Below, piece by piece: positions 1 to 64,000 of a stretch of 64,000 nt of DNA. Position 1 is the stretch's first letter. The number at the start of each line of letters is the position of its first letter. The notes under the pieces were generated by a model. The model searched no databases and was not told the origin of the DNA. It worked only from the letters and a program-made list of their open reading frames with translations. A program made the position numbers and the translations under genes. Source of the DNA: Clostridium sp. 'deep sea' (GTDB taxonomy: Bacteria; Bacillota; UBA994; PWPR01); the NCBI RefSeq assembly GCF_014931565.1, contig NZ_CP063353.1, positions 1-64,000 on the forward strand, read 5' to 3'.

Positions 1-1530
1 CAAACATTTATTCAATTGTTAAAACAACATAAAAGACAGATACCATGTTTATATATTAAAGATAAACCAGCCTTTAATAATAGAGGTTTTTATCATGATG
101 TTACTAGAGGTAAAGTACCAAGCCTTAATAGCTTAAAAGAATTGGCTGATTTATGTGCTTTTTATAAGTTAAATCAATTACAGCTGTATATTGAGCATAC
201 TTTTTTATTTAAAGGACATAGTGAAATATGGAATATAACAGAACCACTAACTGCTAATGAAATTATAGAGTTAGATAACTACTGTGCCCAAAGACAAATT
301 GAGTTGGTTCCATCTTTAGCTACTTTTGGTCATTTATACGAAGCATTACGCTCTGAGAGTTTTAAAGAACTAAATGAATTAGAGAATGTAAGTGATAAAC
401 CCTATAGTTGGGTTGATAGAATGAATCACTATACTTTAGACGTTAGTAATGCTAAGAGTATAAAGTTTGTTGAAGATATGATAGATCAATTTGTTCCCCT
501 ATTTAGGTCTAATCATTTTAATATATGTGCAGATGAAACTTTTGACTTGGGTCAAGGCAAAACCAAAGAGCTAGCTGAAGAATTAGGACAGAGTAAGTTG
601 TATGTTGATTTTTTAAATAAAGTAGTGAATTGTGTTAAAAAACATAATTTAAAGGTAATGTTTTGGGGAGATATAATAATTAAACATCCTGAGTATATTG
701 AACAATTACCTAAAGATATTATATGTTTAAACTGGTGGTACTGGTTAAACTACGAAGAAGAAAAAGTTAAAATGATTAAAGATAGGAATTTCAAACAGTA
801 TGTTTGTCCTGGTGTACATGGCTGGAATAAACTTATGAATGATTTTAACCTTGCTTATGATAATATTAAAATGATGAGTGATTATGGTAAAAAATATAAT
901 GCAATTGGTTTACTCAATACTGATTGGGGTGACTATGGTCATTGGAACTTTTTTGCATCTTCGATACCTGGTTTAATTTATGGGGCACAGTTCTCTTGGT
1001 CTCAAAAAGAGCTAAGTTATCAAGGAATGAATAATTATATAGATAAAATACAGTTTGGCTTAAATGATATATCATTAATGAATTTACTAGATAAAGTTGC
1101 TAATAAACATCACTTAACGCTGTTAGCATTAGTACAGTGGCAAGAAAAAAATGAAGTAAAATACTTAAAGAAAGTTACTAATGATACTGAAAAAATTGTT
1201 TTAGATAATATTTTATTAAATACTATTAGTTCCAGATTATTAGATTTACAAACAAGTGTGAGTGTTGAGCAAAGAGAATATTTGCAGGCATATTATGTAG
1301 CTACACAAGGTATAATTATTTTTAATAATCTAATACCACATATCAAAAACAAGGCACTTAAAGAGAATTTATCTACTGTGGGTTTTAAAACCCCGACTCA
1401 ATGTGCACTTGCTTTGGAGGATTGGCTTTATCAGTTTAAACAAGTTTGGTTAAAACGTAATAAACCATCTGAACTATATAGAATTGTTGAGTTTACTAAA
1501 AATCTATGTAAAACCTTAAGGTGTTATTAA
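1..1530 (+). CDS. glycoside hydrolase family 20-type beta-N-acetylhexosaminidase (5' end cut by window)
   Basis: The frame is open from base 1, with no stop before the first TTG at 16, so the true start lies upstream of the window. GH20 enzymes remove terminal N-acetylhexosamine from glycans or peptidoglycan fragments by substrate-assisted catalysis. The segment RGFYHDVTRGKVP near the beginning and the Asp-Glu pair in NICADETFDLG (about bases 520-555) match the GH20 barrel and its catalytic acid pair. Aromatic stretches such as LNWWYWLNYEEE and NTDWGDYGHW fit the sugar-binding end of the barrel. About 500 residues are visible, including a C-terminal helical region of roughly 150 residues after the barrel that I cannot assign. 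No signal peptide can be judged because the N-terminus is missing. A terminator follows at 1582. Family assignment is fairly sure; substrate is inferred. Confidence 0.8.
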   Translation, partial: QTFIQLLKQHKRQIPCLYIKDKPAFNNRGFYHDVTRGKVPSLNSLKELADLCAFYKLNQLQLYIEHTFLFKGHSEIWNITEPLTANEIIELDNYCAQRQIELVPSLATFGHLYEALRSESFKELNELENVSDKPYSWVDRMNHYTLDVSNAKSIKFVEDMIDQFVPLFRSNHFNICADETFDLGQGKTKELAEELGQSKLYVDFLNKVVNCVKKHNLKVMFWGDIIIKHPEYIEQLPKDIICLNWWYWLNYEEEKVKMIKDRNFKQYVCPGVHGWNKLMNDFNLAYDNIKMMSDYGKKYNAIGLLNTDWGDYGHWNFFASSIPGLIYGAQFSWSQKELSYQGMNNYIDKIQFGLNDISLMNLLDKVANKHHLTLLALVQWQEKNEVKYLKKVTNDTEKIVLDNILLNTISSRLLDLQTSVSVEQREYLQAYYVATQGIIIFNNLIPHIKNKALKENLSTVGFKTPTQCALALEDWLYQFKQVWLKRNKPSELYRIVEFTKNLCKTLRCY

Positions 1531-1581
1531 CTAACATATATTTATTCTAACATTAAGATAATTATTAATATAAAAATTTAC

Positions 1582-1625
1582 AAAAACAAACAGACACCAA
1601 AATTAAGATGTCTGTTTGTTTTTTT
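1582..1625. terminator. bidirectional rho-independent terminator
   Basis: An inverted repeat of about 15 bp (arms 1582-1596 and 1609-1623) is bounded by an A-run on one side and a T-run on the other. It sits between the convergent GH20 gene and the Imm22-like gene and can serve both. Confidence 0.85.
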
Positions 1626-1631
1626 GAATAA

Positions 1632-2012
1632 TTATAAATAATTGAATGATCCTATAAACTTAAGTTTGTTTTCACCAACATTAACTTCTGAGATGGGTTT
1701 GTTATAATTAAAATTGTATAAAAGTATTATTGCATTTACCATTTCATTAAATTTGTCGCCACATAATTTTTTGATTTTTGGAATCAAAACCTCATCGTGT
1801 GAAAAACCTTCAATTAATGTTGATACATCATTCGTTTGGGTCTCAATACAATCAGCTTCTTTTAACTCATCATCATAATAATCAATATGAAAATCCTTTT
1901 CAAATTGAGAGTCAATAAATCCCTCATTGTAACTTACCTTTATGTAGTTATCTAGTTCTAAAAATGAGTCAAATGTACCAATCCACAGTGACACCCGGCC
2001 TTCTTTATCCAA
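1632..2012 (-). CDS. Imm22-like (DUF4284) immunity-type protein
   Basis: A 126-residue cytosolic protein without signal or membrane segments. The opening VSLWIGTF, followed by a leucine- and tyrosine-rich helix, then FEKDFHIDYYDDE, resembles the Imm22/DUF4284 family, whose members are predicted to protect against polymorphic toxins. The assignment is from memory of the family pattern. The TTG start at 2012 has AGGAGG about 11 bases upstream. A GTG at codon 7 just before SLWIG is an alternative start closer to the family's usual N-terminus. No toxin gene is next to it, so it would be an orphan immunity gene or have been recruited for something else. It converges on the GH20 gene. Confidence 0.6.
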   Translation of the reverse strand: MDKEGRVSLWIGTFDSFLELDNYIKVSYNEGFIDSQFEKDFHIDYYDDELKEADCIETQTNDVSTLIEGFSHDEVLIPKIKKLCGDKFNEMVNAIILLYNFNYNKPISEVNVGENKLKFIGSFNYL

Positions 2013-2206
2013 CTTAACCTTATCCTCCTTTTAATACTATATCCAAAATGAAAATAGTATTAAAAAAATTATAACATCAAAATAATAATCAATAAAGATG
2101 TAAATATCATATTAAGGTGTAAAATAACAAGGTAACTGAAATAAATACTATTATAACTAAACTAATTTAACTTAATTACCTAAAAATTATTATAGGATGT
2201 TAAACT

Positions 2207-2230
2207 TTTGCAATATTATTAAGTTATAAT
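2207..2230 (+). promoter_or_regulatory. promoter with TTTGCAATATT box, 7 bp before TATAAT
   Basis: TTTGCAATATT (2207-2217) lies 7 bp upstream of a TATAAT hexamer (2225-2230), ahead of the response regulator gene. The same 11-mer at the same distance from TATAAT occurs at 4443-4466. No good -35 hexamer is visible, as expected for an activator-dependent promoter. It is a candidate operator for the adjacent OmpR-type regulator. Confidence 0.6.
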
Positions 2231-2260
2231 TAATCTAGCATACCTAAGTGGAGGAGACAT

Positions 2261-2974
2261 ATGGGTAACATACTTAAATTAAAAACCATTATGGTTGTAG
2301 AAGATGACATAAATATTGCTAATTTACTAGCTAGAGTTTTATCTAAAGAGCAAGCAAATGTAATTGTTTGTTTTAGTGGTAAAGAGGCACTCAATAAATT
2401 AAAAAAGATAAAACCTCATTTAATATTGTTAGATATTAAATTGCCTGATATAACTGGTTTTGAGCTTTGTAAAAGAGTTACTAATGTTTATAACACTGCA
2501 ATAATAATGATTACTGCCAAGAACCATATAGAAGACAAAATTAAAGGACTAGAATTAGGTGCTGATGACTACATAACAAAACCATTTCATATAGCTGAGG
2601 TTTTATTAAGAATCAAAAAAATTATATCAAGACTCTATAATGATAACATTGATAACAAAGTTATTAATCTTAACCCTAATATTGAAGTATTTAAAGATAG
2701 CTATAAGATAGCTATAGATAAAAATGAAGTAAAGCTTAATCCAAAAGAATTTGAGTTATTAATGCTCTTCATAAACAATGCCAATAAAGTACTAAAACGA
2801 GACTTTATCTTAGATAATATATGGGGTAATGATTTTTTTGGTGATATAAGAACTGTTGATGTTAATATACAGCGTTTGCGTAAGAAACTGAAAAGCACAA
2901 AACATAACCCCATTATAGAAACAGTATTTGGAGTAGGTTATGTACTAAAAAAAAGTGTATTGAGTGATAATTAA
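2261..2974 (+). CDS. OmpR/PhoB-family response regulator
   Basis: A 237-residue cytosolic transcription factor. The receiver domain spans about residues 8-122, with the acidic pair VVEDD near residue 15, the phosphoacceptor Asp58 in LILLDIKLPD, the switch residue in MITAK and the conserved Lys in DYITKPF. A winged-helix DNA-binding domain follows (about 135-232) with RTVDVNIQRLRKKL as recognition region. The ATG has AGTGGAGGAG just upstream. The stop overlaps the kinase start by one base (TAATG), so the two are translationally coupled. The promoter carries a TTTGCAATATT box that may be its own binding site. The signal sensed cannot be read from the sequence. Confidence 0.93.
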   Translation: MGNILKLKTIMVVEDDINIANLLARVLSKEQANVIVCFSGKEALNKLKKIKPHLILLDIKLPDITGFELCKRVTNVYNTAIIMITAKNHIEDKIKGLELGADDYITKPFHIAEVLLRIKKIISRLYNDNIDNKVINLNPNIEVFKDSYKIAIDKNEVKLNPKEFELLMLFINNANKVLKRDFILDNIWGNDFFGDIRTVDVNIQRLRKKLKSTKHNPIIETVFGVGYVLKKSVLSDN

Positions 2975-4428
2975 TGAGAATATCTATTAAGTCAAAAATG
3001 TTTATAATGTACACATTAATTAGTTTGATAGTTTTTATAAGCCTTAATTTTGTAATAGTAAACCAACTAAAATCTTACAATAGGAATGTAATAAAAAAAG
3101 ACATGTTAGAGCTCTATGAACGAACAGCTAACTATATAGGTAAAGACTTAGACTTTAATACGGTAGAGAAAATAAACTCTAATAATCATTATGCCTTAAA
3201 ACAGTTAAGTACAATGTTAGCTATGAACTTTAATGAACAAATAATTATCTACCTCAATAATGAAATTATAGCTGAATTTGCACCCGATTATAGAGCATAC
3301 GAGTTCAGTGAAATTAGCTTTAATAAAAACAGTTTTAAAACTTCATATGATATAAACTATTTTAAAGATAAAGCAATAGTAGATTTTCCTATAAGATATG
3401 ATGGATTTAATAGACAAATAATTATAAGGTATTTTGTTGACTATACAGATATGTTGCAAACTGAAAAACAAGTTAAAATTATAATGTATATTATGTCTGT
3501 AATTGCATCAATAATTATTATTGGTTTATCAATGTTAAGCTCAAATAGCATTATTAAGAGAATACTTACGATTAAAGCATTTACAAAAAAAGTTGTAAAT
3601 AATGAGTTTAATAATCAGCTTATAATAAAAAGTAATGATGAGTTAGGTGAGTTAGCAGTAGATTTAAATGATATGACAACAAAGCTTGGTCAGCAAATAA
3701 CTAAAATAAAAAACGACAGAGATGAAATAAAAAGAATAAGTAATTATAAAAAAAACTTTTATGACAGTGTTACCCATGAGTTGAAAACTCCATTAACTAC
3801 TATTATAGGTTACTCGGAACTGTTACTAGCTGAATGTGTAGGGAGACAGGAAGATATCGATTCAATAAAAATAATTAATAATGAGAGTATGAGGCTTTAT
3901 GATTTAGTTAAATCTATACTTGACATATCTTTTTATAATGAAGCTGATTTATATAACAATAAAGAAATAATTAACCTAACTGATCTTATAGCTAAAATTG
4001 TAATTAAGATGAATATAAAAGCTCAAAAGTACTATGTAACACTTAATAGTAATGTGGCAGATAATTTACAGGTGTATGGTAATGAAGGCGCCTTAAGGTC
4101 ACTTATTGTTAATTTATTAGATAACAGTATTAAGTACAATAAAATTAATGGATCAGTAACAGTTATAGCATTTAAAGAAAATAATTACATAAAAGTTATT
4201 GTTGAAGATACTGGCATAGGTATAAAAGAGCAAAACTTAAGAAATATCTTTAAACCATTTTTTAAGGAAAATAGAGCAACTATAGTTACTGAAAGTAGTG
4301 GCTTAGGATTAGCTGTAATTGAAAATATTATTAAATCACATGATGCCTCAATTGATATTATAAGTGAACTAAATAAAGGAACTAAAGTTACAGTATTAAT
4401 TAATGCAAATAAACCTAACTTTTATTAA
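2974..4428 (+). CDS. membrane sensor histidine kinase
   Basis: A 484-residue partner of the preceding regulator. One membrane helix is near residues 9-31 and a second near 165-190, enclosing an extracellular sensor region of about 130 residues. A HAMP linker follows, then the HisKA H-box with VTHELKTPL (His about 268), the N-box LLDNSIKYNK, the G1 box VEDTGIGI and the G2 box SSGLGLAV. This is a complete classical kinase that would autophosphorylate on His and pass phosphate to Asp58 of the regulator. It overlaps the regulator by one base. The sensor region has no domain I recognise. The next gene, on the same strand, shares the promoter motif and may be a target or a sensory partner. Confidence 0.92.
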   Translation: MRISIKSKMFIMYTLISLIVFISLNFVIVNQLKSYNRNVIKKDMLELYERTANYIGKDLDFNTVEKINSNNHYALKQLSTMLAMNFNEQIIIYLNNEIIAEFAPDYRAYEFSEISFNKNSFKTSYDINYFKDKAIVDFPIRYDGFNRQIIIRYFVDYTDMLQTEKQVKIIMYIMSVIASIIIIGLSMLSSNSIIKRILTIKAFTKKVVNNEFNNQLIIKSNDELGELAVDLNDMTTKLGQQITKIKNDRDEIKRISNYKKNFYDSVTHELKTPLTTIIGYSELLLAECVGRQEDIDSIKIINNESMRLYDLVKSILDISFYNEADLYNNKEIINLTDLIAKIVIKMNIKAQKYYVTLNSNVADNLQVYGNEGALRSLIVNLLDNSIKYNKINGSVTVIAFKENNYIKVIVEDTGIGIKEQNLRNIFKPFFKENRATIVTESSGLGLAVIENIIKSHDASIDIISELNKGTKVTVLINANKPNFY

Positions 4429-4442
4429 CTTATTGTAATAAA

Positions 4443-4466
4443 TTTGCAATATTTTATATGTATAAT
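4443..4466 (+). promoter_or_regulatory. second TTTGCAATATT-N7-TATAAT promoter
   Basis: TTTGCAATATT at 4443-4453 and TATAAT at 4461-4466 repeat exactly the arrangement found upstream of the two-component operon (2207-2230). The -10 position puts transcription start near 4473, which excludes the ATG at 4458 as start of the next gene. Confidence 0.6.
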
Positions 4467-4505
4467 GCAGTTGTGAATGAGTTACATGAAAGTGAGGTAA
4501 TAGTA

Positions 4506-5975
4506 GTGAAAAAATTGATAAGTATTATTTGTATTAGTGTTGTATTAATTGGGGGGGGATACATGTTACTAAACAAGATACCCCAAACGGAAGTAGTAGA
4601 GCTAGGTAATAGTGTAGAAGTAAACAAAGATAAAACAGGCATGACTTATTATATAATGCCATTAGATGTTTCTAAATTACCAGCAAATGAAAACTATGAA
4701 AAAGCAACAGAGTTTAATTATGTTATTGATTGGATAAACAATGATACATTATTATCTTTATACAGAACAATAGACTTTAAAGCAGAAAATAATCGCTACA
4801 TAAAAAGGATAATATTTAAAAAATTTAAGTATACAAGAAAAGAAATTAAAGAGTTAAAAAGCTTTAGTGTAGATATACCACTGGAGGTAGTAAATGAGAA
4901 TATAAATTACCACATTTCAAGCCCATTTCTCATGAATAATACAACTTACTATGAAAAAAAGTACATATTAAAGGTATCACCAGACAAGAAAAACTTGTTA
5001 ATATCTATCGATAGCTTAATTCCTGAAGAGAAAGAGACGGGTTTTAGTGTATACAATAAAGGATATGGTTATATATATAATTTAAGTACAAATAAAGCTA
5101 ATAAAATTGCAGATGATGCACGGTATATAACATGGTCTAGTGACAGCAAGAGCCTATATGGATCTAAGTATTGTGTAGCAGAAGATGAGAATAACGATTA
5201 TAATATGAATGAAAAATATATAGAATTTATTGGAAAAGTATATAAACATACTAAATACGACTTAGAGAGCAATAAAGTAACTAACATTGTTGAAGATTTA
5301 ACTATTAAGCAAAATAATACTATCTCTAAACCAGTTTATAATGATTATTTTAATGTAAAAGTAGAAGCCACAAAAGATGGATGTAAACCATTTTATAGGT
5401 GGGTTGGTCAGCATTTTTTTAGTAGCAGCGATAAGTATGAACTTAATAACTTTATTCAAAATTCAGAAATACTAGGAGAAAATAACGGTAAGTATGTACT
5501 TGCAAGTAATCAAGTTTGTGCTACTTTAAAAAATAATGAAATCAGTTTTGTTGGTAGAAAAAATTTAGCTCGTCAGTATAATCCCTTACTTAAGCAGTTA
5601 ATTAATGATAATACAATGTTAAGTAGTGGGTCTATAGGTATGAATAGCACATTAAGCAGTGTTAACTGCGAGACAGATGAAGTTGAACATTTATATTACG
5701 GAAACGTTAGTTGTGTAGCATACTCTAATTATAAAAATAGGCTTGCATTTTATGATAACAATAAAAAAGAAATTTTTGTGGCAACCTATAAAGATGGCAA
5801 ACTTACTAATATAGAAACAGTTTACAATGATATTTATGCAGTTGGAGAGTTAAAGTTTTCTGCTTACGGTGATAAGCTTTTTGTTTTACGTTCACCGTTT
5901 GCTGGTAGTTTAATTATTGATGTTTTTACAGGAAAAGTAACAGAATTAAAGGGTCGATTTTGTACTAAGAAGTAA
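4506..5975 (+). CDS. exported membrane-anchored protein of unknown function, propeller-like
   Basis: The start is placed at GTG 4506, preceded by AGTGAGG at 8-bp distance. The longer frame from 4458 would begin inside the promoter. The 489-residue product opens with KK, then a hydrophobic helix of about 18 residues, so it is an N-terminally anchored or secreted protein. The rest is polar and shows repeated short strands with phrases such as ITWSSDSKSLYG and VGELKFSAYGDKLF. These recall the strand pattern of TolB or WD40-like beta-propellers, but I do not recognise a defined family. It shares a promoter motif with the two-component operon directly upstream, so it is probably in that regulon. 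No enzyme motif was seen. Confidence 0.7.
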   Translation: MKKLISIICISVVLIGGGYMLLNKIPQTEVVELGNSVEVNKDKTGMTYYIMPLDVSKLPANENYEKATEFNYVIDWINNDTLLSLYRTIDFKAENNRYIKRIIFKKFKYTRKEIKELKSFSVDIPLEVVNENINYHISSPFLMNNTTYYEKKYILKVSPDKKNLLISIDSLIPEEKETGFSVYNKGYGYIYNLSTNKANKIADDARYITWSSDSKSLYGSKYCVAEDENNDYNMNEKYIEFIGKVYKHTKYDLESNKVTNIVEDLTIKQNNTISKPVYNDYFNVKVEATKDGCKPFYRWVGQHFFSSSDKYELNNFIQNSEILGENNGKYVLASNQVCATLKNNEISFVGRKNLARQYNPLLKQLINDNTMLSSGSIGMNSTLSSVNCETDEVEHLYYGNVSCVAYSNYKNRLAFYDNNKKEIFVATYKDGKLTNIETVYNDIYAVGELKFSAYGDKLFVLRSPFAGSLIIDVFTGKVTELKGRFCTKK

Positions 5976-6064
5976 TATAGCTACTTGGCTGTCTTCTCTA
6001 TACTAAAGTAAAAACTTACACGCTTGTTTAAATTTATAGTGTAGTTATTTAAATACATACAATT

Positions 6065-6092
6065 GAAAGTTGCCTATAGCTTAGGTAGCTTT
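6065..6092 (+). terminator. possible weak terminator
   Basis: A stem of about 11 bp with mismatches around loop TAGC, followed by TTTTAATT, lies 90 bp after the gene ending at 5975. The rest of the gap to 6200 shows nothing else clear. Confidence 0.35.
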
Positions 6093-6200
6093 TAATTGGC
6101 TATGTAATTACATAAACACTAACTATAGTTAGTTTTACAAAAAGCTTGAAGAAATTTGCCCATAAAACTTAAACTATAAAAATAATTAAAAAAATAAATA

Positions 6201-6229
6201 TTGATTCTTACATAAAAAAGGTATATAAT
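6201..6229 (+). promoter_or_regulatory. promoter of the serS T-box transcript
   Basis: TTGATT (6201-6206), a 17-bp spacer and TATAAT (6224-6229) form a near-consensus housekeeping promoter. Transcription would begin close to 6237, just ahead of the T-box leader. Confidence 0.8.
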
Positions 6230-6236
6230 GTTGAAA

Positions 6237-6460
6237 ATAAATAAATCAGCTACGACAAAAGCTACGATTTTGAGTTTCTGCAGAGAGCCGATGGTTGGTG
6301 AGAATCGGTGAAATTATAAATCTTTCCACTTTTAGAGCTGTTAATGGGTTGGTTACCTTTATAAAACTGGCGAGTGGTAGTTAAAATTTAGCTGCAATTT
6401 GGGTGGCAACGCGGAGTTCTTCGTCCCATATATAATATGTGGATGCAGGGCTTTTTTTAG
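6237..6460 (+). promoter_or_regulatory. T-box riboswitch, serine-specific
   Basis: The leader carries the T-box core GGGTGGCAACGCGG at 6401-6414, followed by TTCGTCCC and a GGGC-plus-T-run region (to about 6457) that would terminate transcription. A long imperfect stem I occupies about 6260-6345. The specifier is probably TCC (6325-6327) followed by a purine, which would read serine. Uncharged tRNA-Ser would stabilise the antiterminator and allow serS expression. The specifier call fits the downstream gene but was placed by eye. Confidence 0.88.
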
Positions 6461-6511
6461 TTTTAAGGGTTTTTAACTTATATCAACATCTTAAAAAGAA
6501 GGAGTACTATA

Positions 6512-7795
6512 ATGTTAGACCTAAAGTTTATTAGAAAAAATCCAGAAGTTGTTAAAGAGAATCTTAAAAAGAAATTTCAACATGAAAAACTAGAGCTTGT
6601 AAATAAGGTTTTAAAACTTGATGAACAGCGCCGTAAAGCACAGCTAGAGGCAGATAATTTAAGGGCAGCTAAGAAAAAAATATCTAAACAAATTGGGTCA
6701 GCCATGAAACAAGGCAATAAAGAGCAAGCCGAAGAACTAAAAAAACAAGTAGCTTTAAACGCCCAAAGACTAGAGCAGATTAGTGCTAAAGATGATACCT
6801 TAGCCGAAGAAATAACTAAAATACTAATGATTTTACCCAACATTATTGATGTAAGTGTGCCAATTGGTAAAAATGACAGTGAAAATGTAGAATGTGAAAG
6901 ATTTGGGGAACCAGTTGTTCCTAATTACGATATACCATATCATATTGACATTATGAATAAACTAAATGGTATAGATTTAGATAGTGCTCGTAAAGTTTCA
7001 GGAAATGGATTTTATTATTTAATGGGTGATATAGCAGAGCTACATTCTGGTGTTATAACTTATGCTAGAGATTTTATGATTAAACGGGGCTTTACATACT
7101 GTATACCCCCATTTATGATAAGAAGTGATGTGGTTTCTGGCGTTATGAGTTTTACAGAAATGGATGCTATGATGTATAAAATTGAGGGTGAAGACCTATA
7201 TTTAATAGGAACTAGTGAACACTCAATGATAGGAAAGTATATAGATACAATAATACCAGAAGAAGAATTACCTCAAGCCCTAACAAGCTATTCTCCATGT
7301 TTTAGAAAAGAAAAAGGGGCTCATGGCTTAGAAGAACGTGGGGTATATAGAATACACCAGTTTGAAAAACAGGAAATGGTAGTTGTTTGCAAGCCAGAAA
7401 ATAGCATGCAGTGGTTTAATAAACTGTGGAATAACACAGTAGAATTTTTCAGAACTTTAGATATTCCTGTGAGGACATTAGAATGTTGTTCTGGTGATTT
7501 GGCAGATTTAAAAGTTAAATCAATAGATATAGAGGCATGGTCTCCTCGTCAAAAAAAATATTTTGAAGTAGGAAGCTGTTCAAATTTAGGTGATGCCCAA
7601 GCTAGAAGATTAAAAATTAGAGTAAGAGGTGAAGACAATAAATATTTCCCTCATACTCTAAACAACACAGTTGTTGCGCCACCACGCATGTTAATTGCTT
7701 TTTTAGAAAATAATATGAATGAAGATGGTTCTATAAACGTACCAAAAGCTTTACAGCCCTACGTAGGTAATAAAACAGTTTTGCAAATTAAGTAA
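6512..7795 (+). CDS. serS: seryl-tRNA synthetase
   Basis: A 427-residue class II synthetase that charges tRNA-Ser with serine using ATP. The N-terminal 110 residues form the lysine- and glutamate-rich helical arm (coiled coil) that grips the tRNA. Motif 2 is seen in CFRKEKGAHGLEERGVYRIH and motif 3 in PPRMLIAFLENN. TSEHS marks the serine-binding TxE element. Length and order match the bacterial family. The ATG is preceded by AAGAAGGAG, and expression is under a serine T-box. The gene stands alone, with a stem-loop right after its stop. Confidence 0.95.
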   Translation: MLDLKFIRKNPEVVKENLKKKFQHEKLELVNKVLKLDEQRRKAQLEADNLRAAKKKISKQIGSAMKQGNKEQAEELKKQVALNAQRLEQISAKDDTLAEEITKILMILPNIIDVSVPIGKNDSENVECERFGEPVVPNYDIPYHIDIMNKLNGIDLDSARKVSGNGFYYLMGDIAELHSGVITYARDFMIKRGFTYCIPPFMIRSDVVSGVMSFTEMDAMMYKIEGEDLYLIGTSEHSMIGKYIDTIIPEEELPQALTSYSPCFRKEKGAHGLEERGVYRIHQFEKQEMVVVCKPENSMQWFNKLWNNTVEFFRTLDIPVRTLECCSGDLADLKVKSIDIEAWSPRQKKYFEVGSCSNLGDAQARRLKIRVRGEDNKYFPHTLNNTVVAPPRMLIAFLENNMNEDGSINVPKALQPYVGNKTVLQIK

Positions 7796-7802
7796 ATACA
7801 AC

Positions 7803-7846
7803 GTAAAAGGATATTGTTTCTTAACAAATACAATATCCTTTTACAT
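7803..7846 (+). terminator. stem-loop after serS
   Basis: Perfect 14-bp arms (7803-7816 and 7831-7844) flank a 14-base loop. The run after it is T-rich only in part (CATTTAAC), so termination may be partial. Confidence 0.65.
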
Positions 7847-8010
7847 TTAACATTAATCTTATATTGTTATTTTTTCATCTCAAATTTGGTTTTAGTTGAT
7901 TACCTAAAGAATTATCTCATAATGTATGGTAAAATAATTGTAAGTATTAATGAATAATAAACTTAAATAGTTAGAAGTGATATAAATTAAACTTATTTAG
8001 GAGAGTATAA

Positions 8011-8379
8011 ATGAAAAGAGATGTAAAAATATCTGATGCCGAATGGCAGGTTATGGAGATTATCTGGCAGAATAAAAAGATTAGGGCTTACGATGTTGTT
8101 AAAGATCTAGAGAATATCTCAACATGGAGTAGCAAAACAATTAGAACCTTAATAAAACGACTAGTAGATAAAGGTGTTGTTGGTGTAGAAAAAGAGAAAT
8201 TTAATATGTATTTTCCTTTAAAAACAAAAGAACAATGTGTTAAAGAAGAAACAAACAGATTTTTAAACAAAATATATAACGGTTCTTTAGGATTATTAGT
8301 AGCTAGTTTCGCAAAAACTAATAAGCTAAGTGACCAAGATATATCCGCATTAAAAGACCTATTAGAAGAGCAAAAATAA
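8011..8379 (+). CDS. BlaI/MecI/CopY-family transcriptional repressor
   Basis: A 122-residue winged-helix repressor. ISDAEWQVMEIIW at the start and STWSSKTIRTLIKRLVDKG as the recognition region are typical of BlaI/MecI. The C-terminal 45 residues would dimerise. Family members repress beta-lactam resistance or copper genes and are usually removed by cleavage after a BlaR1/MecR1 sensor acts. ATG is preceded by TTAGGAGAG. An M56 peptidase of the BlaR1 type lies just downstream but on the opposite strand, 740 bp away and converging. This differs from the usual blaI-blaR1 operon, but the two are probably still partners. Confidence 0.9.
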   Translation: MKRDVKISDAEWQVMEIIWQNKKIRAYDVVKDLENISTWSSKTIRTLIKRLVDKGVVGVEKEKFNMYFPLKTKEQCVKEETNRFLNKIYNGSLGLLVASFAKTNKLSDQDISALKDLLEEQK

Positions 8380-8393
8380 ATTATAATTAGAAC

Positions 8394-8434
8394 AAAAACA
8401 TGTTAGTAACAGTAAATATTACTAACATGTTTTT
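8394..8434 (+). terminator. rho-independent terminator after the BlaI-type gene
   Basis: Perfect 16-bp arms (8394-8409 and 8419-8434) end in a T-run. The A-run on the other arm means it could also act on the minus strand. Confidence 0.85.
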
Positions 8435-8519
8435 AGTTTTATATTAAACATAATAAAGTTATTAATATACCTAATAACGAATTTTTTAACCTAATAAAGT
8501 AATTCTTAAAAGAGATAAG

Positions 8520-9110
8520 CTATTTTATACTTAAGTAATTATTATAAAATCTTAAGTCATTTCCGTTTGTTAGTCCAAAAAATGATCCTAAAATAGACTC
8601 ATATGTGATATAAATATCTTTATTTTTACTCTCTACAGGTAAATCTATAACAGATGATATCAGCTTACTAAGACCTACCCAAGCCTGTTCAAAAAGCATG
8701 ATTTTAATGCTCTTACTTTCATTTTTATAATAATAAACGCTAATTTTATATTTATTGTTAACAACCCATTCAGTTGTTTCCTGAAGATATGACTCAAAAA
8801 GCAACTGGGCGTTATTATCTTGCCAGGCTTTTTGATAAACAGGCTCATATTTAGGTATTTTAAAAGTACAGTAAAAATTTTTATAATCTGCATCGGTATA
8901 CATGCCTGTTGAAATGTTTTCTTGAGTTATAATAGCGTTATTTGATTTATATACATAATCTTTTGCTATTGTTAATAAATTCACAGAATCTTTAGATATT
9001 AAGGGATTATTAGGATAATTTATGTGAATATCCTCAACAAAAAACATATAGAAGACAATACTTAACACTGCAATAAAAGACAAGATTATTAATTTTTTTT
9101 TAAGACTCAT
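8520..9110 (-). CDS. membrane-anchored extracellular protein of unknown function
   Basis: A 196-residue protein placed at ATG 9110, which has GAGG six bases upstream. A TTG at 9122 overlapping the upstream stop would add four residues. The N-terminus SLKKKLIILSFIAVLSIVFYMFF is a single hydrophobic anchor after lysines; the remaining 165 residues are polar and probably outside the cell. It follows the M56 peptidase gene by about 10 bp in the same operon and may be an accessory or substrate. I do not recognise the domain. Confidence 0.65.
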   Translation of the reverse strand: MSLKKKLIILSFIAVLSIVFYMFFVEDIHINYPNNPLISKDSVNLLTIAKDYVYKSNNAIITQENISTGMYTDADYKNFYCTFKIPKYEPVYQKAWQDNNAQLLFESYLQETTEWVVNNKYKISVYYYKNESKSIKIMLFEQAWVGLSKLISSVIDLPVESKNKDIYITYESILGSFFGLTNGNDLRFYNNYLSIK

Positions 9111-9118
9111 TGTTAACC

Positions 9119-10570
9119 TCAATATAAAGTAATGCTATAAATCTTATTTGTTTTATTATCTGCTATAAGCATCACTTTAGTACTATTATGTTGATATATA
9201 TATTGATTATAATCATTATTGATACTAAGCTGTATTGGTTCTCCAAAATTTTCTTTTGCTCTTACTAGAGCATTACTAGTTTTTGTACCCCTACTAATAT
9301 TTAAGTATTTTGTTGTAGTAATTTCAATCGGCTTCAAGCTGTCATTATAAGTGATGGCATTATACCAAAACTGATAGTGAACACCCTTAATATTGTAGTA
9401 AAGTATATAGTATGGTTTTTCATCACTAATTAAAAAAAAGGAGTGAATTGGTTGTGCTTTTACTAGTGTCTTTAACTCTTGTTTTGTCATGTTTAAACAT
9501 GAGGTAATGTTAAGATTATTAGTTAAAGACAGAGGTCTAGTGCTTTTGTCCTCATTAAAACTTACTAAAATAAATAAAATCAAGAAACACGTAGAGAGTA
9601 TTAATATAGATTTATGTTTAGGTTTAAATCGAGAAATTTGACTAATTCTTTCATTAGCTTCACTTCTGTCATTAACAAAGGCTTGATTAATAATTGTTTT
9701 ATGATAATTATTGTTTATACTGCATTGCATAACTTCAATTAAGGTTCTACCATATTGTAAATACTCTGTATCATTTAAAAGCAGTAATACTTTTTCATCA
9801 CAAGCTAACTCACAATCTTTTTTTAGTCTAAAATAAATATACCAGACAAGCGGATTATACCAGTGAAAAACACAGGCTATTGTACATATAAAATTAAATA
9901 AATTATCATGATGTTTTATATGTACTAACTCATGTAGAATAATATGTTTAAGCTTGTTTTCACTAAAATTAGTTAATATATATTTTGGCAAGATAATTTT
10001 AGGTTTAAAGACTCCATAAGTTATTGGCGAACTTAAACGTGTTGTTGAGTAGACGGAAACATGTTTTGAGTATTTTAACAGCTGTTTACTTTCATGTAAT
10101 AGCTCAATAATTTGAGGGTTTTTATTTATACTTTGCTGTTTAAGTCTTTTAAAAAAAATAAAATTAAGAGCAATAAAACCAATAGCAAATGCAAAAACAC
10201 CAATAATCCAGATAGTACTACAAAACTTAAAACAATTAAATGAGAGTGATTCGCTAATAAAATTTGCTACATTATATTTACTATCAATAAAATTAAAGCT
10301 GTTACCTACAACAGCTGATTTTCCTAAGATTATGTCTTTTATATTAAAAGAAAATCTTTTATACAAAAGCAAATTATAGAGAGACAAAACGTTTACTAAA
10401 GGACTCCTAGGAAGCAAAAGCCTTACTACTGCAACTACTGATAGTATGTATATCCACTTTGAAGTGAAATTTCTCTTAAAATAGCGTTGTATGAACAAAA
10501 CAAGTAGTATCAAAATACTACCTTTAACAGATGTTAATAAACATATTTTAAATAGATATTGTATAGACAT
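9119..10570 (-). CDS. M56-family membrane metallopeptidase, BlaR1/MecR1-like
   Basis: A 483-residue integral membrane zinc protease. Membrane helices are visible near residues 10-27, 38-52, 118-140 and 323-338. The zinc motif HELVH (213-217) is followed by IKHHDN, with ACDEK near 256-260 supplying the further acidic ligand. In BlaR1 and MecR1 an extracellular penicillin-binding domain follows the last helix. Here the roughly 145 residues after it show no SxxK penicillin-binding motif, so the sensed ligand is likely different. The expected outcome of signalling is loss of a BlaI-type repressor, for which the gene at 8011 is the nearest candidate. ATG start at 10570. Confidence 0.85.
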   Translation of the reverse strand: MSIQYLFKICLLTSVKGSILILLVLFIQRYFKRNFTSKWIYILSVVAVVRLLLPRSPLVNVLSLYNLLLYKRFSFNIKDIILGKSAVVGNSFNFIDSKYNVANFISESLSFNCFKFCSTIWIIGVFAFAIGFIALNFIFFKRLKQQSINKNPQIIELLHESKQLLKYSKHVSVYSTTRLSSPITYGVFKPKIILPKYILTNFSENKLKHIILHELVHIKHHDNLFNFICTIACVFHWYNPLVWYIYFRLKKDCELACDEKVLLLLNDTEYLQYGRTLIEVMQCSINNNYHKTIINQAFVNDRSEANERISQISRFKPKHKSILILSTCFLILFILVSFNEDKSTRPLSLTNNLNITSCLNMTKQELKTLVKAQPIHSFFLISDEKPYYILYYNIKGVHYQFWYNAITYNDSLKPIEITTTKYLNISRGTKTSNALVRAKENFGEPIQLSINNDYNQYIYQHNSTKVMLIADNKTNKIYSITLY

Positions 10571-10683
10571 TTACCTTATCACCTTTGATACTTTTGTTTT
10601 GTAGCTAAATTATCATTAATCTTGAGATATAAATTATACTAACAATATAATAACATATGGCATAAAAAAATATTTTAAAACAA

Positions 10684-10711
10684 TTGAAAATTACTAGGAT
10701 ATCTATATAAT
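10684..10711 (+). promoter_or_regulatory. promoter of the TauE-like gene
   Basis: TTGAAA (10684-10689), a 16-bp spacer and TATAAT (10706-10711) precede the ATG at 10747, which has ACAGGAGAAA as ribosome site. Confidence 0.65.
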
Positions 10712-10746
10712 AAAGAGATAAAACATAGCTTAACAGGAGAAACATA

Positions 10747-11481
10747 ATGGACACTACAATATTAATACTTTCTATGATAATAATTTTTGTTTCAGGGTTA
10801 ATTCAAGGAACCACAAGCTTTGGTTTTTGTTTGGTTGCTTTGCCACTCATTAGTTTATTTTTACCGCTAAAATTAATTGTACCTGTTTTGGCTTTGTTTA
10901 GTTTAATAATGAATACTATAATACTTTACGATGTTCGTAAAAGTGTAAAATTTAAAACAATTTCAACCCTAATTTTGGGTGGAATAGTAGCTACGCCTTT
11001 AGGTACTAAGTTACTAATGGTTATTGATGATAAAGTTCTAAGGCTAATTGTAGGAATTACAATTGTATTATTAGCTGGTCTTATGTATTTTAATATAAGC
11101 TTTAAAATAAAAAAAACAAATGTTGCCTATATCCCAGTTGGATTTGCTAGTGGTTTATTAGGGGGTAGCCTTAGCTTAAGTGGTCCCCCTATAGTTTTAT
11201 TCTTGACTAATATAGGAGTATCTAAAGAGACTTTTAAAGCCACCCTTACAGCTTATTTTTGGGTTTTAAATATAATAACTATAATAACCTATTTCTTTAA
11301 TTCGTTAATAAATGCAAGTGTTATAAAAACAGCTACTTATTTATTGCCAGCTATGTTAGTAGGTGTTTTTACGGGAATTTACTTGTGTAAAAAAATAAAT
11401 GAGTCAGTTTTTAAAAAGTTGACTTTAGTTTTATTGCTGGTAATGGGTTTAATTGCTATAACAACAGCACTTTTTGCTTAG
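10747..11481 (+). CDS. TauE/SafE-family (UPF0721) sulfite/organic anion exporter
   Basis: A 244-residue polytopic membrane protein with about eight hydrophobic segments. The paired motifs GLIQGTTSFGFCLVALPL near the N-terminus and GFASGLLGGSLSLSGPPIVL near residue 130 are the two inverted-repeat signatures of TauE/SafE permeases. The family exports or imports sulfite, sulfonates or other small anions; the substrate here cannot be told. It is a single-gene unit with its own promoter and a strong terminator. Confidence 0.88.
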   Translation: MDTTILILSMIIIFVSGLIQGTTSFGFCLVALPLISLFLPLKLIVPVLALFSLIMNTIILYDVRKSVKFKTISTLILGGIVATPLGTKLLMVIDDKVLRLIVGITIVLLAGLMYFNISFKIKKTNVAYIPVGFASGLLGGSLSLSGPPIVLFLTNIGVSKETFKATLTAYFWVLNIITIITYFFNSLINASVIKTATYLLPAMLVGVFTGIYLCKKINESVFKKLTLVLLLVMGLIAITTALFA

Positions 11482-11501
11482 TAAATAAAAATTTAATAGC
11501 T

Positions 11502-11542
11502 AAAATAATTAGTTGCCTAATATGGGCAACTAATTATTTTTA
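11502..11542 (+). terminator. rho-independent terminator
   Basis: A perfect 16-bp stem (11502-11517 with 11525-11540) with a 7-base loop and a T-run lies 20 bp after the TauE-like gene. Confidence 0.88.
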
Positions 11543-11550
11543 AAAAAGAC

Positions 11551-11595
11551 TTTACAAACGCCTTATTCTAGTGTACTATTTAACTAGTGCACTAG
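11551..11595 (+). promoter_or_regulatory. promoter and palindromic operator of the GntR/ABC operon
   Basis: TTTACA (11551-11556), 17 bp and TACTAT (11574-11579) form a promoter. A perfect 12-bp palindrome CTAGTGCACTAG (11584-11595) lies around the transcription start, and a related half-site CTAGTGTAC (11568-11576) overlaps the -10. This placement fits autorepression by the GntR-type protein encoded directly downstream. Confidence 0.75.
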
Positions 11596-11615
11596 TGTTG
11601 AAGGGCGAGTGAGAT

Positions 11616-11993
11616 ATGAAATTTAATAACAGTTTGCCAATTTATAAACAAGTAATAGATAAGTTTAAAGCAGACATAATATCAGGGAGAGTTAAATTAG
11701 GTGATAAAATGCCATCTACACGAGATCTTGCTAAAGAGTTAGGTATAAATCCTAATACGGCAACTAGAATATATAAAGAAATGGAGTCACAAGGAATTTG
11801 TTATAAAAAACGTGGTTTAGGAACTTTTATTACAGAGTCAGCTGAAACTGTTAATGAAATAAAAGTTGATATGGCTAACAGATTAACAGCAGATTTTGTT
11901 CAAGGAATGATAAAATTAGGAATTTCGTATGAAGAAATGGTCAGCCTAGTTTTACAAAAAAAGGCTATAATGTTGGAGGATTATAATGAGTAA
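11616..11993 (+). CDS. GntR-family regulator, YtrA subfamily
   Basis: A 125-residue repressor. The winged helix covers about residues 8-75, with GDKMPSTRDLAKELGINPNT and RIYKEMESQGICYKKRGLGT typical of GntR. The short C-terminal tail of about 45 residues is the YtrA hallmark, a subfamily that usually controls an adjacent ABC transporter. The ATPase gene begins 8 bases before this stop, and the permease overlaps in turn, so the three genes are one translationally coupled operon. A palindrome overlaps the promoter. The inducing signal is unknown; YtrA-type systems often respond to cell-envelope stress. Confidence 0.92.
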   Translation: MKFNNSLPIYKQVIDKFKADIISGRVKLGDKMPSTRDLAKELGINPNTATRIYKEMESQGICYKKRGLGTFITESAETVNEIKVDMANRLTADFVQGMIKLGISYEEMVSLVLQKKAIMLEDYNE

Positions 11994-12687
11994 TATAATT
12001 AAAATAGCTAATTTATCAAAAAAATATTTTTCAAAAGTAGCACTTAATGAGGTATCAATATCCTTTGAAACAGGAAAAATCTATGGATTATTAGGACCAA
12101 ACGGTAGTGGTAAAACTACCTTAATGAAAGTAATTGCAGGTTTACACAAACATACCTCAGGTGACGTAACAATTAAAGACTTGCCTATTAGTTTTAAAAC
12201 AAAAGCTCAAGTTGTGTTTATGCCTACAGAAGATTACTTGTACTCTTTTATGAAATTAACTACAGTAATAAAGTATTTTAATGAAATGTACCAAGATTTT
12301 GATTTGAATAAAGCCCATTCGTTGCTTGAAAAGTTAGAACTTAATCCTAAGCAAAAGGTCTCTGATCTTTCAACTGGCCTTAAAGGCAGACTAAAAGTAT
12401 TATTAGCTGTATCGCGAAAAGCACCAATATATATGTTTGATGAGCCGTTAAATGGTCTTGACCCTATATCCAGAGAAATTGTTCTACAATTAATAAATGA
12501 GGTATCTAGTGAATCAAATTCAGTTATTATCTCAAGCCACTTGGTAAGTGAACTTGAAACTATTTTAGATAGAGTTGTTTTATTAAAAAATGGTGAAATT
12601 GTAGTAAATGAAGATGCCGAAGATATTAGATTTAATAAAGGTAAATCAATTGAAGAGCTTTACAAGGAGGTATATTTATCATGTTAA
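11986..12687 (+). CDS. ABC transporter ATP-binding protein (YtrB-like)
   Basis: A 233-residue ATPase. Walker A is LGPNGSGKTT near residue 40, the signature LSTGLKGRLKVLLA near 128, Walker B IYMFDEPLNGLD near 150, and the switch His in IISSHL. The signature reads LSTGLKG rather than LSGGQ, a variation common in this exporter subfamily. ATG at 11986 overlaps the GntR gene and has TTGGAGG upstream. It pairs with the next gene's membrane subunit. The substrate is unknown, and the GntR neighbour suggests an inducible exporter. Confidence 0.9.
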   Translation: MSNIIKIANLSKKYFSKVALNEVSISFETGKIYGLLGPNGSGKTTLMKVIAGLHKHTSGDVTIKDLPISFKTKAQVVFMPTEDYLYSFMKLTTVIKYFNEMYQDFDLNKAHSLLEKLELNPKQKVSDLSTGLKGRLKVLLAVSRKAPIYMFDEPLNGLDPISREIVLQLINEVSSESNSVIISSHLVSELETILDRVVLLKNGEIVVNEDAEDIRFNKGKSIEELYKEVYLSC

Positions 12688-13412
12688 ATTTAATAAAGTA
12701 TGAGTTTATGAAAAAATACAAAATGTTTATAGCTATTTTAATAACAACAGTATTAGGTAATGCATTTTTTACAATAAAGTTTGGCGAATTAGGTTTTGGT
12801 CCACTAGCAGCGTTTTTAGCTTTTGGTCTATTAATCTTATATGTTGTTGATGTAATACAGATGTATAATAAAGATATATTTAAAAAAACAGGTTATATGG
12901 TATTTATGACCCCCAATAGTGGTTATAAAATTATAATTTCTAAAATAATTACAGCTTTATTAGAAGGCTTTTTAATGTTATTTTTCTATTTAGCAGTATT
13001 AACATTAAATAACATAATATTATATGGTGACATTAGTGATGTAGTAATCTTAAATATGACTGTCCCACTAGGCACTTTTTTGCAATTTTTACTAATTGCC
13101 TTAGTTGCAGCTATTTTATATTTAGTGCATCTGATTATGGTTGTTTATTCAGCAATAACTCTTGGCAAAAGTATTTTTGCCAACTCAAAATACAAAGGAC
13201 TAATCTGTTTTGGATTTTTCTTGGTGATTGGTTACTTAACTACAAATGCTTACTGGATACTATATAGATCTTTAAATTTTCAAATATCAGGATCACCAAT
13301 ACCAGCTCAATTTCTAAAAGTCTGTTTACCATCCATGCTTTTATCTGCTGTATTTTGTACCGTATTTATTGCTGGTTCGGGTTATTTGTTAGAGAAAAAA
13401 ATTAATTTATAG
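12681..13412 (+). CDS. ABC transporter membrane subunit
   Basis: A 243-residue integral membrane protein with about six hydrophobic segments (near residues 15-30, 35-55, 95-120, 135-160, 175-195 and 215-235). It overlaps the ATPase gene by 7 bases and has AAGGAGG upstream. Its short cytoplasmic opening MLNLIKYEFMKKYKMF is typical of ABC-2-like permeases. A terminator follows 20 bp later. Role by context: membrane part of the GntR-controlled exporter. Confidence 0.8.
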   Translation: MLNLIKYEFMKKYKMFIAILITTVLGNAFFTIKFGELGFGPLAAFLAFGLLILYVVDVIQMYNKDIFKKTGYMVFMTPNSGYKIIISKIITALLEGFLMLFFYLAVLTLNNIILYGDISDVVILNMTVPLGTFLQFLLIALVAAILYLVHLIMVVYSAITLGKSIFANSKYKGLICFGFFLVIGYLTTNAYWILYRSLNFQISGSPIPAQFLKVCLPSMLLSAVFCTVFIAGSGYLLEKKINL

Positions 13413-13432
13413 ATAAGTTATCATAGATAAAG

Positions 13433-13463
13433 AACTACCCATGTATTATATGGGTAGTTTTTT
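13433..13463 (+). terminator. rho-independent terminator of the GntR/ABC operon
   Basis: AACTACCCAT pairs with ATGGGTAGTT around a 7-base loop, followed by TTTTTT. Confidence 0.88.
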
Positions 13464-13559
13464 AGTACAGATTAACAAATATTATGCTTAATAATACATA
13501 CAGTAGAGCTATTATATTGTATTATTAATATAGCTATTAAAATATAGGAGCGTAGATAG

Positions 13560-14759
13560 ATGAAAGATACTAAGCTGGTGTGTACTCAGTGTGGTAAAGA
13601 ATACTCAGTAACTACCATAAACTATAGGTGTTTTAGCTGTAACGAACCACTTGAAGTATCGGAGATTAAAACAGGTTCTATAAATCAAAGTAATAATCTG
13701 AACCAAAATATTTTAGAACGTTATCAAGATTTTTTTCCTTTTAAGTCTATACCTAAAAGTGTATCCTTAGGTGAGGGTTTTACCTCTCTATTTGAATCAA
13801 AAAATCTTGCAGAAAAAATAGGTTTAAAGAACTTATATATTAAAAACGAAAGTGTTAATCCAACGTGGTCATTTAAAGATCGAGGAACTTTTGCTGGAGT
13901 GATACACGCCTTAAAGCTAGGAATTAAACACATAGGAACAGTTTCAACTGGTAATATGGCTCCCTCTGTGGCAGCTTATGGAAGTAAAGCGAATCTAAAA
14001 ACAACTATCTTAGTTAACGATTCTATAGCTGATGAAAAGCTAAAGCCGATAGCTATCTATCACCCCAAGTTAATAAAAGTAAAAGGGGATTATGGCAAAC
14101 TATATTTTGAAAGTCTTAAGATTGGTAAAGAGAAAGGAATATACTTTATTAATTCTGATGTACCATTAAGAGTGGAAGGATCAAAAACAATTGCCTTTGA
14201 AATATGTGAACAGCTTAATTTTAATATGCCTAGTTATGTAGTTGTGCCTACGAGTGCAGGCGGAAACCTACGTGGAATTGCTAAAGGGTTTAAAGAGTTT
14301 AAAAACTGTGGTCTTATAAATAAAATTCCTAAGCTAATATGTGCTCAAGCGGCAGGATGTTCTCCTATTTTTAATGCTTACAGTAATAATAAAATTACAA
14401 TAGAGCGTGTTAATAACCCTAAAACAATTGCTCATGCTATCGAAAATCCTTTGCCACCAAGTGGTAACGCAGTTTTAAGGTTGATTAATAAAAATGGGGG
14501 AGTAGTTACAGCTGTTAATGAACAGGAAATTATTAAGGCTCAAGCTTTACTGGCTAAGGATGGTGTATTTGTTCAGCCAGCTTCAGCCGTATCACTGGCA
14601 GCAGTTATAAAACTTAAAAATAATAATTACATAAGAAAAAGTGATACTGTTGTTTGTGTTGTTACAGGCAGTGGTTTAAAATATACAGCTGCATTTAAAC
14701 ACCATAACTTAAACGTAAATAGCTGTTCATTAGCAGAATTATCAGGATTTATATCATAG
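13560..14759 (+). CDS. thrC: threonine synthase-like PLP enzyme with N-terminal zinc ribbon
   Basis: A 399-residue fold-type II PLP enzyme. The N-terminus carries CTQCG and CFSC cysteine pairs (about residues 9-27), the zinc ribbon of the archaeal-type threonine synthases. The PLP lysine lies in NPTWSFKDRGTF (about 100-111); VSTGNMAPSVAAYG and the glycine-rich PTSAGGNLRGI phosphate loop follow. The reaction would be O-phosphohomoserine to threonine. No homoserine dehydrogenase or kinase gene is in the window, so a related role such as a threonine/serine dehydratase-type or diaminopropionate-type reaction is possible. The neighbour 43 bp downstream is a RidA-family protein. Start ATG with TAGGAGCG upstream. 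Confidence 0.75.
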   Translation: MKDTKLVCTQCGKEYSVTTINYRCFSCNEPLEVSEIKTGSINQSNNLNQNILERYQDFFPFKSIPKSVSLGEGFTSLFESKNLAEKIGLKNLYIKNESVNPTWSFKDRGTFAGVIHALKLGIKHIGTVSTGNMAPSVAAYGSKANLKTTILVNDSIADEKLKPIAIYHPKLIKVKGDYGKLYFESLKIGKEKGIYFINSDVPLRVEGSKTIAFEICEQLNFNMPSYVVVPTSAGGNLRGIAKGFKEFKNCGLINKIPKLICAQAAGCSPIFNAYSNNKITIERVNNPKTIAHAIENPLPPSGNAVLRLINKNGGVVTAVNEQEIIKAQALLAKDGVFVQPASAVSLAAVIKLKNNNYIRKSDTVVCVVTGSGLKYTAAFKHHNLNVNSCSLAELSGFIS

Positions 14760-14801
14760 TATCTTAGTATTATATTAACAAGTTATATAAGGAGATTAAT
14801 A

Positions 14802-15260
14802 ATGAAAATCGAGCAAAGGATTACCCAACTCGGACTAAAACTTCAAGAGTGTCCACAAGCAGCTGCTCAATATGTACCTTACATAGTTTCCGGTAAGTAT
14901 ATTTTTACTGCTGGTCAAACTCCCAAAATAGGCACTGAACTTAAATATATAGGCAAAGTAGGAAGAGATATAGAAATAGCAGAGGCCTATAAAGCAGCTG
15001 AGTTATGTGCTTTAAGATGTGTAAGTGTTTTAAAAGCCAGTATAAGTGATTTAGATAAGATTAAAAGAATTATTAAAGTAGTTGGTTATGTTAATAGCAC
15101 CGAAGACTTTACCTTACACCCCAAGGTTATTAATGGTGCCAGTAATGTGCTAGAAGCCATATTTGGAGATAAAGGTAAACATGCTCGTGTGGCAATTGGT
15201 GTTAACTCATTACCTGGTGGTGCTCCTGTAGAACTTGAGCTGATTGCAGAGATACAATAA
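14802..15260 (+). CDS. RidA/YjgF-family enamine/imine deaminase
   Basis: A 152-residue protein of the RidA fold. YIFTAGQTP near residue 33, the internal GDKGKHARVAIGVNSLPGGA with the conserved Arg, and the closing PVELELIAEIQ are family marks. RidA hydrolyses reactive 2-aminoacrylate and similar intermediates released by PLP enzymes. Its position right after a PLP enzyme gene on the same strand suggests it clears that enzyme's by-products. ATG has AAGGAG upstream. At about 150 residues it is longer than classical RidA (about 130), as in several Rid subfamilies. Confidence 0.85.
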   Translation: MKIEQRITQLGLKLQECPQAAAQYVPYIVSGKYIFTAGQTPKIGTELKYIGKVGRDIEIAEAYKAAELCALRCVSVLKASISDLDKIKRIIKVVGYVNSTEDFTLHPKVINGASNVLEAIFGDKGKHARVAIGVNSLPGGAPVELELIAEIQ

Positions 15261-15297
15261 AAAAAGCGGTGTTTAGAAAACAAACCTAAGCGCCGCT
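15258..15297 (-). terminator. terminator-like hairpin between ridA and the small membrane protein
   Basis: GCGGTGTTTAG pairs with CTAAGCGCCGC, using two G-U wobbles on the plus strand, and a run of seven T lies on the minus-strand exit side. The last codons of the minus-strand gene are inside the stem. Confidence 0.6.
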
Positions 15298-15485
15298 AAA
15301 AATACTCTTATTATTACTAAAAAAATTCCTCCACCTATTGCCAGTACTGCTATTACAGGAGCAAATACAGCTAAAGAAACAACTGCAACAAGTCCTGCTA
15401 ACAATTTAACTAATAGGATACCTGTATTAAAAACCAATAATAGTATTGCAAAAACAACTAATAAACCCAACATAATAGTAACCAA
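15273..15485 (-). CDS. small hydrophobic membrane protein
   Basis: A 70-residue, almost wholly hydrophobic protein with two probable membrane helices (about residues 4-25 and 28-62, the second possibly a hairpin). The TTG at 15485 is supported by GAAGGTG seven bases upstream; an in-frame ATG lies at codon 5. No charged residues occur before Lys27, and the C-terminal end carries arginines. I do not recognise a family. Its minus-strand position, reading away from the LytTR regulator gene, leaves its function open. Confidence 0.6.
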   Translation of the reverse strand: MVTIMLGLLVVFAILLLVFNTGILLVKLLAGLVAVVSLAVFAPVIAVLAIGGGIFLVIIRVFLAALRFVF

Positions 15486-15605
15486 AAAATCACCTTCTAT
15501 TAAAATCTAATATACTTATATTATATTTAACAATAATTAAAATATGATTAGAAATAAGTTAAAAGTAGTGTTAAAGATTTTATTGAAATCTTTATATAAC
15601 TAACT

Positions 15606-15619
15606 ATATGTAGTATAAT
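15606..15619 (+). promoter_or_regulatory. promoter of the first LytTR/GHKL pair
   Basis: AACTATATGTAGTATAAT ends with the -10 hexamer TATAAT at 15614-15619. The same AACTAT..GTAGTAT pattern recurs ahead of the paralogous pair (19811-19826). Upstream, GTTAAAAG and GTTAAAGA at about 15557-15580 form a loose direct repeat of the kind bound by LytTR domains; this last point is tentative. Confidence 0.5.
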
Positions 15620-15675
15620 TAGACTCTATATAAACATAAATTAAACCAAAAGATAACACAGGAGTGATATGTACT

Positions 15676-16401
15676 GTGGCAAATTATCTTATAATTGAAG
15701 ATGATATAATTCAAAGAGAAAATCTAGTTAAAATTATTAAAGAAATAAATATAAATTGTAATATCTTTGAGTCTGATAATAAAAATGATTCTTTAAAAAA
15801 AGCTAGTCTTAATAAAATAGATGTAGTTTTTATTGATATACACCTTAAAAAATCTAATGGAATAGAGTTCGCTAAAGAGTTTAGGAAAATGCATGGCTAC
15901 AAATTAACTTGGATTATTTTTATTACAACCCACAAAGATTATATGATGCAAGCGTTTAAACAAGTTCATTGTTACGACTATATTCTAAAACCTATAAAAA
16001 AAGAAACAATTGAAAGTATAATTAAAACACTAAACAGCAGTAGTTCTTTAAACAATAGTTATGAAAAAGAATATGTAGTATTTAATAAAAAAGACATGAT
16101 AATTAAAATTTGTGTTGAAGATATTATTTTTATAGAAGTTAATGTAAGAACCTGTACAGTTCATGCTAAAACAGGAATCTATTTTGTTAATAGGATTTCC
16201 TTAAAAAGTATACTTATTAAAATTAATAAAGACTACATAATTAAAACCCATCGATCATACGCTGTTAATGCTTATGAGGTTGATAAAATTAGTAGAGCTT
16301 ATCGAGGATGTTGGCAAATATCTTTTAAAGGATACAATCAGCAGGCTTTATTAACAGATGCGTATAAAGAAAAACTAATGGAAAAAATGGGTGTAAATTA
16401 G
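15676..16401 (+). CDS. LytTR-family response regulator (AgrA/ComE-like), copy 1
   Basis: The start is set at GTG 15676 (11 bases after GGAG); the longer frame's GTG at 15664 overlaps that ribosome site. The product is 241 residues. The receiver domain shows LIIEDD and the phosphoacceptor in VVFIDIHLKKSNG, with HCYDYILKP carrying the conserved Lys. A LytTR DNA-binding domain fills the second half (YVVFNKKDMIIKI, FIEVNVRTCTVH, IIKTHRSYAVN). This type of regulator answers AgrC-like kinases in peptide quorum sensing. The kinase gene starts 19 bp downstream. A close paralog lies at 19908. Confidence 0.93.
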   Translation: MANYLIIEDDIIQRENLVKIIKEININCNIFESDNKNDSLKKASLNKIDVVFIDIHLKKSNGIEFAKEFRKMHGYKLTWIIFITTHKDYMMQAFKQVHCYDYILKPIKKETIESIIKTLNSSSSLNNSYEKEYVVFNKKDMIIKICVEDIIFIEVNVRTCTVHAKTGIYFVNRISLKSILIKINKDYIIKTHRSYAVNAYEVDKISRAYRGCWQISFKGYNQQALLTDAYKEKLMEKMGVN

Positions 16402-16420
16402 AGAAAGGCAACGTGAAATT

Positions 16421-17686
16421 ATGAATACCTTTTCTAGCTTGTTTGAGTTGCTTAGTATTGTTATTCTCTGGTCTACATTTAAGTATAATCAAAAGCATAG
16501 AATTATTAAGGTTTTAATTACTTCATTGATAACACTTTTAATTTTAAAGTTAACTAATAGTTTTAATCCTGTTGCAATAATTTTTATAAACTATTTTGTA
16601 TTGTTAATTTCTGTTGTTTTAATATTTAATACCCAATTTTTTTTAGCTTTTGTTTCGTTAACCTTTTGTCATGTTTTAGTAGTTTTTTATGAATTTATAC
16701 TTGTGCTTTTATGTAATACAGTGTTTGCTGATTTCAATATTCTTGCTAAATATGATTTCTTAATACTATCTTTCTTTATGTTTATAGTAATGTTTTTTGT
16801 TCATAGAAGTAGAGTATGGAAAAACATAGTTAGTAATATTTCAGACTATATTGGTAGATTAAGTATAAATCCAAAATATCTCTGGATACTTAATGCCCTT
16901 GGTTATTGTTGTATTATTGTTGTATTGTGGGATTCATATCCGAAATTTTTTGTTAGAAACAAGGCATTTTTATTTTCTATTTTTACATTGGTTATGTTTG
17001 TAAACTACTATATGTATCGTAGTGATATAGCTCTACGTGAAAATGAAGCCATGCAACAATACTATAAAAAATATTATCCTCAATTAATTAATATAGTAGA
17101 GGACATTAGAGCCAAACAACACGAATATAAAAATCACCTAAATACTATTTATGGAATTATTGAGGTTTCTAAAACCAATTTACGTTCTGACTTAAAGAAG
17201 TATGTTGATACTGTAAGTGTAGATTTAGACGACGTAATGATTATAAAAATAGATAACGTTGTTATAAATGCAATTATATATAGTAAATTAGTTGAGGCGA
17301 AGAGCCTCAACATAAAGTTTACTTATCAAGTTGAGAACCTTAATAGTTTACCTCTAGCAGACTATGAATTAACTGAAGTGCTCTCAAATTTAATCAACAA
17401 CGCCTTTGACGCAGTAGCAGGGCAAGAGTCTCCAGCTGTTTATCTCGAAATGTATAAGGATGAGTTGCATAAACTTCACATTATAGTAAGTAACAACGCC
17501 CAAAATATCAAATCTCAAGAGCTTACAACGTTAGTAAATAGAGGATACTCAAGCAAAAAGAAAAATAGGGGCTATGGCTTGTATAATATTAAAAAAATAA
17601 TTAATAGTAATAATGGTACGTTAAGTATGACAGCTGAAAAAAACAAAACAATATTTGAAGTTGAAATACCAAATAATGATAATTAA
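16421..17686 (+). CDS. GHKL histidine kinase, AgrC-like, copy 1
   Basis: A 421-residue membrane kinase. The first 200 residues hold about six hydrophobic helices, the layout of AgrC peptide receptors. The dimerisation region carries RAKQHEYKNHLNTIYG with the phosphorylated His, and the GHKL ATPase has the N-box LSNLINNAFDA and the loop NRGYGLYNIKKI. It would sense an extracellular peptide and phosphorylate the regulator encoded upstream. The agrB/agrD genes at 22013-22718 are the nearest source of such a peptide. The C-terminal end is complete and a terminator follows. Confidence 0.9.
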   Translation: MNTFSSLFELLSIVILWSTFKYNQKHRIIKVLITSLITLLILKLTNSFNPVAIIFINYFVLLISVVLIFNTQFFLAFVSLTFCHVLVVFYEFILVLLCNTVFADFNILAKYDFLILSFFMFIVMFFVHRSRVWKNIVSNISDYIGRLSINPKYLWILNALGYCCIIVVLWDSYPKFFVRNKAFLFSIFTLVMFVNYYMYRSDIALRENEAMQQYYKKYYPQLINIVEDIRAKQHEYKNHLNTIYGIIEVSKTNLRSDLKKYVDTVSVDLDDVMIIKIDNVVINAIIYSKLVEAKSLNIKFTYQVENLNSLPLADYELTEVLSNLINNAFDAVAGQESPAVYLEMYKDELHKLHIIVSNNAQNIKSQELTTLVNRGYSSKKKNRGYGLYNIKKIINSNNGTLSMTAEKNKTIFEVEIPNNDN

Positions 17687-17693
17687 CTATATT

Positions 17694-17722
17694 TAAGGAC
17701 CTAATTAAGAGGGTCTTTTTTA
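17694..17722 (+). terminator. terminator after kinase copy 1
   Basis: A short stem (AAGGACC with GGTCTT, one bulge) around TAATTAAGAG is followed by TTTTTT, directly after the kinase stop. Confidence 0.6.
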
Positions 17723-17768
17723 TATTGGTATGAATATGCACCATAAAGGCATGAATAAACATATACAT

Positions 17769-17792
17769 CTATGATAAGGTAAATTATCATAG
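17769..17792 (+). repeat. perfect 9-bp inverted repeat in the SLH gene leader
   Basis: CTATGATAA (17769-17777) pairs with TTATCATAG (17784-17792) around 6 bases, 57 bp before the start of the S-layer protein gene. It may be an operator or an mRNA-stabilising hairpin; there is no T-run for termination. Confidence 0.6.
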
Positions 17793-17848
17793 AGGAGTAG
17801 GTATTTAATAATAAGTCTACAAGTAAAGCTAAAGAGGAGATGGAGTTA

Positions 17849-19648
17849 ATGACAAAAACATTATCAAAAATATTAATTATTACTATGCTTTTAACTGTAA
17901 TAGTTGTGCCAGCTTTTGCTGAAGACAAAGTAATGCAAGAAGATAAATGCAAGATTACTATAACAAATATTGTAGGACAAACTAAAGAAACATTAAAAAT
18001 GTATAATCAAGAAAGAGAATATGATATTTATTTAGTTACAAAGGGTGCAAGAATAACAGTATCAGCAACTGAGGGGTTAAGTTGTGGTGTAAGTGCACTA
18101 GTAGAAGAGGATGGATCTTATTACGGTGATCCTTGGCCATGGGAAGGCACTGGTGAGTTTAGATCTTACATAGATGCTAACCAAACTGCTTATAATGACT
18201 TAGAAGGTTGTACCTATTATAAATTCTTTTATGAAAAGAATGATGAACGTGTAATTATGATGTTTAAGTTAGTTGAGGATTCAGCTACAACAGCTAAAGA
18301 AAAAGAGTTTAAACAACCAGATTTTAATACAGATAAATACGAACTAACAATTACCAACATTATTGGAGAAACAACAGAAACCTTAACAATTGATGAGCGT
18401 GAAGAAGAATATAAAGTTTATTTAATAAGTAAAGACTCAAAGGCAACAATAAAAACTACAGCAGAATCATACGCTGGTGGTGGCATTGTTCGCAATGAAA
18501 ACGGTTATATGTATTCTGATCCCTGCTTAGTGTGGAACATGGATAATGATAAAACAAGCTATTCACCACTTTTAAAAGCTAATACCAAAGCTGATATGAA
18601 TTTTGAAGGTAGTACATATTACTACTTTAGTACTGGCGAAGGTGATAATCGCAATCTATTTCTGTTAAAAGTAGTAGATAATAACGAACAAGAAAAAGTA
18701 GATGGTGACTTAAATCATGAGCTTTATGATTTATCAATAACTAATTATGATAAAGTTGTAAAAGAAACACTAACCTTTAACAATGAAACAAAAGAGTATG
18801 ATGTTTATGTTGCTAAATCAAACTCTTTATTAACTTATAAACCAACTGATTCATTTTATGCTGGTGTTTTAGAAATTAACCTTGATGAAGGCTATGCAGC
18901 TCCAATGATGTGGACAATTAATGGTCATCAAGAGTTAGTAAACTATGTTGAAGCAGATACTGTGGCTACTTGTGAATTAAAGCCAGGTTATTATCAGTTT
19001 GCAGTAGATGATGATAATGGTTCTATTTCAGAGGTTATTATAAAAGTTGTTGCTGGTGAAAAAGTTACTGAGCCAATAGCTGTAGAATTTGATGAAAACG
19101 ATGCTCCAGATAATTGGGCAAAAGGTGATATAACTTCAGCAATTCAAAAAAACTTAGTACCTCTAAATCTACAAAACAACTATAAACAAAACATAACTCG
19201 TAAAGAGTTTTGTCAGGCAGTTATTCAGTTATTAGAAACAAAAACAAGTAAAACAGCTGAACAGATTTTAGCTGATGTTGGTAGAAGATCTAATGAAAAT
19301 GATCCATTTACTGATACAAGTGAAGACTATATTTTAGCAGCATATCAGTTGAAAATTATTGGTGGTCGTGGTAACAAGATTTTTGATCCAAATGGTACAA
19401 TTATTCGCCAAGAAGCCGCAGCCATTTTAACAAATGTAGCTCGTGTTTTAGGTGCTGATGTTAATGGAGTTGGCAAAAAATTTGCTGATGATGGTGATAT
19501 TACTAACTATGCTAAAGCGTCTGTTGACTATGTATCATCAAAAGGAATTATGGGTGCTATGGGCAACAATAAATTTGGACCCAAAACTACCTATACACGT
19601 CAGCAATCATATATAACATTGTTAAGATTATTTAATGCCCTTAAATAA
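17849..19648 (+). CDS. S-layer-homology protein with three internal repeats
   Basis: Start ATG 17849 is preferred because AGAGGAG abuts the earlier ATG at 17840. The 599-residue product has a signal peptide (TKTLSKI, hydrophobic stretch, ending VPAFA-E). Three diverged repeats of about 120 residues follow (roughly 30-145, 165-290, 300-410). Each opens like TITNIIGETTETLT, continues EEYKVYL and contains a central Tyr/Gly-rich strand. The last 180 residues carry SLH motifs (WAKGDITSAI, FTDTSEDYILAAYQLKIIGG, FADDGDITNYAKASVDY) that bind cell-wall polysaccharide. It is thus a wall-anchored surface protein. It lies between two LytTR/GHKL pairs and may be a quorum-controlled output; this is inference. 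The repeat domain is not one I recognise. Confidence 0.88.
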   Translation: MTKTLSKILIITMLLTVIVVPAFAEDKVMQEDKCKITITNIVGQTKETLKMYNQEREYDIYLVTKGARITVSATEGLSCGVSALVEEDGSYYGDPWPWEGTGEFRSYIDANQTAYNDLEGCTYYKFFYEKNDERVIMMFKLVEDSATTAKEKEFKQPDFNTDKYELTITNIIGETTETLTIDEREEEYKVYLISKDSKATIKTTAESYAGGGIVRNENGYMYSDPCLVWNMDNDKTSYSPLLKANTKADMNFEGSTYYYFSTGEGDNRNLFLLKVVDNNEQEKVDGDLNHELYDLSITNYDKVVKETLTFNNETKEYDVYVAKSNSLLTYKPTDSFYAGVLEINLDEGYAAPMMWTINGHQELVNYVEADTVATCELKPGYYQFAVDDDNGSISEVIIKVVAGEKVTEPIAVEFDENDAPDNWAKGDITSAIQKNLVPLNLQNNYKQNITRKEFCQAVIQLLETKTSKTAEQILADVGRRSNENDPFTDTSEDYILAAYQLKIIGGRGNKIFDPNGTIIRQEAAAILTNVARVLGADVNGVGKKFADDGDITNYAKASVDYVSSKGIMGAMGNNKFGPKTTYTRQQSYITLLRLFNALK

Positions 19649-19670
19649 TCAATAAACTAGCTGTTGCTTT

Positions 19671-19713
19671 AAGCTTAATCATTGGAACTTGTTTCCGTGG
19701 TTAAGCTTTTTTT
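19671..19713 (+). terminator. terminator of the SLH gene
   Basis: AAGCTTAA at 19671 pairs with TTAAGCTT at 19701, with an inner GGAA/TTCC stem, followed by seven or more T. Confidence 0.85.
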
Positions 19714-19810
19714 ATACATAAATATTTTTTATACTTTAGATAGACCCTTTTTTTGTAAATATTAAATCTTATGCAGGAATGTAGCTTTTCTTAATGAATT
19801 AAAGATAAGG

Positions 19811-19826
19811 AACTATGTAGTATTAT
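19811..19826 (+). promoter_or_regulatory. promoter of the second LytTR/GHKL pair
   Basis: AACTATGTAGTATTAT matches the promoter of copy 1 (15602-15619) closely, with TATTAT at 19821-19826 as -10. The shared element suggests common control of the two pairs. Confidence 0.45.
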
Positions 19827-19907
19827 ATAAACTGTTAACTGGTTTCTTTCAAGAGCTTTAATTTCAATTTTTTATCAACTTTTTTTGTTTAATTTGGGGT
19901 GATATTA

Positions 19908-20630
19908 GTGGTTAGTTTTTTGATAGTGGAAGATGATAAACAGCAACGTAATAATTTAGCACGAATTATCAAGAGCATAGTTGATGATTGTAAAATATAT
20001 GCTGCAGATAATAAAGATGATGCACTTGAAATTGCCAAAAAGGTTTCAATTAATCTAATGTTTGTGGACATAAAGCTTAAAGACTCTAATGGTTTAGATT
20101 TTGCTAAAGAGGTACGAAAGATTTCGCAGTATAAGTTAACATGGATAATTTTTTTAACTACGCATGTAGATTTTATGTTACAGGCTTTTAAAGAAATACA
20201 TTGTTACGATTATATACTAAAACCATATAGCAAAAAAAAAGTAGCAGAGACCATAAAATTACTACTTGAACACAATAGCAGTAGTGTTGATGACAAAATC
20301 AAAGAGTATGTAGTATTTGAACTTAAAGGTGTAACTTTTAAGGTTTGTTTAGAAGATATTTATTTTATTGAAGTACAATTGAGAACATGTACTGTACATA
20401 CAAAATCTGAAGTATATGTGTTTAGTAGAATGCCACTTAAAAGAATACTTGAAATGATTGAAGTTAATTATATTGTAAAAACACATAAATCATTTGCTGT
20501 AAATACAAACCATATAAAAAAAATAGAAAAAGTTTCTCGTGGATGCTGGGAAATTGATTTTTGGGGCTACGATAAAAAAGCGCTGTTAGCAACAACGTAT
20601 AAAGATGACCTTATGTTGAAGATAAATTAA
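19908..20630 (+). CDS. LytTR-family response regulator (AgrA/ComE-like), copy 2
   Basis: GTG 19908 is chosen because the longer frame's GTG at 19899 lies within the ribosome site GGGGTG; the same arrangement is seen in copy 1. The 240-residue protein has the receiver acidic pair in LIVEDD, the acceptor in MFVDIKLKDSNG, HCYDYILKP, and a LytTR domain with FIEVQLRTCTVH and IVKTHKSFAVN. Identity with copy 1 is high over both domains, so the pairs are duplicates. The kinase gene starts 27 bp after its stop. Confidence 0.93.
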   Translation: MVSFLIVEDDKQQRNNLARIIKSIVDDCKIYAADNKDDALEIAKKVSINLMFVDIKLKDSNGLDFAKEVRKISQYKLTWIIFLTTHVDFMLQAFKEIHCYDYILKPYSKKKVAETIKLLLEHNSSSVDDKIKEYVVFELKGVTFKVCLEDIYFIEVQLRTCTVHTKSEVYVFSRMPLKRILEMIEVNYIVKTHKSFAVNTNHIKKIEKVSRGCWEIDFWGYDKKALLATTYKDDLMLKIN

Positions 20631-20657
20631 TACTTTATGGTTAAAGGGGAGATGTAT

Positions 20658-21929
20658 GTGCCTGGATTATTAGCTGGTTGGCTTGAGTTAAGTAGCTTAG
20701 TACTTATATGGTCTGAGTTCGAGCAACCAACAAAAAATAGATTAATCAAAAATCTTGCTATAATTTTAGTAGGATGTATTTTATTTTACTTTACAATAGA
20801 TTTATATCCTGTAACTGCTTTGTTTATTAATCATGGATTTTTAATTATGTTTATTAGCTTAGTTTATAATAAAAATACCTTTGACGTTATCCTAAAGTTA
20901 ATTATCTCATATGCGTTAGTTGTATTTATTGAGTTTTTATTACTAATTACTTTTTCTCCAGTTATAGATAACTTTGAGTATTTAAAAGAGTATAAGTTAG
21001 TTGAGCTAGCTGGATTGTTATTGTTCATTGTAGTAATTTTGTTAATTACGCCTGTTTTTAAAAAGTTTATTTCTTCAATTAATAGTTCTATCAGCAAAAT
21101 TAACTTTCAGTTTAAAAATATTTGGTTAGTTAATACTTTAGTTTATTGTTTTATAGTAAAATTAATTTGGGATTTTTCACCTCAATTTATTATTAATAAT
21201 AAGGTATTTATATTTTTAGTATTTGTTTTAGTATATGTACTCAATATTTTTGTATATCGAAACGATGTATTAACTTATGAAAAAACAACTATGGAGCAAT
21301 ATTATAATCAATACTACCCTGTATTAACTAATATTGTAGAAGATATGCGCTCCCGACAGCACGAATACAAAAACCACCTAAATGTTATATATGGTATAGC
21401 TGAAATAACAAATGAAAAAAACGTTAAACAAGAGTTAAGGTCTTATATTGAGTCAGTAAATTACTCATTTGAAGATGTTAACATTGTTCGTAGCTCTAAT
21501 AATATTTTAAATGCAATTATATATAGCAAAGTGGTAGATGCTGAAAAACACCATATTGACTTTACATATCGAATAGGTGATGTAGATGAGTTACCTATAG
21601 AAGACTTTGAACTGACTGAAATATTAGCGAATTTATTAAACAATGCATTTGAGGCAATAGTAAAAAGTGAAACTACTAAGAGAATTGTTAGACTTGAATT
21701 ATGTAAAACAGAAGAGCCAAACATGTTTATAATGGTAGTTAAAAATAATGGCACAGCTCTTAAAATGAAAGAAATAGATAAGCTATTTAAGCGTGGCTTC
21801 TCAACCAAAAATAGGGGAAGCGGCTATGGTCTATATAATGTGAAACAAATTATTGATGATAAAAAAGGAAATATTGAAATTACTGTAGAAGAAGGCATAA
21901 CTACTTTTAAAGTAAAAATTCCATACTAA
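20658..21929 (+). CDS. GHKL histidine kinase, AgrC-like, copy 2
   Basis: GTG 20658 is taken as start: it lies six bases after AAAGGGGAG and aligns with the N-terminus of copy 1, while the ATG at 20637 has no ribosome site. The 423-residue protein has about six N-terminal membrane helices, the His motif in RSRQHEYKNHLNVIYG, the N-box LANLLNNAFEA and the ATP-lid NRGSGYGLYNVKQI. It is a paralog of the kinase at 16421 with a more diverged membrane sensor than kinase domain, which would fit a different or shifted ligand. It converges with agrB-agrD on the opposite strand, 84 bp away. Confidence 0.9.
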   Translation: MPGLLAGWLELSSLVLIWSEFEQPTKNRLIKNLAIILVGCILFYFTIDLYPVTALFINHGFLIMFISLVYNKNTFDVILKLIISYALVVFIEFLLLITFSPVIDNFEYLKEYKLVELAGLLLFIVVILLITPVFKKFISSINSSISKINFQFKNIWLVNTLVYCFIVKLIWDFSPQFIINNKVFIFLVFVLVYVLNIFVYRNDVLTYEKTTMEQYYNQYYPVLTNIVEDMRSRQHEYKNHLNVIYGIAEITNEKNVKQELRSYIESVNYSFEDVNIVRSSNNILNAIIYSKVVDAEKHHIDFTYRIGDVDELPIEDFELTEILANLLNNAFEAIVKSETTKRIVRLELCKTEEPNMFIMVVKNNGTALKMKEIDKLFKRGFSTKNRGSGYGLYNVKQIIDDKKGNIEITVEEGITTFKVKIPY

Positions 21930-21937
21930 TTTAAATA

Positions 21938-21969
21938 CCAAAAGAGAGCCATAAAAAGCTCTCTTTTGG
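21938..21969. terminator. terminator between kinase copy 2 and agrD
   Basis: A perfect 12-bp stem (21938-21949 with 21958-21969) with an 8-base loop. Flanking runs are weak, but it lies between convergent genes and can serve both. Confidence 0.75.
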
Positions 21970-22012
21970 CAAAAGTATAAGTGCATGTAAGTAAGTAAAT
22001 CAATTTTGTATA

Positions 22013-22147
22013 TTACTTCAATAAACTTTTTGGAGGCTCAACTTCGTTGAATAACAACCATGATGAACTATAAGCCAAGATTTGAGAAAGAGCAACTAAA
22101 GTTATGCCAAATAAATATCTAGGGCAATGTTTTCTCATAAATTTCAC
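22013..22147 (-). CDS. agrD: AgrD-like autoinducer precursor with Ser in place of the ring Cys
   Basis: A 44-residue peptide gene, GTG start, with AGGAGG seven bases upstream, inside the last codons of agrB. The N-terminal half (RKHCPRYLFGITLVALSQIL) is an amphipathic helix, as in AgrD leaders. The core and tail AYSSSWLLFNEVEPPKSLLK line up with staphylococcal AgrD (AYSTCDFIMDEVEVPKEL) without a gap: the ring Cys is replaced by Ser29, and the acidic recognition tail with Pro-Lys-Leu is kept. The predicted product is therefore a five-residue lactone ring from Ser29 to Phe33 with a short N-terminal tail; the tail length is uncertain. It would be cut and cyclised by AgrB, exported and read by one or both AgrC-like kinases nearby. 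Confidence 0.85.
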   Translation of the reverse strand: MKFMRKHCPRYLFGITLVALSQILAYSSSWLLFNEVEPPKSLLK

Positions 22148-22148
22148 T

Positions 22149-22718
22149 TTAAACCCTCCTTTTTAAAAATAATTGAACCGACTCTAAAAAGATAGTTAAA
22201 ACACCAACACTCACATAAATACTGTCTTTTATCCATATCATTAAAGCTAATATCCATAACAAAGTGGTTACTACTGCTAAAATCTTAAGCATTATATAGC
22301 GCTTTTTACTCTTGATGGGTCTAAATTTGCTGGTTATAGGCGCCTTATAACCAATTAGTAATGTACTTATCAGTAGTAATATAAATGAGTTATTAACAAT
22401 AGTTTTTTCAAATAATTGAGTGCCGAATATTGCAATAGTGAAGAATGTTGTTGAAAATAACAGACATTTCAAAAAACTATCTGCATGATAACCGCCAGCG
22501 AACACCCTTAGAGATGCAAGCAACACAAAGGAGAAGACAAAGTAATGGAGTTTTCCAAAGGATGCAAAGAGAATCAAAAGTATGCCTAATCTCAATGCCT
22601 CCCCAATGATAGCCTGCAAAGCATAGGAAATTTGTTCACGGTACATGGTATTGTCTAATTTTGTATTAATACTAAGGTAATTGGCTAAATCATCAGAAAC
22701 ATTTTTAATAAATTTAAT
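22149..22718 (-). CDS. agrB: AgrB-like membrane peptidase, probable ATT start
   Basis: AgrB cleaves the C-terminal tail of AgrD and forms the ring. GGYHADSFLKC carries the catalytic His and Cys eight positions apart, with Arg before it in LRVFAGG. Five or six membrane helices follow. No ATG, GTG or TTG has a ribosome site: the only long-frame start is GTG 22760, which has none and lies near a TATAAT on this strand. GAGGAGG at 22726-22732 stands seven bases before ATT 22718. Starting there gives 189 residues, the usual AgrB length, beginning KFIKNVSDDLANYL, close to the family N-terminus. An ATT start is rare and inferred here. The stop is one base before the agrD start, so the genes are coupled. 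Confidence 0.85.
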   Translation of the reverse strand: MKFIKNVSDDLANYLSINTKLDNTMYREQISYALQAIIGEALRLGILLILFASFGKLHYFVFSFVLLASLRVFAGGYHADSFLKCLLFSTTFFTIAIFGTQLFEKTIVNNSFILLLISTLLIGYKAPITSKFRPIKSKKRYIMLKILAVVTTLLWILALMIWIKDSIYVSVGVLTIFLESVQLFLKRRV

Positions 22719-22880
22719 TTTTATTCCTCCTCTAATATGAGGTTTTGTGAGCTCATACACACATATTATAATAATTATATCTTACATTTCATATGGAGGT
22801 CATTATTAATTTTATTAAAATAATAAACAAATATTATATTTTGTAATAAACACTTTAGAAAAATAAGCTTAAGTGTTTTT

Positions 22881-22910
22881 TTTGTTTGTACTGTCAGTAT
22901 AGCAAACAAA
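22881..22910. repeat. long imperfect palindrome, candidate operator
   Basis: TTTGTTTG (22881-22888) and CAAACAAA (22903-22910) are perfect 8-bp arms, with TACTGTCAGTA as an inner symmetric element. It lies roughly midway between agrB and the YcaO-like gene and could be a regulator site for either. Confidence 0.55.
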
Positions 22911-23163
22911 ATTACAACTAACTATTGTTATGACATAAAAATGCAAATTTCGTACATAAAACAGCATATCCTAACAAAGTTCGTCTATTTATAACCTTTT
23001 ATAGCTATTTAGAACCAATTTTATTGAACAATATTATAAAAATTTTATAATAAAACTATATATAATAACTTAATTAATTTAATAATTTACTATAAAATCT
23101 TAAAAATTTACGAAATCGTATTTATAGAATTAAGATTTTTTAGAGTGTTTTTGAGCTATTTTA

Positions 23164-23193
23164 TTGACTTTCTAAATTAGTTATGTGTATGTT
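23164..23193 (+). promoter_or_regulatory. possible promoter of the YcaO-like gene
   Basis: TTGACT (23164-23169) and a weak TATGTT (23188-23193) are 18 bp apart. Transcription would begin near 23200, which favours the GTG start at 23227 over the earlier in-frame GTG at 23185. Confidence 0.4.
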
Positions 23194-23226
23194 TTATTTG
23201 TATTTAAAATTGAGAGGGTGATATCT

Positions 23227-24441
23227 GTGATTAAATTGTATCCAAGTTTTAATAATATAGCCACTCAATCTACTCAAGCAACTGCAGATTATGCTAACCT
23301 AGGTAGTTATCCATTAGTCAATTATCACAAAAAGTCTGTTTTTAAGAGTACTAGTAATATAACTCAAAATTCAGCAAAGAGGTGTAAACCAAACAATGAG
23401 TTTACACAATACTCTTTTACTAACTTGATTTTGGCTACCTGTAATGTAGTTTACAAATCATATAATGAAATTAAAAACTTGGGTAAGGTTATGCCTCTTG
23501 ATTACATTAATTCAATTAATACAAGTGAGATAGGAAATAATCAAATTACAGATTATAATGTATTACCATGGACAAAATGCCTCTCACTAGTAAATACTGG
23601 TGAAAAAATATACGTACCTATACAAATGCTATTTACAGACTGTAGCCATAATAATAATGATGATGAGCAAAGTAACATATCTCCACTTGGCACAGGTATT
23701 GCATCTCATAGTTCATATTTTAAAGCAATGGAAAAAGCTATCCTGGATAACATTAGTGTAGATGCCTTTATGTTAACTATGTTGACAAAACAAAAGTATA
23801 AAAAAATTATATTTAATAACAGCGTGTTGAACCTACTTCAAGAGCACAAACTCCTTGGTGACGAATGCGATTTTGAGATAACACCGCTATATATAACGCA
23901 GCCAGATCTTAAGGTGCCAACTTTTGCAGTTATCTTAAAAAGAAAAAATCAATTATCTCCTTATATGTTAATGCCTATTCAGTCTGATTTAGATCCATTA
24001 GAGGCTCTGTTATACGGTATTATAAACTCTATATCAAGAGCTAAAAGTATCTTAAAAAACACTATGATTAGTTCTAATAAAATAAGTGAGTTTTATAAAA
24101 ACTCACTATACTGGGTAATGCCCCATGATATAGTTTTAAAAGATAAGTCAGTTTCTGAGTTAATAGAAGGAGACATTAATTTTTCTGAGATTAAAACTTA
24201 TCATCAGCAAAGCAATCAAAAGAATGTTACGTATTTAATAAATGAATTGCAAAAAATAAGTAATTATGCAATATTTATGAATGTTATGCAACCTAAATTT
24301 AGAGCTCAAAATAAGTATGTAGTAAGAGTTTTAGTACCAGAATTATTAAAAATGCCGATGTTTGATGGCAGTTATGTAAATCACCCTAGATTACAACAGT
24401 TTGATTCACGAATTAATAATTATAATTATTCAATATTTTAA
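23227..24441 (+). CDS. divergent YcaO-domain protein, ATP-site residues apparently lost
   Basis: GTG 23227 follows AGAGGG by 8 bases. The 404-residue protein follows the YcaO pattern in order: PWTKCLSLVNTGEKIYVPIQ (Trp-x-glycine-x-VP strand), then SPLGTGIASHSSYFKAMEKA, the helix AILDNISVDAFML, the block SDLDPLEALLYGIINSISRA and the C-terminal VVRVLVPELLKMPMF. YcaO proteins use ATP to make azolines, thioamides or amidines in peptides. In active members the first helix reads ALxExxER and the second ALxExxQ; here they read AILDNISV and GIINSIS, so the acids that hold Mg-ATP are missing. It may be a catalytically dead scaffold or peptide-binding protein. No E1-like or flavin partner is near. It diverges from agrB and could act on the AgrD-type peptide; that is inference. 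Confidence 0.72.
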   Translation: MIKLYPSFNNIATQSTQATADYANLGSYPLVNYHKKSVFKSTSNITQNSAKRCKPNNEFTQYSFTNLILATCNVVYKSYNEIKNLGKVMPLDYINSINTSEIGNNQITDYNVLPWTKCLSLVNTGEKIYVPIQMLFTDCSHNNNDDEQSNISPLGTGIASHSSYFKAMEKAILDNISVDAFMLTMLTKQKYKKIIFNNSVLNLLQEHKLLGDECDFEITPLYITQPDLKVPTFAVILKRKNQLSPYMLMPIQSDLDPLEALLYGIINSISRAKSILKNTMISSNKISEFYKNSLYWVMPHDIVLKDKSVSELIEGDINFSEIKTYHQQSNQKNVTYLINELQKISNYAIFMNVMQPKFRAQNKYVVRVLVPELLKMPMFDGSYVNHPRLQQFDSRINNYNYSIF

Positions 24442-24526
24442 ATAAAGATAAGAATTATATATTTTACTTTGCTAGTATTCAAATTAAACTGCTATGTAAT
24501 TACCTATTATATATTACCAAAGAGAA

Positions 24527-24670
24527 ATGAAAATAACACAATCTCATATTCTGCCAATTTTATTTAAGTGTTCCCTTATGCTGTGCAGATTTAAGAGTAT
24601 TGATTTAACAGATGCTTTACCTCAAATAAACATACTGCATTTGCTGTTGTTACAATTACAACATATATAA
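24527..24670 (+). CDS. possible 47-residue small protein
   Basis: An ATG frame starting MKITQSHILPILFK, preceded only by AAAGAG two bases upstream, runs to a stop 43 bp before a terminator that ends the YcaO transcript. It has two Cys, one Pro-rich turn and a leucine-rich end (LHLLLLQLQHI). It lies 86 bp after the YcaO-like gene and could be a co-transcribed peptide, or chance within a 3' untranslated region. No homology is recognised. Confidence 0.22.
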   Translation: MKITQSHILPILFKCSLMLCRFKSIDLTDALPQINILHLLLLQLQHI

Positions 24671-24712
24671 AAAATTAAAATAATTATAGAGTAAGTTTAA
24701 TTTGAGATGTAT

Positions 24713-24743
24713 AGGGTTGCCTAATTTAGGTGACCCTTTTTTT
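24713..24743 (+). terminator. terminator 270 bp after the YcaO-like gene
   Basis: An 11-bp stem including two G-U wobbles (AGGGTTGCCTA with TAGGTGACCCT) around loop ATT, then seven T. Its distance means the transcript carries about 270 bases beyond the YcaO stop. Confidence 0.85.
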
Positions 24744-24780
24744 AACTAACAAGCTTATAAAAGTAAGTCAATTGCATTTT

Positions 24781-24847
24781 GATGGACAGTTTAATTGTAC
24801 AAATTGTCCATCATTGTCTTGACATGTCCATTTATTAGTAGTAATAT
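24781..24847 (+). promoter_or_regulatory. promoter with three TGTCCA half-sites (copper operon)
   Basis: TTGACA (24819-24824), 17 bp and TAATAT (24842-24847) form the promoter. GATGGACA (24781-24788) and TGTCCATC (24805-24812) are a perfect 8-bp inverted repeat just upstream of the -35. A third TGTCCA (24825-24830) abuts the -35. The arrangement fits a dimeric regulator, most simply the HTH protein encoded next. Confidence 0.75.
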
Positions 24848-24870
24848 GAAGCTGTATTAAGGAGGTAAGT

Positions 24871-25338
24871 ATGGAAAAAGACTATTACTCAGTTGAAGAA
24901 GCAGCCGAAAAAATTGGTGTACATCCTAAAACTGTACGTAGATACATTTATGCTGGGAAATTAGAGGCTCAAAAAATTGCTGGTCAATGGCGAGTGTATA
25001 ACTATGCTATAGACCACTATTTAAATAGTTGTGAAAAATCTAACTCCAAAAATGAAGTTAGTCATGATGATTTTTGTGTATTCATGGATAGTAATTACTT
25101 TGATTCAGATGAAAAATTGCAGGTTTGTTCTATAGTTGATTACTATGTTGAGAGTAGTAAAGAAGTTAAACCTCTTGCTACTATAGTAATGGATATTGTA
25201 ACAGATTTTGAAAATGATCAGGGTAAGTGTCGTTTTAACTATGTGTTTGATCATATAGAAAACAAAGCAAGGTTTATTTTTTGGGGCAGCCCAACCTTTA
25301 TTTCTGCAGTAGTGGAGGCCTTAAAAAAATTTGAGTAA
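24871..25338 (+). CDS. excisionase/MerR-type HTH regulator heading the copper operon
   Basis: A 155-residue protein. The first 50 residues are a MerR/excisionase-type helix-turn-helix (YSVEEAAEKIGVHPKTVRRY, then the wing GKLEAQKIAGQWRV). The other 100 residues form a domain I do not recognise, with CSIVDYYVESSKEV and IVMDIVTDF; it has two or three Cys but no clear CxxC metal site. The start follows AAGGAGG. Only 35 bp separate it from copA and no promoter lies between, so the three genes are one operon. It is probably the autoregulator of copper export, acting through the TGTCCA sites; the copper link is inferred from context only. Confidence 0.72.
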   Translation: MEKDYYSVEEAAEKIGVHPKTVRRYIYAGKLEAQKIAGQWRVYNYAIDHYLNSCEKSNSKNEVSHDDFCVFMDSNYFDSDEKLQVCSIVDYYVESSKEVKPLATIVMDIVTDFENDQGKCRFNYVFDHIENKARFIFWGSPTFISAVVEALKKFE

Positions 25339-25373
25339 TTAATAATAAATTTGCATAAAAATGAGGTGAAAAT

Positions 25374-27842
25374 ATGTTAGTAGAGAAATACTATCTTGTT
25401 GAGGGTATGTCTTGTTCAGCTTGCTCTGCAGCTGTAGAAAGAATTACCAAAAAAATGCAGGGTGTTGAGAGCTCCTCAGTAAACTTAACAACCAATAAGT
25501 TATTTATAAAATACAATGATGAAATAGTTACCAAAGAGCAAATCTTTAGTAAGATTGAAAAAGCAGGTTATAGCCCTAAATTAATTATTACTGAGAAAAG
25601 TGTAGTTATACCAGTTAAGGGAATGACTTGTTCAGCGTGTTCTCAGGCTGTAGAGAGAACCGTGAAAAAACTCAACGGGGTTATTGAGGCTAATGTAAAT
25701 GCCGTTACTAATAAAGCTCATATTAAGTATAATAGCCAAGTTATTCGTTTATCGGAAATTAAGCAAGCTATAAAAAAGGCTGGCTATCAGCCATTAAGTA
25801 TAGAAAAACAAAATGCCTTACCAACAGAAGATAAACAGCAAAAAGAGAATCGTTTAATGTGGTTTAAGTTTAAAGTTGCAGTAGGATTTGGCATTCCACT
25901 TTTATATGTAGCTATGGCCCACATGGTGGGATTACCCGTACCTAAAATTATTAACCCTCATTACGCACCTATTAATTTTGCCTTTGCTCAAATAATACTA
26001 TTGATACCTATTTTAATAGCAGGCAATAAGTTTTATACAGTTGGTTTTAAAACCCTATTTAGTGGTCACCCTAACATGGATTCTTTAGTAGCTGTTGGTA
26101 CAAGTGCTGCTATAATTTATGGAATATATGCCACATATATGATTGTAAATGGTGATACTAGTTATGTAATGGAGCTCTATTTTGAAACAGCAGGAGTAAT
26201 TATCGCTTTAATTATGTTGGGTAAATCTCTTGAACATCGTTCTAAAGGCAAAACAACAGAGGCTATTAAAAAGCTTATAAATATGCAACCAAAACAGGCA
26301 ACGGTTCTACATGGTAATGATGAACTAGTTATCCCAATAGAAGAGGTTGAAACTGGTGATATTGTTTTGATAAAGCCAGGAGAAAACATTCCAGTTGATG
26401 GTGAGGTTATTGACGGTTACAGTTCAGTAGATGAGTCTATGTTAACTGGCGAAAGTTTGCCAGTTGAAAAGACTATAGGCTCACAGGTAGTGGGTGCTAG
26501 TATTAATAAAAATGGTTTACTTAAAGTTAAAACCTTAAAAACCGGCAATGATACTGCTTTATCTAAAATAATAACATTAGTTGAAAATGCCCAAGGTACT
26601 AAAGCCCCTATCGCAAAATTAGCAGATATAATATCTGGTTACTTTGTTCCTGTGGTAATAACAATCGCTTTAATATCAGGAATAGTATGGTTTGTAAGTA
26701 CAGGAAATCTTAATTTTTCACTTAGAATATTTATTTCTGTATTAGTAATAGCGTGCCCATGTGCCTTAGGTTTAGCCACTCCTACCGCAATTATGGTCGC
26801 TACCGGAAAGGGAGCAGATAATGGTATTTTAATAAAGAGTGGAGAGGCATTAGAAACTGCTCATAAAATAAATGCTATAGTTTTTGATAAAACAGGAACA
26901 ATAACAATGGGTAAACCTATTGTTACAGATATATTACCTACAGATGATATTAGTGCCGATGATTTATTAAAATATGCCGCCTCTGCAGAAAGAGGTTCTG
27001 AACATCCTTTAGGAGAGGCAATAATAAAAAAATGTGAAGAAAAAGACCTAGGTTTTATAACTGTTAAAAGCTTTGAAAGTATTCCAGGTCATGGAATAAC
27101 TGCTACCCTAAAGAATGGTGTAGAACTTAGTATTGGTAATGCCAAAATGATGAATTTAAAGAGCATAAATATAAACAGTAACAACATTCATCAAACAATA
27201 GCAAGTGAAGGTAAAACCCCAATGTTTGTTGCTTTAAATGATAAATATGCTGGTTTAATAGCAGTAGCTGATGTAATTAAAACTACCAGTAAAGAGGCTA
27301 TTAAGTCATTACACAATTTAGGCATTAAGGTTGCTATGATAACTGGTGACCACAAAGCTACAGCAGAAGCGATAGCAAAACAAGTCTCTATAGATATTGT
27401 TTTGGCAGAGGTGTTGCCAGAAGATAAGTCAAAAGAAGTGTTAGCTTTACAAAAACAGGGTTATAAAGTAGCTATGGTCGGTGATGGTATTAATGATGCT
27501 CCAGCACTAGCACAGGCTGATGTAGGTATTGCTATTGGTTCTGGTACAGATATTGCAATGGATTCAGCTGATATAGTGTTAATGAGAAGTGATTTAAATG
27601 ATGTGTCTACTGCTATTGAGCTTAGCAAAGCAACTATCAAAAATATAAAACAAAACCTTTTTTGGGCGTTTGCTTATAACTCTGCAGGAATTCCCTTGGC
27701 AACAGGTTTATTTCACTCGTTTGGATTACTATTAAATCCTATGTTTGGTGCTGCAGCAATGTCATTAAGTTCAGTATCTGTAGTTACAAATGCTTTAAGA
27801 CTTAGAAATTTTAAACCTAAAAAGGAGAAAAATAATGCATAA
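25374..27842 (+). CDS. copA: copper-exporting P1B-type ATPase
   Basis: An 822-residue membrane pump that uses ATP to expel Cu(I). Two N-terminal heavy-metal domains carry [13 protein letters not shown] (about 12-24) and [13 protein letters not shown] (about 83-95). The actuator loop has MLTGESLPV, the metal-binding membrane helix ACPCALG, the phosphorylation site FDKTGTIT, then SEHPLGEAI with the HP motif and [20 protein letters not shown]. Helices of the P1B-1 type, including YN and MxxSS near the end ([25 protein letters not shown]), point to Cu(I). ATG with GAGGTG upstream; the stop region overlaps copZ by 8 bases. Confidence 0.97.
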
Positions 27843-28032
27843 CGTATTGAATATTAAGGGTATGAGTTGTAGCCATTGTGAAGCAAGAGTAAAAAAAGCT
27901 TTAGCAGAATTAGGAGTAAAAGTGTTAAATGTGAATGCCCAGGAGAATTGTGCTGAGGTAGAATTGAATAATGTTGACCTCAAAACAATAAAAGAAGCTT
28001 TAGACGACATTGGTTTTAGTTTGGTTTTATAA
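27835..28032 (+). CDS. copZ: CopZ-type copper chaperone
   Basis: A 65-residue single heavy-metal-associated domain with [15 protein letters not shown], the Cu(I)-binding CxxC loop, near residue 10. It would pick up cytosolic Cu(I) and hand it to the CopA N-terminal domains. The gene overlaps the end of copA by 8 bases, with AAAAAGGAG in the copA end as ribosome site. Length is typical. Confidence 0.95.
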
Positions 28033-28044
28033 TAATGCATTTAG

Positions 28045-28085
28045 GAGCTTACTTAAGCGAAAAATCATTTAGGTAAGCTCTTATT
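28045..28085 (+). terminator. terminator of the copper operon
   Basis: GAGCTTAC (28045-28052) pairs with GTAAGCTC (28073-28080), extended inward by TTAA-like pairs, followed by TTATTATAT. Confidence 0.75.
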
Positions 28086-28215
28086 ATATATATATTAGCT
28101 GTTTTATTTTAGTTGTAGGCATATTATCTTAGTATTTATTAACCAATAATACTTTCAGAAAATAGTATAATATAGTACAATAGCAATTAAAACTTCTAGA
28201 AAGTAAGGTGAGTAT

Positions 28216-28947
28216 ATGACGAATATAGCCGCATTTTTTGATATAGACGGTACCCTTTATAGAGAGGGCCTGATAACAGAGATATTTAAAAAGATGATTA
28301 AGTCAGATATTATTGATATAGAGCGATGGTATAATGAGGTTAGAGAAAAATACTTGAGTTGGGATCGTAGAACAGGTAACTACGATGATTATTTACTAAA
28401 AATAGCTGAGATATATACAGATGCCATTGCTGGTCTACATAAAACTCAAATAAAGTTTATAGCTAAGAAAGTTGTTGAGCAAAAAGGAGATAGGGTATAT
28501 ACCTATACCAGAGACAGAATTAAATTTCACCTAAATGAGGGTCATAGAGTTATAGTTATTTCAGGATCTCCTGCAGAGTTAGTTGAAGAGATGGCTCAAA
28601 AACATCATGTTCATGATTTTATTGGTACAGAATATTTAGTAGATAAAAATGATATCTATACTGGAAAAGTAAAACCTATGTGGGATAGTGTTCATAAAAG
28701 GGTGTCTATAGATTTTTTTGTAAACAAATATAATCTAAACCTAGCGCAATCATATGCATATGGTGACACTGCTGGTGATTTTAGTATGTTTAGTGCGGTA
28801 GCTTATCCAACAGCAATCAACCCTACACGAGAGTTAATGATTAAAATAAAAAACAATAAAAATGTTTTAAATAAAACAAAAATTGTAGTAGAACGTAAGG
28901 ATATGATTTACAAGTTAACCCCCAATGATATAGAAATAGAATATTAA
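28216..28947 (+). CDS. HAD-superfamily (IB, SerB-like) phosphatase
   Basis: A 243-residue soluble hydrolase. Motif I AAFFDIDGTLY has both catalytic aspartates (residues 9 and 11), motif II is VIVISGSPAELV, and motif III/IV is YAYGDTAGDFSMF. The helical cap between residues 15 and 95 and the HAD-IB motif order resemble phosphoserine phosphatase-like or phosphatidylglycerophosphatase-like members. The substrate cannot be told. It is a single gene with AAGGTGAG upstream and a shared terminator after it. Confidence 0.87.
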   Translation: MTNIAAFFDIDGTLYREGLITEIFKKMIKSDIIDIERWYNEVREKYLSWDRRTGNYDDYLLKIAEIYTDAIAGLHKTQIKFIAKKVVEQKGDRVYTYTRDRIKFHLNEGHRVIVISGSPAELVEEMAQKHHVHDFIGTEYLVDKNDIYTGKVKPMWDSVHKRVSIDFFVNKYNLNLAQSYAYGDTAGDFSMFSAVAYPTAINPTRELMIKIKNNKNVLNKTKIVVERKDMIYKLTPNDIEIEY

Positions 28948-28989
28948 AAATGGTACAAATATTGTATTGTTTACATGAAATATTAAAGA

Positions 28990-29032
28990 ATATGTAAAGG
29001 GCATATCAATTTAAGATAGCCTCTTTACATAT
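28990..29032. terminator. bidirectional terminator
   Basis: A perfect 10-bp outer stem ATATGTAAAG/CTTTACATAT with partial inner pairing lies between the convergent HAD and hemerythrin genes. Confidence 0.65.
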
Positions 29033-29042
29033 TATAAAACTA

Positions 29043-29453
29043 TTAGTTAAGTACTTCCTTAAAAAAATCTCTGTACTGAAAATCTGTAGAATTAATATGC
29101 CTAAAGATCCATTTAGAAATAAATTTTAACAAGTCCATTATGGCATCCTTTTGATTATCATCAATAACACCAAGGTTTAGTGAGTTTAAATAATCAATGA
29201 AATATTGATGTTCTTTTATATGTGATTCAGTATCAGGATAATTATATTTATTAAAGAGCTCTTCCTCAGTTTGAAAATGATATGCAGTATAGTTAGATAG
29301 TTCACCTATTAAATTAGAAATTGTGTTAAAACTATCTTGACCACTGTAAGTAACTAAAAGTTTATGTATTTTTCTACCTATTTCAAATAACTTTTGATGC
29401 TGTTGATCAATAACATCTACACCAACAGAATACTCATTCTTCCACTCAAACAT
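29043..29453 (-). CDS. bacteriohemerythrin
   Basis: A 136-residue four-helix di-iron protein that binds O2. All expected ligands are in order: His in IDQQHQKLF, His in AYHFQTEEELF with its Glu, two His in SHIKEHQYF, then His and Asp in FRHINSTDFQ. The opening FEWKNEYSVGVDVIDQQH is the family signature. In anaerobes it is thought to scavenge or deliver oxygen. AACCTCC on the plus strand shows a ribosome site of GGAGG before the ATG. Confidence 0.95.
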   Translation of the reverse strand: MFEWKNEYSVGVDVIDQQHQKLFEIGRKIHKLLVTYSGQDSFNTISNLIGELSNYTAYHFQTEEELFNKYNYPDTESHIKEHQYFIDYLNSLNLGVIDDNQKDAIMDLLKFISKWIFRHINSTDFQYRDFFKEVLN

Positions 29454-29617
29454 AATTAACCTCCATGTTTAATATTTATAATATTACAATGAGTTTATCA
29501 CACATTTTATGTTAAATAAAGGAAAGATTATAAAGTTGTTTGAAGATAAATTAAGATGGGTAAGTATAATTATACTGTTATATGTTTAGGAATAAAAGAA
29601 AGAAGAGGTTCTAAAAG

Positions 29618-31015
29618 ATGTTGAAAAATAAGATGTGGAAAAAAGTAATTAGTAGTATGTTAATAGTATTAACAATTTTAATTACTATTGTTCCAAGCTT
29701 GGCAGAGGCACCCGTAGCTCAACCAGTTCCTGACATAAGCAATTGGGCTAGAGGTACGTTAAATGAGGGTGAGCGGCTTGGTATTTACCCATTAACATGG
29801 TATTACGATAATTTTAGAGGTGAGATAAGTACTGAAAAATTGTCTGAGTTAGTAACAAAAACTGCAGAAAAATTTGCCTCATTAAATTTAGAAGTTAACA
29901 ATAGTTTTCAACCCATAGTCACAACAGGAAATACAAGACAGGATGTATTAATGTTACTCTATAACTGTTTAGCAAAATATAAGTTGCCAAGTGACTTAAA
30001 ACTTAATGAGCTTACTGCTATGCAATACTTAGTTGAAAGAGGTATTGTTAAAGGATCAGGTACAGACCTAATGCTAGATAGGGCTTGTAAAACTGAGGAA
30101 GCAGTTATATTAGCTACCAGACTAATTCATGATACATATGAGGTATTAAATGCAGGTGCTAAAGGTTTTTTATGGAAAGCAAGCAAAAACAATAATACTG
30201 TATATATGTTGGGTTCTATTCACTTAGGATCTTCTGCTATATATCCTATGCGTAAATCTGTAATTGAGGCCTTTGAAAGTTCAGACCAACTAGTAGTAGA
30301 GGCTAATATTTTAAACCAGCAGGCTATGTTAGGGGAGTTTATTCAAAGAGCAATGTATCAAGATGGCACAACACTTAAAGATCATATAAGTGAAGAGTTA
30401 TTCAATAAATGTACTAAATTATTTACAGAGCTAGGTTTACCAACTGAAACAATGGTTGGCTTTAAACCTTGGAGTATAGCTAATGATTTAACTGTATTAG
30501 CTTCTACAAAATCAAAAAATGTTGAAGAAGCTTCTGAGGTTGCTAATGCTGGAATAGATATGTACTTTTTATCTAAAGCATTATTAACTCAAAAGCCAAT
30601 TGTTGAACTAGAGGGTATTGTTTTTCAGGCAGAGTTGTTTAATGGATTATCAGCAGAAACTCAAGAAGAATACCTTACCCAAGCAGTAGAAAATATCAAT
30701 AATAAAGGTGAAGATATCTCCGAAGATACTACCGAAAAAAATGCAGTTCACATTTGGTTGGACTTATGGAAAAAAGGCGATATTGAAAGCTTTAAGCAGT
30801 CATATAGAGGTTCTGTAGAATCAGATGAAAATGAAATCACTAACATGCTCTTTGGTAAAAGAGATGAGGGTATGGCGAATAAAATTGAAAAAATGTTAGA
30901 GGGCGAAGGTTCAACTACCTACTTTGTTGTAGTTGGAGCAGGTCACTTAACAGTTGATAATTCGGTTATTGATAGACTAATTGAAAAGGGTTATGAAGTT
31001 AAGGCTTTATCATAA
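29618..31015 (+). CDS. exported TraB/GumN-family protein with SLH-like N-terminus
   Basis: A 465-residue protein with a signal peptide (KNKMWKKVISS, hydrophobic run, cleavage near SLAEA). Residues about 38-185 contain S-layer-homology-like segments (ISNWARGTLNEGERLGIYP, LMLLYNCL, YLVERGIVKGSG). The C-terminal 280 residues are a TraB/GumN domain, with GSIHLGSSAIYPM, VVEAN and the closing GAGHLTVDNSVIDRLIEKGY. This domain is related to Tiki-type metalloproteases and has the conserved GxxH and GxGH elements. It is probably surface-located. Ribosome site AGAAGAGG. A terminator follows. Confidence 0.85.
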   Translation: MLKNKMWKKVISSMLIVLTILITIVPSLAEAPVAQPVPDISNWARGTLNEGERLGIYPLTWYYDNFRGEISTEKLSELVTKTAEKFASLNLEVNNSFQPIVTTGNTRQDVLMLLYNCLAKYKLPSDLKLNELTAMQYLVERGIVKGSGTDLMLDRACKTEEAVILATRLIHDTYEVLNAGAKGFLWKASKNNNTVYMLGSIHLGSSAIYPMRKSVIEAFESSDQLVVEANILNQQAMLGEFIQRAMYQDGTTLKDHISEELFNKCTKLFTELGLPTETMVGFKPWSIANDLTVLASTKSKNVEEASEVANAGIDMYFLSKALLTQKPIVELEGIVFQAELFNGLSAETQEEYLTQAVENINNKGEDISEDTTEKNAVHIWLDLWKKGDIESFKQSYRGSVESDENEITNMLFGKRDEGMANKIEKMLEGEGSTTYFVVVGAGHLTVDNSVIDRLIEKGYEVKALS

Positions 31016-31032
31016 GTTAAGAGCTTAGTAAG

Positions 31033-31061
31033 TAGGGTTGTAGCAAAAAGCTACAACCCTA
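31033..31061 (+). terminator. stem-loop terminator after the TraB-like gene
   Basis: Perfect 12-bp arms TAGGGTTGTAGC/GCTACAACCCTA with loop AAAAA; the following run is only moderately T-rich. Confidence 0.75.
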
Positions 31062-31165
31062 TTCTTAATTAACTTATGGTAAGCTTCAGTAGATTGATTA
31101 TATATATTGAACTAGGTGACTTAAACTATATTTCTTAAAACTATTTAGATAAATTTACTAAAGGC

Positions 31166-31213
31166 TTGACTTGTGGAAATAAGTATCTTAAGATAACTGT
31201 AGGACAGTTGTCC
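31166..31213 (+). promoter_or_regulatory. TetR gene promoter and operator-like dyad
   Basis: TTGACT (31166-31171), 17 bp and TAAGAT (31189-31194) form a promoter. GGACAGTTGTCC (31202-31213), a 5+5 dyad, lies at the transcription start, suiting autorepression by the TetR protein. Confidence 0.65.
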
Positions 31214-31234
31214 GAAAAAAGGGGCTTTAGTAAG

Positions 31235-31807
31235 ATGAAAAAGAATGATAAAAGAGAACAAATACTTAGTGCTGCCTCAAAGTGTATAGCTAAAAATGGT
31301 TATGCTAATGTTTCCTTACGTGATATTGCAGATGAAGCAGGTGTAGTTTTAAGTCAACTCAATTATTACTTTGGTAATAAAGAAGTGATATTTAGCGAAA
31401 TAATAAAAAATTTTGTAGATAGCTTTTTAGAGGGATTTAAAAATTACTTAAATTTAGGGAAAATGGTAGAAAACAAAATAGAATTATTATCAAATTATCT
31501 TAAAAAAGTGTCCCAAGAGGATAAGCTTTCTTTTAAACTTTTATGTGATTTAGTGAGTATGTCATTATGGTCTGATTCATTTAAAAAAATATTTAATGAT
31601 TTATTTGCACGATTTAATACATTAATAGAAGAGCATTTATTTAGCAAAAAAAGTTTAAATGAAAACTACAACAAATACCCTAAAGCAACTTTAGCAAATG
31701 TTGTCGCCAATGTTATGTTTGGCATAATGATGAAAACATCAGTGAGTACTGCTGATGGAAATAGCAATATAAATTCCTTAGATGTTATGAATGAGATTTT
31801 TAAATAA
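31235..31807 (+). CDS. TetR-family transcriptional regulator
   Basis: The ATG at 31235 is chosen because the longer frame would start in the -35 hexamer. The 190-residue protein has the TetR helix-turn-helix near residues 10-50 (REQILSAASKCIAKNGYANV, SLRDIADEAGV, LSQLNYYFGNKEVIF). The rest is an all-helical ligand and dimer domain without a known signature. The gene stands 90 bp before degV. No efflux gene is adjacent, so the target is unknown. The ribosome site is weak (GGGG, 13 bases upstream). Confidence 0.88.
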   Translation: MKKNDKREQILSAASKCIAKNGYANVSLRDIADEAGVVLSQLNYYFGNKEVIFSEIIKNFVDSFLEGFKNYLNLGKMVENKIELLSNYLKKVSQEDKLSFKLLCDLVSMSLWSDSFKKIFNDLFARFNTLIEEHLFSKKSLNENYNKYPKATLANVVANVMFGIMMKTSVSTADGNSNINSLDVMNEIFK

Positions 31808-31895
31808 TATTGTTAGAATGATTCGTTTATGTTAGTACGTTTGGCAAATCTATTACAAGCACATAAATGTGCAAATTCATTTAAGAGGTTTAACT

Positions 31896-32732
31896 ATGAG
31901 TATTAAATTAATTACAGATAGTTCAGCAGATTTACCTAAGGAGTTGTTACAAAGCTATAATATTGGCTTAATTCCATTAACTGTCCATATGGATGATGAG
32001 GAGTTTTTTGATTGTATTGATATAACACCAGAAGAATTTTTTGAAAAGCTAGATAGCTTAAAAACAATGCCAAAAACTAGCCAAGTAAGCCCACAGCAAT
32101 TTGTTAGTGCTTTTGAAAAAGATTTAAAAGAGTATGATGAAATAATTTGTGTTACAATTAGCTCAAATGCTAGTGGTACCTATCAGTCTGCTGTGTTAGC
32201 AAAAAATGAAGTTGGTAGTGACAGAATTCATGTAGTAGATTCGTATGTTTTATCAATGGGAACGGGTCTGTTAGTATTAGAAATTGCTGATTTAATCAAA
32301 GAAGGTAAAACTGTTAATGAAATTTTAGCTAAAGTAGAGTCAATTAAAAGTAGAATAGACCAGCGGTTTACGGTAGATTCTTTAGAGTATCTCCAAAAAG
32401 GTGGACGCATTAAAAAGAGCAGTATGGTTATAGGTAAGTTACTTAATATTATACCGATTTTGTCAGTAGAAGATGGTTTAACAGTTGCAATTAAAAAAAC
32501 TCGTAGTTACAAAGGTGCTTTTAGGTTTTATAAAGACTTTGTAAATGAAAGCCCTGTTAAAAGAATCTGTATTGGCCATGGCAATGACATTGAAAAAGCT
32601 ATGAAGCTAAAACAATATTTTGATAAAGAGCTTAGTGAAAAACATGACTTTATAATCTCAAATATTGGTGCTACCATAGGTTGTCATGCTGGACCAGGAG
32701 TATTACATGTTGCAATAGTTAGAGAAGAATAA
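31896..32732 (+). CDS. DegV-family fatty-acid-binding protein
   Basis: A 278-residue protein. ATG 31896 has AAGAGGT seven bases upstream; the in-frame ATG at 31869 has none. The opening SIKLITDSSADLP, the mid TSQVSP segment, VTISSNASGTYQSA and SLEYLQKGGRI are DegV signatures, and GPGVLHVAIV closes the second domain. DegV (FakB-like) proteins bind a fatty acid and present it to FakA for phosphorylation, feeding phospholipid synthesis. No fakA is in the window. Confidence 0.93.
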   Translation: MSIKLITDSSADLPKELLQSYNIGLIPLTVHMDDEEFFDCIDITPEEFFEKLDSLKTMPKTSQVSPQQFVSAFEKDLKEYDEIICVTISSNASGTYQSAVLAKNEVGSDRIHVVDSYVLSMGTGLLVLEIADLIKEGKTVNEILAKVESIKSRIDQRFTVDSLEYLQKGGRIKKSSMVIGKLLNIIPILSVEDGLTVAIKKTRSYKGAFRFYKDFVNESPVKRICIGHGNDIEKAMKLKQYFDKELSEKHDFIISNIGATIGCHAGPGVLHVAIVREE

Positions 32733-32748
32733 ACTTAACATATATAGT

Positions 32749-32787
32749 GGGCGTATATTAACAAATGTTAATAATGCGCCTTTTTTG
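32749..32787 (+). terminator. terminator of degV
   Basis: GGCGTATATTAAC pairs with GTTAATAATGCGCC with slight mismatch, followed by TTTTTT. Confidence 0.75.
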
Positions 32788-32851
32788 TTATTTCCTTAGT
32801 TTACAAACACATTTTTATATAGTATATAGGGAAAATTTTAATGCATTTTTG

Positions 32852-32890
32852 CAAAACATATTCTTTATGTGCTTTGAGGTTTACAAAAAA
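32852..32890 (+). repeat. relic of the dispersed GTGCACTTTGTGG repeat
   Basis: CAAAACATATTCTTTATG followed by TGCTTTGAGG resembles the stretch at 36507-36536 (ACATATTCTTTGTGCACTTTGTGG), which belongs to the dispersed repeat family. It lies in the 415-bp gap between degV and the gene at 33148. Apart from the promoter at 33086 I see nothing else in this gap. Confidence 0.45.
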
Positions 32891-33085
32891 AGCAACAATT
32901 ATGAAGAGATACTTGAGCGAATAACAGCTGATATAACTACTTATAGAAAGAACCTACACATAAAGCTAGTTGAATAAGCCGTTTTACATTTATTCCTAAT
33001 TACAACTGTGAGATATTATTTTAACTTAATTATAAATTAATATTACTATAATTATATTATAATTAATAAACATTGCTCTAAGTTA

Positions 33086-33115
33086 TTGACTAATATTTAC
33101 TAAGTGCCATATAAT
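33086..33115 (+). promoter_or_regulatory. promoter of the gene at 33148
   Basis: TTGACT (33086-33091), 18 bp and TATAAT (33110-33115), with GGGAGG ahead of the ATG. Confidence 0.75.
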
Positions 33116-33147
33116 GTTCAAGCATAATTAAATGGGAGGCAATATTA

Positions 33148-34005
33148 ATGAGTATTATATTTGGTTTGTTAGCTTTAATTCTTAGTATTATAGTTCCAAT
33201 ATTAATTGAGTATATAACTAACTTTCAAGTTATTCACTTCTCACTGTTTTTTATAATTCCAGTAGGGGCTTTAGCTGTAGGTTATTTATGTAGCATAGGG
33301 TATTATTTTGGTTTAAAAAAATCCAATATAAAGATTACAAAAAGTAGAAAGAGAGTAGCTTTGCTTTTAGCTATTATTTGTATAGTAGGAATTTATTACT
33401 GCTCTTATGCGATGGCACATGTAGATGAAACAGGAAATTTAGTTATGGCGTTTGAAGGTGATCATGTAAGTAATTATGCCGTAGATGGATATGGTCGACT
33501 AACTTTTGGTACATATACAAAGTATATCATTGAGTCTACACCAATATCTTTTTCTTACAGACGTACATCTTTAGGAAACGTAAGTAACCCAATTTTTTGT
33601 TGGATTTTTGCTGGCATAGATGTATTAGGCGTTATTATTGGTAGCTTTTTAGCCGCTTCTTATATTAAAGACAATAATCCTTATTGTGATAACTGTAATA
33701 AATATAAAAAGAAAAAAGCTATATTTAAAATTCCTAAGCAAAATGGTGATGAGTTTTTTGCAGAGTTAGCCAATTATGTAGCTGATATTAATTCTATAAC
33801 AACTCTAAAATCTATAGTAGATAAATATACTGATACTGAAATAAAAGAGTATTATGAATGTGAGCTTATACATTGTAGTGATTGTTATGAAACAGAGTTA
33901 AAGTTTAGCTTATATGAGATAAAAAAGAAGAGAAAAGCCGAGAAAAATGATAAGTATTCTTATTCGGTAAAAGTAAATCACACTTTAATGAGAGATTATT
34001 TATAA
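33148..34005 (+). CDS. membrane protein of unknown function with CxxC pairs
   Basis: A 285-residue protein with hydrophobic helices near residues 2-20, 30-55, 70-88 and 150-172. A soluble segment of about 60 residues between the third and fourth helix contains the repeated-strand phrase GYGRLTFGTYTKY. After the last helix a cytosolic tail carries YCDNCNKYKKKKA and later HCSDCYETELKF, two CxxC pairs about 58 residues apart that could bind zinc. I do not recognise the family. It is monocistronic, with a good promoter and a terminator. Confidence 0.65.
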   Translation: MSIIFGLLALILSIIVPILIEYITNFQVIHFSLFFIIPVGALAVGYLCSIGYYFGLKKSNIKITKSRKRVALLLAIICIVGIYYCSYAMAHVDETGNLVMAFEGDHVSNYAVDGYGRLTFGTYTKYIIESTPISFSYRRTSLGNVSNPIFCWIFAGIDVLGVIIGSFLAASYIKDNNPYCDNCNKYKKKKAIFKIPKQNGDEFFAELANYVADINSITTLKSIVDKYTDTEIKEYYECELIHCSDCYETELKFSLYEIKKKRKAEKNDKYSYSVKVNHTLMRDYL

Positions 34006-34014
34006 AAAATAGAT

Positions 34015-34047
34015 AAAACCTGTGTTCTTAACAGAATACAGGTTTTT
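34015..34047 (+). terminator. terminator
   Basis: AAAACCTGT pairs with ACAGGTTTT around GTTCTTAACAGAAT, which itself can pair in part; a T-run follows. Confidence 0.85.
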
Positions 34048-34125
34048 GCTATTTTTAGCTTTAACTAAGCTTATTATGATAAGCTATAGCTAGTGGTATA
34101 ACTTATAGTAAAACAAGGAGATAAA

Positions 34126-34758
34126 ATGAAAAATCCAATAATAACCCTACATATGAATAATGGAAAACAAATAAAATTAGAGCTTTATGTCAACGTAGCC
34201 CCAAATACGGTGAGTAGTATTATTACCACAGCTTTAGCAGGTCAATATAACGGTAGTGAATTTTATAGAGTAATAAAGGATTTTGTTTTACAAACAGGAT
34301 GTAGTGAACATGATAACTATAATATGTATTCTAGTTATAGAATTAAAGGTGAGTTTAAAGCAAATAATTTTCTTATAGAACAACCTAAATTTAGGAGAGG
34401 TATAGTTGGCATGGGTGGTATAGAACCTAAGAGCTCAAATAAAACGTCATTTTTTATAATGACTAGTGACCTAAAAGATAGACCTCAAAAAAGAAAAAGC
34501 CTAGATGATAATTATGCTGCAATAGGCAAAGTAATAGAGGGGCTAGAGGAAGTAATGAGAATTAACGAGCTAGCAACACACAACTTGACTTACAATGGAA
34601 TTGACTTTAACACTCCTAAAATCCCTCAAATTATAGAAAAGGTAGTAGTAGAAACCTTTGGTCAGCCGTATTTAGAGCCTAGCGCAGTTGAGTATGGATT
34701 AGAAACTAAAGCTAAAATTGCTGCAATGGGTAAATTGTTAAAGACTATAAAAAATTAA
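34126..34758 (+). CDS. cyclophilin-type peptidyl-prolyl isomerase
   Basis: A 210-residue protein of the cyclophilin class that speeds cis-trans isomerisation of Xaa-Pro bonds. ELYVNVAPNTVSSII, FYRVIKDFVLQTGC with the catalytic Arg, RGIVGMGG and TSFFIMTSD follow the family order, with AAIGKVIEGLEEV near the end. No signal peptide or lipobox is present, so it is cytosolic. About 40 residues of extra C-terminal helix extend beyond the core. ATG with AAGGAG upstream; a terminator follows. Confidence 0.92.
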   Translation: MKNPIITLHMNNGKQIKLELYVNVAPNTVSSIITTALAGQYNGSEFYRVIKDFVLQTGCSEHDNYNMYSSYRIKGEFKANNFLIEQPKFRRGIVGMGGIEPKSSNKTSFFIMTSDLKDRPQKRKSLDDNYAAIGKVIEGLEEVMRINELATHNLTYNGIDFNTPKIPQIIEKVVVETFGQPYLEPSAVEYGLETKAKIAAMGKLLKTIKN

Positions 34759-34781
34759 AACTTTTTGCTTTAAACAAAAGG

Positions 34782-34822
34782 GGCTGTTGCATTAGTAACA
34801 TACTAATGTGGCAGCTATTTTT
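34782..34822 (+). terminator. terminator of the cyclophilin gene
   Basis: A 14-bp stem with three G-U wobbles (GCTGTTGCATTAGT with ACTAATGTGGCAGC) and loop AACAT, followed by ATTTTTG. Confidence 0.8.
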
Positions 34823-34862
34823 GTAACAAAATACTATATTTTTGCTTTATATTTAAAAACTC

Positions 34863-34955
34863 TTGACTTTAATTATAACTTATACTAATATAAAGACATA
34901 CGATATATAGAGAAGCGATAGATAGCGAAGCGATTGATAGAGTGACGATAGATGC
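34863..34955 (+). promoter_or_regulatory. padR promoter followed by a triple 15-bp repeat
   Basis: TTGACT (34863-34868), 17 bp and TAATAT (34886-34891) form the promoter. Directly after it, three diverged tandem units of about 15 bp (core GCGATAGATAG, 34912-34955) fill the leader up to the ribosome site GGAGG. They are candidate PadR binding sites. Confidence 0.7.
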
Positions 34956-34969
34956 TTGGAGGACAATCA

Positions 34970-35293
34970 ATGGATATAAATAAGTTTTCACCATTAACAG
35001 AGGCTTCATATTATGTACTTTTAGCATTAGCTAAACCCCTACATGGATACGGAATTATCAAAAAGGTAGAAGAAATGAGTGCTGGTAGAGTTGTATTAGC
35101 AGCCGGAACTTTATATGGCGCTATAAGCACCTTGCTTAAAAATGATTTAATAGAATTAGTAGGAGAAGAGAGTGTAAGTAGAAAACGTAAATTGTATACC
35201 ATGACTGCCAATGGAAAACAGCTAATTAATTATGAAATTAAGAGACTGCAAGAAATGATTAAGAATGGTCTAAAAGAAATGGAGGACTTATAA
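34970..35293 (+). CDS. PadR-family transcriptional regulator
   Basis: A 107-residue winged-helix repressor. ATG 34970 lies nine bases after TTGGAGGAC, while the in-frame ATG at 34952 would overlap it. SPLTEASYYVLLALAKPLHG and VVLAAGTLYGAISTLLKNDLI with the wing KRKLYTMTANGKQLI are standard PadR. Its stop overlaps the next ATG, encoding a DUF2812 protein, a pairing found repeatedly in Firmicutes. It likely represses its own three-gene operon. Confidence 0.93.
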   Translation: MDINKFSPLTEASYYVLLALAKPLHGYGIIKKVEEMSAGRVVLAAGTLYGAISTLLKNDLIELVGEESVSRKRKLYTMTANGKQLINYEIKRLQEMIKNGLKEMEDL

Positions 35294-35853
35294 TGGAAAA
35301 AATTGTAAGAAAGTTCTTTGTAGCTTGGCAAGAGGAAAAAGAAAAAAAGTTTCTAGAGGATATGGCATTACAAGGTTATATCCTAACAAAAGCTAGGTTT
35401 GGTAAGTATGTATTCGAGAAACAAGAATCAAAAGAGCTTATATATGAGTTTGATTATAATAGTTTTAATACTCCAGAGCAAGAAGCAGAATATATCCAGA
35501 TTTTTAAAGATGCTGGTTGGGATTTAAGATGTAAAAATACAGGTTGGTACTACTTTTGTACAGAAAAAAAAGTAAATCAAGACTTAAGTATTTTTAGTAA
35601 CAATAAATCCCGTAAAGCAAAGTATAAAAGACTAGGATTTTTTTTGCTATTAACAGGTTTTCCTTTGTATTCATATATAATTGTATTAAGAAATTCTTAT
35701 AGAATTATATTAAAAAGTCCAGAGTATAATTCGTTAAGAGTTTATTTCTCATTCATGGATTGGATTGTATATCCCGTAGCTGTTTTGCATTTAGTAGCTT
35801 TATTTTATGTATATAAAAAATATTCTAGCAAAGATAACGATTTAAAGGAGTAA
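35293..35853 (+). CDS. DUF2812 membrane protein
   Basis: A 186-residue partner of the PadR regulator. The first 100 residues are the DUF2812 domain (RKFFVAWQEEKEKKFLEDMA, GYILTKARFGKYVFEK, FKDAGWDLRCKNTGWYYF). Two membrane helices follow near residues 113-133 and 155-175. Its function is not known; families with this architecture are thought to act as membrane sensors or partners for PadR regulators. The start overlaps the padR stop by one base, so translation is coupled. Confidence 0.85.
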   Translation: MEKIVRKFFVAWQEEKEKKFLEDMALQGYILTKARFGKYVFEKQESKELIYEFDYNSFNTPEQEAEYIQIFKDAGWDLRCKNTGWYYFCTEKKVNQDLSIFSNNKSRKAKYKRLGFFLLLTGFPLYSYIIVLRNSYRIILKSPEYNSLRVYFSFMDWIVYPVAVLHLVALFYVYKKYSSKDNDLKE

Positions 35854-35858
35854 TAAAA

Positions 35859-36206
35859 ATGATAAACAAAGAGTTTTGGCTAACACTTGATAAACTAGTT
35901 AAAGAAAGCAAAATAATTATCGACAGACCTAAAGGTACAGTTCATCCTAGGTTTAAAAATTTCGTTTATAAAGTTGATTATGGTTATTTAAAGGGAACTA
36001 ACTCCATGGATGGTGGCGGTATAGATATTTATTTGGGTAGCAACAAAAACAAAGAGATCGATGCAATTATGTGTATAGTAGATTTAATGAAAAGAGACTC
36101 AGAAATTAAAATACTCATAGGCTGTAATCAGCAAGAGAAAGAACTAGTTTACCAAACCCATAATGAAACTGAGTTTATGAAGGGTATTTTAATAAAGAGA
36201 GATTAA
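35859..36206 (+). CDS. small inorganic pyrophosphatase-like protein
   Basis: A 115-residue soluble protein 5 bp after the DUF2812 gene. IIIDRPKGTVHPRF, then VYKVDYGYLKGT and GGGIDIYLGS recall the family I inorganic pyrophosphatase core (PKGS, YPVNYGFI and DGDPLDVLV), but shortened and with some acidic metal ligands altered. Small proteins of this kind are commonly labelled pyrophosphatase; real activity is uncertain. Ribosome site AAAGGAG. It appears to be the last gene of the PadR operon. Confidence 0.6.
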   Translation: MINKEFWLTLDKLVKESKIIIDRPKGTVHPRFKNFVYKVDYGYLKGTNSMDGGGIDIYLGSNKNKEIDAIMCIVDLMKRDSEIKILIGCNQQEKELVYQTHNETEFMKGILIKRD

Positions 36207-36340
36207 GTGCTAGTTATATATAATATGTCTTTTTATTGTGATAACACTATAAATAGCAAGGTAGTGTTTTCAACATTGTTTGCTTATTTTAACTGTGCTT
36301 ATATATAGTAATAAAAAAAGTTGAATACCTTAAATTATAA

Positions 36341-36690
36341 TGCTGAGGCGATTAACTATAGTATTTGTAAACATCTTTAAGGAGACTCTTTTAAAACATG
36401 GAATGACTCTAGATGGAGGTGCTGAGGCGTAAGGATTACCAACAAGCAATACCATCTTTTTTCATATAGTATTTTTTTAAGGTAATGATTTTACTCCATT
36501 CTATTACATAAAACATATTCTTTGTGCACTTTGTGGTAAAAAACTAAATTACATTTATTCTGAAAGAATAATTTTAAAACTTTTACTTTAGTCTAAAAAC
36601 TGTAATCAGTAGTTTATAAATCAAGCTTTATAATATATACTATAAATTTGTTAACACTAAGTGCACCAAGGGCACGAAGAAGGTTACTTA
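36341..36690 (-). repeat. inverted diverged copy of the 342-bp repeat family
   Basis: Read on the minus strand, 36420-36540 matches the units at 49478-51067 over about 120 bp (shared stretches GCTGAGGCGTAAGGATTACC and TTTAAGGTAATGATT and the end TTTGTGGTA). Further fragments are TGCTGAGGCG at 36341 and CACTAAGTGCACCAAGGGCA at 36655. It fills most of the 645-bp gap 36207-36851, in which no gene is seen. Confidence 0.75.
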
Positions 36691-36851
36691 TAGGTTTATT
36701 TTAGTTACTAATTCATATGATAGCTAAACTAAATAACAGACTAATATGATTTCTTATATTAAGTCGACGACATTGGGGGTTATTCCTTATTTGGTAAATT
36801 TTACTGAAATGTGATTGGTTACTTTAAAACTATATTTAAACTTCAAAAAAC

Positions 36852-38159
36852 CTACTTAATACCAGAGTTTTTAATAAACTCAGCAATATCATTAATAACT
36901 GCACTATCAACGGTGCCTTTAAGGTAATATTCTTGAGGGTTAGCAGGACCTTCTCCAGCCATAAATAAATGATTTAGCTTTGGATAGGACTTAAAACTAA
37001 AATTACTTAAGCCTTTAACTGCCTCTTGCCAAGCCTTAAATGAATTCATATCTACCTGATAGTCTCTTTCTCCCTGTAAAAACATCACAGGTCGTGTAAT
37101 GTTTTTTATTTCTTTTGTAGGTTCGTAGTCAGCTAGATCTAACCAGTAACTTCTAAAAGCACCTAATACGTTAATATCAGCAGGCTGATTTTTTATATCT
37201 TTAATTATTTTTTGAGCCTTTATACGTTGTGCAAGAATTTGCTCTTCTTGTTCAGTTACTATGCCATCTAAATTAATTAAGTATTTGGTTTGTATTACAA
37301 TGGCATCTTCGGCTCTTTGCTCGGCAGCAGCTAAAGCTATAAATGCTTTAACATCTGGGTTATTTTCTGCAATTCTAGGTAACAGATAGCCACTCTGGCT
37401 ATGAGTCACTATAAAAATATTCTCAGCATCAATCTTATCTTGTTTTTGTAAAAACTTAACTGCCTCTTGTGAGTCATATATATACTCATCATAAACAGTT
37501 GCATTTTTATTGTTGGCAATCTCTTTACCATAAGTGAAGGTGCGTTTATTAAATCTTAATACTGCAATTCCTTGTTTTTGAAGCCCGTTAGCAATATCTC
37601 TATAAGGAGCATTTTCTCCTACAGTGCAATTCATATCAGTGGGTCCCGAGCCATGCATAATTATAAGCACCGGAAAAGGTCCATCACCACTTGGAATAGT
37701 AAGTTTGCCTTTTAATTTATACTTCTCTCCAATCTCAATTAAACCATCACCGGTTGCATTATCTACATTAGTATAATAAAATCCATTAATAACTTTAGAG
37801 CCGTCAAAAGATATTATGATATTAAGCTTTTTACTACCAAACTTACTTACCTGATTTATTACTTGTAAGTTGTTTTCCTGTTCGCTTTTAACCTCTATAA
37901 TTTCTTTAAACTCACCATAAGTAGAGATTAGTTGGGCATGAATTTGCTTTAATAGGTCTACTGTTAGTTTACTTTTAACTGTATCAGATAAACGGTAATT
38001 TTGGACCATTTTATTAAAGTTTTTATTAACAAAATCAGCTAAAAAGCTTTTTGCTAACTGCTCAGTATTTAAGTTATCATCAACTGGGGTACTGTTATTT
38101 ATGCATCCACTAAAAGTTACTAGTAAAACTAATAAAGCTAATATAAAAGTCTTTTTCAT
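36852..38159 (-). CDS. lipoprotein alpha/beta hydrolase with DUF3887-like N-terminus
   Basis: A 435-residue exported protein with a lipobox (VTFSGC, Cys about 19), so it is anchored to the outer face of the membrane. Residues about 35-125 form a helical/strand DUF3887-like domain. The hydrolase core follows: PFPVLIIMHGSGPTD (oxyanion), the nucleophile in FIVTHSQSGYLLP, the acid in FLQGERDYQV and His in YPKLNHLF. It would act as an esterase or peptidase of unknown substrate. A consensus promoter (38206-38234, minus strand) precedes it. Confidence 0.87.
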   Translation of the reverse strand: MKKTFILALLVLLVTFSGCINNSTPVDDNLNTEQLAKSFLADFVNKNFNKMVQNYRLSDTVKSKLTVDLLKQIHAQLISTYGEFKEIIEVKSEQENNLQVINQVSKFGSKKLNIIISFDGSKVINGFYYTNVDNATGDGLIEIGEKYKLKGKLTIPSGDGPFPVLIIMHGSGPTDMNCTVGENAPYRDIANGLQKQGIAVLRFNKRTFTYGKEIANNKNATVYDEYIYDSQEAVKFLQKQDKIDAENIFIVTHSQSGYLLPRIAENNPDVKAFIALAAAEQRAEDAIVIQTKYLINLDGIVTEQEEQILAQRIKAQKIIKDIKNQPADINVLGAFRSYWLDLADYEPTKEIKNITRPVMFLQGERDYQVDMNSFKAWQEAVKGLSNFSFKSYPKLNHLFMAGEGPANPQEYYLKGTVDSAVINDIAEFIKNSGIK

Positions 38160-38205
38160 TTATAACACCTCTCTTGAATTATGTTGTTCTATCTGTTATA
38201 CTTGA

Positions 38206-38234
38206 AGTATATCAACAACATCAATAAGTGTCAA
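38206..38234 (-). promoter_or_regulatory. promoter of the lipoprotein hydrolase gene
   Basis: On the minus strand TTGACA, a 17-bp spacer and TATACT make a near-consensus promoter. GTTGAT/GTTGTTGAT repeats in the spacer may bind a regulator. Confidence 0.8.
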
Positions 38235-38352
38235 CATTAACAAGTAGTTACAGCACAGAAATTTGCTGTGCTGTAAGATGTATTACTATATCTATTAAAC
38301 TTAGAACAGCAGCTTATACTGGGTATTTAGCTATGAGGTAGGGGGTGTTTTA

Positions 38353-38748
38353 ATGTATATAGAGCTTAATTTAGATTCTGAGGTGGCTTTATATCAGCAA
38401 CTTAAGAACAGTATTATTGAGGCTATAGCCAAGGGTGAACTTAAACCTGGTGATACTCTCCCAAGCATGAGGCAACTAGCTTCCCAATTATCGGTTAATA
38501 CCCTCACTGTTAACAAGGCTTACAACCAACTAAAAATAGCTAAATTTTTAGTAATTAATCGTAGAAAAAATGTTGTAGTAAATGATAAGGAGCAGTTTAA
38601 AGCAACCGCTAAAGAGTTAAAGGATATATCAGAGCAACTAAAACCTATTATTGCCGAAGTTATTGCTCGAGATATTAACTTAAAAGAGTTTGAGCAAGTC
38701 TATAAGAATATCATTAGTTCAATAAAAGGTGGGGATATTTTTGAGTAG
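38353..38748 (+). CDS. GntR-family regulator, YtrA-type
   Basis: A 131-residue repressor with the winged helix ALYQQLKNSIIEAIAKGELK, DTLPSMRQLASQLSVNTLTV and the wing VINRRKNVVV. The short tail of about 50 residues marks the YtrA subfamily. The start ATG follows AGGTAGGGGG. Its stop overlaps the start of the DUF1648 membrane protein gene, a known neighbour type for this regulator. It probably controls its own operon. The protein is more diverged from the GntR at 11616 than a recent duplicate would be. Confidence 0.9.
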   Translation: MYIELNLDSEVALYQQLKNSIIEAIAKGELKPGDTLPSMRQLASQLSVNTLTVNKAYNQLKIAKFLVINRRKNVVVNDKEQFKATAKELKDISEQLKPIIAEVIARDINLKEFEQVYKNIISSIKGGDIFE

Positions 38749-39853
38749 AGTGGTGACAATAATTGTTATGTATTTAATTGGTGTTATACCGTTAACAATC
38801 ATTAACTACATTATGCCTAGCTTATTAAGAAAAAATGTTTTTTTTGGTGTTACAGTACCTAATAATGCTAAAAAAGAGCCTGAATTAAGTAATATTTTAA
38901 GGCAGTACAAAAAAAGAATACTATTAGGTACCACTATTTTATCTGTTGTATATTTTATTACGGCTTTTATATTGCCAATTAAAAGAATCTCTACTGCTTT
39001 ACTAACTGTGGTGTTTTTGTATATAGTTTATTTTTATATTATTTATACTAGTGCTTGGAGAAAAACTAAAATTATTAAAAAGCAAAAAAACTGGGATATT
39101 CAAAGTAAAAATATTGCAGTTGCTAATCTTAATGTTAATGCATTAAAAACAAGGCTTAGTTTAAAATGGTTTATTTTGTATCCTATAATAATATTATCAA
39201 CAACATATGTAGCGTACAAATTTTACCTTATTGCTCCAAATCAAATCCCCATTAACTATGATTTTGCAGGTAACATTACTAACTATGCAGTTAAGTCTAT
39301 TAAAATGTTTTACCCTACTATTGCTTTACAAATAGGTTTATCAATATTAATGTTTGCTGTATTCTTAGTTAATAATAAGGCAAGGGTAGATATTGACCCA
39401 GACAACATTAATACTTCTGGTATTCAAACTGTATTGTATAAATATCGTTGGAGCATATTTGTATATGTTATGGGCTTATTTTTAAACCTTATGTTTGGCT
39501 TCATACACATAGCTATTTTTGCCATGTTTAAACCAATAATAATGACAATAGTTCCACTACTGTTTACTATTATAATATTAACATACGCCATAATACTGTC
39601 TCTTAAAACAGGACAAAGCGGTAACAGAATACAGGTTGGCAAAGATACTAAAGGTGAGGTTGCTACAAAAAAAGATGATGATTACTGGGTAGCAGGTTTG
39701 TTATATTACAACAAAAATGACCCCTCTTTATTTATTGAAAAACGTGCTGGCATTGGTTATACAGTTAACTTTGCTAATAAAATTAGTTGGCTACTATTGG
39801 CAGTAATAATAGCTTTTATTGCTTTATCAATATATTTTTCTATAAATAATTAA
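38741..39853 (+). CDS. DUF1648/DUF5808 membrane protein
   Basis: The start is uncertain: GGTGGGG overlaps the GTG at 38729, so TTG 38741 six bases later is preferred, giving about 370 residues. There are six to eight membrane helices. The extracellular-type segment NYDFAGNITNYAVKS (about 170-185) is the DUF1648 signature, and DDYWVAGLLYYNKNDPSLF near residue 325 is the DUF5808 signature. Relatives occur with GntR or ArsR regulators and, as in SdpI, in immunity to a membrane toxin. Function here is unknown. It overlaps the regulator gene by 8 bases. Confidence 0.8.
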   Translation: MSRVVTIIVMYLIGVIPLTIINYIMPSLLRKNVFFGVTVPNNAKKEPELSNILRQYKKRILLGTTILSVVYFITAFILPIKRISTALLTVVFLYIVYFYIIYTSAWRKTKIIKKQKNWDIQSKNIAVANLNVNALKTRLSLKWFILYPIIILSTTYVAYKFYLIAPNQIPINYDFAGNITNYAVKSIKMFYPTIALQIGLSILMFAVFLVNNKARVDIDPDNINTSGIQTVLYKYRWSIFVYVMGLFLNLMFGFIHIAIFAMFKPIIMTIVPLLFTIIILTYAIILSLKTGQSGNRIQVGKDTKGEVATKKDDDYWVAGLLYYNKNDPSLFIEKRAGIGYTVNFANKISWLLLAVIIAFIALSIYFSINN

Positions 39854-39920
39854 TATATTAAGTCAAAAAGAGTTACTTTTAGCTCTTTATTATGGAATGT
39901 ACAGCAGAGAGGACATAATA

Positions 39921-40829
39921 ATGAATAAAAAAATATTATCAAAACAAAATACCATTTTTAAAAATGCTAAATCGGCGTTTAATCCTAATGTATTTATTTT
40001 GGTATTTTTGTGTTTTGGCTTGTTATTAGCTGGAGAATTTTTAGCAAACTTTATTTACAAAGCTCTTTATAGATTGTTAAGTAGCGTAAATTATATTACT
40101 CAATTTACAGTTTTTCAACTTATAATTCCGTTTCTTTCTATAATTTTAGTTACCTTTGTTTGGGTAAAAATTATTGAAAAACGTTCTGTAGCTAGTATGG
40201 GTTTTTCTTCTCAAGGTTTAGTAAATAAATACCTTAGAGGTTTCATTATAGGTACAGTATTAATACTTATATGTACTATTTTGTTAGCCTTTTTGGGAGC
40301 AGTGAAAATAAATACTACTAATCTTAGTAGTGCTACAATTACATCTGTATTTGCAGTTTTAATAGGCTGGTTAGTTCAAGGTGCATCGGAGGAGGTACTG
40401 TTACGAGGTTGGCTATTACCAAGAATAGGATACAAACATAATGTTCTATTAGCAATAATTGTTTCTGCTGGTTTTTTTGGATTTTTACATTTAGGTAATA
40501 GTAATGTAGCAGTTCTACCTATGATAAACCTAATATTGTACGGAGTTTTTGCCTCAGTGTATGTAATATGGGAGGGCGGTTTATGGGGTATATGTGCCCT
40601 ACATTCCGCTTGGAACTGGGCACAAGGTAATATTGTAGGTTTTGAGGTAAGTGGTATTACAGCGGTTGGTGGAAGTATTATAGATTTTAAGACTGTTAAA
40701 GGTTATGATTTATTAACAGGAGGAGCTTTTGGTTTAGAAGGTGGCTTAATTTGCACTTTTGTTTTAGTTATAGCCACAGCTATTATTGTGTACTTAAATA
40801 ATAAACGTGCTTTTAAACTTAACAACTAA
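39921..40829 (+). CDS. CPBP-family intramembrane metalloprotease
   Basis: A 302-residue membrane protein; ATG 39921 has AGAGAGGAC upstream, while the frame's earlier start at 39897 has no ribosome site. The CPBP (Abi) motifs are SEEVLLRGWLLPRI (EExxxR), GFFGFLHLGN with His, and CALHSAWNWAQGN with the final His. Eight or so hydrophobic segments surround them. Relatives process prenylated proteins or give bacteriocin self-immunity. It follows the GntR-DUF1648 pair by 67 bp and may be part of that operon. Confidence 0.9.
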   Translation: MNKKILSKQNTIFKNAKSAFNPNVFILVFLCFGLLLAGEFLANFIYKALYRLLSSVNYITQFTVFQLIIPFLSIILVTFVWVKIIEKRSVASMGFSSQGLVNKYLRGFIIGTVLILICTILLAFLGAVKINTTNLSSATITSVFAVLIGWLVQGASEEVLLRGWLLPRIGYKHNVLLAIIVSAGFFGFLHLGNSNVAVLPMINLILYGVFASVYVIWEGGLWGICALHSAWNWAQGNIVGFEVSGITAVGGSIIDFKTVKGYDLLTGGAFGLEGGLICTFVLVIATAIIVYLNNKRAFKLNN

Positions 40830-40885
40830 GGAAATGTTTTAGGGTACTGTGGTTGTTATACTCAGTTTAGAACAGAGGTGGTTAT

Positions 40886-42220
40886 GTGAAACCTATAATC
40901 AAAACACTACAAAATTGCTTAAACTATATTGAGCAAAACCTTAAATCAGAAATAGAACTCAATGAAATAGCTGAGTTGTGTGGCTACTCTATCGATCATT
41001 TGTATAAGCTTTTTAAACAGTACTTAGCTATGCCTATTAATAGTTATATTGTAAGCAGAAAACTAAAACATATTGCTTATGAACATTTATTGGGTAAAGG
41101 ATTAAATAACCTTGTATTGAACTATGGTTTTAGTACCTATTCTGGTTTTTACAAAGCATTTTATAAGTGGTTTTCTTGTTCTCCAAGTAGGTATAAACAA
41201 AGCAAGTTAGCACAACAGCCTCATGTTCTAAATTTAAGTTTAGAGGTGAATAGAATGCATAGTAATAAAGAGCTTAAAACTATACTTAAAAACTGGAACA
41301 TTAATGTTATAAGTATAACACCCTATGAATATTCAGGAGCAGGTAGTATAGCTAATAATGTATGGTATATTAATGATAACTATGTACTAAAAAAAGGGTT
41401 AAATATTAGTGGTCTAAAAACTCATATTTCTATAAGCAGGGCATTAGCCAAAAAAGAATTAAATGCTGCAATCCCTATGCAAACCTGTAAAGACAAAGAT
41501 TTTTTAGTTGATGGTGAGTTTTATTATCTTTTAGCAAATAGAGTACCTGGTAACTGGTTAACTAAAGAACAAAGATACGGTGAAGATTCTTTACATTATG
41601 CAAAATGTTATGGTGAGTCGATAGCGAAGCTACATTTGGTTATGGCTGAAATTAATGATGAAGTAGAAGTTAAAGATAAACATCTTTACAATATAATTAA
41701 TGAGTGGGCAATTCCTATTGTAAATAAGATGTTAAGACGTTTTAACTATCAACTACCAAATTATTTTTATAAAAAATATCAACAAGAGTTTGGTGAGTTA
41801 TATGAAAATTTGCCAAAACAAGTTATTCATCGAGACCCTAATCCCAGTAATATTTTATTTAATAATAACAGAGTTAGTGGCTTTGTGGACTTTGAAATAA
41901 GTGAAAAAAACACGAGACTTTATGATGTATGTTATTGTGCAACAGGAATATTGTCCGAAACAGAAGATAAACCAGAATTATATCAAAAATGGTTAAGAAT
42001 CTTTAACCAAACTTTAGATAGTTATCACAGACTTAATCCTCTAACAGAGGCTGAAATTAAAGCAATACCATATGTTTTGTATTCAATTCAATTGAATGTA
42101 ATTGCTTACTTAAGTGAATATGATAAATATTCTCATTTAGCTGAGAAAAATATAAAAATGTTATTATTTTTAATAGATAATACAGCTCAAATTATAAACA
42201 AATTAATTCCAAATATTTAA
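40886..42220 (+). CDS. AraC-type HTH fused to an aminoglycoside-phosphotransferase-like kinase
   Basis: A 444-residue fusion. Residues 1-105 are an AraC/XylS DNA-binding domain with both helix-turn-helix units (IELNEIAELCGYSIDHLYKL and LNNLVLNYGFSTYSGFYKAF, ending CSPSRYKQ). After a short linker, residues about 130-440 are an APH/choline-kinase fold. VIHRDPNPSNILF is the catalytic HxDxxxxN loop and GFVDFEISEKN the Mg-binding DFE. The usual AraC member has a ligand domain instead; here a kinase-like domain could sense or modify the ligand. GTG start with GAGGTGG upstream. The genes after it resemble detoxification functions. Confidence 0.87.
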   Translation: MKPIIKTLQNCLNYIEQNLKSEIELNEIAELCGYSIDHLYKLFKQYLAMPINSYIVSRKLKHIAYEHLLGKGLNNLVLNYGFSTYSGFYKAFYKWFSCSPSRYKQSKLAQQPHVLNLSLEVNRMHSNKELKTILKNWNINVISITPYEYSGAGSIANNVWYINDNYVLKKGLNISGLKTHISISRALAKKELNAAIPMQTCKDKDFLVDGEFYYLLANRVPGNWLTKEQRYGEDSLHYAKCYGESIAKLHLVMAEINDEVEVKDKHLYNIINEWAIPIVNKMLRRFNYQLPNYFYKKYQQEFGELYENLPKQVIHRDPNPSNILFNNNRVSGFVDFEISEKNTRLYDVCYCATGILSETEDKPELYQKWLRIFNQTLDSYHRLNPLTEAEIKAIPYVLYSIQLNVIAYLSEYDKYSHLAEKNIKMLLFLIDNTAQIINKLIPNI

Positions 42221-42344
42221 GATTTAGTATTGTTTTTTTATCCTAATTGTGGTAATTTCCATACTGTATATACTACCAAATAGTAAGATTAAATAGAATT
42301 GAATCTTTTGAGGTTGTAAAAAATAATTAAAAAGGAGAACTATA

Positions 42345-43226
42345 TTGATTAATCTATCATCAAAAATTAAAGAAGATTATCCTCATATTAAAAGCATTTT
42401 AGTGTATAAAGAGAATAAAAACATTTATGAACAATATTTCAATAATACAGATATACATACTTTGCATAACACAGCCTGTATATTTAAAAGCTTTTTAACT
42501 ACTTTAATAGGAATTTGTCTAGACAAGGGATACCTAAAATCACTAGATATAAAGCTTATAGATATATTTAAAGAAGAAGTGACAGCAGATGTTAGCGAAA
42601 GAATGAAGGATATTACGATTGCCCATGTTTTAAGTAAAACCACAGGAATTAAATGGCCACCTCCCATTAACAATATTAGTGATGAGCAGGCAAATAACAT
42701 AGAATTTGTATTTACTTTACCAACAGAGAGTAAGGCAGGAGAAAAATTTGCCTATAAACCAGATCCTTATATAATACCTTTTATCATCGAAAAAGTAAGT
42801 GCTATGAGGTTTAATGATTTTTTAGACAAATATTTGTTTGAGTTATTAAGTATTTATAATTATGAATGGCATAGAGGCTTTAATGCTAGAGCAACACTTA
42901 AACTAACTACTAGAGACATTGCCAAGCTTGGATTATTGTATTTGAATAAAGGAGTTTATAGTAACACTGCTGTTGTATCAAATAATTTTCTTGTTGATGC
43001 TACAACAACGAAAACAGCAGGAGGTATGCCCGAGTTTAAAGACTATGGGTATTTGTGGTGGATTACAAAAATAAATAGCAGTAAGGCATACTACGCCTCT
43101 GGTTTTGGCGGTCAGTATATGTGTGTTATTCCAAATCAAAACTTAGTAATAACAATAACCTCTAAACTAGATAGGCCACATCCAGAGAACCTTAAATTAA
43201 TTGAATTAATAGCAGCAGATTTGTAA
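42345..43226 (+). CDS. beta-lactamase-fold hydrolase with Cys in the SxxK position
   Basis: A 293-residue protein of the class C/6-aminohexanoate-hydrolase type. NTACIFKSFLTTLIGICLDKG aligns with the family's SVTKSF helix, so the SxxK nucleophile is Cys (TGT at 42477-42479), with Lys kept. The second motif appears as YKPDPYIIPFIIEKVS in place of YSN, and the third region is YYASGFGGQYMCVIP. DITIAHVLSKTTGIKW is also typical. No signal peptide is present, so it is cytosolic. It may have lost beta-lactamase-like chemistry or use a thiol. TTG start with AAAGGAG nine bases upstream. Confidence 0.82.
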   Translation: MINLSSKIKEDYPHIKSILVYKENKNIYEQYFNNTDIHTLHNTACIFKSFLTTLIGICLDKGYLKSLDIKLIDIFKEEVTADVSERMKDITIAHVLSKTTGIKWPPPINNISDEQANNIEFVFTLPTESKAGEKFAYKPDPYIIPFIIEKVSAMRFNDFLDKYLFELLSIYNYEWHRGFNARATLKLTTRDIAKLGLLYLNKGVYSNTAVVSNNFLVDATTTKTAGGMPEFKDYGYLWWITKINSSKAYYASGFGGQYMCVIPNQNLVITITSKLDRPHPENLKLIELIAADL

Positions 43227-43288
43227 ATAAAATCTAAAATTCAACGTACCATACCTATGCAATTAATAAAGCAATGGGAGACTAAAAA

Positions 43289-43765
43289 ATGAAAATCAGA
43301 ACAGAAAAGAAAAATGCATTCACTGTAGTAGGAAAGTTAGGAAAGGGTTATGCCAGTAATAGTAAAGAGTGGATACCTCAATTATGGAAAGATGCTACTG
43401 CTAATTTTCATGAGATAAAACATTTAGCACTTACAGATGAACAGGGTAATTATAAAATTTGGGGAGCTATGAGTGATATCAATACTGAATTCAAACGCTG
43501 GGGAGAACAGGGTCTTTATATGGTAGGTTGCGAGGCACAGGAAAATGCTATTGCACCTGATAAATGGGTTAAGTGGACTATACCCTCTTTTACATATTTA
43601 ATTGTTGAATGCGATATAAGTAAAAGTGTAGAGGTATTTAATAATATCTTAAATAATTATTTCCCAGAAAATAACCTAACACTAGTAGGTGCAGTTCATG
43701 AGTTTTATCCTGCATATTTAGGAAAAGATAAACTAGAGCTTTATTTCCCAATAGAGAAACCCTAA
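43289..43765 (+). CDS. GyrI-like small-molecule-binding protein
   Basis: A 158-residue single-domain protein of the GyrI-like/AraC effector-binding fold, with no DNA-binding part. KNAFTVVGKLGKGY at the start, the middle EWIPQLWKDATANFHEI, and the end VGAVHEFYPAYLGKDKLELYFPI follow the family. Such proteins bind, and some hydrolyse, hydrophobic cationic drugs. It fits the surrounding group of resistance-like genes. Ribosome site GGGAG. Confidence 0.8.
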   Translation: MKIRTEKKNAFTVVGKLGKGYASNSKEWIPQLWKDATANFHEIKHLALTDEQGNYKIWGAMSDINTEFKRWGEQGLYMVGCEAQENAIAPDKWVKWTIPSFTYLIVECDISKSVEVFNNILNNYFPENNLTLVGAVHEFYPAYLGKDKLELYFPIEKP

Positions 43766-43867
43766 TTACCTAGTTGAATAATTAGGATAATTAACCTATA
43801 ATAATATTATTATGACACCCATTAAATGTTGACTTTACTAAAGTGAAATTTAATGAGGAGAAAAACA

Positions 43868-44692
43868 ATGTTACAAGAGTTGAGTAAGAGTGATTATTAC
43901 AAAGTAGCTAAAATGATGACTGGTGCTAAAGTTAATTTAGAACCAGAGGCCGTAATTTGGGGATATAACCCAGGAACTATTTACGTTGATGATGTGCTTG
44001 AACCAAAATCAGCAGTGATTTGGGTTGAGGGCATGAAGGGTTTTTATTTTGTTGGTGATGCAAACAATGATAGATTTAATAAATTTATAGTAGATTTTTT
44101 TGATAAAGTACTTATAAAAAAGGCTAAAAAAATAAACTATAAATGGATAGAATTTAGTGGATTAAATACAGATTGGGAGATAACTTTAGCAAAACTATTT
44201 AAACACAAAGAGAAGTATGATGAGTCTAAACAATTTGTTTACAAACATAAAGAGATTAAAAACTTTAATGAGCCTAGTTATGAGCTTAAACAAGATTACA
44301 CGGTTAAAGCAATTGATTTGCAATTATTAAATAGTGAAATAAGTAATTATGATTTTTTAGAATCAATAATAATTACTTGGTGGGGCTCTATAGATAACTA
44401 CTTAAAGCATGGTGTCGGTTATTGTGTTATGCATAATAATATGGTTATAAGTAGCTGTGTGACTAGCTATAAAAAACCAGGTTTTATGGAATCTCATATT
44501 CATACCTTAGAGGACTACCGAAAACAGGGTTTTGCTACCATTGCTGTGAGTAAGTTCTTAAACTATTGTAGAGACAACTACTTTGAACCATACTGGGATT
44601 GTATGCAAACAAACTATGGTTCTCAGGCCTTAGCTGAAAAGCTGGGTTATGAAAAGCAGTTTGAATACACCTTATTTGAATATATAATTTAA
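43868..44692 (+). CDS. GNAT-family acetyltransferase (GNAT_acetyltran type)
   Basis: The ATG at 43868 has GAGGAG 9 bases upstream; the frame's earlier ATG at 43853 overlaps it. The 274-residue protein has an N-terminal domain (about 1-130, GTIYVDD, AVIWVEGMKGFYFVGD) typical of PF12746-like members, then an acetyl-CoA fold with SSCVTSYK, SHIHTLEDYRKQGFATIAVS (pyrophosphate loop RKQGFAT) and YWDCMQTNYGSQALAEKLGY. It would transfer an acetyl group to an unknown amine. A terminator follows, closing this group of genes. Confidence 0.88.
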   Translation: MLQELSKSDYYKVAKMMTGAKVNLEPEAVIWGYNPGTIYVDDVLEPKSAVIWVEGMKGFYFVGDANNDRFNKFIVDFFDKVLIKKAKKINYKWIEFSGLNTDWEITLAKLFKHKEKYDESKQFVYKHKEIKNFNEPSYELKQDYTVKAIDLQLLNSEISNYDFLESIIITWWGSIDNYLKHGVGYCVMHNNMVISSCVTSYKKPGFMESHIHTLEDYRKQGFATIAVSKFLNYCRDNYFEPYWDCMQTNYGSQALAEKLGYEKQFEYTLFEYII

Positions 44693-44693
44693 C

Positions 44694-44724
44694 AAAAAGG
44701 TCGTTCATTATGAGCGACCTTTTA
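44694..44724 (+). terminator. terminator after the GNAT gene
   Basis: AAAAAGGTCGTTCA pairs with TGAGCGACCTTTT, with a two- to four-base loop and T-rich end. Confidence 0.85.
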
Positions 44725-44854
44725 TAAATCCTAGTAAGCTCAGCAAAATAAAGTATCATTAAGCCTAAAACCAAGGAAACCTAAATAATTTCACCCGTTA
44801 AATTATAAATATGTTATGCTTGTAGTATCCATAAAATACTGGAGGTAAAGTAAT

Positions 44855-45262
44855 ATGAGCTTAAACTTAGGAGTGGCTTCACAAATAACTTGGTTATATT
44901 TTAAAAATATTAGTGAAGCAGATGTATTTTTGCAAAACACTTTAAAACTAAAACTGGTAGAGGATCATGGCTGGGCAAAAATATATTCAGTTGCTAATAA
45001 AGCATTTTTAGGAGCAGTAGAGAGCGGTAAAGGGACCTTAGAGGCTAAAGATGAACATGCTATGTTATATACCTTAGTAGTTGATAGTGTTGAAGATTGG
45101 CATAAACATATTAAAGCCAGTAATATGACAGAGGTATCAGAAATAGGTGGCATGAGAGATGTGCCTATTAAAACCTTTTTTGCTACAGGGCCGGGGGGTT
45201 ATAAGTTTGAGTTTCAGGCTTTTTTAAACAAAGATTCTATTAAAATATTTCATAATAATTAG
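44855..45262 (+). CDS. VOC-superfamily (glyoxalase/bleomycin-resistance fold) protein
   Basis: A 135-residue protein with the paired beta-alpha-beta fold: ITWLYFKNISEADVFLQNTL, then HGWAKIYSV and LEAKDEHAMLYTLVV, VEDWHKHIKA and the closing GPGGYKFEFQAFL. Metal ligands expected at strand ends include His in DEHAML and Glu in FEFQAF. Members are dioxygenases, glyoxalases or drug-binding proteins; the substrate is unknown. ATG with TGGAGG upstream. Confidence 0.85.
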   Translation: MSLNLGVASQITWLYFKNISEADVFLQNTLKLKLVEDHGWAKIYSVANKAFLGAVESGKGTLEAKDEHAMLYTLVVDSVEDWHKHIKASNMTEVSEIGGMRDVPIKTFFATGPGGYKFEFQAFLNKDSIKIFHNN

Positions 45263-45303
45263 CTAAAAATCTATTATTGTTTAAGTAAGGAGGTTTATCA
45301 TCA

Positions 45304-45813
45304 ATGATTACCTTAAAATCGTTTGCAAGAGCCTATATTTTTAATAATAATAAACTCTTAATGATGAAGAGATCACTGCAAAAAAAATTTGCCCCTGGAC
45401 TTTGGGCTGCTATTGGCGGACATATTGAGCCTGCTGAAATGAACGAACCTAAAAAAGCCTGTATTAGAGAGATAAAGGAAGAAACTGGTTTAGAAGAGAC
45501 TGATATAAATAGCCTAAATCTGCAATACATTATTATGCGCAAAGCCGCATCCGAAATAAGAATACAATATGTGTACTTTGGTACAACACTTAAAACTCAA
45601 TTATGCCAAACAGAAGAAGGAGAATTAAACTGGATAGCTAAAAATAACATTCTAAACAGAGCTATGTCAGCTACAACTAAAGAAACTCTTAAGCGATATA
45701 TTTTACATAATAATCCCAAAATAATTGAAGTTGCTATAGTAGATTGTGACAATGAAAAACCAGTTTTTAATTGGAGTAAAATAGAAGATTGGAATGCTAG
45801 TAGCTTTATATAA
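45304..45813 (+). CDS. Nudix hydrolase
   Basis: A 169-residue protein. The Nudix box runs from GGHIEPAE to REIKEETGL and holds the Mg-binding REIKEE core. The stretch MNEPKKACI between Glu and Arg-Glu is nine residues instead of seven, a two-residue insertion in the loop. The substrate, a nucleoside diphosphate linked to some group X, cannot be told. The last 40 residues are an extra tail. AAGGAGG lies upstream of the ATG. It is 41 bp after the VOC gene on the same strand. Confidence 0.9.
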   Translation: MITLKSFARAYIFNNNKLLMMKRSLQKKFAPGLWAAIGGHIEPAEMNEPKKACIREIKEETGLEETDINSLNLQYIIMRKAASEIRIQYVYFGTTLKTQLCQTEEGELNWIAKNNILNRAMSATTKETLKRYILHNNPKIIEVAIVDCDNEKPVFNWSKIEDWNASSFI

Positions 45814-45871
45814 ATTATATAAATGCAAACTAAATATGAATAATACTATAAAAGAAAATGGAGGTTAATAA

Positions 45872-46723
45872 TTGGATTATTATATTGTGAATAGCTTTGC
45901 AAAAGAGTCTTTTAGGGGTAACCCTGCTGCAGTTGTACTAGTTAAGCAATTTCCTAAAACCAAATTAATGCAGAGTATAGCCAAACAACTAAACTTAGTT
46001 GAAACAGTTTTTATTAAAGTTATAAACAAAAGCAAAATAGAAATAAAATACTTTACACCCCTAAAACAACTACCGATAGCAGGACACCCTACTATAGCAG
46101 GTTTAAAGGTGTTGTACGAGCAAAAGTTAATAAATGAAGGTTCAATAGATGTACTAACCGATACCAGTTATTATGTTGCATTTGTAAGGAATAATAACAA
46201 TAATATCATATATAGCCTTTCATTTAATGAAATAAAACATAAAGAAGTATTAACTAATAAAGAATTAGTAGCTAATGTATTATCGATTAATGCAAATGAT
46301 TTACAGACAAACTTACCTGTAAAGGTAGTAGATTCTGGTTTAGGACATATTATTGTGCCTGTAGTATCTTTAGAGGCTCTAAACAGAGTTAAAAGAAACA
46401 TAGGTAAGCTTAAACAGCTTTGTAATGATTATAATGCCAGAGAGGCCCAAATTTTTACCTATGAAACAATAAGCAAAAATAATGACTTACATACCCGTAA
46501 TATTTGCCCCAGAGAGGGTGTAGAAGATCCCGCCTGCGGGGTAGGAAATGCAGCCTTATTATCTTACTTAGCTAAAGAATCACAGGCCTTAAATACCTAC
46601 AAAATAGAACAAGGTTATATCAATAATTTTCAGTCTCTTATAATAGGTTCTGTTACTAAAGATCAGCGTGTTTTAATTGGTGGAAATGCTATAATAATGG
46701 GTAAAGGTGAAATTTATGTTTAG
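45872..46723 (+). CDS. PhzF-family isomerase/epimerase
   Basis: A 283-residue enzyme of the diaminopimelate-epimerase-like fold. SFRGNPAAVVLV, LNLVETVFI with the family's catalytic Glu, PIAGHPTIAGL, and the second-half signature VEDPACGVGNAALLSYL are all present. PhzF enzymes isomerise by proton shift, as in phenazine synthesis, but most homologs have unknown substrates. TTG start, with TGGAGG eight bases upstream. It precedes the MFS transporter unit by about 30 bp to its leader peptide. Confidence 0.92.
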   Translation: MDYYIVNSFAKESFRGNPAAVVLVKQFPKTKLMQSIAKQLNLVETVFIKVINKSKIEIKYFTPLKQLPIAGHPTIAGLKVLYEQKLINEGSIDVLTDTSYYVAFVRNNNNNIIYSLSFNEIKHKEVLTNKELVANVLSINANDLQTNLPVKVVDSGLGHIIVPVVSLEALNRVKRNIGKLKQLCNDYNAREAQIFTYETISKNNDLHTRNICPREGVEDPACGVGNAALLSYLAKESQALNTYKIEQGYINNFQSLIIGSVTKDQRVLIGGNAIIMGKGEIYV

Positions 46724-46753
46724 TTTATACCTAAAAGAAAGGAATTTTATACA

Positions 46754-46780
46754 ATGAAATATGTACGACCTCCCTGTTAG
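46754..46780 (+). CDS. eight-residue leader peptide MKYVRPPC
   Basis: ATG 46754 has AAAGGAA eight bases upstream and ends at TAG 46780. The codons CGA CCT CCC include ACCTCC, the complement of the transporter's ribosome site GGAGGT (46849-46854). Arg-Pro-Pro is a motif on which ribosomes slow. Its position 80 bp before a drug-pump-type gene is that of leader peptides that sense ribosome-targeting drugs. No experimental support. Confidence 0.5.
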   Translation: MKYVRPPC

Positions 46781-46802
46781 TATGTAATTGTTAGAGATCG
46801 AG

Positions 46803-46855
46803 CACCACCGTAAAGGTATTGAAAGTTCAATACAAATTAAAAATTTACGGAGGTG
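46803..46855 (+). promoter_or_regulatory. RNA hairpin masking the MFS ribosome site (translation attenuator)
   Basis: CACCACCGTAAA (46803-46814) pairs with TTTACGGAGGTG (46844-46855) with one mismatch, burying the GGAGGTG ribosome site. Inside it, GTATTGA/TCAATAC (46816-46833) forms a second perfect stem. Together with the upstream leader peptide this looks like a switch that opens when a ribosome stalls. Confidence 0.6.
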
Positions 46856-46860
46856 TAGAA

Positions 46861-48033
46861 ATGAACTATTTAAATAATATACAAAAACTAGGAATAAGAG
46901 TATTCTTTCATAACTTAATATTTGCTTATGTAATTGAGAGACTTTTTTGGCAACAACGTGGCATGACTGTGTTAATGGTTGTTTACACTGAAATAATATA
47001 TGCTGTTACAATAATTTTTCTGGAGATACCAACTGGTATATTAGCAGATAAATTTAGTCGTAAAAAAATGATTGTATTTGCATCGTTTTTAACACTTTGT
47101 GAGTTTATAATTATTATATATGCAAATAACTTTTGGCATTTTGCTTTGGTTGTATTTATAGCAGGAATTTCTACAAGTATGGTCAGTGGTTCTGAAACAG
47201 CCTTATTGTATGATACTCTAAAAAAAGCTAATCAAGAAAACAAATTCGAAACAGTTTTGGGTCAAATAAAAGCAGCAGATTTTAGCGCAGCTTTAATTGC
47301 TGCTCTTGCTGGTGGCTTTTTAGCTAATAAATTTAACTATGAGTTTAATTATTATTTATCTATTGTTAGCGTTATGATTTCTTTTATGGCTTCTTTAACT
47401 CTAGTAGATGTAAAAGTAACAAGTAATAATGATAAACCCATACCTTTAAAGCAGTATATAACTAGTTCACTACAGGTATTTAAAAATAACCCTAATATTA
47501 CTATTATAGTTGTTAGTGGCATGTTTTTAGTAGCAACACTGACCTATTTAGATGAGTTTTGGCAAGTTTACTTAAACAACCTTAACATACCAATATACAG
47601 TTTTGGGATATTTGGAGCTTTATTTTTAATGGGAAGAATACCTGGTAGCCTAGCTGTAGCTAAGCTATTAAAAAAATATAGTTATAAACAGTTACTGTCT
47701 TTTAATTTATTATTAAGCATAGTAGGTTTTATATTAATGGCTGTAATAAAAACACCACTTAGTTTAATTGCATTAATTCTGGTGTTTTTAGGTTCAGGAT
47801 TAACTGAACCCCTAGTTACAGGTTATTTGCATCACCGCATTGATTCTAAAATGAGAGCAACCATAGATTCTTTTTTATCTTTAGGTTTAAGAATAGCTAC
47901 AATCATTATTGGTTTAGTTTTTGGCTATATAGCTTCTAAGTTTTCCATATTTAGTGGTTTTGCAATTTTAGGATTTTTGTGTTTGTGTTATTATATATAT
48001 TTTGTAATATCAACTAATAAAATAAAAATGTAA
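46861..48033 (+). CDS. MFS efflux transporter
   Basis: A 390-residue protein with 12 hydrophobic segments. ATG 46861 follows GGAGGTG by six bases; the longer frame from 46819 would run through the hairpin. The loop GILADKFSRKKMIVFAS between helices 2 and 3 is the MFS motif A, and LALIFVFLG-like and GSGLTEPLVTGYLHHR regions fit macrolide- or drug-pump relatives. It would export a small molecule using the proton gradient. The leader-peptide arrangement upstream suggests induction by an antibiotic that acts on the ribosome; this is inference. Confidence 0.88.
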   Translation: MNYLNNIQKLGIRVFFHNLIFAYVIERLFWQQRGMTVLMVVYTEIIYAVTIIFLEIPTGILADKFSRKKMIVFASFLTLCEFIIIIYANNFWHFALVVFIAGISTSMVSGSETALLYDTLKKANQENKFETVLGQIKAADFSAALIAALAGGFLANKFNYEFNYYLSIVSVMISFMASLTLVDVKVTSNNDKPIPLKQYITSSLQVFKNNPNITIIVVSGMFLVATLTYLDEFWQVYLNNLNIPIYSFGIFGALFLMGRIPGSLAVAKLLKKYSYKQLLSFNLLLSIVGFILMAVIKTPLSLIALILVFLGSGLTEPLVTGYLHHRIDSKMRATIDSFLSLGLRIATIIIGLVFGYIASKFSIFSGFAILGFLCLCYYIYFVISTNKIKM

Positions 48034-48040
48034 TTTTGTA

Positions 48041-48112
48041 TAGGCGAACCTCGTGTTCGTCTAAGTAATACCTCAAACAATAAAAAAGGCGAAGACCAGC
48101 TTCGCCCCTACG
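48041..48112 (+). repeat. paired hairpin repeat, copy 1 (RAYT-associated)
   Basis: GGCGAACCTCGTGTTCG (48043) and GGCGAAGACCAGCTTCGCC (48088-48106) form two short stems separated by about 26 bases, flanked by GTA(T/G)AGG and CTACG. It lies between the MFS and RAYT genes and may also end the MFS transcript. Confidence 0.8.
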
Positions 48113-48152
48113 AATGGGATGGGAGTTGGATAGCTATTATAGTGAGTAAATT

Positions 48153-48713
48153 ATGGTTAAACCGAAAAGAAAACAAACAAGATTAAAGAATTATGACTAC
48201 TCGAGAGCAGGTTGTTATTTTGTAACGATGTGTACCCAAAATATGCGTATGTTACTTGGCGATATTGTAAATGGCAAAATGATATTAAGCTATGCAGGAT
48301 TAATGGCAGAGAGAATATTAAACCAAACACCCAATAAATTTAATAATATTGAACTAAATAAATACATAATAATGCCAAACCATGTACATACAATACTTAA
48401 AATAAAATCTCAAAGTGATTTGGTAGGGGCGAACCTCGTGTTCGCCTGTAGTAATGCCTCAAATAAACCTAAAAAGGCGATGACCAGCTTCGCCTCTACA
48501 ATGGGTAACTTTGTTAAGTCTTTTAAATCTAAAACCACGGTAGAATATATAAAAGCAGTTAAGAAAGGTACTTTACAACCTTTTGAAAAGCGTATATGGC
48601 AAAGAAATTACCACGATCACATAATCCGTAACCAAAAAGACTATCAAAGAATCTGGCAGTATATAGATACAAATGTGCAGAAATGGGAGTTAGATAGATA
48701 CTATAGTGAGTAA
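48153..48713 (+). CDS. REP-associated tyrosine transposase (RAYT, Y1/HUH)
   Basis: A 186-residue single-domain HUH nuclease of the IS200-like RAYT class. RLKNYDYSRAGCYFVTMCTQ opens the fold, IIMPNHVHTILKI has the paired metal-binding His, and FEKRIWQRNYHDHIIRNQKD YQRIW holds the conserved end with candidate catalytic Tyr in KDYQRI or WQYI. These enzymes act on flanking hairpin repeats rather than on classical ends. Here about 75 bases of the gene (48425-48500) are themselves a copy of the hairpin repeat, translated as GANLVFACSNASNKPKKAMT. Matching copies lie on both sides. Start ATG 48153 has no strong ribosome site. Confidence 0.88.
   Translation: MVKPKRKQTRLKNYDYSRAGCYFVTMCTQNMRMLLGDIVNGKMILSYAGLMAERILNQTPNKFNNIELNKYIIMPNHVHTILKIKSQSDLVGANLVFACSNASNKPKKAMTSFASTMGNFVKSFKSKTTVEYIKAVKKGTLQPFEKRIWQRNYHDHIIRNQKDYQRIWQYIDTNVQKWELDRYYSE
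48425..48500 (+). repeat. paired hairpin repeat, copy 2, inside the RAYT gene
   Basis: GGCGAACCTCGTGTTCGCC (48428-48446) and GGCGATGACCAGCTTCGCC (48476-48494) repeat the external copies almost exactly and are kept in frame within the transposase. Confidence 0.88.
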
Positions 48714-48750
48714 TTATTCTTAAACCAAGAAATATTAACCTTAAAGTAAC

Positions 48751-48823
48751 TTCGGGTGAACCTTGTGTTCGCCTGAGTAATTCCTTAAAAAACCAAAAAT
48801 GGCTAAGAATAGATTTACTCCCA
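48751..48823 (+). repeat. hairpin repeat, copy 3 (degenerate)
   Basis: GGGTGAACCTTGTGTTCGCC is recognisable; the second stem has decayed. It is followed by GGTAGGTAACTTG as in copy 4. Confidence 0.65.
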
Positions 48824-48903
48824 CGGTAGGTAACTTGAATTAACCAATAAGTATTTCAATCAATTATTAAACCACCAATTAAGTTAATTAAGTTTACATA
48901 CTC

Positions 48904-48999
48904 GTAGGGGCGAACCTCGTGTTCGCCTAAGTAATACCTCAAACAACTCAAAAATGGCGAAAACCAGCTTCGCCACTACGGTGGGTAACTTGGTTAAAC
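48904..48999 (+). repeat. paired hairpin repeat, copy 4
   Basis: GGGCGAACCTCGTGTTCGCC and GGCGAAAACCAGCTTCGCC, followed by GGTGGGTAACTTGGTTAA, which resembles RAYT coding sequence just after the internal repeat (ATGGGTAACTTTGTTAA). Confidence 0.8.
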
Positions 49000-49051
49000 C
49001 TCTTCAATTGTTATTAAGGTGATAATTTAATCAATTTAAGGAGGCACTAAG

Positions 49052-49357
49052 ATGAAAGATTATAATGTAGTTACTTTATGTGGTAGCACTAAATTTAAAG
49101 AGGAATTTCTACAGGTTCAAAAGGACTTAACATTGCAAGGAAATATTGTAATCTCCGTTGGACTGTTTGGACACTCTGGCGACAATGAAGTATGGGAAGA
49201 AGGCACAAAAGAGATGCTTGATGATATGCACAAGCGGAAAATTGATATGGCAAATGAAATTTATGTAATAAATAAAGATGGATATATCGGCAGTAGCACA
49301 AAATCAGAAATTGAATATGCAAAATCAGTAGGTAAAGGTATTAGATATCTTGAGTGA
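49052..49357 (+). CDS. nucleoside 2-deoxyribosyltransferase-like protein
   Basis: A 101-residue soluble protein. VVTLCGSTKFKEEF is the opening typical of this Rossmann-like family, and DMHKRKIDMANEIYVIN plus GYIGSSTKSEIEYAKSVGK carry the conserved Asp, Ser and Glu positions. Family members swap bases on deoxyribose or cleave nucleotide N-glycosidic bonds. Many short relatives, as here, occur in mobile-element neighbourhoods. ATG has AAGGAGG upstream. It is enclosed by hairpin repeats on both sides. Confidence 0.8.
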   Translation: MKDYNVVTLCGSTKFKEEFLQVQKDLTLQGNIVISVGLFGHSGDNEVWEEGTKEMLDDMHKRKIDMANEIYVINKDGYIGSSTKSEIEYAKSVGKGIRYLE

Positions 49358-49432
49358 TAATCAAATAATTTAGTAATTTTGTCATTAAAATCATTTTTAA
49401 ACCACTAATTAATAAAATTGTTTAAAAAGGGG

Positions 49433-49460
49433 TAGTACGGGGTGAACCTCATGTTCGCCT
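49433..49460 (+). repeat. hairpin repeat, copy 5 (half)
   Basis: GGGGTGAACCTCATGTTCGCC, a first-stem half-copy directly before the tandem array. Confidence 0.65.
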
Positions 49461-49477
49461 GAGTAAGACCTCACTTG

Positions 49478-51067
49478 AGGTTTAAAAATTGAGCTTAATG
49501 TTAATAGTTAAGGGATTAGTACCACAAAATGCACGAAGGGAAAAGAAAATGTTATACGTAATGAAATGAAGTATAATCATTACCTTAAAAAATAATTAAT
49601 AAATAGATATTATTGCTGAATGGTAATCCTTACGCCTCAGCATCTTAATTAATAGTCAATCCATTTTTGTAAATCTTATTATATAGTCTCATTTTTAAAC
49701 CACCAATTAAGTTAATTCCTCAACCCTCTTTGTGCACTTTGTGCCCTTAGTGGTTAAATAATTATTTTAATCTAATTGGGAAGTGTGATTTTTAAAGCTG
49801 TTAGCTAATTAGGTATATTGAGGTTTAAAAATTGAGCTTAAAGTAGATAGTTAATGATTTAGTACCACTAAGTGCACGAAGGGAAAATAAGATGTTATTG
49901 CTGAATGGTAATCCTTACGCCTCAGCATCTTAATTAATAGTCAATCCATTTTTGTAAATCTTATTATATAGTCTCATTTTTAAACCACCAATTAAGTTAA
50001 TTCCTCAACCCTCTTTGTGCACTTTGTGCCCTTAGTGGTTAAATAATTATTTTAATCTAATTGGGAAGTGTGATTTTTAAAGCTGTTAGTTAATTAGGTA
50101 TATTAAGGTTTAAAAATTGAGCTTAATGTTAATAGTTAAGGGATTAGTACCACAAAATGCACGAAGGGAAAAGAAAATGTTATACGTAATGAAATGAAGT
50201 ATAATCATTACCTTAAAAAATAATTAATAAATAGATATTATTGCTGAATGGTAATCCTTACGCCTCAACATCTTAATTAATAGTCAATCCATTTTTGTAA
50301 ATCTTATTATATAGACTCATTTTTAAACCACCAATTAAGTTAAATCGATACCTCTTCGTGCCCTTTGTGCCCTTAGTGGTTAAATAATTATTTTAATCTA
50401 ATTGGGAAGTGTGATTTTTAAAGCTGTTAGCTAATTAGGTATATTGAGGTTTAAAAATTGAGCTTAAAGTTAATAGTTAAGGGATTAGTACCACAAATGC
50501 ACGAAGGGAAAAGAAAATGTTATACGTAATGAAATGAAGTATAATCATTACCTTAAAAAATAATTAATAAATAGATATTATTGCTGAATGGTAATCCTTA
50601 CGCCTCAGCATCTTAATTAATAGTCAATCCATTTTTGTAAATCTTATTATATAGTCTCATTTTTAAACCACCAATTAAGTTAATTCCTCAACCCTCTTTG
50701 TGCACTTTGTGCCCTTAGTGGTTAAATAATTATTTTAATCTAATTGGGGAGTGTGATTTTTAAAGCTGTTAGTTAATTAGGTATATTAAGGTTTAAAAAT
50801 TGAGCTTAATGTTAATAGTTAAGGGATTAGTACCACAAAATGCACGAAGGGAAAAGAAAATGTTATACGTAATGAAATGAAGTATAATCATTACCTTAAA
50901 AAATAATCAAATAAATAGATGTTAATGCTGAATGGTAATCCTAACGCCTCAGCATCTTAATTAATAGTCAATCCATTTTTGTAAATCTTATTATATAGAC
51001 TCATTTTTAAACCACCAATTAAGTTAAATCCCAAAACCACTTCGTGCCCTTTGTGCGCTTAGTGGTT
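49478..51067 (+). repeat. tandem array of about 342-bp repeats (five units)
   Basis: Units begin with AGGTTTAAAAATTGAGCTTA at 49478, 49821, 50106, 50447 and 50789, giving periods of 343, 285, 341 and 342 bp and a partial last unit. Unit 2 lacks about 57 bp between GCACGAAGGG and TTATTGCTGAATGG. Each unit contains GTACCACAAAATGCACGAAG near its left side and CTTTGTGCCCTTAGTGGTTA near its right; these are roughly inverse to each other, so the core looks like a MITE with imperfect inverted ends. No open reading frame with a ribosome site is present. The units differ by only a few bases, so amplification looks recent. Confidence 0.9.
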
Positions 51068-51087
51068 ATAAATTTATGTAAACCACT

Positions 51088-51112
51088 CGTAGAGGCGAAC
51101 CTCGTGTTCGCC
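51088..51112 (+). repeat. hairpin repeat, copy 6 (half)
   Basis: GAGGCGAACCTCGTGTTCGCC at 51092-51112 flanks the tandem array on its right, mirroring copy 5 on the left. Confidence 0.75.
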
Positions 51113-51198
51113 TTATCTTGTAAAAAACCTAAAAAATATGATAAAATTATAAAGTACCTTTTAAGGTGTAGTCATTATATAGAAAGGAAAATTTATTT

Positions 51199-51309
51199 AT
51201 GCATATTTTAACTAAAGCAGCTAGTGCTGGTGGCTCTGAGCAAAGACTACATCTAATTAAAGAACATAGTCGTGTTCAGAGCCTAAATAAGAAGTTGTTA
51301 CAGGCTTAA
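51199..51309 (+). CDS. possible 36-residue small protein
   Basis: ATG with AAAGGAAA ten bases upstream opens a frame MHILTKAASAGGSEQRLHLI ending at 51309, 69 bp before the CD3324-type gene. It is polar, with a GGSEQR stretch and a basic C-terminus. It could be a remnant of a larger gene disrupted by the repeat array, or a real small protein. Confidence 0.35.
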   Translation: MHILTKAASAGGSEQRLHLIKEHSRVQSLNKKLLQA

Positions 51310-51378
51310 AATTTTATGTAGTTTTTGCTTCAATTTATTTTTCTATAACCAAAGAGTAAAATAAAAGGAGCAAAAATT

Positions 51379-51654
51379 ATGAAATATGAAAATGCACAAA
51401 ATGTGCTACCTAACGAAATTATTGAGATTATACAAAATTATGTTGATGGAAGTTATCTGTATATACCACGCAGAGAAGATAATAAAAAATCTTGGGGAGA
51501 GAATAGCGGTACTAAAAAAGTGCTAGGCACAAGAAATAAAGAAATGTACCAAAAGTATCAGCAAGGAATATCTATAAAAGAACTTGCTGCAACCTATTTT
51601 TTAACAGAACCAAGCGTGCGTAGAATAATACGCAGTGAAAAATGTGGTACTTGA
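51379..51654 (+). CDS. CD3324-family helix-turn-helix protein
   Basis: A 91-residue DNA-binding-type protein. VLPNEIIEIIQNYVDGSYLY and IPRREDNKKSWGENSGTKK at the start, then YQQGISIKELAATYFLTEPS and VRRIIR as a helix-turn-helix, match the CD3324-type family of clostridia, distantly like Mor activators. ATG has AAAGGAG upstream. The target is unknown. Confidence 0.82.
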   Translation: MKYENAQNVLPNEIIEIIQNYVDGSYLYIPRREDNKKSWGENSGTKKVLGTRNKEMYQKYQQGISIKELAATYFLTEPSVRRIIRSEKCGT

Positions 51655-51693
51655 GATTAAAAATTTTATATTTAATTTTAGCAATTATTGAGC

Positions 51694-51726
51694 CAATGGT
51701 TAAAATAAAGTGACCATTGGTTTTAA
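51694..51726 (+). terminator. terminator after the CD3324-type gene
   Basis: CCAATGGT (51694-51701) pairs with ACCATTGG (51714-51721), followed by TTTTAACTTTT. Confidence 0.75.
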
Positions 51727-51895
51727 CTTTTAAACAATACAGATAGCTTTTAGCCCTTAATAACGAACATATTTAAGGTAGAAATGTTTATGATTATCTT
51801 GTAAGCTCAAACACATTTCTATATTATCTATGTCCTTGAATTTAGGATAATTGCTTTGGTACTATGTTAGTGTAATTAAAGAGAGTGTGGTTTTA

Positions 51896-53449
51896 ATGAG
51901 TATTTTAGCAATTAGTAATTTATATCATAGTTTTGGAGATAAAGAGATATTTAAAAATGTATCAATAAGACTTTTAAAATCAGAACATGTTGCTTTAGTA
52001 GGCGCTAATGGTTTTGGTAAATCTACTTTAATGAATATTATTACCAATAATCTTTTAGCTGATAATGGTACAGTAGAATGGAGCAATAGGGTTAAAGTTG
52101 GTTACATGAATCAACATAGCCAGCTTACAGCCCACAAGAGCATAAAAAATACTTTAAAAGAGTCTTTTCAACATTTATATGATATTGAGCATAACATGAA
52201 CAAGCTCTACTCAAATGCCTATAATTTGAGTGAGGCTGAGATGACAAAGGCATTAACTAAAGCTAGTGATTTTCAAAACTATCTAAATACTAACGATTTT
52301 TATAATATTGAATCTAAAATAGAGGCTGTTGCTTCGGGGTTAGGCCTTAAAAAACTAGGTTTTGATTCTAAGGTATCTGCTTTAAGTGGTGGTCAACGAA
52401 CCAAGGTTTTATTAGCTAAGCTATTATTAGAAGCACCAGATATTTTACTGCTAGATGAACCAACAAACTATTTAGATGAAGAGCATATAGAGTGGCTTAC
52501 AGTGTTTTTAAAAAGTTACGAAAAAGCCTTTATTGTTATTTCACATAATATGGATTTTACTAATAGTATTTCTAATGTTATTTGGCATGTAGAAAACCAT
52601 GTAGTAACAAGATATATAGGCAACTATGAAGCTTTTTTAGCTTGTTATGCTCAAAACAAAAAACAAGTTAGGGCTGAGTTTTTAAAGCAACAGCGTGAAA
52701 TAGCCAAACTTGAGGACTATGTTCGCAAAAACAAAGCCCGAGCCTCAACAGCTAAACAAGCTAAATCTAGGCAAAAAAAGTTAGAGAAAATAGATCGAAT
52801 AGAGCTCACAAAAAGCAACCCAAAACCCTACTTTAATTTTAAAGTGGCCAGAGACTCTGGGCAGATAATTTTTGAAGCCACAGATTTAGTTATTGGTTAT
52901 AATAAACCCTTAACTAAACCCCTAAATCTAAAAATGGAGCGCGGTCAAAAAATAGCCTTAACAGGTGCCAATGGTATAGGTAAAACAACCTTGTTAAAGA
53001 GTTTACTTAACATAATAAAACCTTTAAACGGATCTGTTGAGCTAGGTTACTATCAACACATTGGTTATTATGAGCAAGAGATAAAACAACAGAATACTAA
53101 TTTTGTATTAGATGATGTAATGGCAGAACTAAGAGGTTTAAACAAACAAGAGGTACGTAGAGCGCTAGCCCAATGTGGTTTAACCTATAAACATATAGAT
53201 AGTCAAATTAATCTTTTAAGTGGTGGAGAGCAAACTAAAGTTAGGTTATGTAAACTTATAAACGTTGCCACAAATATATTAATACTAGATGAGCCTACCA
53301 ATCATTTAGATAAAGATGCCAAAAAAGAACTTAAAAGAGCACTAATAAAATACCCTGGTAGTATTTTGTTAGTGAGCCATGAGGCAGATTTTTACAGCGA
53401 TATAATTACAGACATTTGGAATTGTGAGTTATGGAAGTTTAATAAGTAA
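51896..53449 (+). CDS. ABC-F family ATPase
   Basis: A 517-residue soluble protein with two ABC domains and no membrane part. Domain 1 has GANGFGKSTL, ALSGGQRTKVLLAKLLL and LLLDEPTNYLD. Domain 2 has GANGIGKTTL, LLSGGEQTKVRLCKL and LILDEPTNHLD. The basic linker between them (about 230-290, with YVRKNKARASTAKQAKSRQ) would reach the peptidyl-transferase centre of the ribosome. ABC-F proteins tune translation or remove antibiotics; which of these cannot be told from motifs alone. ATG 51896 is preferred over the frame's earlier start because homology begins at MSILAISNL; the ribosome site (GAGAGTGTGG) is weak. Confidence 0.9.
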   Translation: MSILAISNLYHSFGDKEIFKNVSIRLLKSEHVALVGANGFGKSTLMNIITNNLLADNGTVEWSNRVKVGYMNQHSQLTAHKSIKNTLKESFQHLYDIEHNMNKLYSNAYNLSEAEMTKALTKASDFQNYLNTNDFYNIESKIEAVASGLGLKKLGFDSKVSALSGGQRTKVLLAKLLLEAPDILLLDEPTNYLDEEHIEWLTVFLKSYEKAFIVISHNMDFTNSISNVIWHVENHVVTRYIGNYEAFLACYAQNKKQVRAEFLKQQREIAKLEDYVRKNKARASTAKQAKSRQKKLEKIDRIELTKSNPKPYFNFKVARDSGQIIFEATDLVIGYNKPLTKPLNLKMERGQKIALTGANGIGKTTLLKSLLNIIKPLNGSVELGYYQHIGYYEQEIKQQNTNFVLDDVMAELRGLNKQEVRRALAQCGLTYKHIDSQINLLSGGEQTKVRLCKLINVATNILILDEPTNHLDKDAKKELKRALIKYPGSILLVSHEADFYSDIITDIWNCELWKFNK

Positions 53450-53757
53450 TTAAAGTCTTAAAGATATGAGCTAGTTTAAAAGAGTTATAGATAAACTGTT
53501 GTAAACAGCAAGTTCTACGAAAAAACAAATATAAATAGCAATTTTTAATAATATATAGGCTTTCATTAACAGTTACTGTTGGTGTAAGCTTTATTATTAT
53601 AGATTTAAATTGAAATGGTGATGACTAAAACTTAGTTTGCATAAACTAAAAATACAAAGTTTTACAAAAATATGTAGGTATTTTAAATAGTCTATTTGTT
53701 ATATTTAGCGTATTTTGTGGTATATACAATTAAGAATCATTTGAGGGAGATGGTTAT
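53450..53757 (+). other. gap without clear gene
   Basis: A 308-bp stretch after the ABC-F gene. A long imperfect stem around 53559-53596 (with AACAG and CTGTT as its core) may be the ABC-F terminator. Nothing else is clear except the ribosome site GAGGGAGATGG of the next small gene. Confidence 0.4.
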
Positions 53758-53931
53758 TTGGTTAAGTACAATAAAATAAAACCGTTGTTTGTAGTTGTAC
53801 TTATTGTTTTAATGGTTTTTATAATTAATTTAACTTTTAAACCTAAACCACTAAAACTTAAGAATATTGAATTACCGGAGTATAGTAGGTATGAAAAATT
53901 GAATCAAGTATTTACAGTTATTACAGGATAA
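53758..53931 (+). CDS. small single-pass membrane protein
   Basis: TTG 53758, eight or so bases after GAGGGAGA, opens a 57-residue frame. After MVKYNKIK comes a hydrophobic helix of about 18 residues, then a polar external part (KPKPLKLKNIELPEYSRYEK). It ends 160 bp before the next gene. I do not recognise it. It could be a complete small protein or the surviving front end of a longer exported protein cut by the stop at 53929. Confidence 0.5.
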   Translation: MVKYNKIKPLFVVVLIVLMVFIINLTFKPKPLKLKNIELPEYSRYEKLNQVFTVITG

Positions 53932-54090
53932 TATGTAAGTAATCTGTATAGAACCTGTGGTGTTGAGAATAATGAAGTATAGATAGTCAATACTATTTAG
54001 GTAATAAGTTATTTAACATTAGCTTAATAATTACAGCATCTTTTAGTTGATATAATAGCTTATAACTAATTATAAGGACAGGGGATTAAA

Positions 54091-54555
54091 TTGAGGTACT
54101 TTATACACTTTGGAACAGACATGAAACTATCTTATAAATACTGGATGCCTTTATTTAATCAATTTATTAATAAAGCTAATACAATAAGAATAGGTTGTTT
54201 TAATAATGAAGCTGCCGTTATAGAGTATGTGAAAAATGTTGGCAAAGAGATTATTAATATAGACACAGAAGATAACGCAAACATGACTCTATTTATGATT
54301 GATTTAACTGAAGAGAGTATAAAGTATTTATTAAAAGATAGCTTTTCAGATAATAACCTCTTAAAGTATTTTAATTTTAGCTTGTGGCATAATAATGTGG
54401 AATTAGTGTCATCAGAACACTATGGTAATGAGTGCACAATTTGTAATATAGATTACGATGAAATAAACAAGTATAGGTTATTTATACCTAAAAGCTCTAG
54501 TATAATAGTGCATGATGAAGAGGGAGTAGTATTTAAACAAAGTGTTAAACTTTAG
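54091..54555 (+). CDS. soluble protein of unknown function
   Basis: A 154-residue protein with no signal or membrane segment. TTG start with ACAGGGGAT upstream. The opening RYFIHFGTDMKLSYKYWMPL and a middle helical stretch (ESIKYLLKDSFSDNN) give no family match. Three Cys are present, two of them in NECTICNID. It is followed by the AlkZ-related gene 117 bp later on the same strand. Confidence 0.6.
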   Translation: MRYFIHFGTDMKLSYKYWMPLFNQFINKANTIRIGCFNNEAAVIEYVKNVGKEIINIDTEDNANMTLFMIDLTEESIKYLLKDSFSDNNLLKYFNFSLWHNNVELVSSEHYGNECTICNIDYDEINKYRLFIPKSSSIIVHDEEGVVFKQSVKL

Positions 54556-54672
54556 TAAATATAATATTAAGGTTTTACAAACTATGGTAAAGTAGTATTA
54601 ATAGCATTATCATTATGCTATTAACACTACTTATTTTATTTAGATTAAAAAATTATTAAAAGGAGTAATATA

Positions 54673-55353
54673 ATGCTACTTCAAACATATCAGCAATTCA
54701 TAAACAAGGTTAATGAACTGGGTTTTATAACTCTGTCAAATGTCGTAGAGGGTTTTCCTTCATTAAGTTCATTAACAGCTAAAGAACAATGGCATACAAA
54801 TGAGCTAAATACTGATCCCTGGAAATGGAAGGATAGGGTTGCTAAAGAGCAAAAACTAGCTTATGGCTGCATTATTAACGGACACAAGGGTTTTGTATCA
54901 AAAGACTTTTATAGGGTTTTTTACGGCTTATTTCATCCACATAAAACTATGCAAAGTAGATGGAATAGTGGAGAAGTAAACCAAATGACCTATGATTTAT
55001 ATCAGCTATTTACAAACAATAAAAGCTACAGCACTAGCGAAATTCGCAAAGCCTTATCTGTAACAAAAAAGAATGGGGGCAGTACTCTTAATAATAGCAT
55101 TAAGCAGTTACAAAAAGAGTTTTATATTACTGTTGTGGGTAACAAAAGAAAACTAAATAAACAAGGTGAACCTTATGGATGGCCTTCAGCAGAGTTTAAT
55201 ACTGTGGAAAATCATATTGATAGAGATTGGTTAAAAGTTAACGAACAGTTATCTAAACAGCATTGTAGTGAGTTAGTTTTAACCAGGGCTTTGCAGATTG
55301 GCAATAATATAAATAAAAATGAATTAGTGAAAAAGTTTGCTTTATTATCATAA
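54673..55353 (+). CDS. AlkZ-related winged-helix protein
   Basis: A 226-residue soluble protein. The front part (GFITLSNVVEGFPSLSSLTA, WHTNELNTDPWKWKDRVAKE, YGCIINGHKGFVSKDFYRVF) matches proteins labelled AlkZ-related, which share winged-helix parts with AlkZ/YcaQ DNA glycosylases but are half their length. The catalytic QxQ/QxD loop of the true glycosylases is not visible, so repair activity is doubtful. The middle segment YSTSEIRKALSVTKKNGGST looks like a helix-turn-helix. ATG with AAAGGAG upstream. Confidence 0.65.
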   Translation: MLLQTYQQFINKVNELGFITLSNVVEGFPSLSSLTAKEQWHTNELNTDPWKWKDRVAKEQKLAYGCIINGHKGFVSKDFYRVFYGLFHPHKTMQSRWNSGEVNQMTYDLYQLFTNNKSYSTSEIRKALSVTKKNGGSTLNNSIKQLQKEFYITVVGNKRKLNKQGEPYGWPSAEFNTVENHIDRDWLKVNEQLSKQHCSELVLTRALQIGNNINKNELVKKFALLS

Positions 55354-55370
55354 GTTAATAAAATAAAAAT

Positions 55371-55411
55371 ATAGAGGCTCTATAGGTTATTATATTCTAT
55401 GAGCCTCTATG
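55371..55411. terminator. bidirectional terminator
   Basis: Perfect 10-bp arms ATAGAGGCTC/GAGCCTCTAT, with inner CTATA pairing, between convergent genes. Confidence 0.8.
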
Positions 55412-55425
55412 ATATATTATGGTAT

Positions 55426-56055
55426 CTAATTTCTTTTTTTAACAATAAAGTAGTTTACACATAATAATACAACACAAAAAGCTAACAAATAATATTTTTC
55501 AGCAAAACTAGTTTTAAGTAGACTTAAGGCATATAATTTACCAGTAAATTTTCCTCTGGTAAATAACTCAAACATATAGTAAGAAAAAGCTACAAAATAC
55601 CCTGCTATAGTATTACTAAAAATATTTGTAATAGTTAAACCAACTAAACCAAAATACAGTGCCGAAATACTAATGCCTAACCATATTTCAATTAAGGGAA
55701 AACTACCACTATGGTTATAGGCTAAAGCAATAGGAATTAAAATTAATATAATTAATATTACTATAGTTACTAATAACCTTAAAATATAAATTACAGAGTT
55801 ATTAAGTACTTTGCTTCTAGTTATTTCACATATGTTATTGATATATTCAATACCAGTTAAGTAGGGCAATAACAAGATACCTATAATAACTAAATATATT
55901 TCCCCAATTATAGCTATATCTTTGTAATTTAGTTGTTCAAAGTTAAATAATAGGGGTGAAATTAGTACTATAAATATGCTTGCTAAAATATTATGGTTAA
56001 ATATAATTTTTATGTTATATTTTATTACGGCTAAATAGTACTTTACGTTCACCAT
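55426..56055 (-). CDS. ABC exporter membrane protein (second permease)
   Basis: A 209-residue integral membrane protein with six hydrophobic segments (near residues 22-40, 44-62, 85-105, 118-138, 145-165, 185-203). ATG 56055 lies in the end of the previous gene (41-bp overlap) and has AGGAGC eight bases upstream. It has no motif beyond the helices, but its place in the operon after an ATPase and a longer permease suggests it completes an ABC-2-type exporter. Confidence 0.75.
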   Translation of the reverse strand: MVNVKYYLAVIKYNIKIIFNHNILASIFIVLISPLLFNFEQLNYKDIAIIGEIYLVIIGILLLPYLTGIEYINNICEITRSKVLNNSVIYILRLLVTIVILIILILIPIALAYNHSGSFPLIEIWLGISISALYFGLVGLTITNIFSNTIAGYFVAFSYYMFELFTRGKFTGKLYALSLLKTSFAEKYYLLAFCVVLLCVNYFIVKKRN

Positions 56056-57472
56056 TATAGTTGCTCCTATTTCTTTTAAAAATAATTGATGTTAAAACGA
56101 CTAAAACAATTGAAAGAAAAACGTAAAATATTCGATTAAACATTATTTGATTACTGTATTGGCTAAAGTCAGCATAACTAATAACACTATTTAGCCTTAT
56201 AAAAAATTTCTTTAACCCATATGATCCTACTAAGGGGAGCATAGATGTCATACATAAAATAAACTGAATAGGAATAACAACTATTCCGTTATTAAATAAC
56301 ACTGACAAAAACATAGCTAAAGCGGTAACAAACATTACTGTTGGCATAACCCAATAAAGAGTATATTTAAAAAATGCTAATTTATCTATTACTAAATTAC
56401 TTGAATTAGCTATTTTAATGAAGCTAGATGTTGCTAACCCAGCTATAAACATATAACCTAAAAATAACAGAATAACAATAGCTAGGTATTTAGCCAAAAC
56501 GTAGCTATAAGATTTTATTTTTTTACTGTTTATAAGCTCATGCATTTTAAAACGTTTATCTCTTGGCAGTACAAATGCTGCCAAAAAAATAGGAAACAAT
56601 GAGGCTGTAATACCCATATAATCACAATAACATCGGGCAAAAGAGTTAGAGTATTTATCGTCTTTAACTATGCTTTGGTAGACAAGCATTGCTTCATCAT
56701 AGTTTCTGCTCTCACTATAAAAGTACGATGATCTTCTATTAGAGTCATAAACACTACCTCCACCTAGCTGCCGATTAAGCTTATCCATTATGGTGTTAAA
56801 CTCATCAAAAGTACACTTAAACTTCATATTGCTTATTGCTTGTTTATTATCAATGTAGTTAGCACCATTTTCTACTACTAAGTTTACTGCATTTAACATA
56901 GCTTGTTTTCTTTTTTCTGTTAAAATCACCTTTTTGTAAAAGCCAATAGGGTAAGTATAAATACTGTTACAATGGTAATCTCCTATTAAGTTTAAAATAA
57001 CTGCCTTCATTTTTTTATGATCATCAACCATTTCTTTTGAACCATAGTTAAAGGCTTTAGAGAAGAATCTATTGCGTGTAGATTCACTAAGAATGGTATT
57101 GCCCCCTAATTTAGTATTAAGGGTATTTAAGATATTTGCAAAATCATTAGCAGATTTGGCTTGGTTATTGCCATATTTATCTTTCACACTTATCTTTTTT
57201 AATTGAGCTAACGCCCATTCTACATCTATTAAGTTAGAACTTGTAAGCTTAACTTGTTGATTACTAGAGTTATTTATAACACTTGTTTTATGAACATGCA
57301 CTAAATATTCTTTAACGATCTGCATTTCAGTAGTAGGCTTTAAACTTATTACATCGTCTGTTGTTATACTATATTGTGAGCTATAAAATAAAAAAATAGT
57401 TAATAAAAGCAGGTATAAAACAATATTTTTTAACTGGTATTTTAGCTCTTTTGTTACAAGCCCAAAAAACAT
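56015..57472 (-). CDS. ABC exporter permease with large external domain
   Basis: A 485-residue membrane protein. One helix near residues 15-32 is followed by an external domain of about 240 residues, which is rich in Asn, Ser and Lys, with two related segments (WALAQLKKIS, ANDFANILNTLNTKLGGNTIL and, later, FDEFNTIMDKLNRQLGGGSVY). Five or six helices follow from about residue 285. The duplicated LNxxLGG motif hints at an internal repeat in the external domain. One base separates its start from the ATPase stop. It works with the ATPase encoded upstream; the substrate is unknown. Confidence 0.82.
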   Translation of the reverse strand: MFFGLVTKELKYQLKNIVLYLLLLTIFLFYSSQYSITTDDVISLKPTTEMQIVKEYLVHVHKTSVINNSSNQQVKLTSSNLIDVEWALAQLKKISVKDKYGNNQAKSANDFANILNTLNTKLGGNTILSESTRNRFFSKAFNYGSKEMVDDHKKMKAVILNLIGDYHCNSIYTYPIGFYKKVILTEKRKQAMLNAVNLVVENGANYIDNKQAISNMKFKCTFDEFNTIMDKLNRQLGGGSVYDSNRRSSYFYSESRNYDEAMLVYQSIVKDDKYSNSFARCYCDYMGITASLFPIFLAAFVLPRDKRFKMHELINSKKIKSYSYVLAKYLAIVILLFLGYMFIAGLATSSFIKIANSSNLVIDKLAFFKYTLYWVMPTVMFVTALAMFLSVLFNNGIVVIPIQFILCMTSMLPLVGSYGLKKFFIRLNSVISYADFSQYSNQIMFNRIFYVFLSIVLVVLTSIIFKRNRSNYNGERKVLFSRNKI

Positions 57473-57473
57473 T

Positions 57474-58340
57474 TTATTTAACCTCCTTCATTAGCTTCAT
57501 ATAGGCATCTTCAATAGTAGGTTTAACCATAGTAGCATGACTAAAAGGTTTATTTTTGCTTAATAGCTTTATACGAGCTGTATGACCCTCAGAAACTGAT
57601 GAAATAATAGTGTTTTTTTGTCTTAACTCATTTAATTTACTTCTATCAATAATTACAGACCAAACACTATTCTCTGCATTTTTAAGTAAATTAGTTACTG
57701 AACCTTGATATACAATATTGCCTTTGTTTAAAATAGCTAAGTCATTACAAGTGAATTCAATATCTCCTGCAATATGAGTTGATAATATTACTATGCGATC
57801 TTTTGCAAAGTCACTTAGTAAGTTTCTAAATCGTATTCTTTCTTCTGGGTCTAAACCAGCAGTAGGTTCATCTACTATCAATAGTTGGGGATTATTTATT
57901 AAAGCTTGAGCTATTCCTAAACGTCTTTTCATACCCCCAGACAAAGCCCTTACCTTAGTTTTTTTAAACTTTAAGAGATTTACTTTTTCTAAAAGCTCTA
58001 TAATATTTTGCTTTCTAAACTTTGCAGATTTAATTCCAGCTAATAAAGATAAATAGTCCATAGCTTCAAAAACAGTCATTTTAGGGTAAAGAGAAAATTC
58101 TTGAGGTAAATATCCAATTATCTCTCTTATTTGCTGTTTATTTTCAATGTCTATATTATTAACTTTAACTGTTCCACTTGTTTTATTAAGTAACGTAGTA
58201 AGAATTCTCATTAAAGTTGTTTTACCTGCCCCATTAGGACCAAGTAATCCAAACATGCCTTTATTAATAGTTAAATTTATGTTGTTAAGAGCAGTTGTTT
58301 TGACATATTGTTTACTTAAATTATTTATGCTTATTTCCAT
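57474..58340 (-). CDS. ABC exporter ATP-binding protein
   Basis: ATG 58340 has AGGAG nine bases upstream; the frame's earlier start at 58367 is within the preceding gene. The 288-residue ATPase has Walker A GLLGPNGAGKTTLM, the Q-loop YLPQEFSLYPKM, signature RALSGGMKRRLGIAQALI, Walker B LLIVDEPTAGLDPEE and the switch IVILSTHIAGDIE. The C-terminal 70 residues are the usual exporter tail. It overlaps the small membrane protein gene by 20 bp. It powers the two permeases encoded after it. Confidence 0.93.
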   Translation of the reverse strand: MEISINNLSKQYVKTTALNNINLTINKGMFGLLGPNGAGKTTLMRILTTLLNKTSGTVKVNNIDIENKQQIREIIGYLPQEFSLYPKMTVFEAMDYLSLLAGIKSAKFRKQNIIELLEKVNLLKFKKTKVRALSGGMKRRLGIAQALINNPQLLIVDEPTAGLDPEERIRFRNLLSDFAKDRIVILSTHIAGDIEFTCNDLAILNKGNIVYQGSVTNLLKNAENSVWSVIIDRSKLNELRQKNTIISSVSEGHTARIKLLSKNKPFSHATMVKPTIEDAYMKLMKEVK

Positions 58341-58620
58341 AGTATTGTTCTCCTGAGTTGTTCTCATATATTACTCCTGAACATAGTAACATTGCTCCAA
58401 TAATCATTGATAAAAATTGGTCTAGGCCATATTTTAGATAAATAACTAGAGAAAAGATTAGCGGTAATATAATAAGACAAATAGAGTTGTAAAGGCACTG
58501 TTTAAAAAAATTACGGTTATTTCTTTTAACTATCTCTTCTTCTTGTTTTTCATAGTTAAGAACATTTATCTTTTGACAAATTTTATTTATAAACTGCTTA
58601 TCATTCTTGAAATAACTCAT
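58321..58620 (-). CDS. small membrane protein between sigma factor and ABC genes
   Basis: A 99-residue protein. The first 43 residues are charged and cytoplasmic (NDKQFINKICQKINVLNYEK), then come two membrane helices (about 44-62 and 68-85). It is encoded directly after an ECF sigma factor with a 4-bp overlap, the place where an anti-sigma factor is expected. No zinc-binding HxxxCxxC motif is present, and the N-terminal part is short. It may be an unusual anti-sigma or an accessory of the exporter. Confidence 0.7.
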   Translation of the reverse strand: MSYFKNDKQFINKICQKINVLNYEKQEEEIVKRNNRNFFKQCLYNSICLIILPLIFSLVIYLKYGLDQFLSMIIGAMLLCSGVIYENNSGEQYYGNKHK

Positions 58621-59147
58621 CTTATAGCCTCCTTTTCACATAGTTTTTGCAACTTTTTTTTGGCTCGGTAATTTAATACTTTTATTTGAGCTACTGACTT
58701 ATTCATTACTTTTGCTATTTCCTTTTGTTTAAGATTTTCGTATTGTGAAAGATATAAAACCGTTTGATACTCCTCTTTGAGCTCTGAGAATTTTTGCAGA
58801 ATTACACAAGTTTGCTCCTGTTCAATTACTATATCCTCAGGAGATCTATAAATTTTAACCTCATACGGTTGGCTATTTATTTTCTTAAGTTTTCTGAGTT
58901 TATCAATTGCCTTGTTACGAATTATGGTAAATAAATAGGTTTTAAATGGGTACTTATTATTGTATCGTTCTTTATAAACATAAATCGTTGCAAAGCTTTC
59001 TTGAACAATATCTTCAGCAAAATAATAATCCTTTAGGTACCTAATAGCAAAAGAGATAGCATTAGCTCTATATTTAATTATTAATTTTTCAAAGCTCTCA
59101 TCATCGCCGGCTAAAAATTTTTGAATGAGAGTTTTATCATTAAGCAA
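58617..59147 (-). CDS. ECF-type sigma factor
   Basis: A 176-residue sigma-70 family protein. Region 2 is seen in KLIIKYRANAISFAIRYLKD YYFAEDIVQESF and YPFKTYLFTIIRNKAIDKLR, and region 4 in FSELKEEYQTVLYLSQYENL with KQKEIAKVMNKSVAQIKVLN. Regions 1 and 3 are absent, as in ECF factors. TTG start with AAAGGAGGGAG upstream. An AAC-N16-CGAA promoter in front suggests it drives its own operon, comprising a small membrane protein and an ABC exporter. This fits an envelope-stress or antimicrobial-peptide response. Confidence 0.92.
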   Translation of the reverse strand: MLNDKTLIQKFLAGDDESFEKLIIKYRANAISFAIRYLKDYYFAEDIVQESFATIYVYKERYNNKYPFKTYLFTIIRNKAIDKLRKLKKINSQPYEVKIYRSPEDIVIEQEQTCVILQKFSELKEEYQTVLYLSQYENLKQKEIAKVMNKSVAQIKVLNYRAKKKLQKLCEKEAIR

Positions 59148-59179
59148 AATAGCTCCCTCCTTTGCATATCTATTATTTA

Positions 59180-59205
59180 TTCGTGTAACTACTTAAAAGG
59201 TTACA
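59180..59205 (-). promoter_or_regulatory. ECF-type promoter (TGTAAC-N16-CGAA) of the sigma/ABC operon
   Basis: On the minus strand TGTAAC (59200-59205) is followed after exactly 16 bases by CGAA (59180-59183), matching the AAC-N16-CGT layout of SigW-like ECF factors. GTGTAAC and GTTACAC also form a 7-bp inverted repeat across it. Confidence 0.65.
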
Positions 59206-59333
59206 CTATTTTTTATAAATATTTTATTTAAAATCATTTTTAGAGTAAACTAAGTATAATAGCATAGTAAATTAATTAGCGAGTTATTCAATAGTTTAGC
59301 ATAATAAATTATTAGCAAGATAAGGAGCATACA

Positions 59334-59861
59334 ATGAATTTTAAAGGATATGTACAAGTTTATACAGGAAATAATAAAGGTAAAACTACAGCTGCTTTAG
59401 GGTTAGCTTTAAGGGCAGCTGGTCGAGGCTTAAAAACCTATATAGGTCAATTTATGAAAGGACAAAAATATGGAGAATTAGAAAGTGCCAAGCTTTTAAG
59501 TGAGTATATTATTATTGAGCAGTTTGGTAAAGATACTTTTATCCATGTTAAAAATCCACCTAACCCTCAAGATGTAGAGATGGCTTTATTAGGTGTGCAA
59601 AAATGTATTGAGGCTATGCTTTCTAAACAGTACAATCTTGTAGTGTTTGATGAAATATGTGTAGCCAACTATTATAATTTAATAACAGTAAAACAAATGC
59701 TAAACATTATAGAACAAAAACCTAAAGATGTAGAAATCATTTTTACAGGTAGATACTGCCCTAAAGAAATAATTGAAGCTGCAGATTTAGTGACTGAAAT
59801 GAGAGAAATAAAACACTATTATAATAATGGGGTTGAGGCCAGAGATGGTATAGAGCGATAA
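59334..59861 (+). CDS. cobO: cob(I)yrinic acid a,c-diamide adenosyltransferase
   Basis: A 175-residue CobO/BtuR-type enzyme that adds the adenosyl group of ATP to cob(I)alamin or cobyrinate. The P-loop is GNNKGKTTAALGLALRAAG (usual GNGKGKTTAA), followed by LKTYIGQFMKG, YNLVVFDEICVANYY and EIIFTGRYCP, then VTEMREIKHYYNNGVEARDG, in family order. No other cobalamin gene is in the window, so it probably serves B12 salvage. ATG with TAAGGAG upstream; terminator directly after. Confidence 0.95.
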   Translation: MNFKGYVQVYTGNNKGKTTAALGLALRAAGRGLKTYIGQFMKGQKYGELESAKLLSEYIIIEQFGKDTFIHVKNPPNPQDVEMALLGVQKCIEAMLSKQYNLVVFDEICVANYYNLITVKQMLNIIEQKPKDVEIIFTGRYCPKEIIEAADLVTEMREIKHYYNNGVEARDGIER

Positions 59862-59869
59862 AAAGTGTG

Positions 59870-59909
59870 AATCAGTAGTTAGCATCATGCTAACTACTGA
59901 TTTTTTTTA
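59870..59909. terminator. bidirectional terminator after cobO
   Basis: Perfect 15-bp arms (AATCAGTAGTTAGCA with TGCTAACTACTGATT) and a run of eight T. The last codons of the convergent LTA-synthase gene lie inside the stem. Confidence 0.9.
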
Positions 59910-61888
59910 AATACTTTACTATAATAATTCGTTTCCAAAATATAAGCAGAGTAATTAAAGATATCCGCAACCTTATTATTGATTATATTAATATAAGTTG
60001 CTTCATTATCTACACTGCCACTAAACTGACTTGTTAAAGCATTGTATTTACCTTTGTCAGTTATCCAACTTCTATTATTAAATACTACTAATGGTTTAGC
60101 AGTTGATAAAATATCTCTACCAAATAATAACCTAGAGTCATATTTTAAACCAAATAAGTTTGATAATGTTGGTAAAATATCAATACTAGAACAAGGTTTA
60201 TCAATAATAACTTGTTCCATACCCTTTTTCCATAGAATAAAATCAGCTTTATATAGTTCAAAATTTTCCTCAATCACATGACTACTTAGTTCATCAATTT
60301 GCTTTTTAGGTAAACCATACGGATAGTGATCTGGACTAATTGCAATAATTGTTTTATCTGCTACACCAGCTTCTTCAAGCCTCTTGATTAACTCTGTTAA
60401 AGCAAATTCAAACTCTAAGTTACAAGCAAGATAGGCTTTTGCAGGGTCAGAGTAGTTAAGATGTTCCACATACTTTTTATTTTTTATACTCATATTATTG
60501 CCCTCAAAATTATATTCGAAGTGGCCACTAACAGTCATATAATAAGTATGAAATGGTTTATCACCAATGTATTCATTAGTAGATTGCTCAATAAGCTCAA
60601 GGTCTGATTCTGGCCAAGCCGGTGAGATTTTTAGTCCATTACCAACACCTTTATAGTCATAACCTAAGTTAGGGTGAGAGATATCTCTATTGTAATAATT
60701 ATAGGTATGATTATGATATGCTTTTGTAATATAACCAAGTTTTCTAAGCTGGTTGCCAAGGGTAAAACGCATATCATTTTTGCTAGAGTTAGACATACTC
60801 CATACACCTGCTTTAGGCACTAATCCTGTACAGGCAGCGTATTCTCCATCCGATGTACTAACTCCCCAAAGTGGGTTGTAAAAATTACTAAATTTAAAAC
60901 CCTCATTAGCTAATTTATATAATGTTGGTGTTAAATCTTTATCTATAGCATATGGGTAAAATGCTTCAGCTGTTATTAAAATTAAGTTGTGACCCTTAAA
61001 CAATCCTGTATATTTATTTTGAGAGCTAGGTTGAACTGAACTAAAGTATTTATGCATATCTAATAGCTTGTTATTATTTTCTTTTGTAAGTAAATCTAAA
61101 AAGCTAATATCCATAACATTATATTTTGATTGGATATTAAACTTAGGTTCCTTTGTTAAAAATTTTTTAAGGTTTAAGTTTTTGATATATTGCAGCCTAT
61201 TTTCAGTTGCAGAGTTAGGGTTAAAACCTAATAATAGTCGTTTGCAATCTAGCCTTATTGTCGTTAATAGACCAAGTTTTTTAACCATTAGGTGAGGAGA
61301 AGTAGATTTATAATACAAACTATGTTGAGAATTAGGCTTATTAGCTGTTGTTTGCACAGCACCTATAGCTAACACAAAACTAAACAACATTAAACAAAGA
61401 AGTAAAACCTGCATTTTAATAATTCGCTCAGATAAACTAACTTTTTTGTGAAAGTAAACAGCTATTGCTAGGGGTATAAAAAATAATAATATCGAAAATA
61501 AGTTAGTTATTATGGATGACTTAATAACACTACTAAATTGTAGGGCATCTTTGGCTCCTACAAAAGAATACAAAGAAAAAGTTGTTTTAAATATTTTAAA
61601 ATACACTAAATAAAAGCAATATGTTAAACCTAATAAAGTAGTTACTAAATAGGCTATTATTTTATTAACTTGAGGTTTAAATATAGAGCTTAATATGGTA
61701 AATAAACATCCTGCTGATATAGAAAATAAAACAGGGTAAATAAAAGCAATGTCAACTCTCTGAAAAACACAAACAGCGTATACAAGCTCCATATAAATAA
61801 TGGAAATTATGAAAAATAATAACAGTTTATTTTGGGTTATATCTAAAACATAAGATTTAATTTTAGTTAAAATACTCTCTAATTTCAT
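59894..61888 (-). CDS. LTA synthase-family membrane sulfatase
   Basis: A 664-residue protein with five N-terminal membrane helices (within about residues 18-185), then an external sulfatase-fold domain from about 270. LILITAEAFYPYAI gives the metal-binding Glu, NPLWGVSTSDGEYAACTGL the catalytic Thr, and IIAISPDHYPYGLPK the Asp-His metal pair. SGHFEYNF also follows the LtaS pattern. LtaS moves glycerol-phosphate from phosphatidylglycerol to lipoteichoic acid; relatives may decorate other polymers. ATG 61888 with AAGGGAG upstream. Its stop codon lies within a shared terminator. Confidence 0.9.
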   Translation of the reverse strand: MKLESILTKIKSYVLDITQNKLLLFFIISIIYMELVYAVCVFQRVDIAFIYPVLFSISAGCLFTILSSIFKPQVNKIIAYLVTTLLGLTYCFYLVYFKIFKTTFSLYSFVGAKDALQFSSVIKSSIITNLFSILLFFIPLAIAVYFHKKVSLSERIIKMQVLLLCLMLFSFVLAIGAVQTTANKPNSQHSLYYKSTSPHLMVKKLGLLTTIRLDCKRLLLGFNPNSATENRLQYIKNLNLKKFLTKEPKFNIQSKYNVMDISFLDLLTKENNNKLLDMHKYFSSVQPSSQNKYTGLFKGHNLILITAEAFYPYAIDKDLTPTLYKLANEGFKFSNFYNPLWGVSTSDGEYAACTGLVPKAGVWSMSNSSKNDMRFTLGNQLRKLGYITKAYHNHTYNYYNRDISHPNLGYDYKGVGNGLKISPAWPESDLELIEQSTNEYIGDKPFHTYYMTVSGHFEYNFEGNNMSIKNKKYVEHLNYSDPAKAYLACNLEFEFALTELIKRLEEAGVADKTIIAISPDHYPYGLPKKQIDELSSHVIEENFELYKADFILWKKGMEQVIIDKPCSSIDILPTLSNLFGLKYDSRLLFGRDILSTAKPLVVFNNRSWITDKGKYNALTSQFSGSVDNEATYINIINNKVADIFNYSAYILETNYYSKVFKKNQ

Positions 61889-62052
61889 TTCCTAACTCCC
61901 TTTAATGTATCAATCACATTTAATCATTTTTTTTGTAAAATATCAAATGGAAAAAGGTGTTGTTAATTACTTTAGAAAACATTTGACTATAACTTATTAC
62001 ATAATATAATTATAAAGGCGTAAAAAATAGAATTATGTCTATAAAATATTAG

Positions 62053-62736
62053 TTGAAGGGTGTGAGCAGTTTAAAAAAAGTTATCTACCTAATAAGTACT
62101 TCCTTAATAGCTGTAATCGTGTTATATTTTATAGAACAATATCTACAAGTAAATTATTTAATTAAAACAATATTAAAGATAACATTATTTATAAGTATTC
62201 CTATTATATACAGCAAACTAATTAGTAAAGAAACTATAATTAGATTAAAATTTCAAAACAATAATTTTAAACTAGGCGTAATTTTAGGAGTTTCATCTTT
62301 TGCTGCAGTAATAATTTCTTACTTAATATTTAAGGGATTAATCGATTTCCAATCCATCGTAACTGAAATTCAAACAAAATCCAAAATAACACCAGCAAAT
62401 TTCATTTTTGTGGGCTTATATGTAACCTTTTTAAACTCGTTTTTAGAAGAGTATTTTTTTAGAGGATATATATTTTTAAGCTTTTATAATTCAGGTCAAA
62501 AAAAAATAGCCTATATATATTCTGCAGTTTTATTTGCTATTTATCATATAGGTATTTTTAAAACTTGGTTTAAACCTCACATAACGCTTTTAGCTATGTT
62601 TGCTTTAGTTTTAATTGGTTTTGTTTTTAATTATGTAGATGTAAAATCTAAAAATCTCTTTAATTCTTGGATAATTCACATACTTGCAGATTCAGCAATT
62701 GTATTAATTGGTTTAAGGCTTTTTAATTTAATGTAA
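62053..62736 (+). CDS. CPBP-family intramembrane metalloprotease
   Basis: A protein of about 227 residues with seven or so hydrophobic segments. Its motifs are LEEYFFRGYIFLSF (EExxxR), LFAIYHIGIFKTW with His, and NSWIIHILADSA with the last His. The start is unsettled: TTG 62053 lacks a ribosome site, and GTG 62062 lies directly against GAAGGG. The gene is followed by a phosphotransferase gene 13 bp away. The function may be peptide processing or self-protection, as in other CPBP members. It is distinct from the CPBP gene at 39921. Confidence 0.85.
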   Translation: MKGVSSLKKVIYLISTSLIAVIVLYFIEQYLQVNYLIKTILKITLFISIPIIYSKLISKETIIRLKFQNNNFKLGVILGVSSFAAVIISYLIFKGLIDFQSIVTEIQTKSKITPANFIFVGLYVTFLNSFLEEYFFRGYIFLSFYNSGQKKIAYIYSAVLFAIYHIGIFKTWFKPHITLLAMFALVLIGFVFNYVDVKSKNLFNSWIIHILADSAIVLIGLRLFNLM

Positions 62737-62749
62737 GGGGTGATTAACT

Positions 62750-63655
62750 ATGGTAAATTTAGCTGATATTAAGGGCTATTCGAATTGGAGCAATATCAAA
62801 CCTATAACTCTTGGTTGGTCAAATGATTTAAAGTATAAAGTTTTAATAGGAGAAGATTATTATATATTAAGGCTAAGTGATATTAAGTATTATGAGCATA
62901 AAAAAAGAGAGTATGAAATGCTTCAGCAAATTAATAGTCTTAATTTAAATATCACAAGACCCGTGGACTTTGGGGTATGCAATAATAATCAACATGTATA
63001 TCTACTATTAACATGGCTTAAAGGTAACGATGCAGAACAAGAGTTGCCTAAGTTGAGCAAGAAAAAGCAGTATGATTTAGGTGTAAAAGCTGGTGAGAAT
63101 ATTAGTAAAATACACTCATTAAAACCTACTTTTAGCTATATGCCATGGCATGAACGCTTTAATAAAAAAATAGATAAAAAAATTAAGAGTTATTTAAATT
63201 GCTCTGTTAAGTTTAATTATGAAAAAGAGTTTTTAAACTACATAGAGCAAAACAGACATTTATTACAAAATAGGCCAACAAGATTACTGCATGGTGATTT
63301 TCATGTTGGCAATATGATTATTAATGAAAAAGAGCAACTTGGCATTATTGATTTTAATAGACAAGATATTGGTGATCCTTGGGAAGACTTTAATAGAATG
63401 CCTTTCAGCGTTAGAACTAGTCAAGCGTTCTCTGTAGGCATGTTAAATGGCTATTTTAATAACAGTGTTCCTATTGAATTTTTCTCTTTATTCTGTTTGT
63501 ATTTAGTTAATAATGCTATATCATCAATACCTTGGTCAATTCCCTTTGGTAAAAAGGAAGTAGCTGTTGCATTTCGGAATATAGAGGCCATATATAGTAG
63601 CTATCAAGGATTCGCCACTAGAGTGCCGCAGTGGTATTCACAATATCAAGAATAA
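62750..63655 (+). CDS. aminoglycoside phosphotransferase (APH)-family kinase
   Basis: A 301-residue kinase of the APH/choline-kinase fold. RLLHGDFHVGNMIIN is the catalytic loop (HGDxxxxN), and GIIDFNRQDIGDPWEDFNRM holds the Mg-binding IDF(N) and the usual GDPxxD region. N-terminal ILRLSDIKYYEHKKREYEML includes the ATP Lys region. Such proteins phosphorylate aminoglycosides, macrolides, thiamine or choline; the target is not evident. ATG with AAGGGGTGAT upstream, 13 bp after the CPBP gene and 10 bp before the next. Confidence 0.9.
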   Translation: MVNLADIKGYSNWSNIKPITLGWSNDLKYKVLIGEDYYILRLSDIKYYEHKKREYEMLQQINSLNLNITRPVDFGVCNNNQHVYLLLTWLKGNDAEQELPKLSKKKQYDLGVKAGENISKIHSLKPTFSYMPWHERFNKKIDKKIKSYLNCSVKFNYEKEFLNYIEQNRHLLQNRPTRLLHGDFHVGNMIINEKEQLGIIDFNRQDIGDPWEDFNRMPFSVRTSQAFSVGMLNGYFNNSVPIEFFSLFCLYLVNNAISSIPWSIPFGKKEVAVAFRNIEAIYSSYQGFATRVPQWYSQYQE

Positions 63656-63665
63656 TGGAGATATA

Positions 63666-64000
63666 ATGAAAAATAATATCAGAGTAAGTCTTTTAATAGT
63701 AGTTTTACTAGTAGTATCAATATCAATTAATTTTACGTTGTTTTCTGAGGTTAAGATGTTAAAACAGACTGTTTATAATGTGAAAAACGAGCTAGTACAT
63801 TCTATGAATAGCTATAGTAGTAACTTTAATTCGGTACTTAATAACTTAAAGAAAACTTCAATGTGGATTAATAAAAGAAATTATGTAATTGAAAGCGTTA
63901 GTGATGATTTTAAACAATATACAATAAAGCAATCAATAGCTCTTAATCAACTCAAAAAAAATGAACAACTAAGCATTAATGTTATTGATTTAAATACTGG
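63666..64000 (+). CDS. membrane-anchored protein, 3' end cut by window
   Basis: ATG 63666 has TGGAG six bases upstream and the frame is open to the window end (111 residues). After KNNIRV a hydrophobic helix of about 20 residues is followed by a polar, heptad-like helical region (VKMLKQTVYNVKNELVHSMN, then LNNLKKTSMWINK), probably an external coiled coil. No family is recognised from this part. It continues the operon of the CPBP and APH genes. Confidence 0.7.
   Translation, partial: MKNNIRVSLLIVVLLVVSISINFTLFSEVKMLKQTVYNVKNELVHSMNSYSSNFNSVLNNLKKTSMWINKRNYVIESVSDDFKQYTIKQSIALNQLKKNEQLSINVIDLNT

Follow-up and report, generated by a model that had tools for sequence, protein, structure and literature searches.

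The efflux pump gene described here is quite probably governed by a translation attenuator gated by stop-codon readthrough, which we regard as the best explanation of a short leader, a hairpin and a conserved in-frame motif found ahead of it. The arrangement probably serves as a sensor of termination failure, in which a stop codon stands between a mini-leader and in-frame codons for Arg-Ala-Pro-Pro (RAPP), and only readthrough would place an arrested ribosome on the RNA arm that masks the pump's Shine-Dalgarno (SD) sequence, thereby switching the drug pump on. In the off state, ribosomes would translate the eight-codon leader and terminate at a strong stop (mostly UAA among the homologues), with the hairpin masking the pump SD. 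When termination fails, most likely under a ribosome-targeting antibiotic that slows release or promotes stop-codon suppression, the ribosome would go on in frame for 3–10 codons to an R-x-P-P (RxPP) motif and arrest there. The arrested ribosome on the anti-SD arm would free the SD and allow the pump to be made, and a long-lived arrest would convert rare readthrough into strong induction.

The window, that is, the whole analyzed stretch of 64,000 nucleotides of Clostridium sp. 'deep sea' (NZ_CP063353.1, positions 1 to 64,000), carries the leader, hairpin and pump on its forward strand. The pump (46861–48033, ATG at 46861) is a 390-aa MFS protein of the DHA1 type (Pfam MFS_1, E=1e-32), and its nearest solved structure by sequence is NorA (E=2e-8), in agreement with the first-pass annotation, which had placed an MFS pump here. 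A same-strand run of resistance- or detoxification-type genes (40886–46723) precedes it, encoding in order an AraC-HTH/APH-like kinase fusion, a beta-lactamase fold, a GyrI/Cass2-like protein, a GNAT protein, a glyoxalase fold, a NUDIX protein and a PhzF protein; the PhzF-like gene is the 5' neighbor of the leader and pump. Immediately 3' of the pump, at 48038–49008, a REP-associated (IS200/Y1-type) transposase gene (48153–48713) has several palindromic GGCGAA...TTCGCC repeats beside it and overlapping it, which makes a RAYT/REP arrangement, and an ABC-F gene follows at 51851. Elsewhere in the window, a T-box leader scoring just above the Rfam cut-off (6243–6431) lies 5' of serS (serine--tRNA ligase, 6512–7795).

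The leader ORF, ATGAAATATGTACGACCTCCCTGTTAG (46754–46780), encodes MKYVRPPC and ends with TAG at 46778–46780 (codons ATG AAA TAT GTA CGA CCT CCC TGT TAG). Its ribosome-binding site, AAAGGAA (46738–46744), lies about 10 bases 5' of the ORF, and homologous leaders have AAAGGAG or AGGAG at the equivalent place; the earlier proposal of a leader with its own ribosome site is thus borne out, also by conservation. At the leader site, Rfam returned no known element, and inspection of the window immediately 5' of the leader revealed no sigma-70-like promoter.

The first relatives were found by a pump search alone, without the leader as a query, and they comprised Neobacillus and Oscillospiraceae genes whose leaders read MY[LMIV]VRPPC-stop and MLKARPPC-stop. 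Profile searches were run on 399 genomes from the phylum, 300 from the Neobacillus order, 291 from the class to which one homologue (L043) belongs and 250 from the Longirhabdus order. The resulting set consists of 65 homologous leaders 5' of the same MFS clade, from Paenibacillales, Neobacillus and relatives, Clostridia and the window's class. In many genomes the orthologous pump is likewise preceded by the leader and the hairpin, and in the Longirhabdus order (Paenibacillales) the leader was present at all 39 close orthologues whose upstream DNA was read. The peptide M..[AV]RPP[CS]-stop is kept across the 65 leaders, bar a few divergent ones, at lengths of mostly 8–12 codons. The RPP[CS] codons vary synonymously among them, which indicates that the leader peptide is under selection. 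The leader stop is TAA in 61 of the 65, compared with 27 of 53 for the pumps' own stops (p = 9e-8); the window leader has TAG. In a sibling genome (G001), the upstream DNA differs and the leader is kept.

The distribution of the leader follows the pump clade. Reading the DNA upstream of distant MFS paralogues (E around 1e-45) gave no comparable leader, and none was seen upstream of three closer pump homologues (L053–L055); two of these (L053 and L055) carry a TATAAT/TATGAT-like sequence immediately 5' of the pump SD and so probably produce no leader transcript. Transfer on plasmids was rejected, since no close relatives were found among 72,556 plasmids. Another candidate, a leader homologue in the same genome 5' of an rlmD-like 23S rRNA methyltransferase gene (L009, G000:C1:3704769-3704804, E = 0.01), was also set aside: its sequence ATACAATGAAATAC TAA resembles the start of the pump leader, reads MKY-stop without RxPP, and shows AT-rich similarity only, probably by chance.

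Beyond the TAG, frame 0 of the window continues as YVIVRD-RAPP-stop (46781–46813), comprising a linker (YVIVRD, 46781–46798), the R-A-P-P codons CGA GCA CCA CCG (46799–46810) and a second in-frame stop, TAA (46811–46813), immediately 3' of the motif, as in eight other leaders. These RAPP codons, which are in the leader frame, had not been spotted in the first-pass annotation. Within 22 codons of the leader stop, RxPP occurs in frame 0 in 62 of the 65 leaders, in frame 1 in two and in frame 2 in none, and shuffled post-stop segments contained it in 1.4%. It was retained in 40 of 42 post-stop segments that are <60% identical to each other. The residue at position 2 is A in 42 leaders, P in 13, E in four, G in two and D in one. 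Because we searched for R.PP to locate the motif, the invariance of its codon positions 1–2 is partly by construction; its phase, the linker stops, the gap lengths and the wobble variation are not built in by that search.

These unbiased features point to translation past the stop. The gap between stop and RxPP measures 9, 12, 15, 18, 21, 24, 27 or 30 nt, always a multiple of 3, and a tree of 63 pump proteins calls for at least 16 gap-length changes, for which (1/3)^16 = 2e-8. The linkers, 3–10 codons long, contain one frame-0 stop in 404 codons across the 62 leaders, compared with 73 in 684 in the other frames (p = 2e-14). The wobble positions of RxPP are close to random (1.7–1.9 bits of 2) and the hairpin still forms, which suggests that more than the RNA arm is being conserved. 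These features and the phase of the motif together show that the post-stop stretch is translated in the leader frame, or at least selected as though it were. An independent start between stop and RxPP was considered and rejected, for 61 of the 62 leaders have no frame-0 ATG, GTG or TTG there; a ribosome must therefore pass the leader stop to reach the motif. Drug-induced frameshifting in the leader, instead of stop readthrough, might also bring ribosomes into the hairpin, and ketolides acting on the ermC leader offer a precedent (Gupta et al. 2013, as cited in PMC10959953). The +1 and −1 frames of the linkers are, however, rich in stops (44/342 and 29/342) and lack RxPP while frame 0 is open, and frameshifting is very unlikely on this evidence. 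As a separate observation, a +1-frame stop occurs within three codons past the leader stop in 37 of the 62 leaders, as if +1-frameshifted ribosomes were removed.

The layout of stop followed by RxPP recurs with unrelated pre-stop and linker sequences, such as MYLVRPPC-stop-SKKTI-RPPP in Neobacillus and MIAFARPPC-stop-DVTASPP-RAPP in Paenibacillales, and further as MNTLPRPPS-stop-AIA-REPP, MYKNKGSC-stop-PYKLMSLSS-RPPP, MKNRKIWFDSGP-stop-HLKS-RGPP and MSIRSPS-stop-VATHSSA-RPPP. A pattern scan of 250 genomes with the gap left free at 6–33 nt returned 26 matches, of which 25 had an in-frame gap (21 or 24 nt) and all lay at this pump, two of them new and at broken pump copies; the 26th (gap 26) was a chance match inside a coding gene. 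Broken pump copies with an intact leader and the in-frame RAPP kept were seen in L142 (G1103) and L157 (G1037). Exceptions are few: L110 has two in-frame UGA stops ahead of RAPP, L079 (CEPP), L168 (RLPC) and L047 (SPP) lack a proper motif, and L056 is a possible leader without RxPP. Separately, the motif Arg is encoded by CGN in 62 of 62 leaders and never by AGR, though AGA is the usual codon for the Arg of the leader itself; a further constraint at the nucleotide level may be at work.

The pump SD, GGAGGT (46849–46854), lies in the 3' arm of a hairpin, TTTACGGAGGTG (46844–46855), which pairs with one mismatch with the 5' arm, CACCACCGTAAA (46803–46814), an anti-SD sequence that overlaps the RAPP codons; the two arms enclose an inner stem-loop, GTATTGA-AAGT-TCAATAC (46816–46833), with a 7-bp stem. 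The pairing of this 12-base sequence with the pump SD, noted in the first pass, holds up on folding: the segment 46790–46870 has a predicted energy of −20 kcal/mol and z = −3.9, matched by one of 200 shuffles. The whole window leader gave z = −2.6, and the mean over 55 homologous leaders was −3.6. RNAalifold recovered only five core pairs, including one pair changed on both sides, at an Arg wobble position; strong covariation is absent because the loops do not align. Origin of the hairpin from a genome-wide repeat or REP element was rejected, the hairpin not being repeated in the genome. The hairpin could in principle act as RNA only, setting a low basal level of pump translation or answering temperature or a ligand, with the RxPP codons being simply a CC-rich anti-SD; their overlap with the anti-SD arm, and the ability of CCNCC to pair with GG-rich SDs, fit that idea. 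An anti-SD has no frame, however, and the gap lengths, the depletion of frame-0 stops and the 62:2:0 phase all need translation. Moreover, in one leader (L078), read by eye, RxPP persists although the RNA pairing with the SD lies 3' of its codons. We consider it highly improbable that RNA alone accounts for the element.

Where a ribosome must stand to open this hairpin was modelled in 32 leaders. From the geometry in PMC10951233 and PMC12992588, arrest in the window is predicted with 46805–46807 in the P site and 46808–46810 in the A site. In footprint modelling, a ribosome arrested at RxPP covers the pairing partners of the SD in 31 of 32 models. With the leader stop in the A site it covers none in 31 of 32 and a single base in the remaining one (L165). 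Constrained folding put the mean SD accessibility at 0.22 for the free RNA and left it at 0.22 when the ribosome was placed at the leader stop. A ribosome on RxPP with nothing on the leader raised it to 0.32, and adding a following ribosome over the leader brought it to 0.55; for the window, the same four states gave 0.20, 0.20, 0.00 and 0.78. The gain to 0.32 is small because ACCTCC in the unoccupied leader (46768–46773) can then take the SD. In the model this pairing requires both a blocked local hairpin and a leader free of ribosomes, so that ACCTCC would act as a further mask in need of covering; the pairing between ACCTCC and GGAGGT described in the first pass is accordingly possible, under that condition. 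The accessibility modelling is only moderately favorable to unmasking from RxPP.

The same models bear on a classical attenuator of the erm/cat type, in which a ribosome carrying a drug stalls while translating MKYVRPPC or on reaching its end, and the RNA rearranges to free the pump SD. The first pass had proposed attenuation of this kind, and its more general part stands: the leader is short and conserved and has its own SD, the RPP[CS]-stop peptide is conserved, the hairpin masks the SD of the main gene, the leader ACCTCC can pair with it, and control at the level of translation is retained in our proposal. The drug-stall switch between alternative pairings fares less well, since a ribosome positioned at the leader stop reaches next to none of the SD partners and leaves mean accessibility unchanged, and no competing pairing of the IR2:IR3 kind was found in the window. 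Such a switch would also leave unexplained the in-frame post-stop RxPP, the stop-free linker and the gaps in multiples of 3. We rate it as quite unlikely.

In the proposed readthrough-gated attenuator, comparison across the homologues shows conservation of the leader and of frame-0 RxPP, together with the hairpin and the footprint geometry. Arrest at RxPP would follow from published work on the same motif. Mutagenesis of ApdA and ApdP in B. subtilis and E. coli found the Arg irreplaceable, and at position 2 found A and G fully permissive and P, D, S, E and V partly so, depending on the peptide (PMC12992588); the natural residues at this position (A, P, E, G and D) all fall within that arrest-competent set. 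The preference for UAA counts against the proposal in one respect, this being the stop least prone to readthrough, yet it fits a tight off state: untreated E. coli shows its lowest readthrough at UAA, and apidaecin leads to bypass of all stops alike (PMC7544508). On these grounds, UAA would maximize the dynamic range of a termination-failure sensor. Raised readthrough has also been reported for macrolides, chloramphenicol, oxazolidinones and aminoglycosides (PMC10959953). Both the role of drugs as the trigger and the choice of drugs are inferred. With the same anatomy, readthrough and RxPP arrest could report release-factor or termination capacity, or set a low constitutive level, with no drug as the signal: the inducer is not given by the sequence, and only the drug-efflux type of the pump points to drugs. 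The downstream gene, however, belongs to a drug-type pump clade in nearly every case examined and is not a translation factor, which leaves a non-drug signal unlikely.

The proposed device shares parts with several known systems. With ApdA/ApdP/ApcA and SecM (RAGP) it has in common the terminal RxPP motif, the same tolerated position-2 residues and control of a downstream gene by arrest in an upstream ORF, RxPP with an arrest-competent residue being found in 62 of 65 leaders, where its translation requires passing the stop. Those peptides are long secretory or membrane ORFs that carry the motif before their own stop and sense Sec/YidC activity, whereas in the pump leaders the motif lies after the conserved stop of an ORF of mostly 8–12 codons, without the long N-terminal part containing a signal sequence or transmembrane segment, and the controlled gene is an efflux pump. 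Like erm and cat attenuators, the pump locus has a short translated leader with its own SD 5' of a resistance-type gene and a hairpin that sequesters the SD of that gene; unlike them, it has no stall site in the leader, its end included, that would open the hairpin, according to footprint modelling and constrained folding, and the effector site is placed past the leader stop. The nearest functional parallels are human AMD1 and ketolide frameshifting on the ermC leader. In AMD1, readthrough leads to arrest (PMC13025110), and its C-tail likewise involves in-frame passage of a stop and arrest at a conserved downstream sequence, as the conserved in-frame coding past the pump-leader stop would. AMD1 differs in being eukaryotic, in lying in the 3' region of the main coding sequence, in stalling at a second stop, in regulating AMD1 itself and in its arrest sequence. 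On ermCL, antibiotic-caused recoding of a leader likewise triggers a resistance gene; the event is a frameshift and not stop readthrough, with no dedicated arrest motif conserved downstream. The E. coli topAI uORF also answers many ribosome-targeting drugs, and the accessible part of its description has stalling at codons within the uORF, with neither readthrough nor RxPP (PMC12121999).

In the literature searched, which included few subscription papers and preprints, we found no bacterial arrest leader gated by readthrough, nor any account of RPPC leaders, readthrough attenuators or RAPP in connection with efflux, though one may have been published before. The antibiotic-sensing leaders known so far respond to drugs that halt elongation or shift the reading frame, and the pump leader would instead detect a failure to stop. 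Such failure is common to chemically different drugs (macrolides, phenicols, oxazolidinones, aminoglycosides and apidaecin-type peptides), so that one pump could answer many of them. If the proposal is true, bacteria would here have their first known arrest attenuator gated by stop readthrough, present across several Bacillota classes, and it would show that RAPP arrest is employed outside protein localization. It would provide a natural reporter of stop-codon readthrough for Gram-positive bacteria and, given that the key codons lie past a stop, would point to resistance control that annotation has missed.
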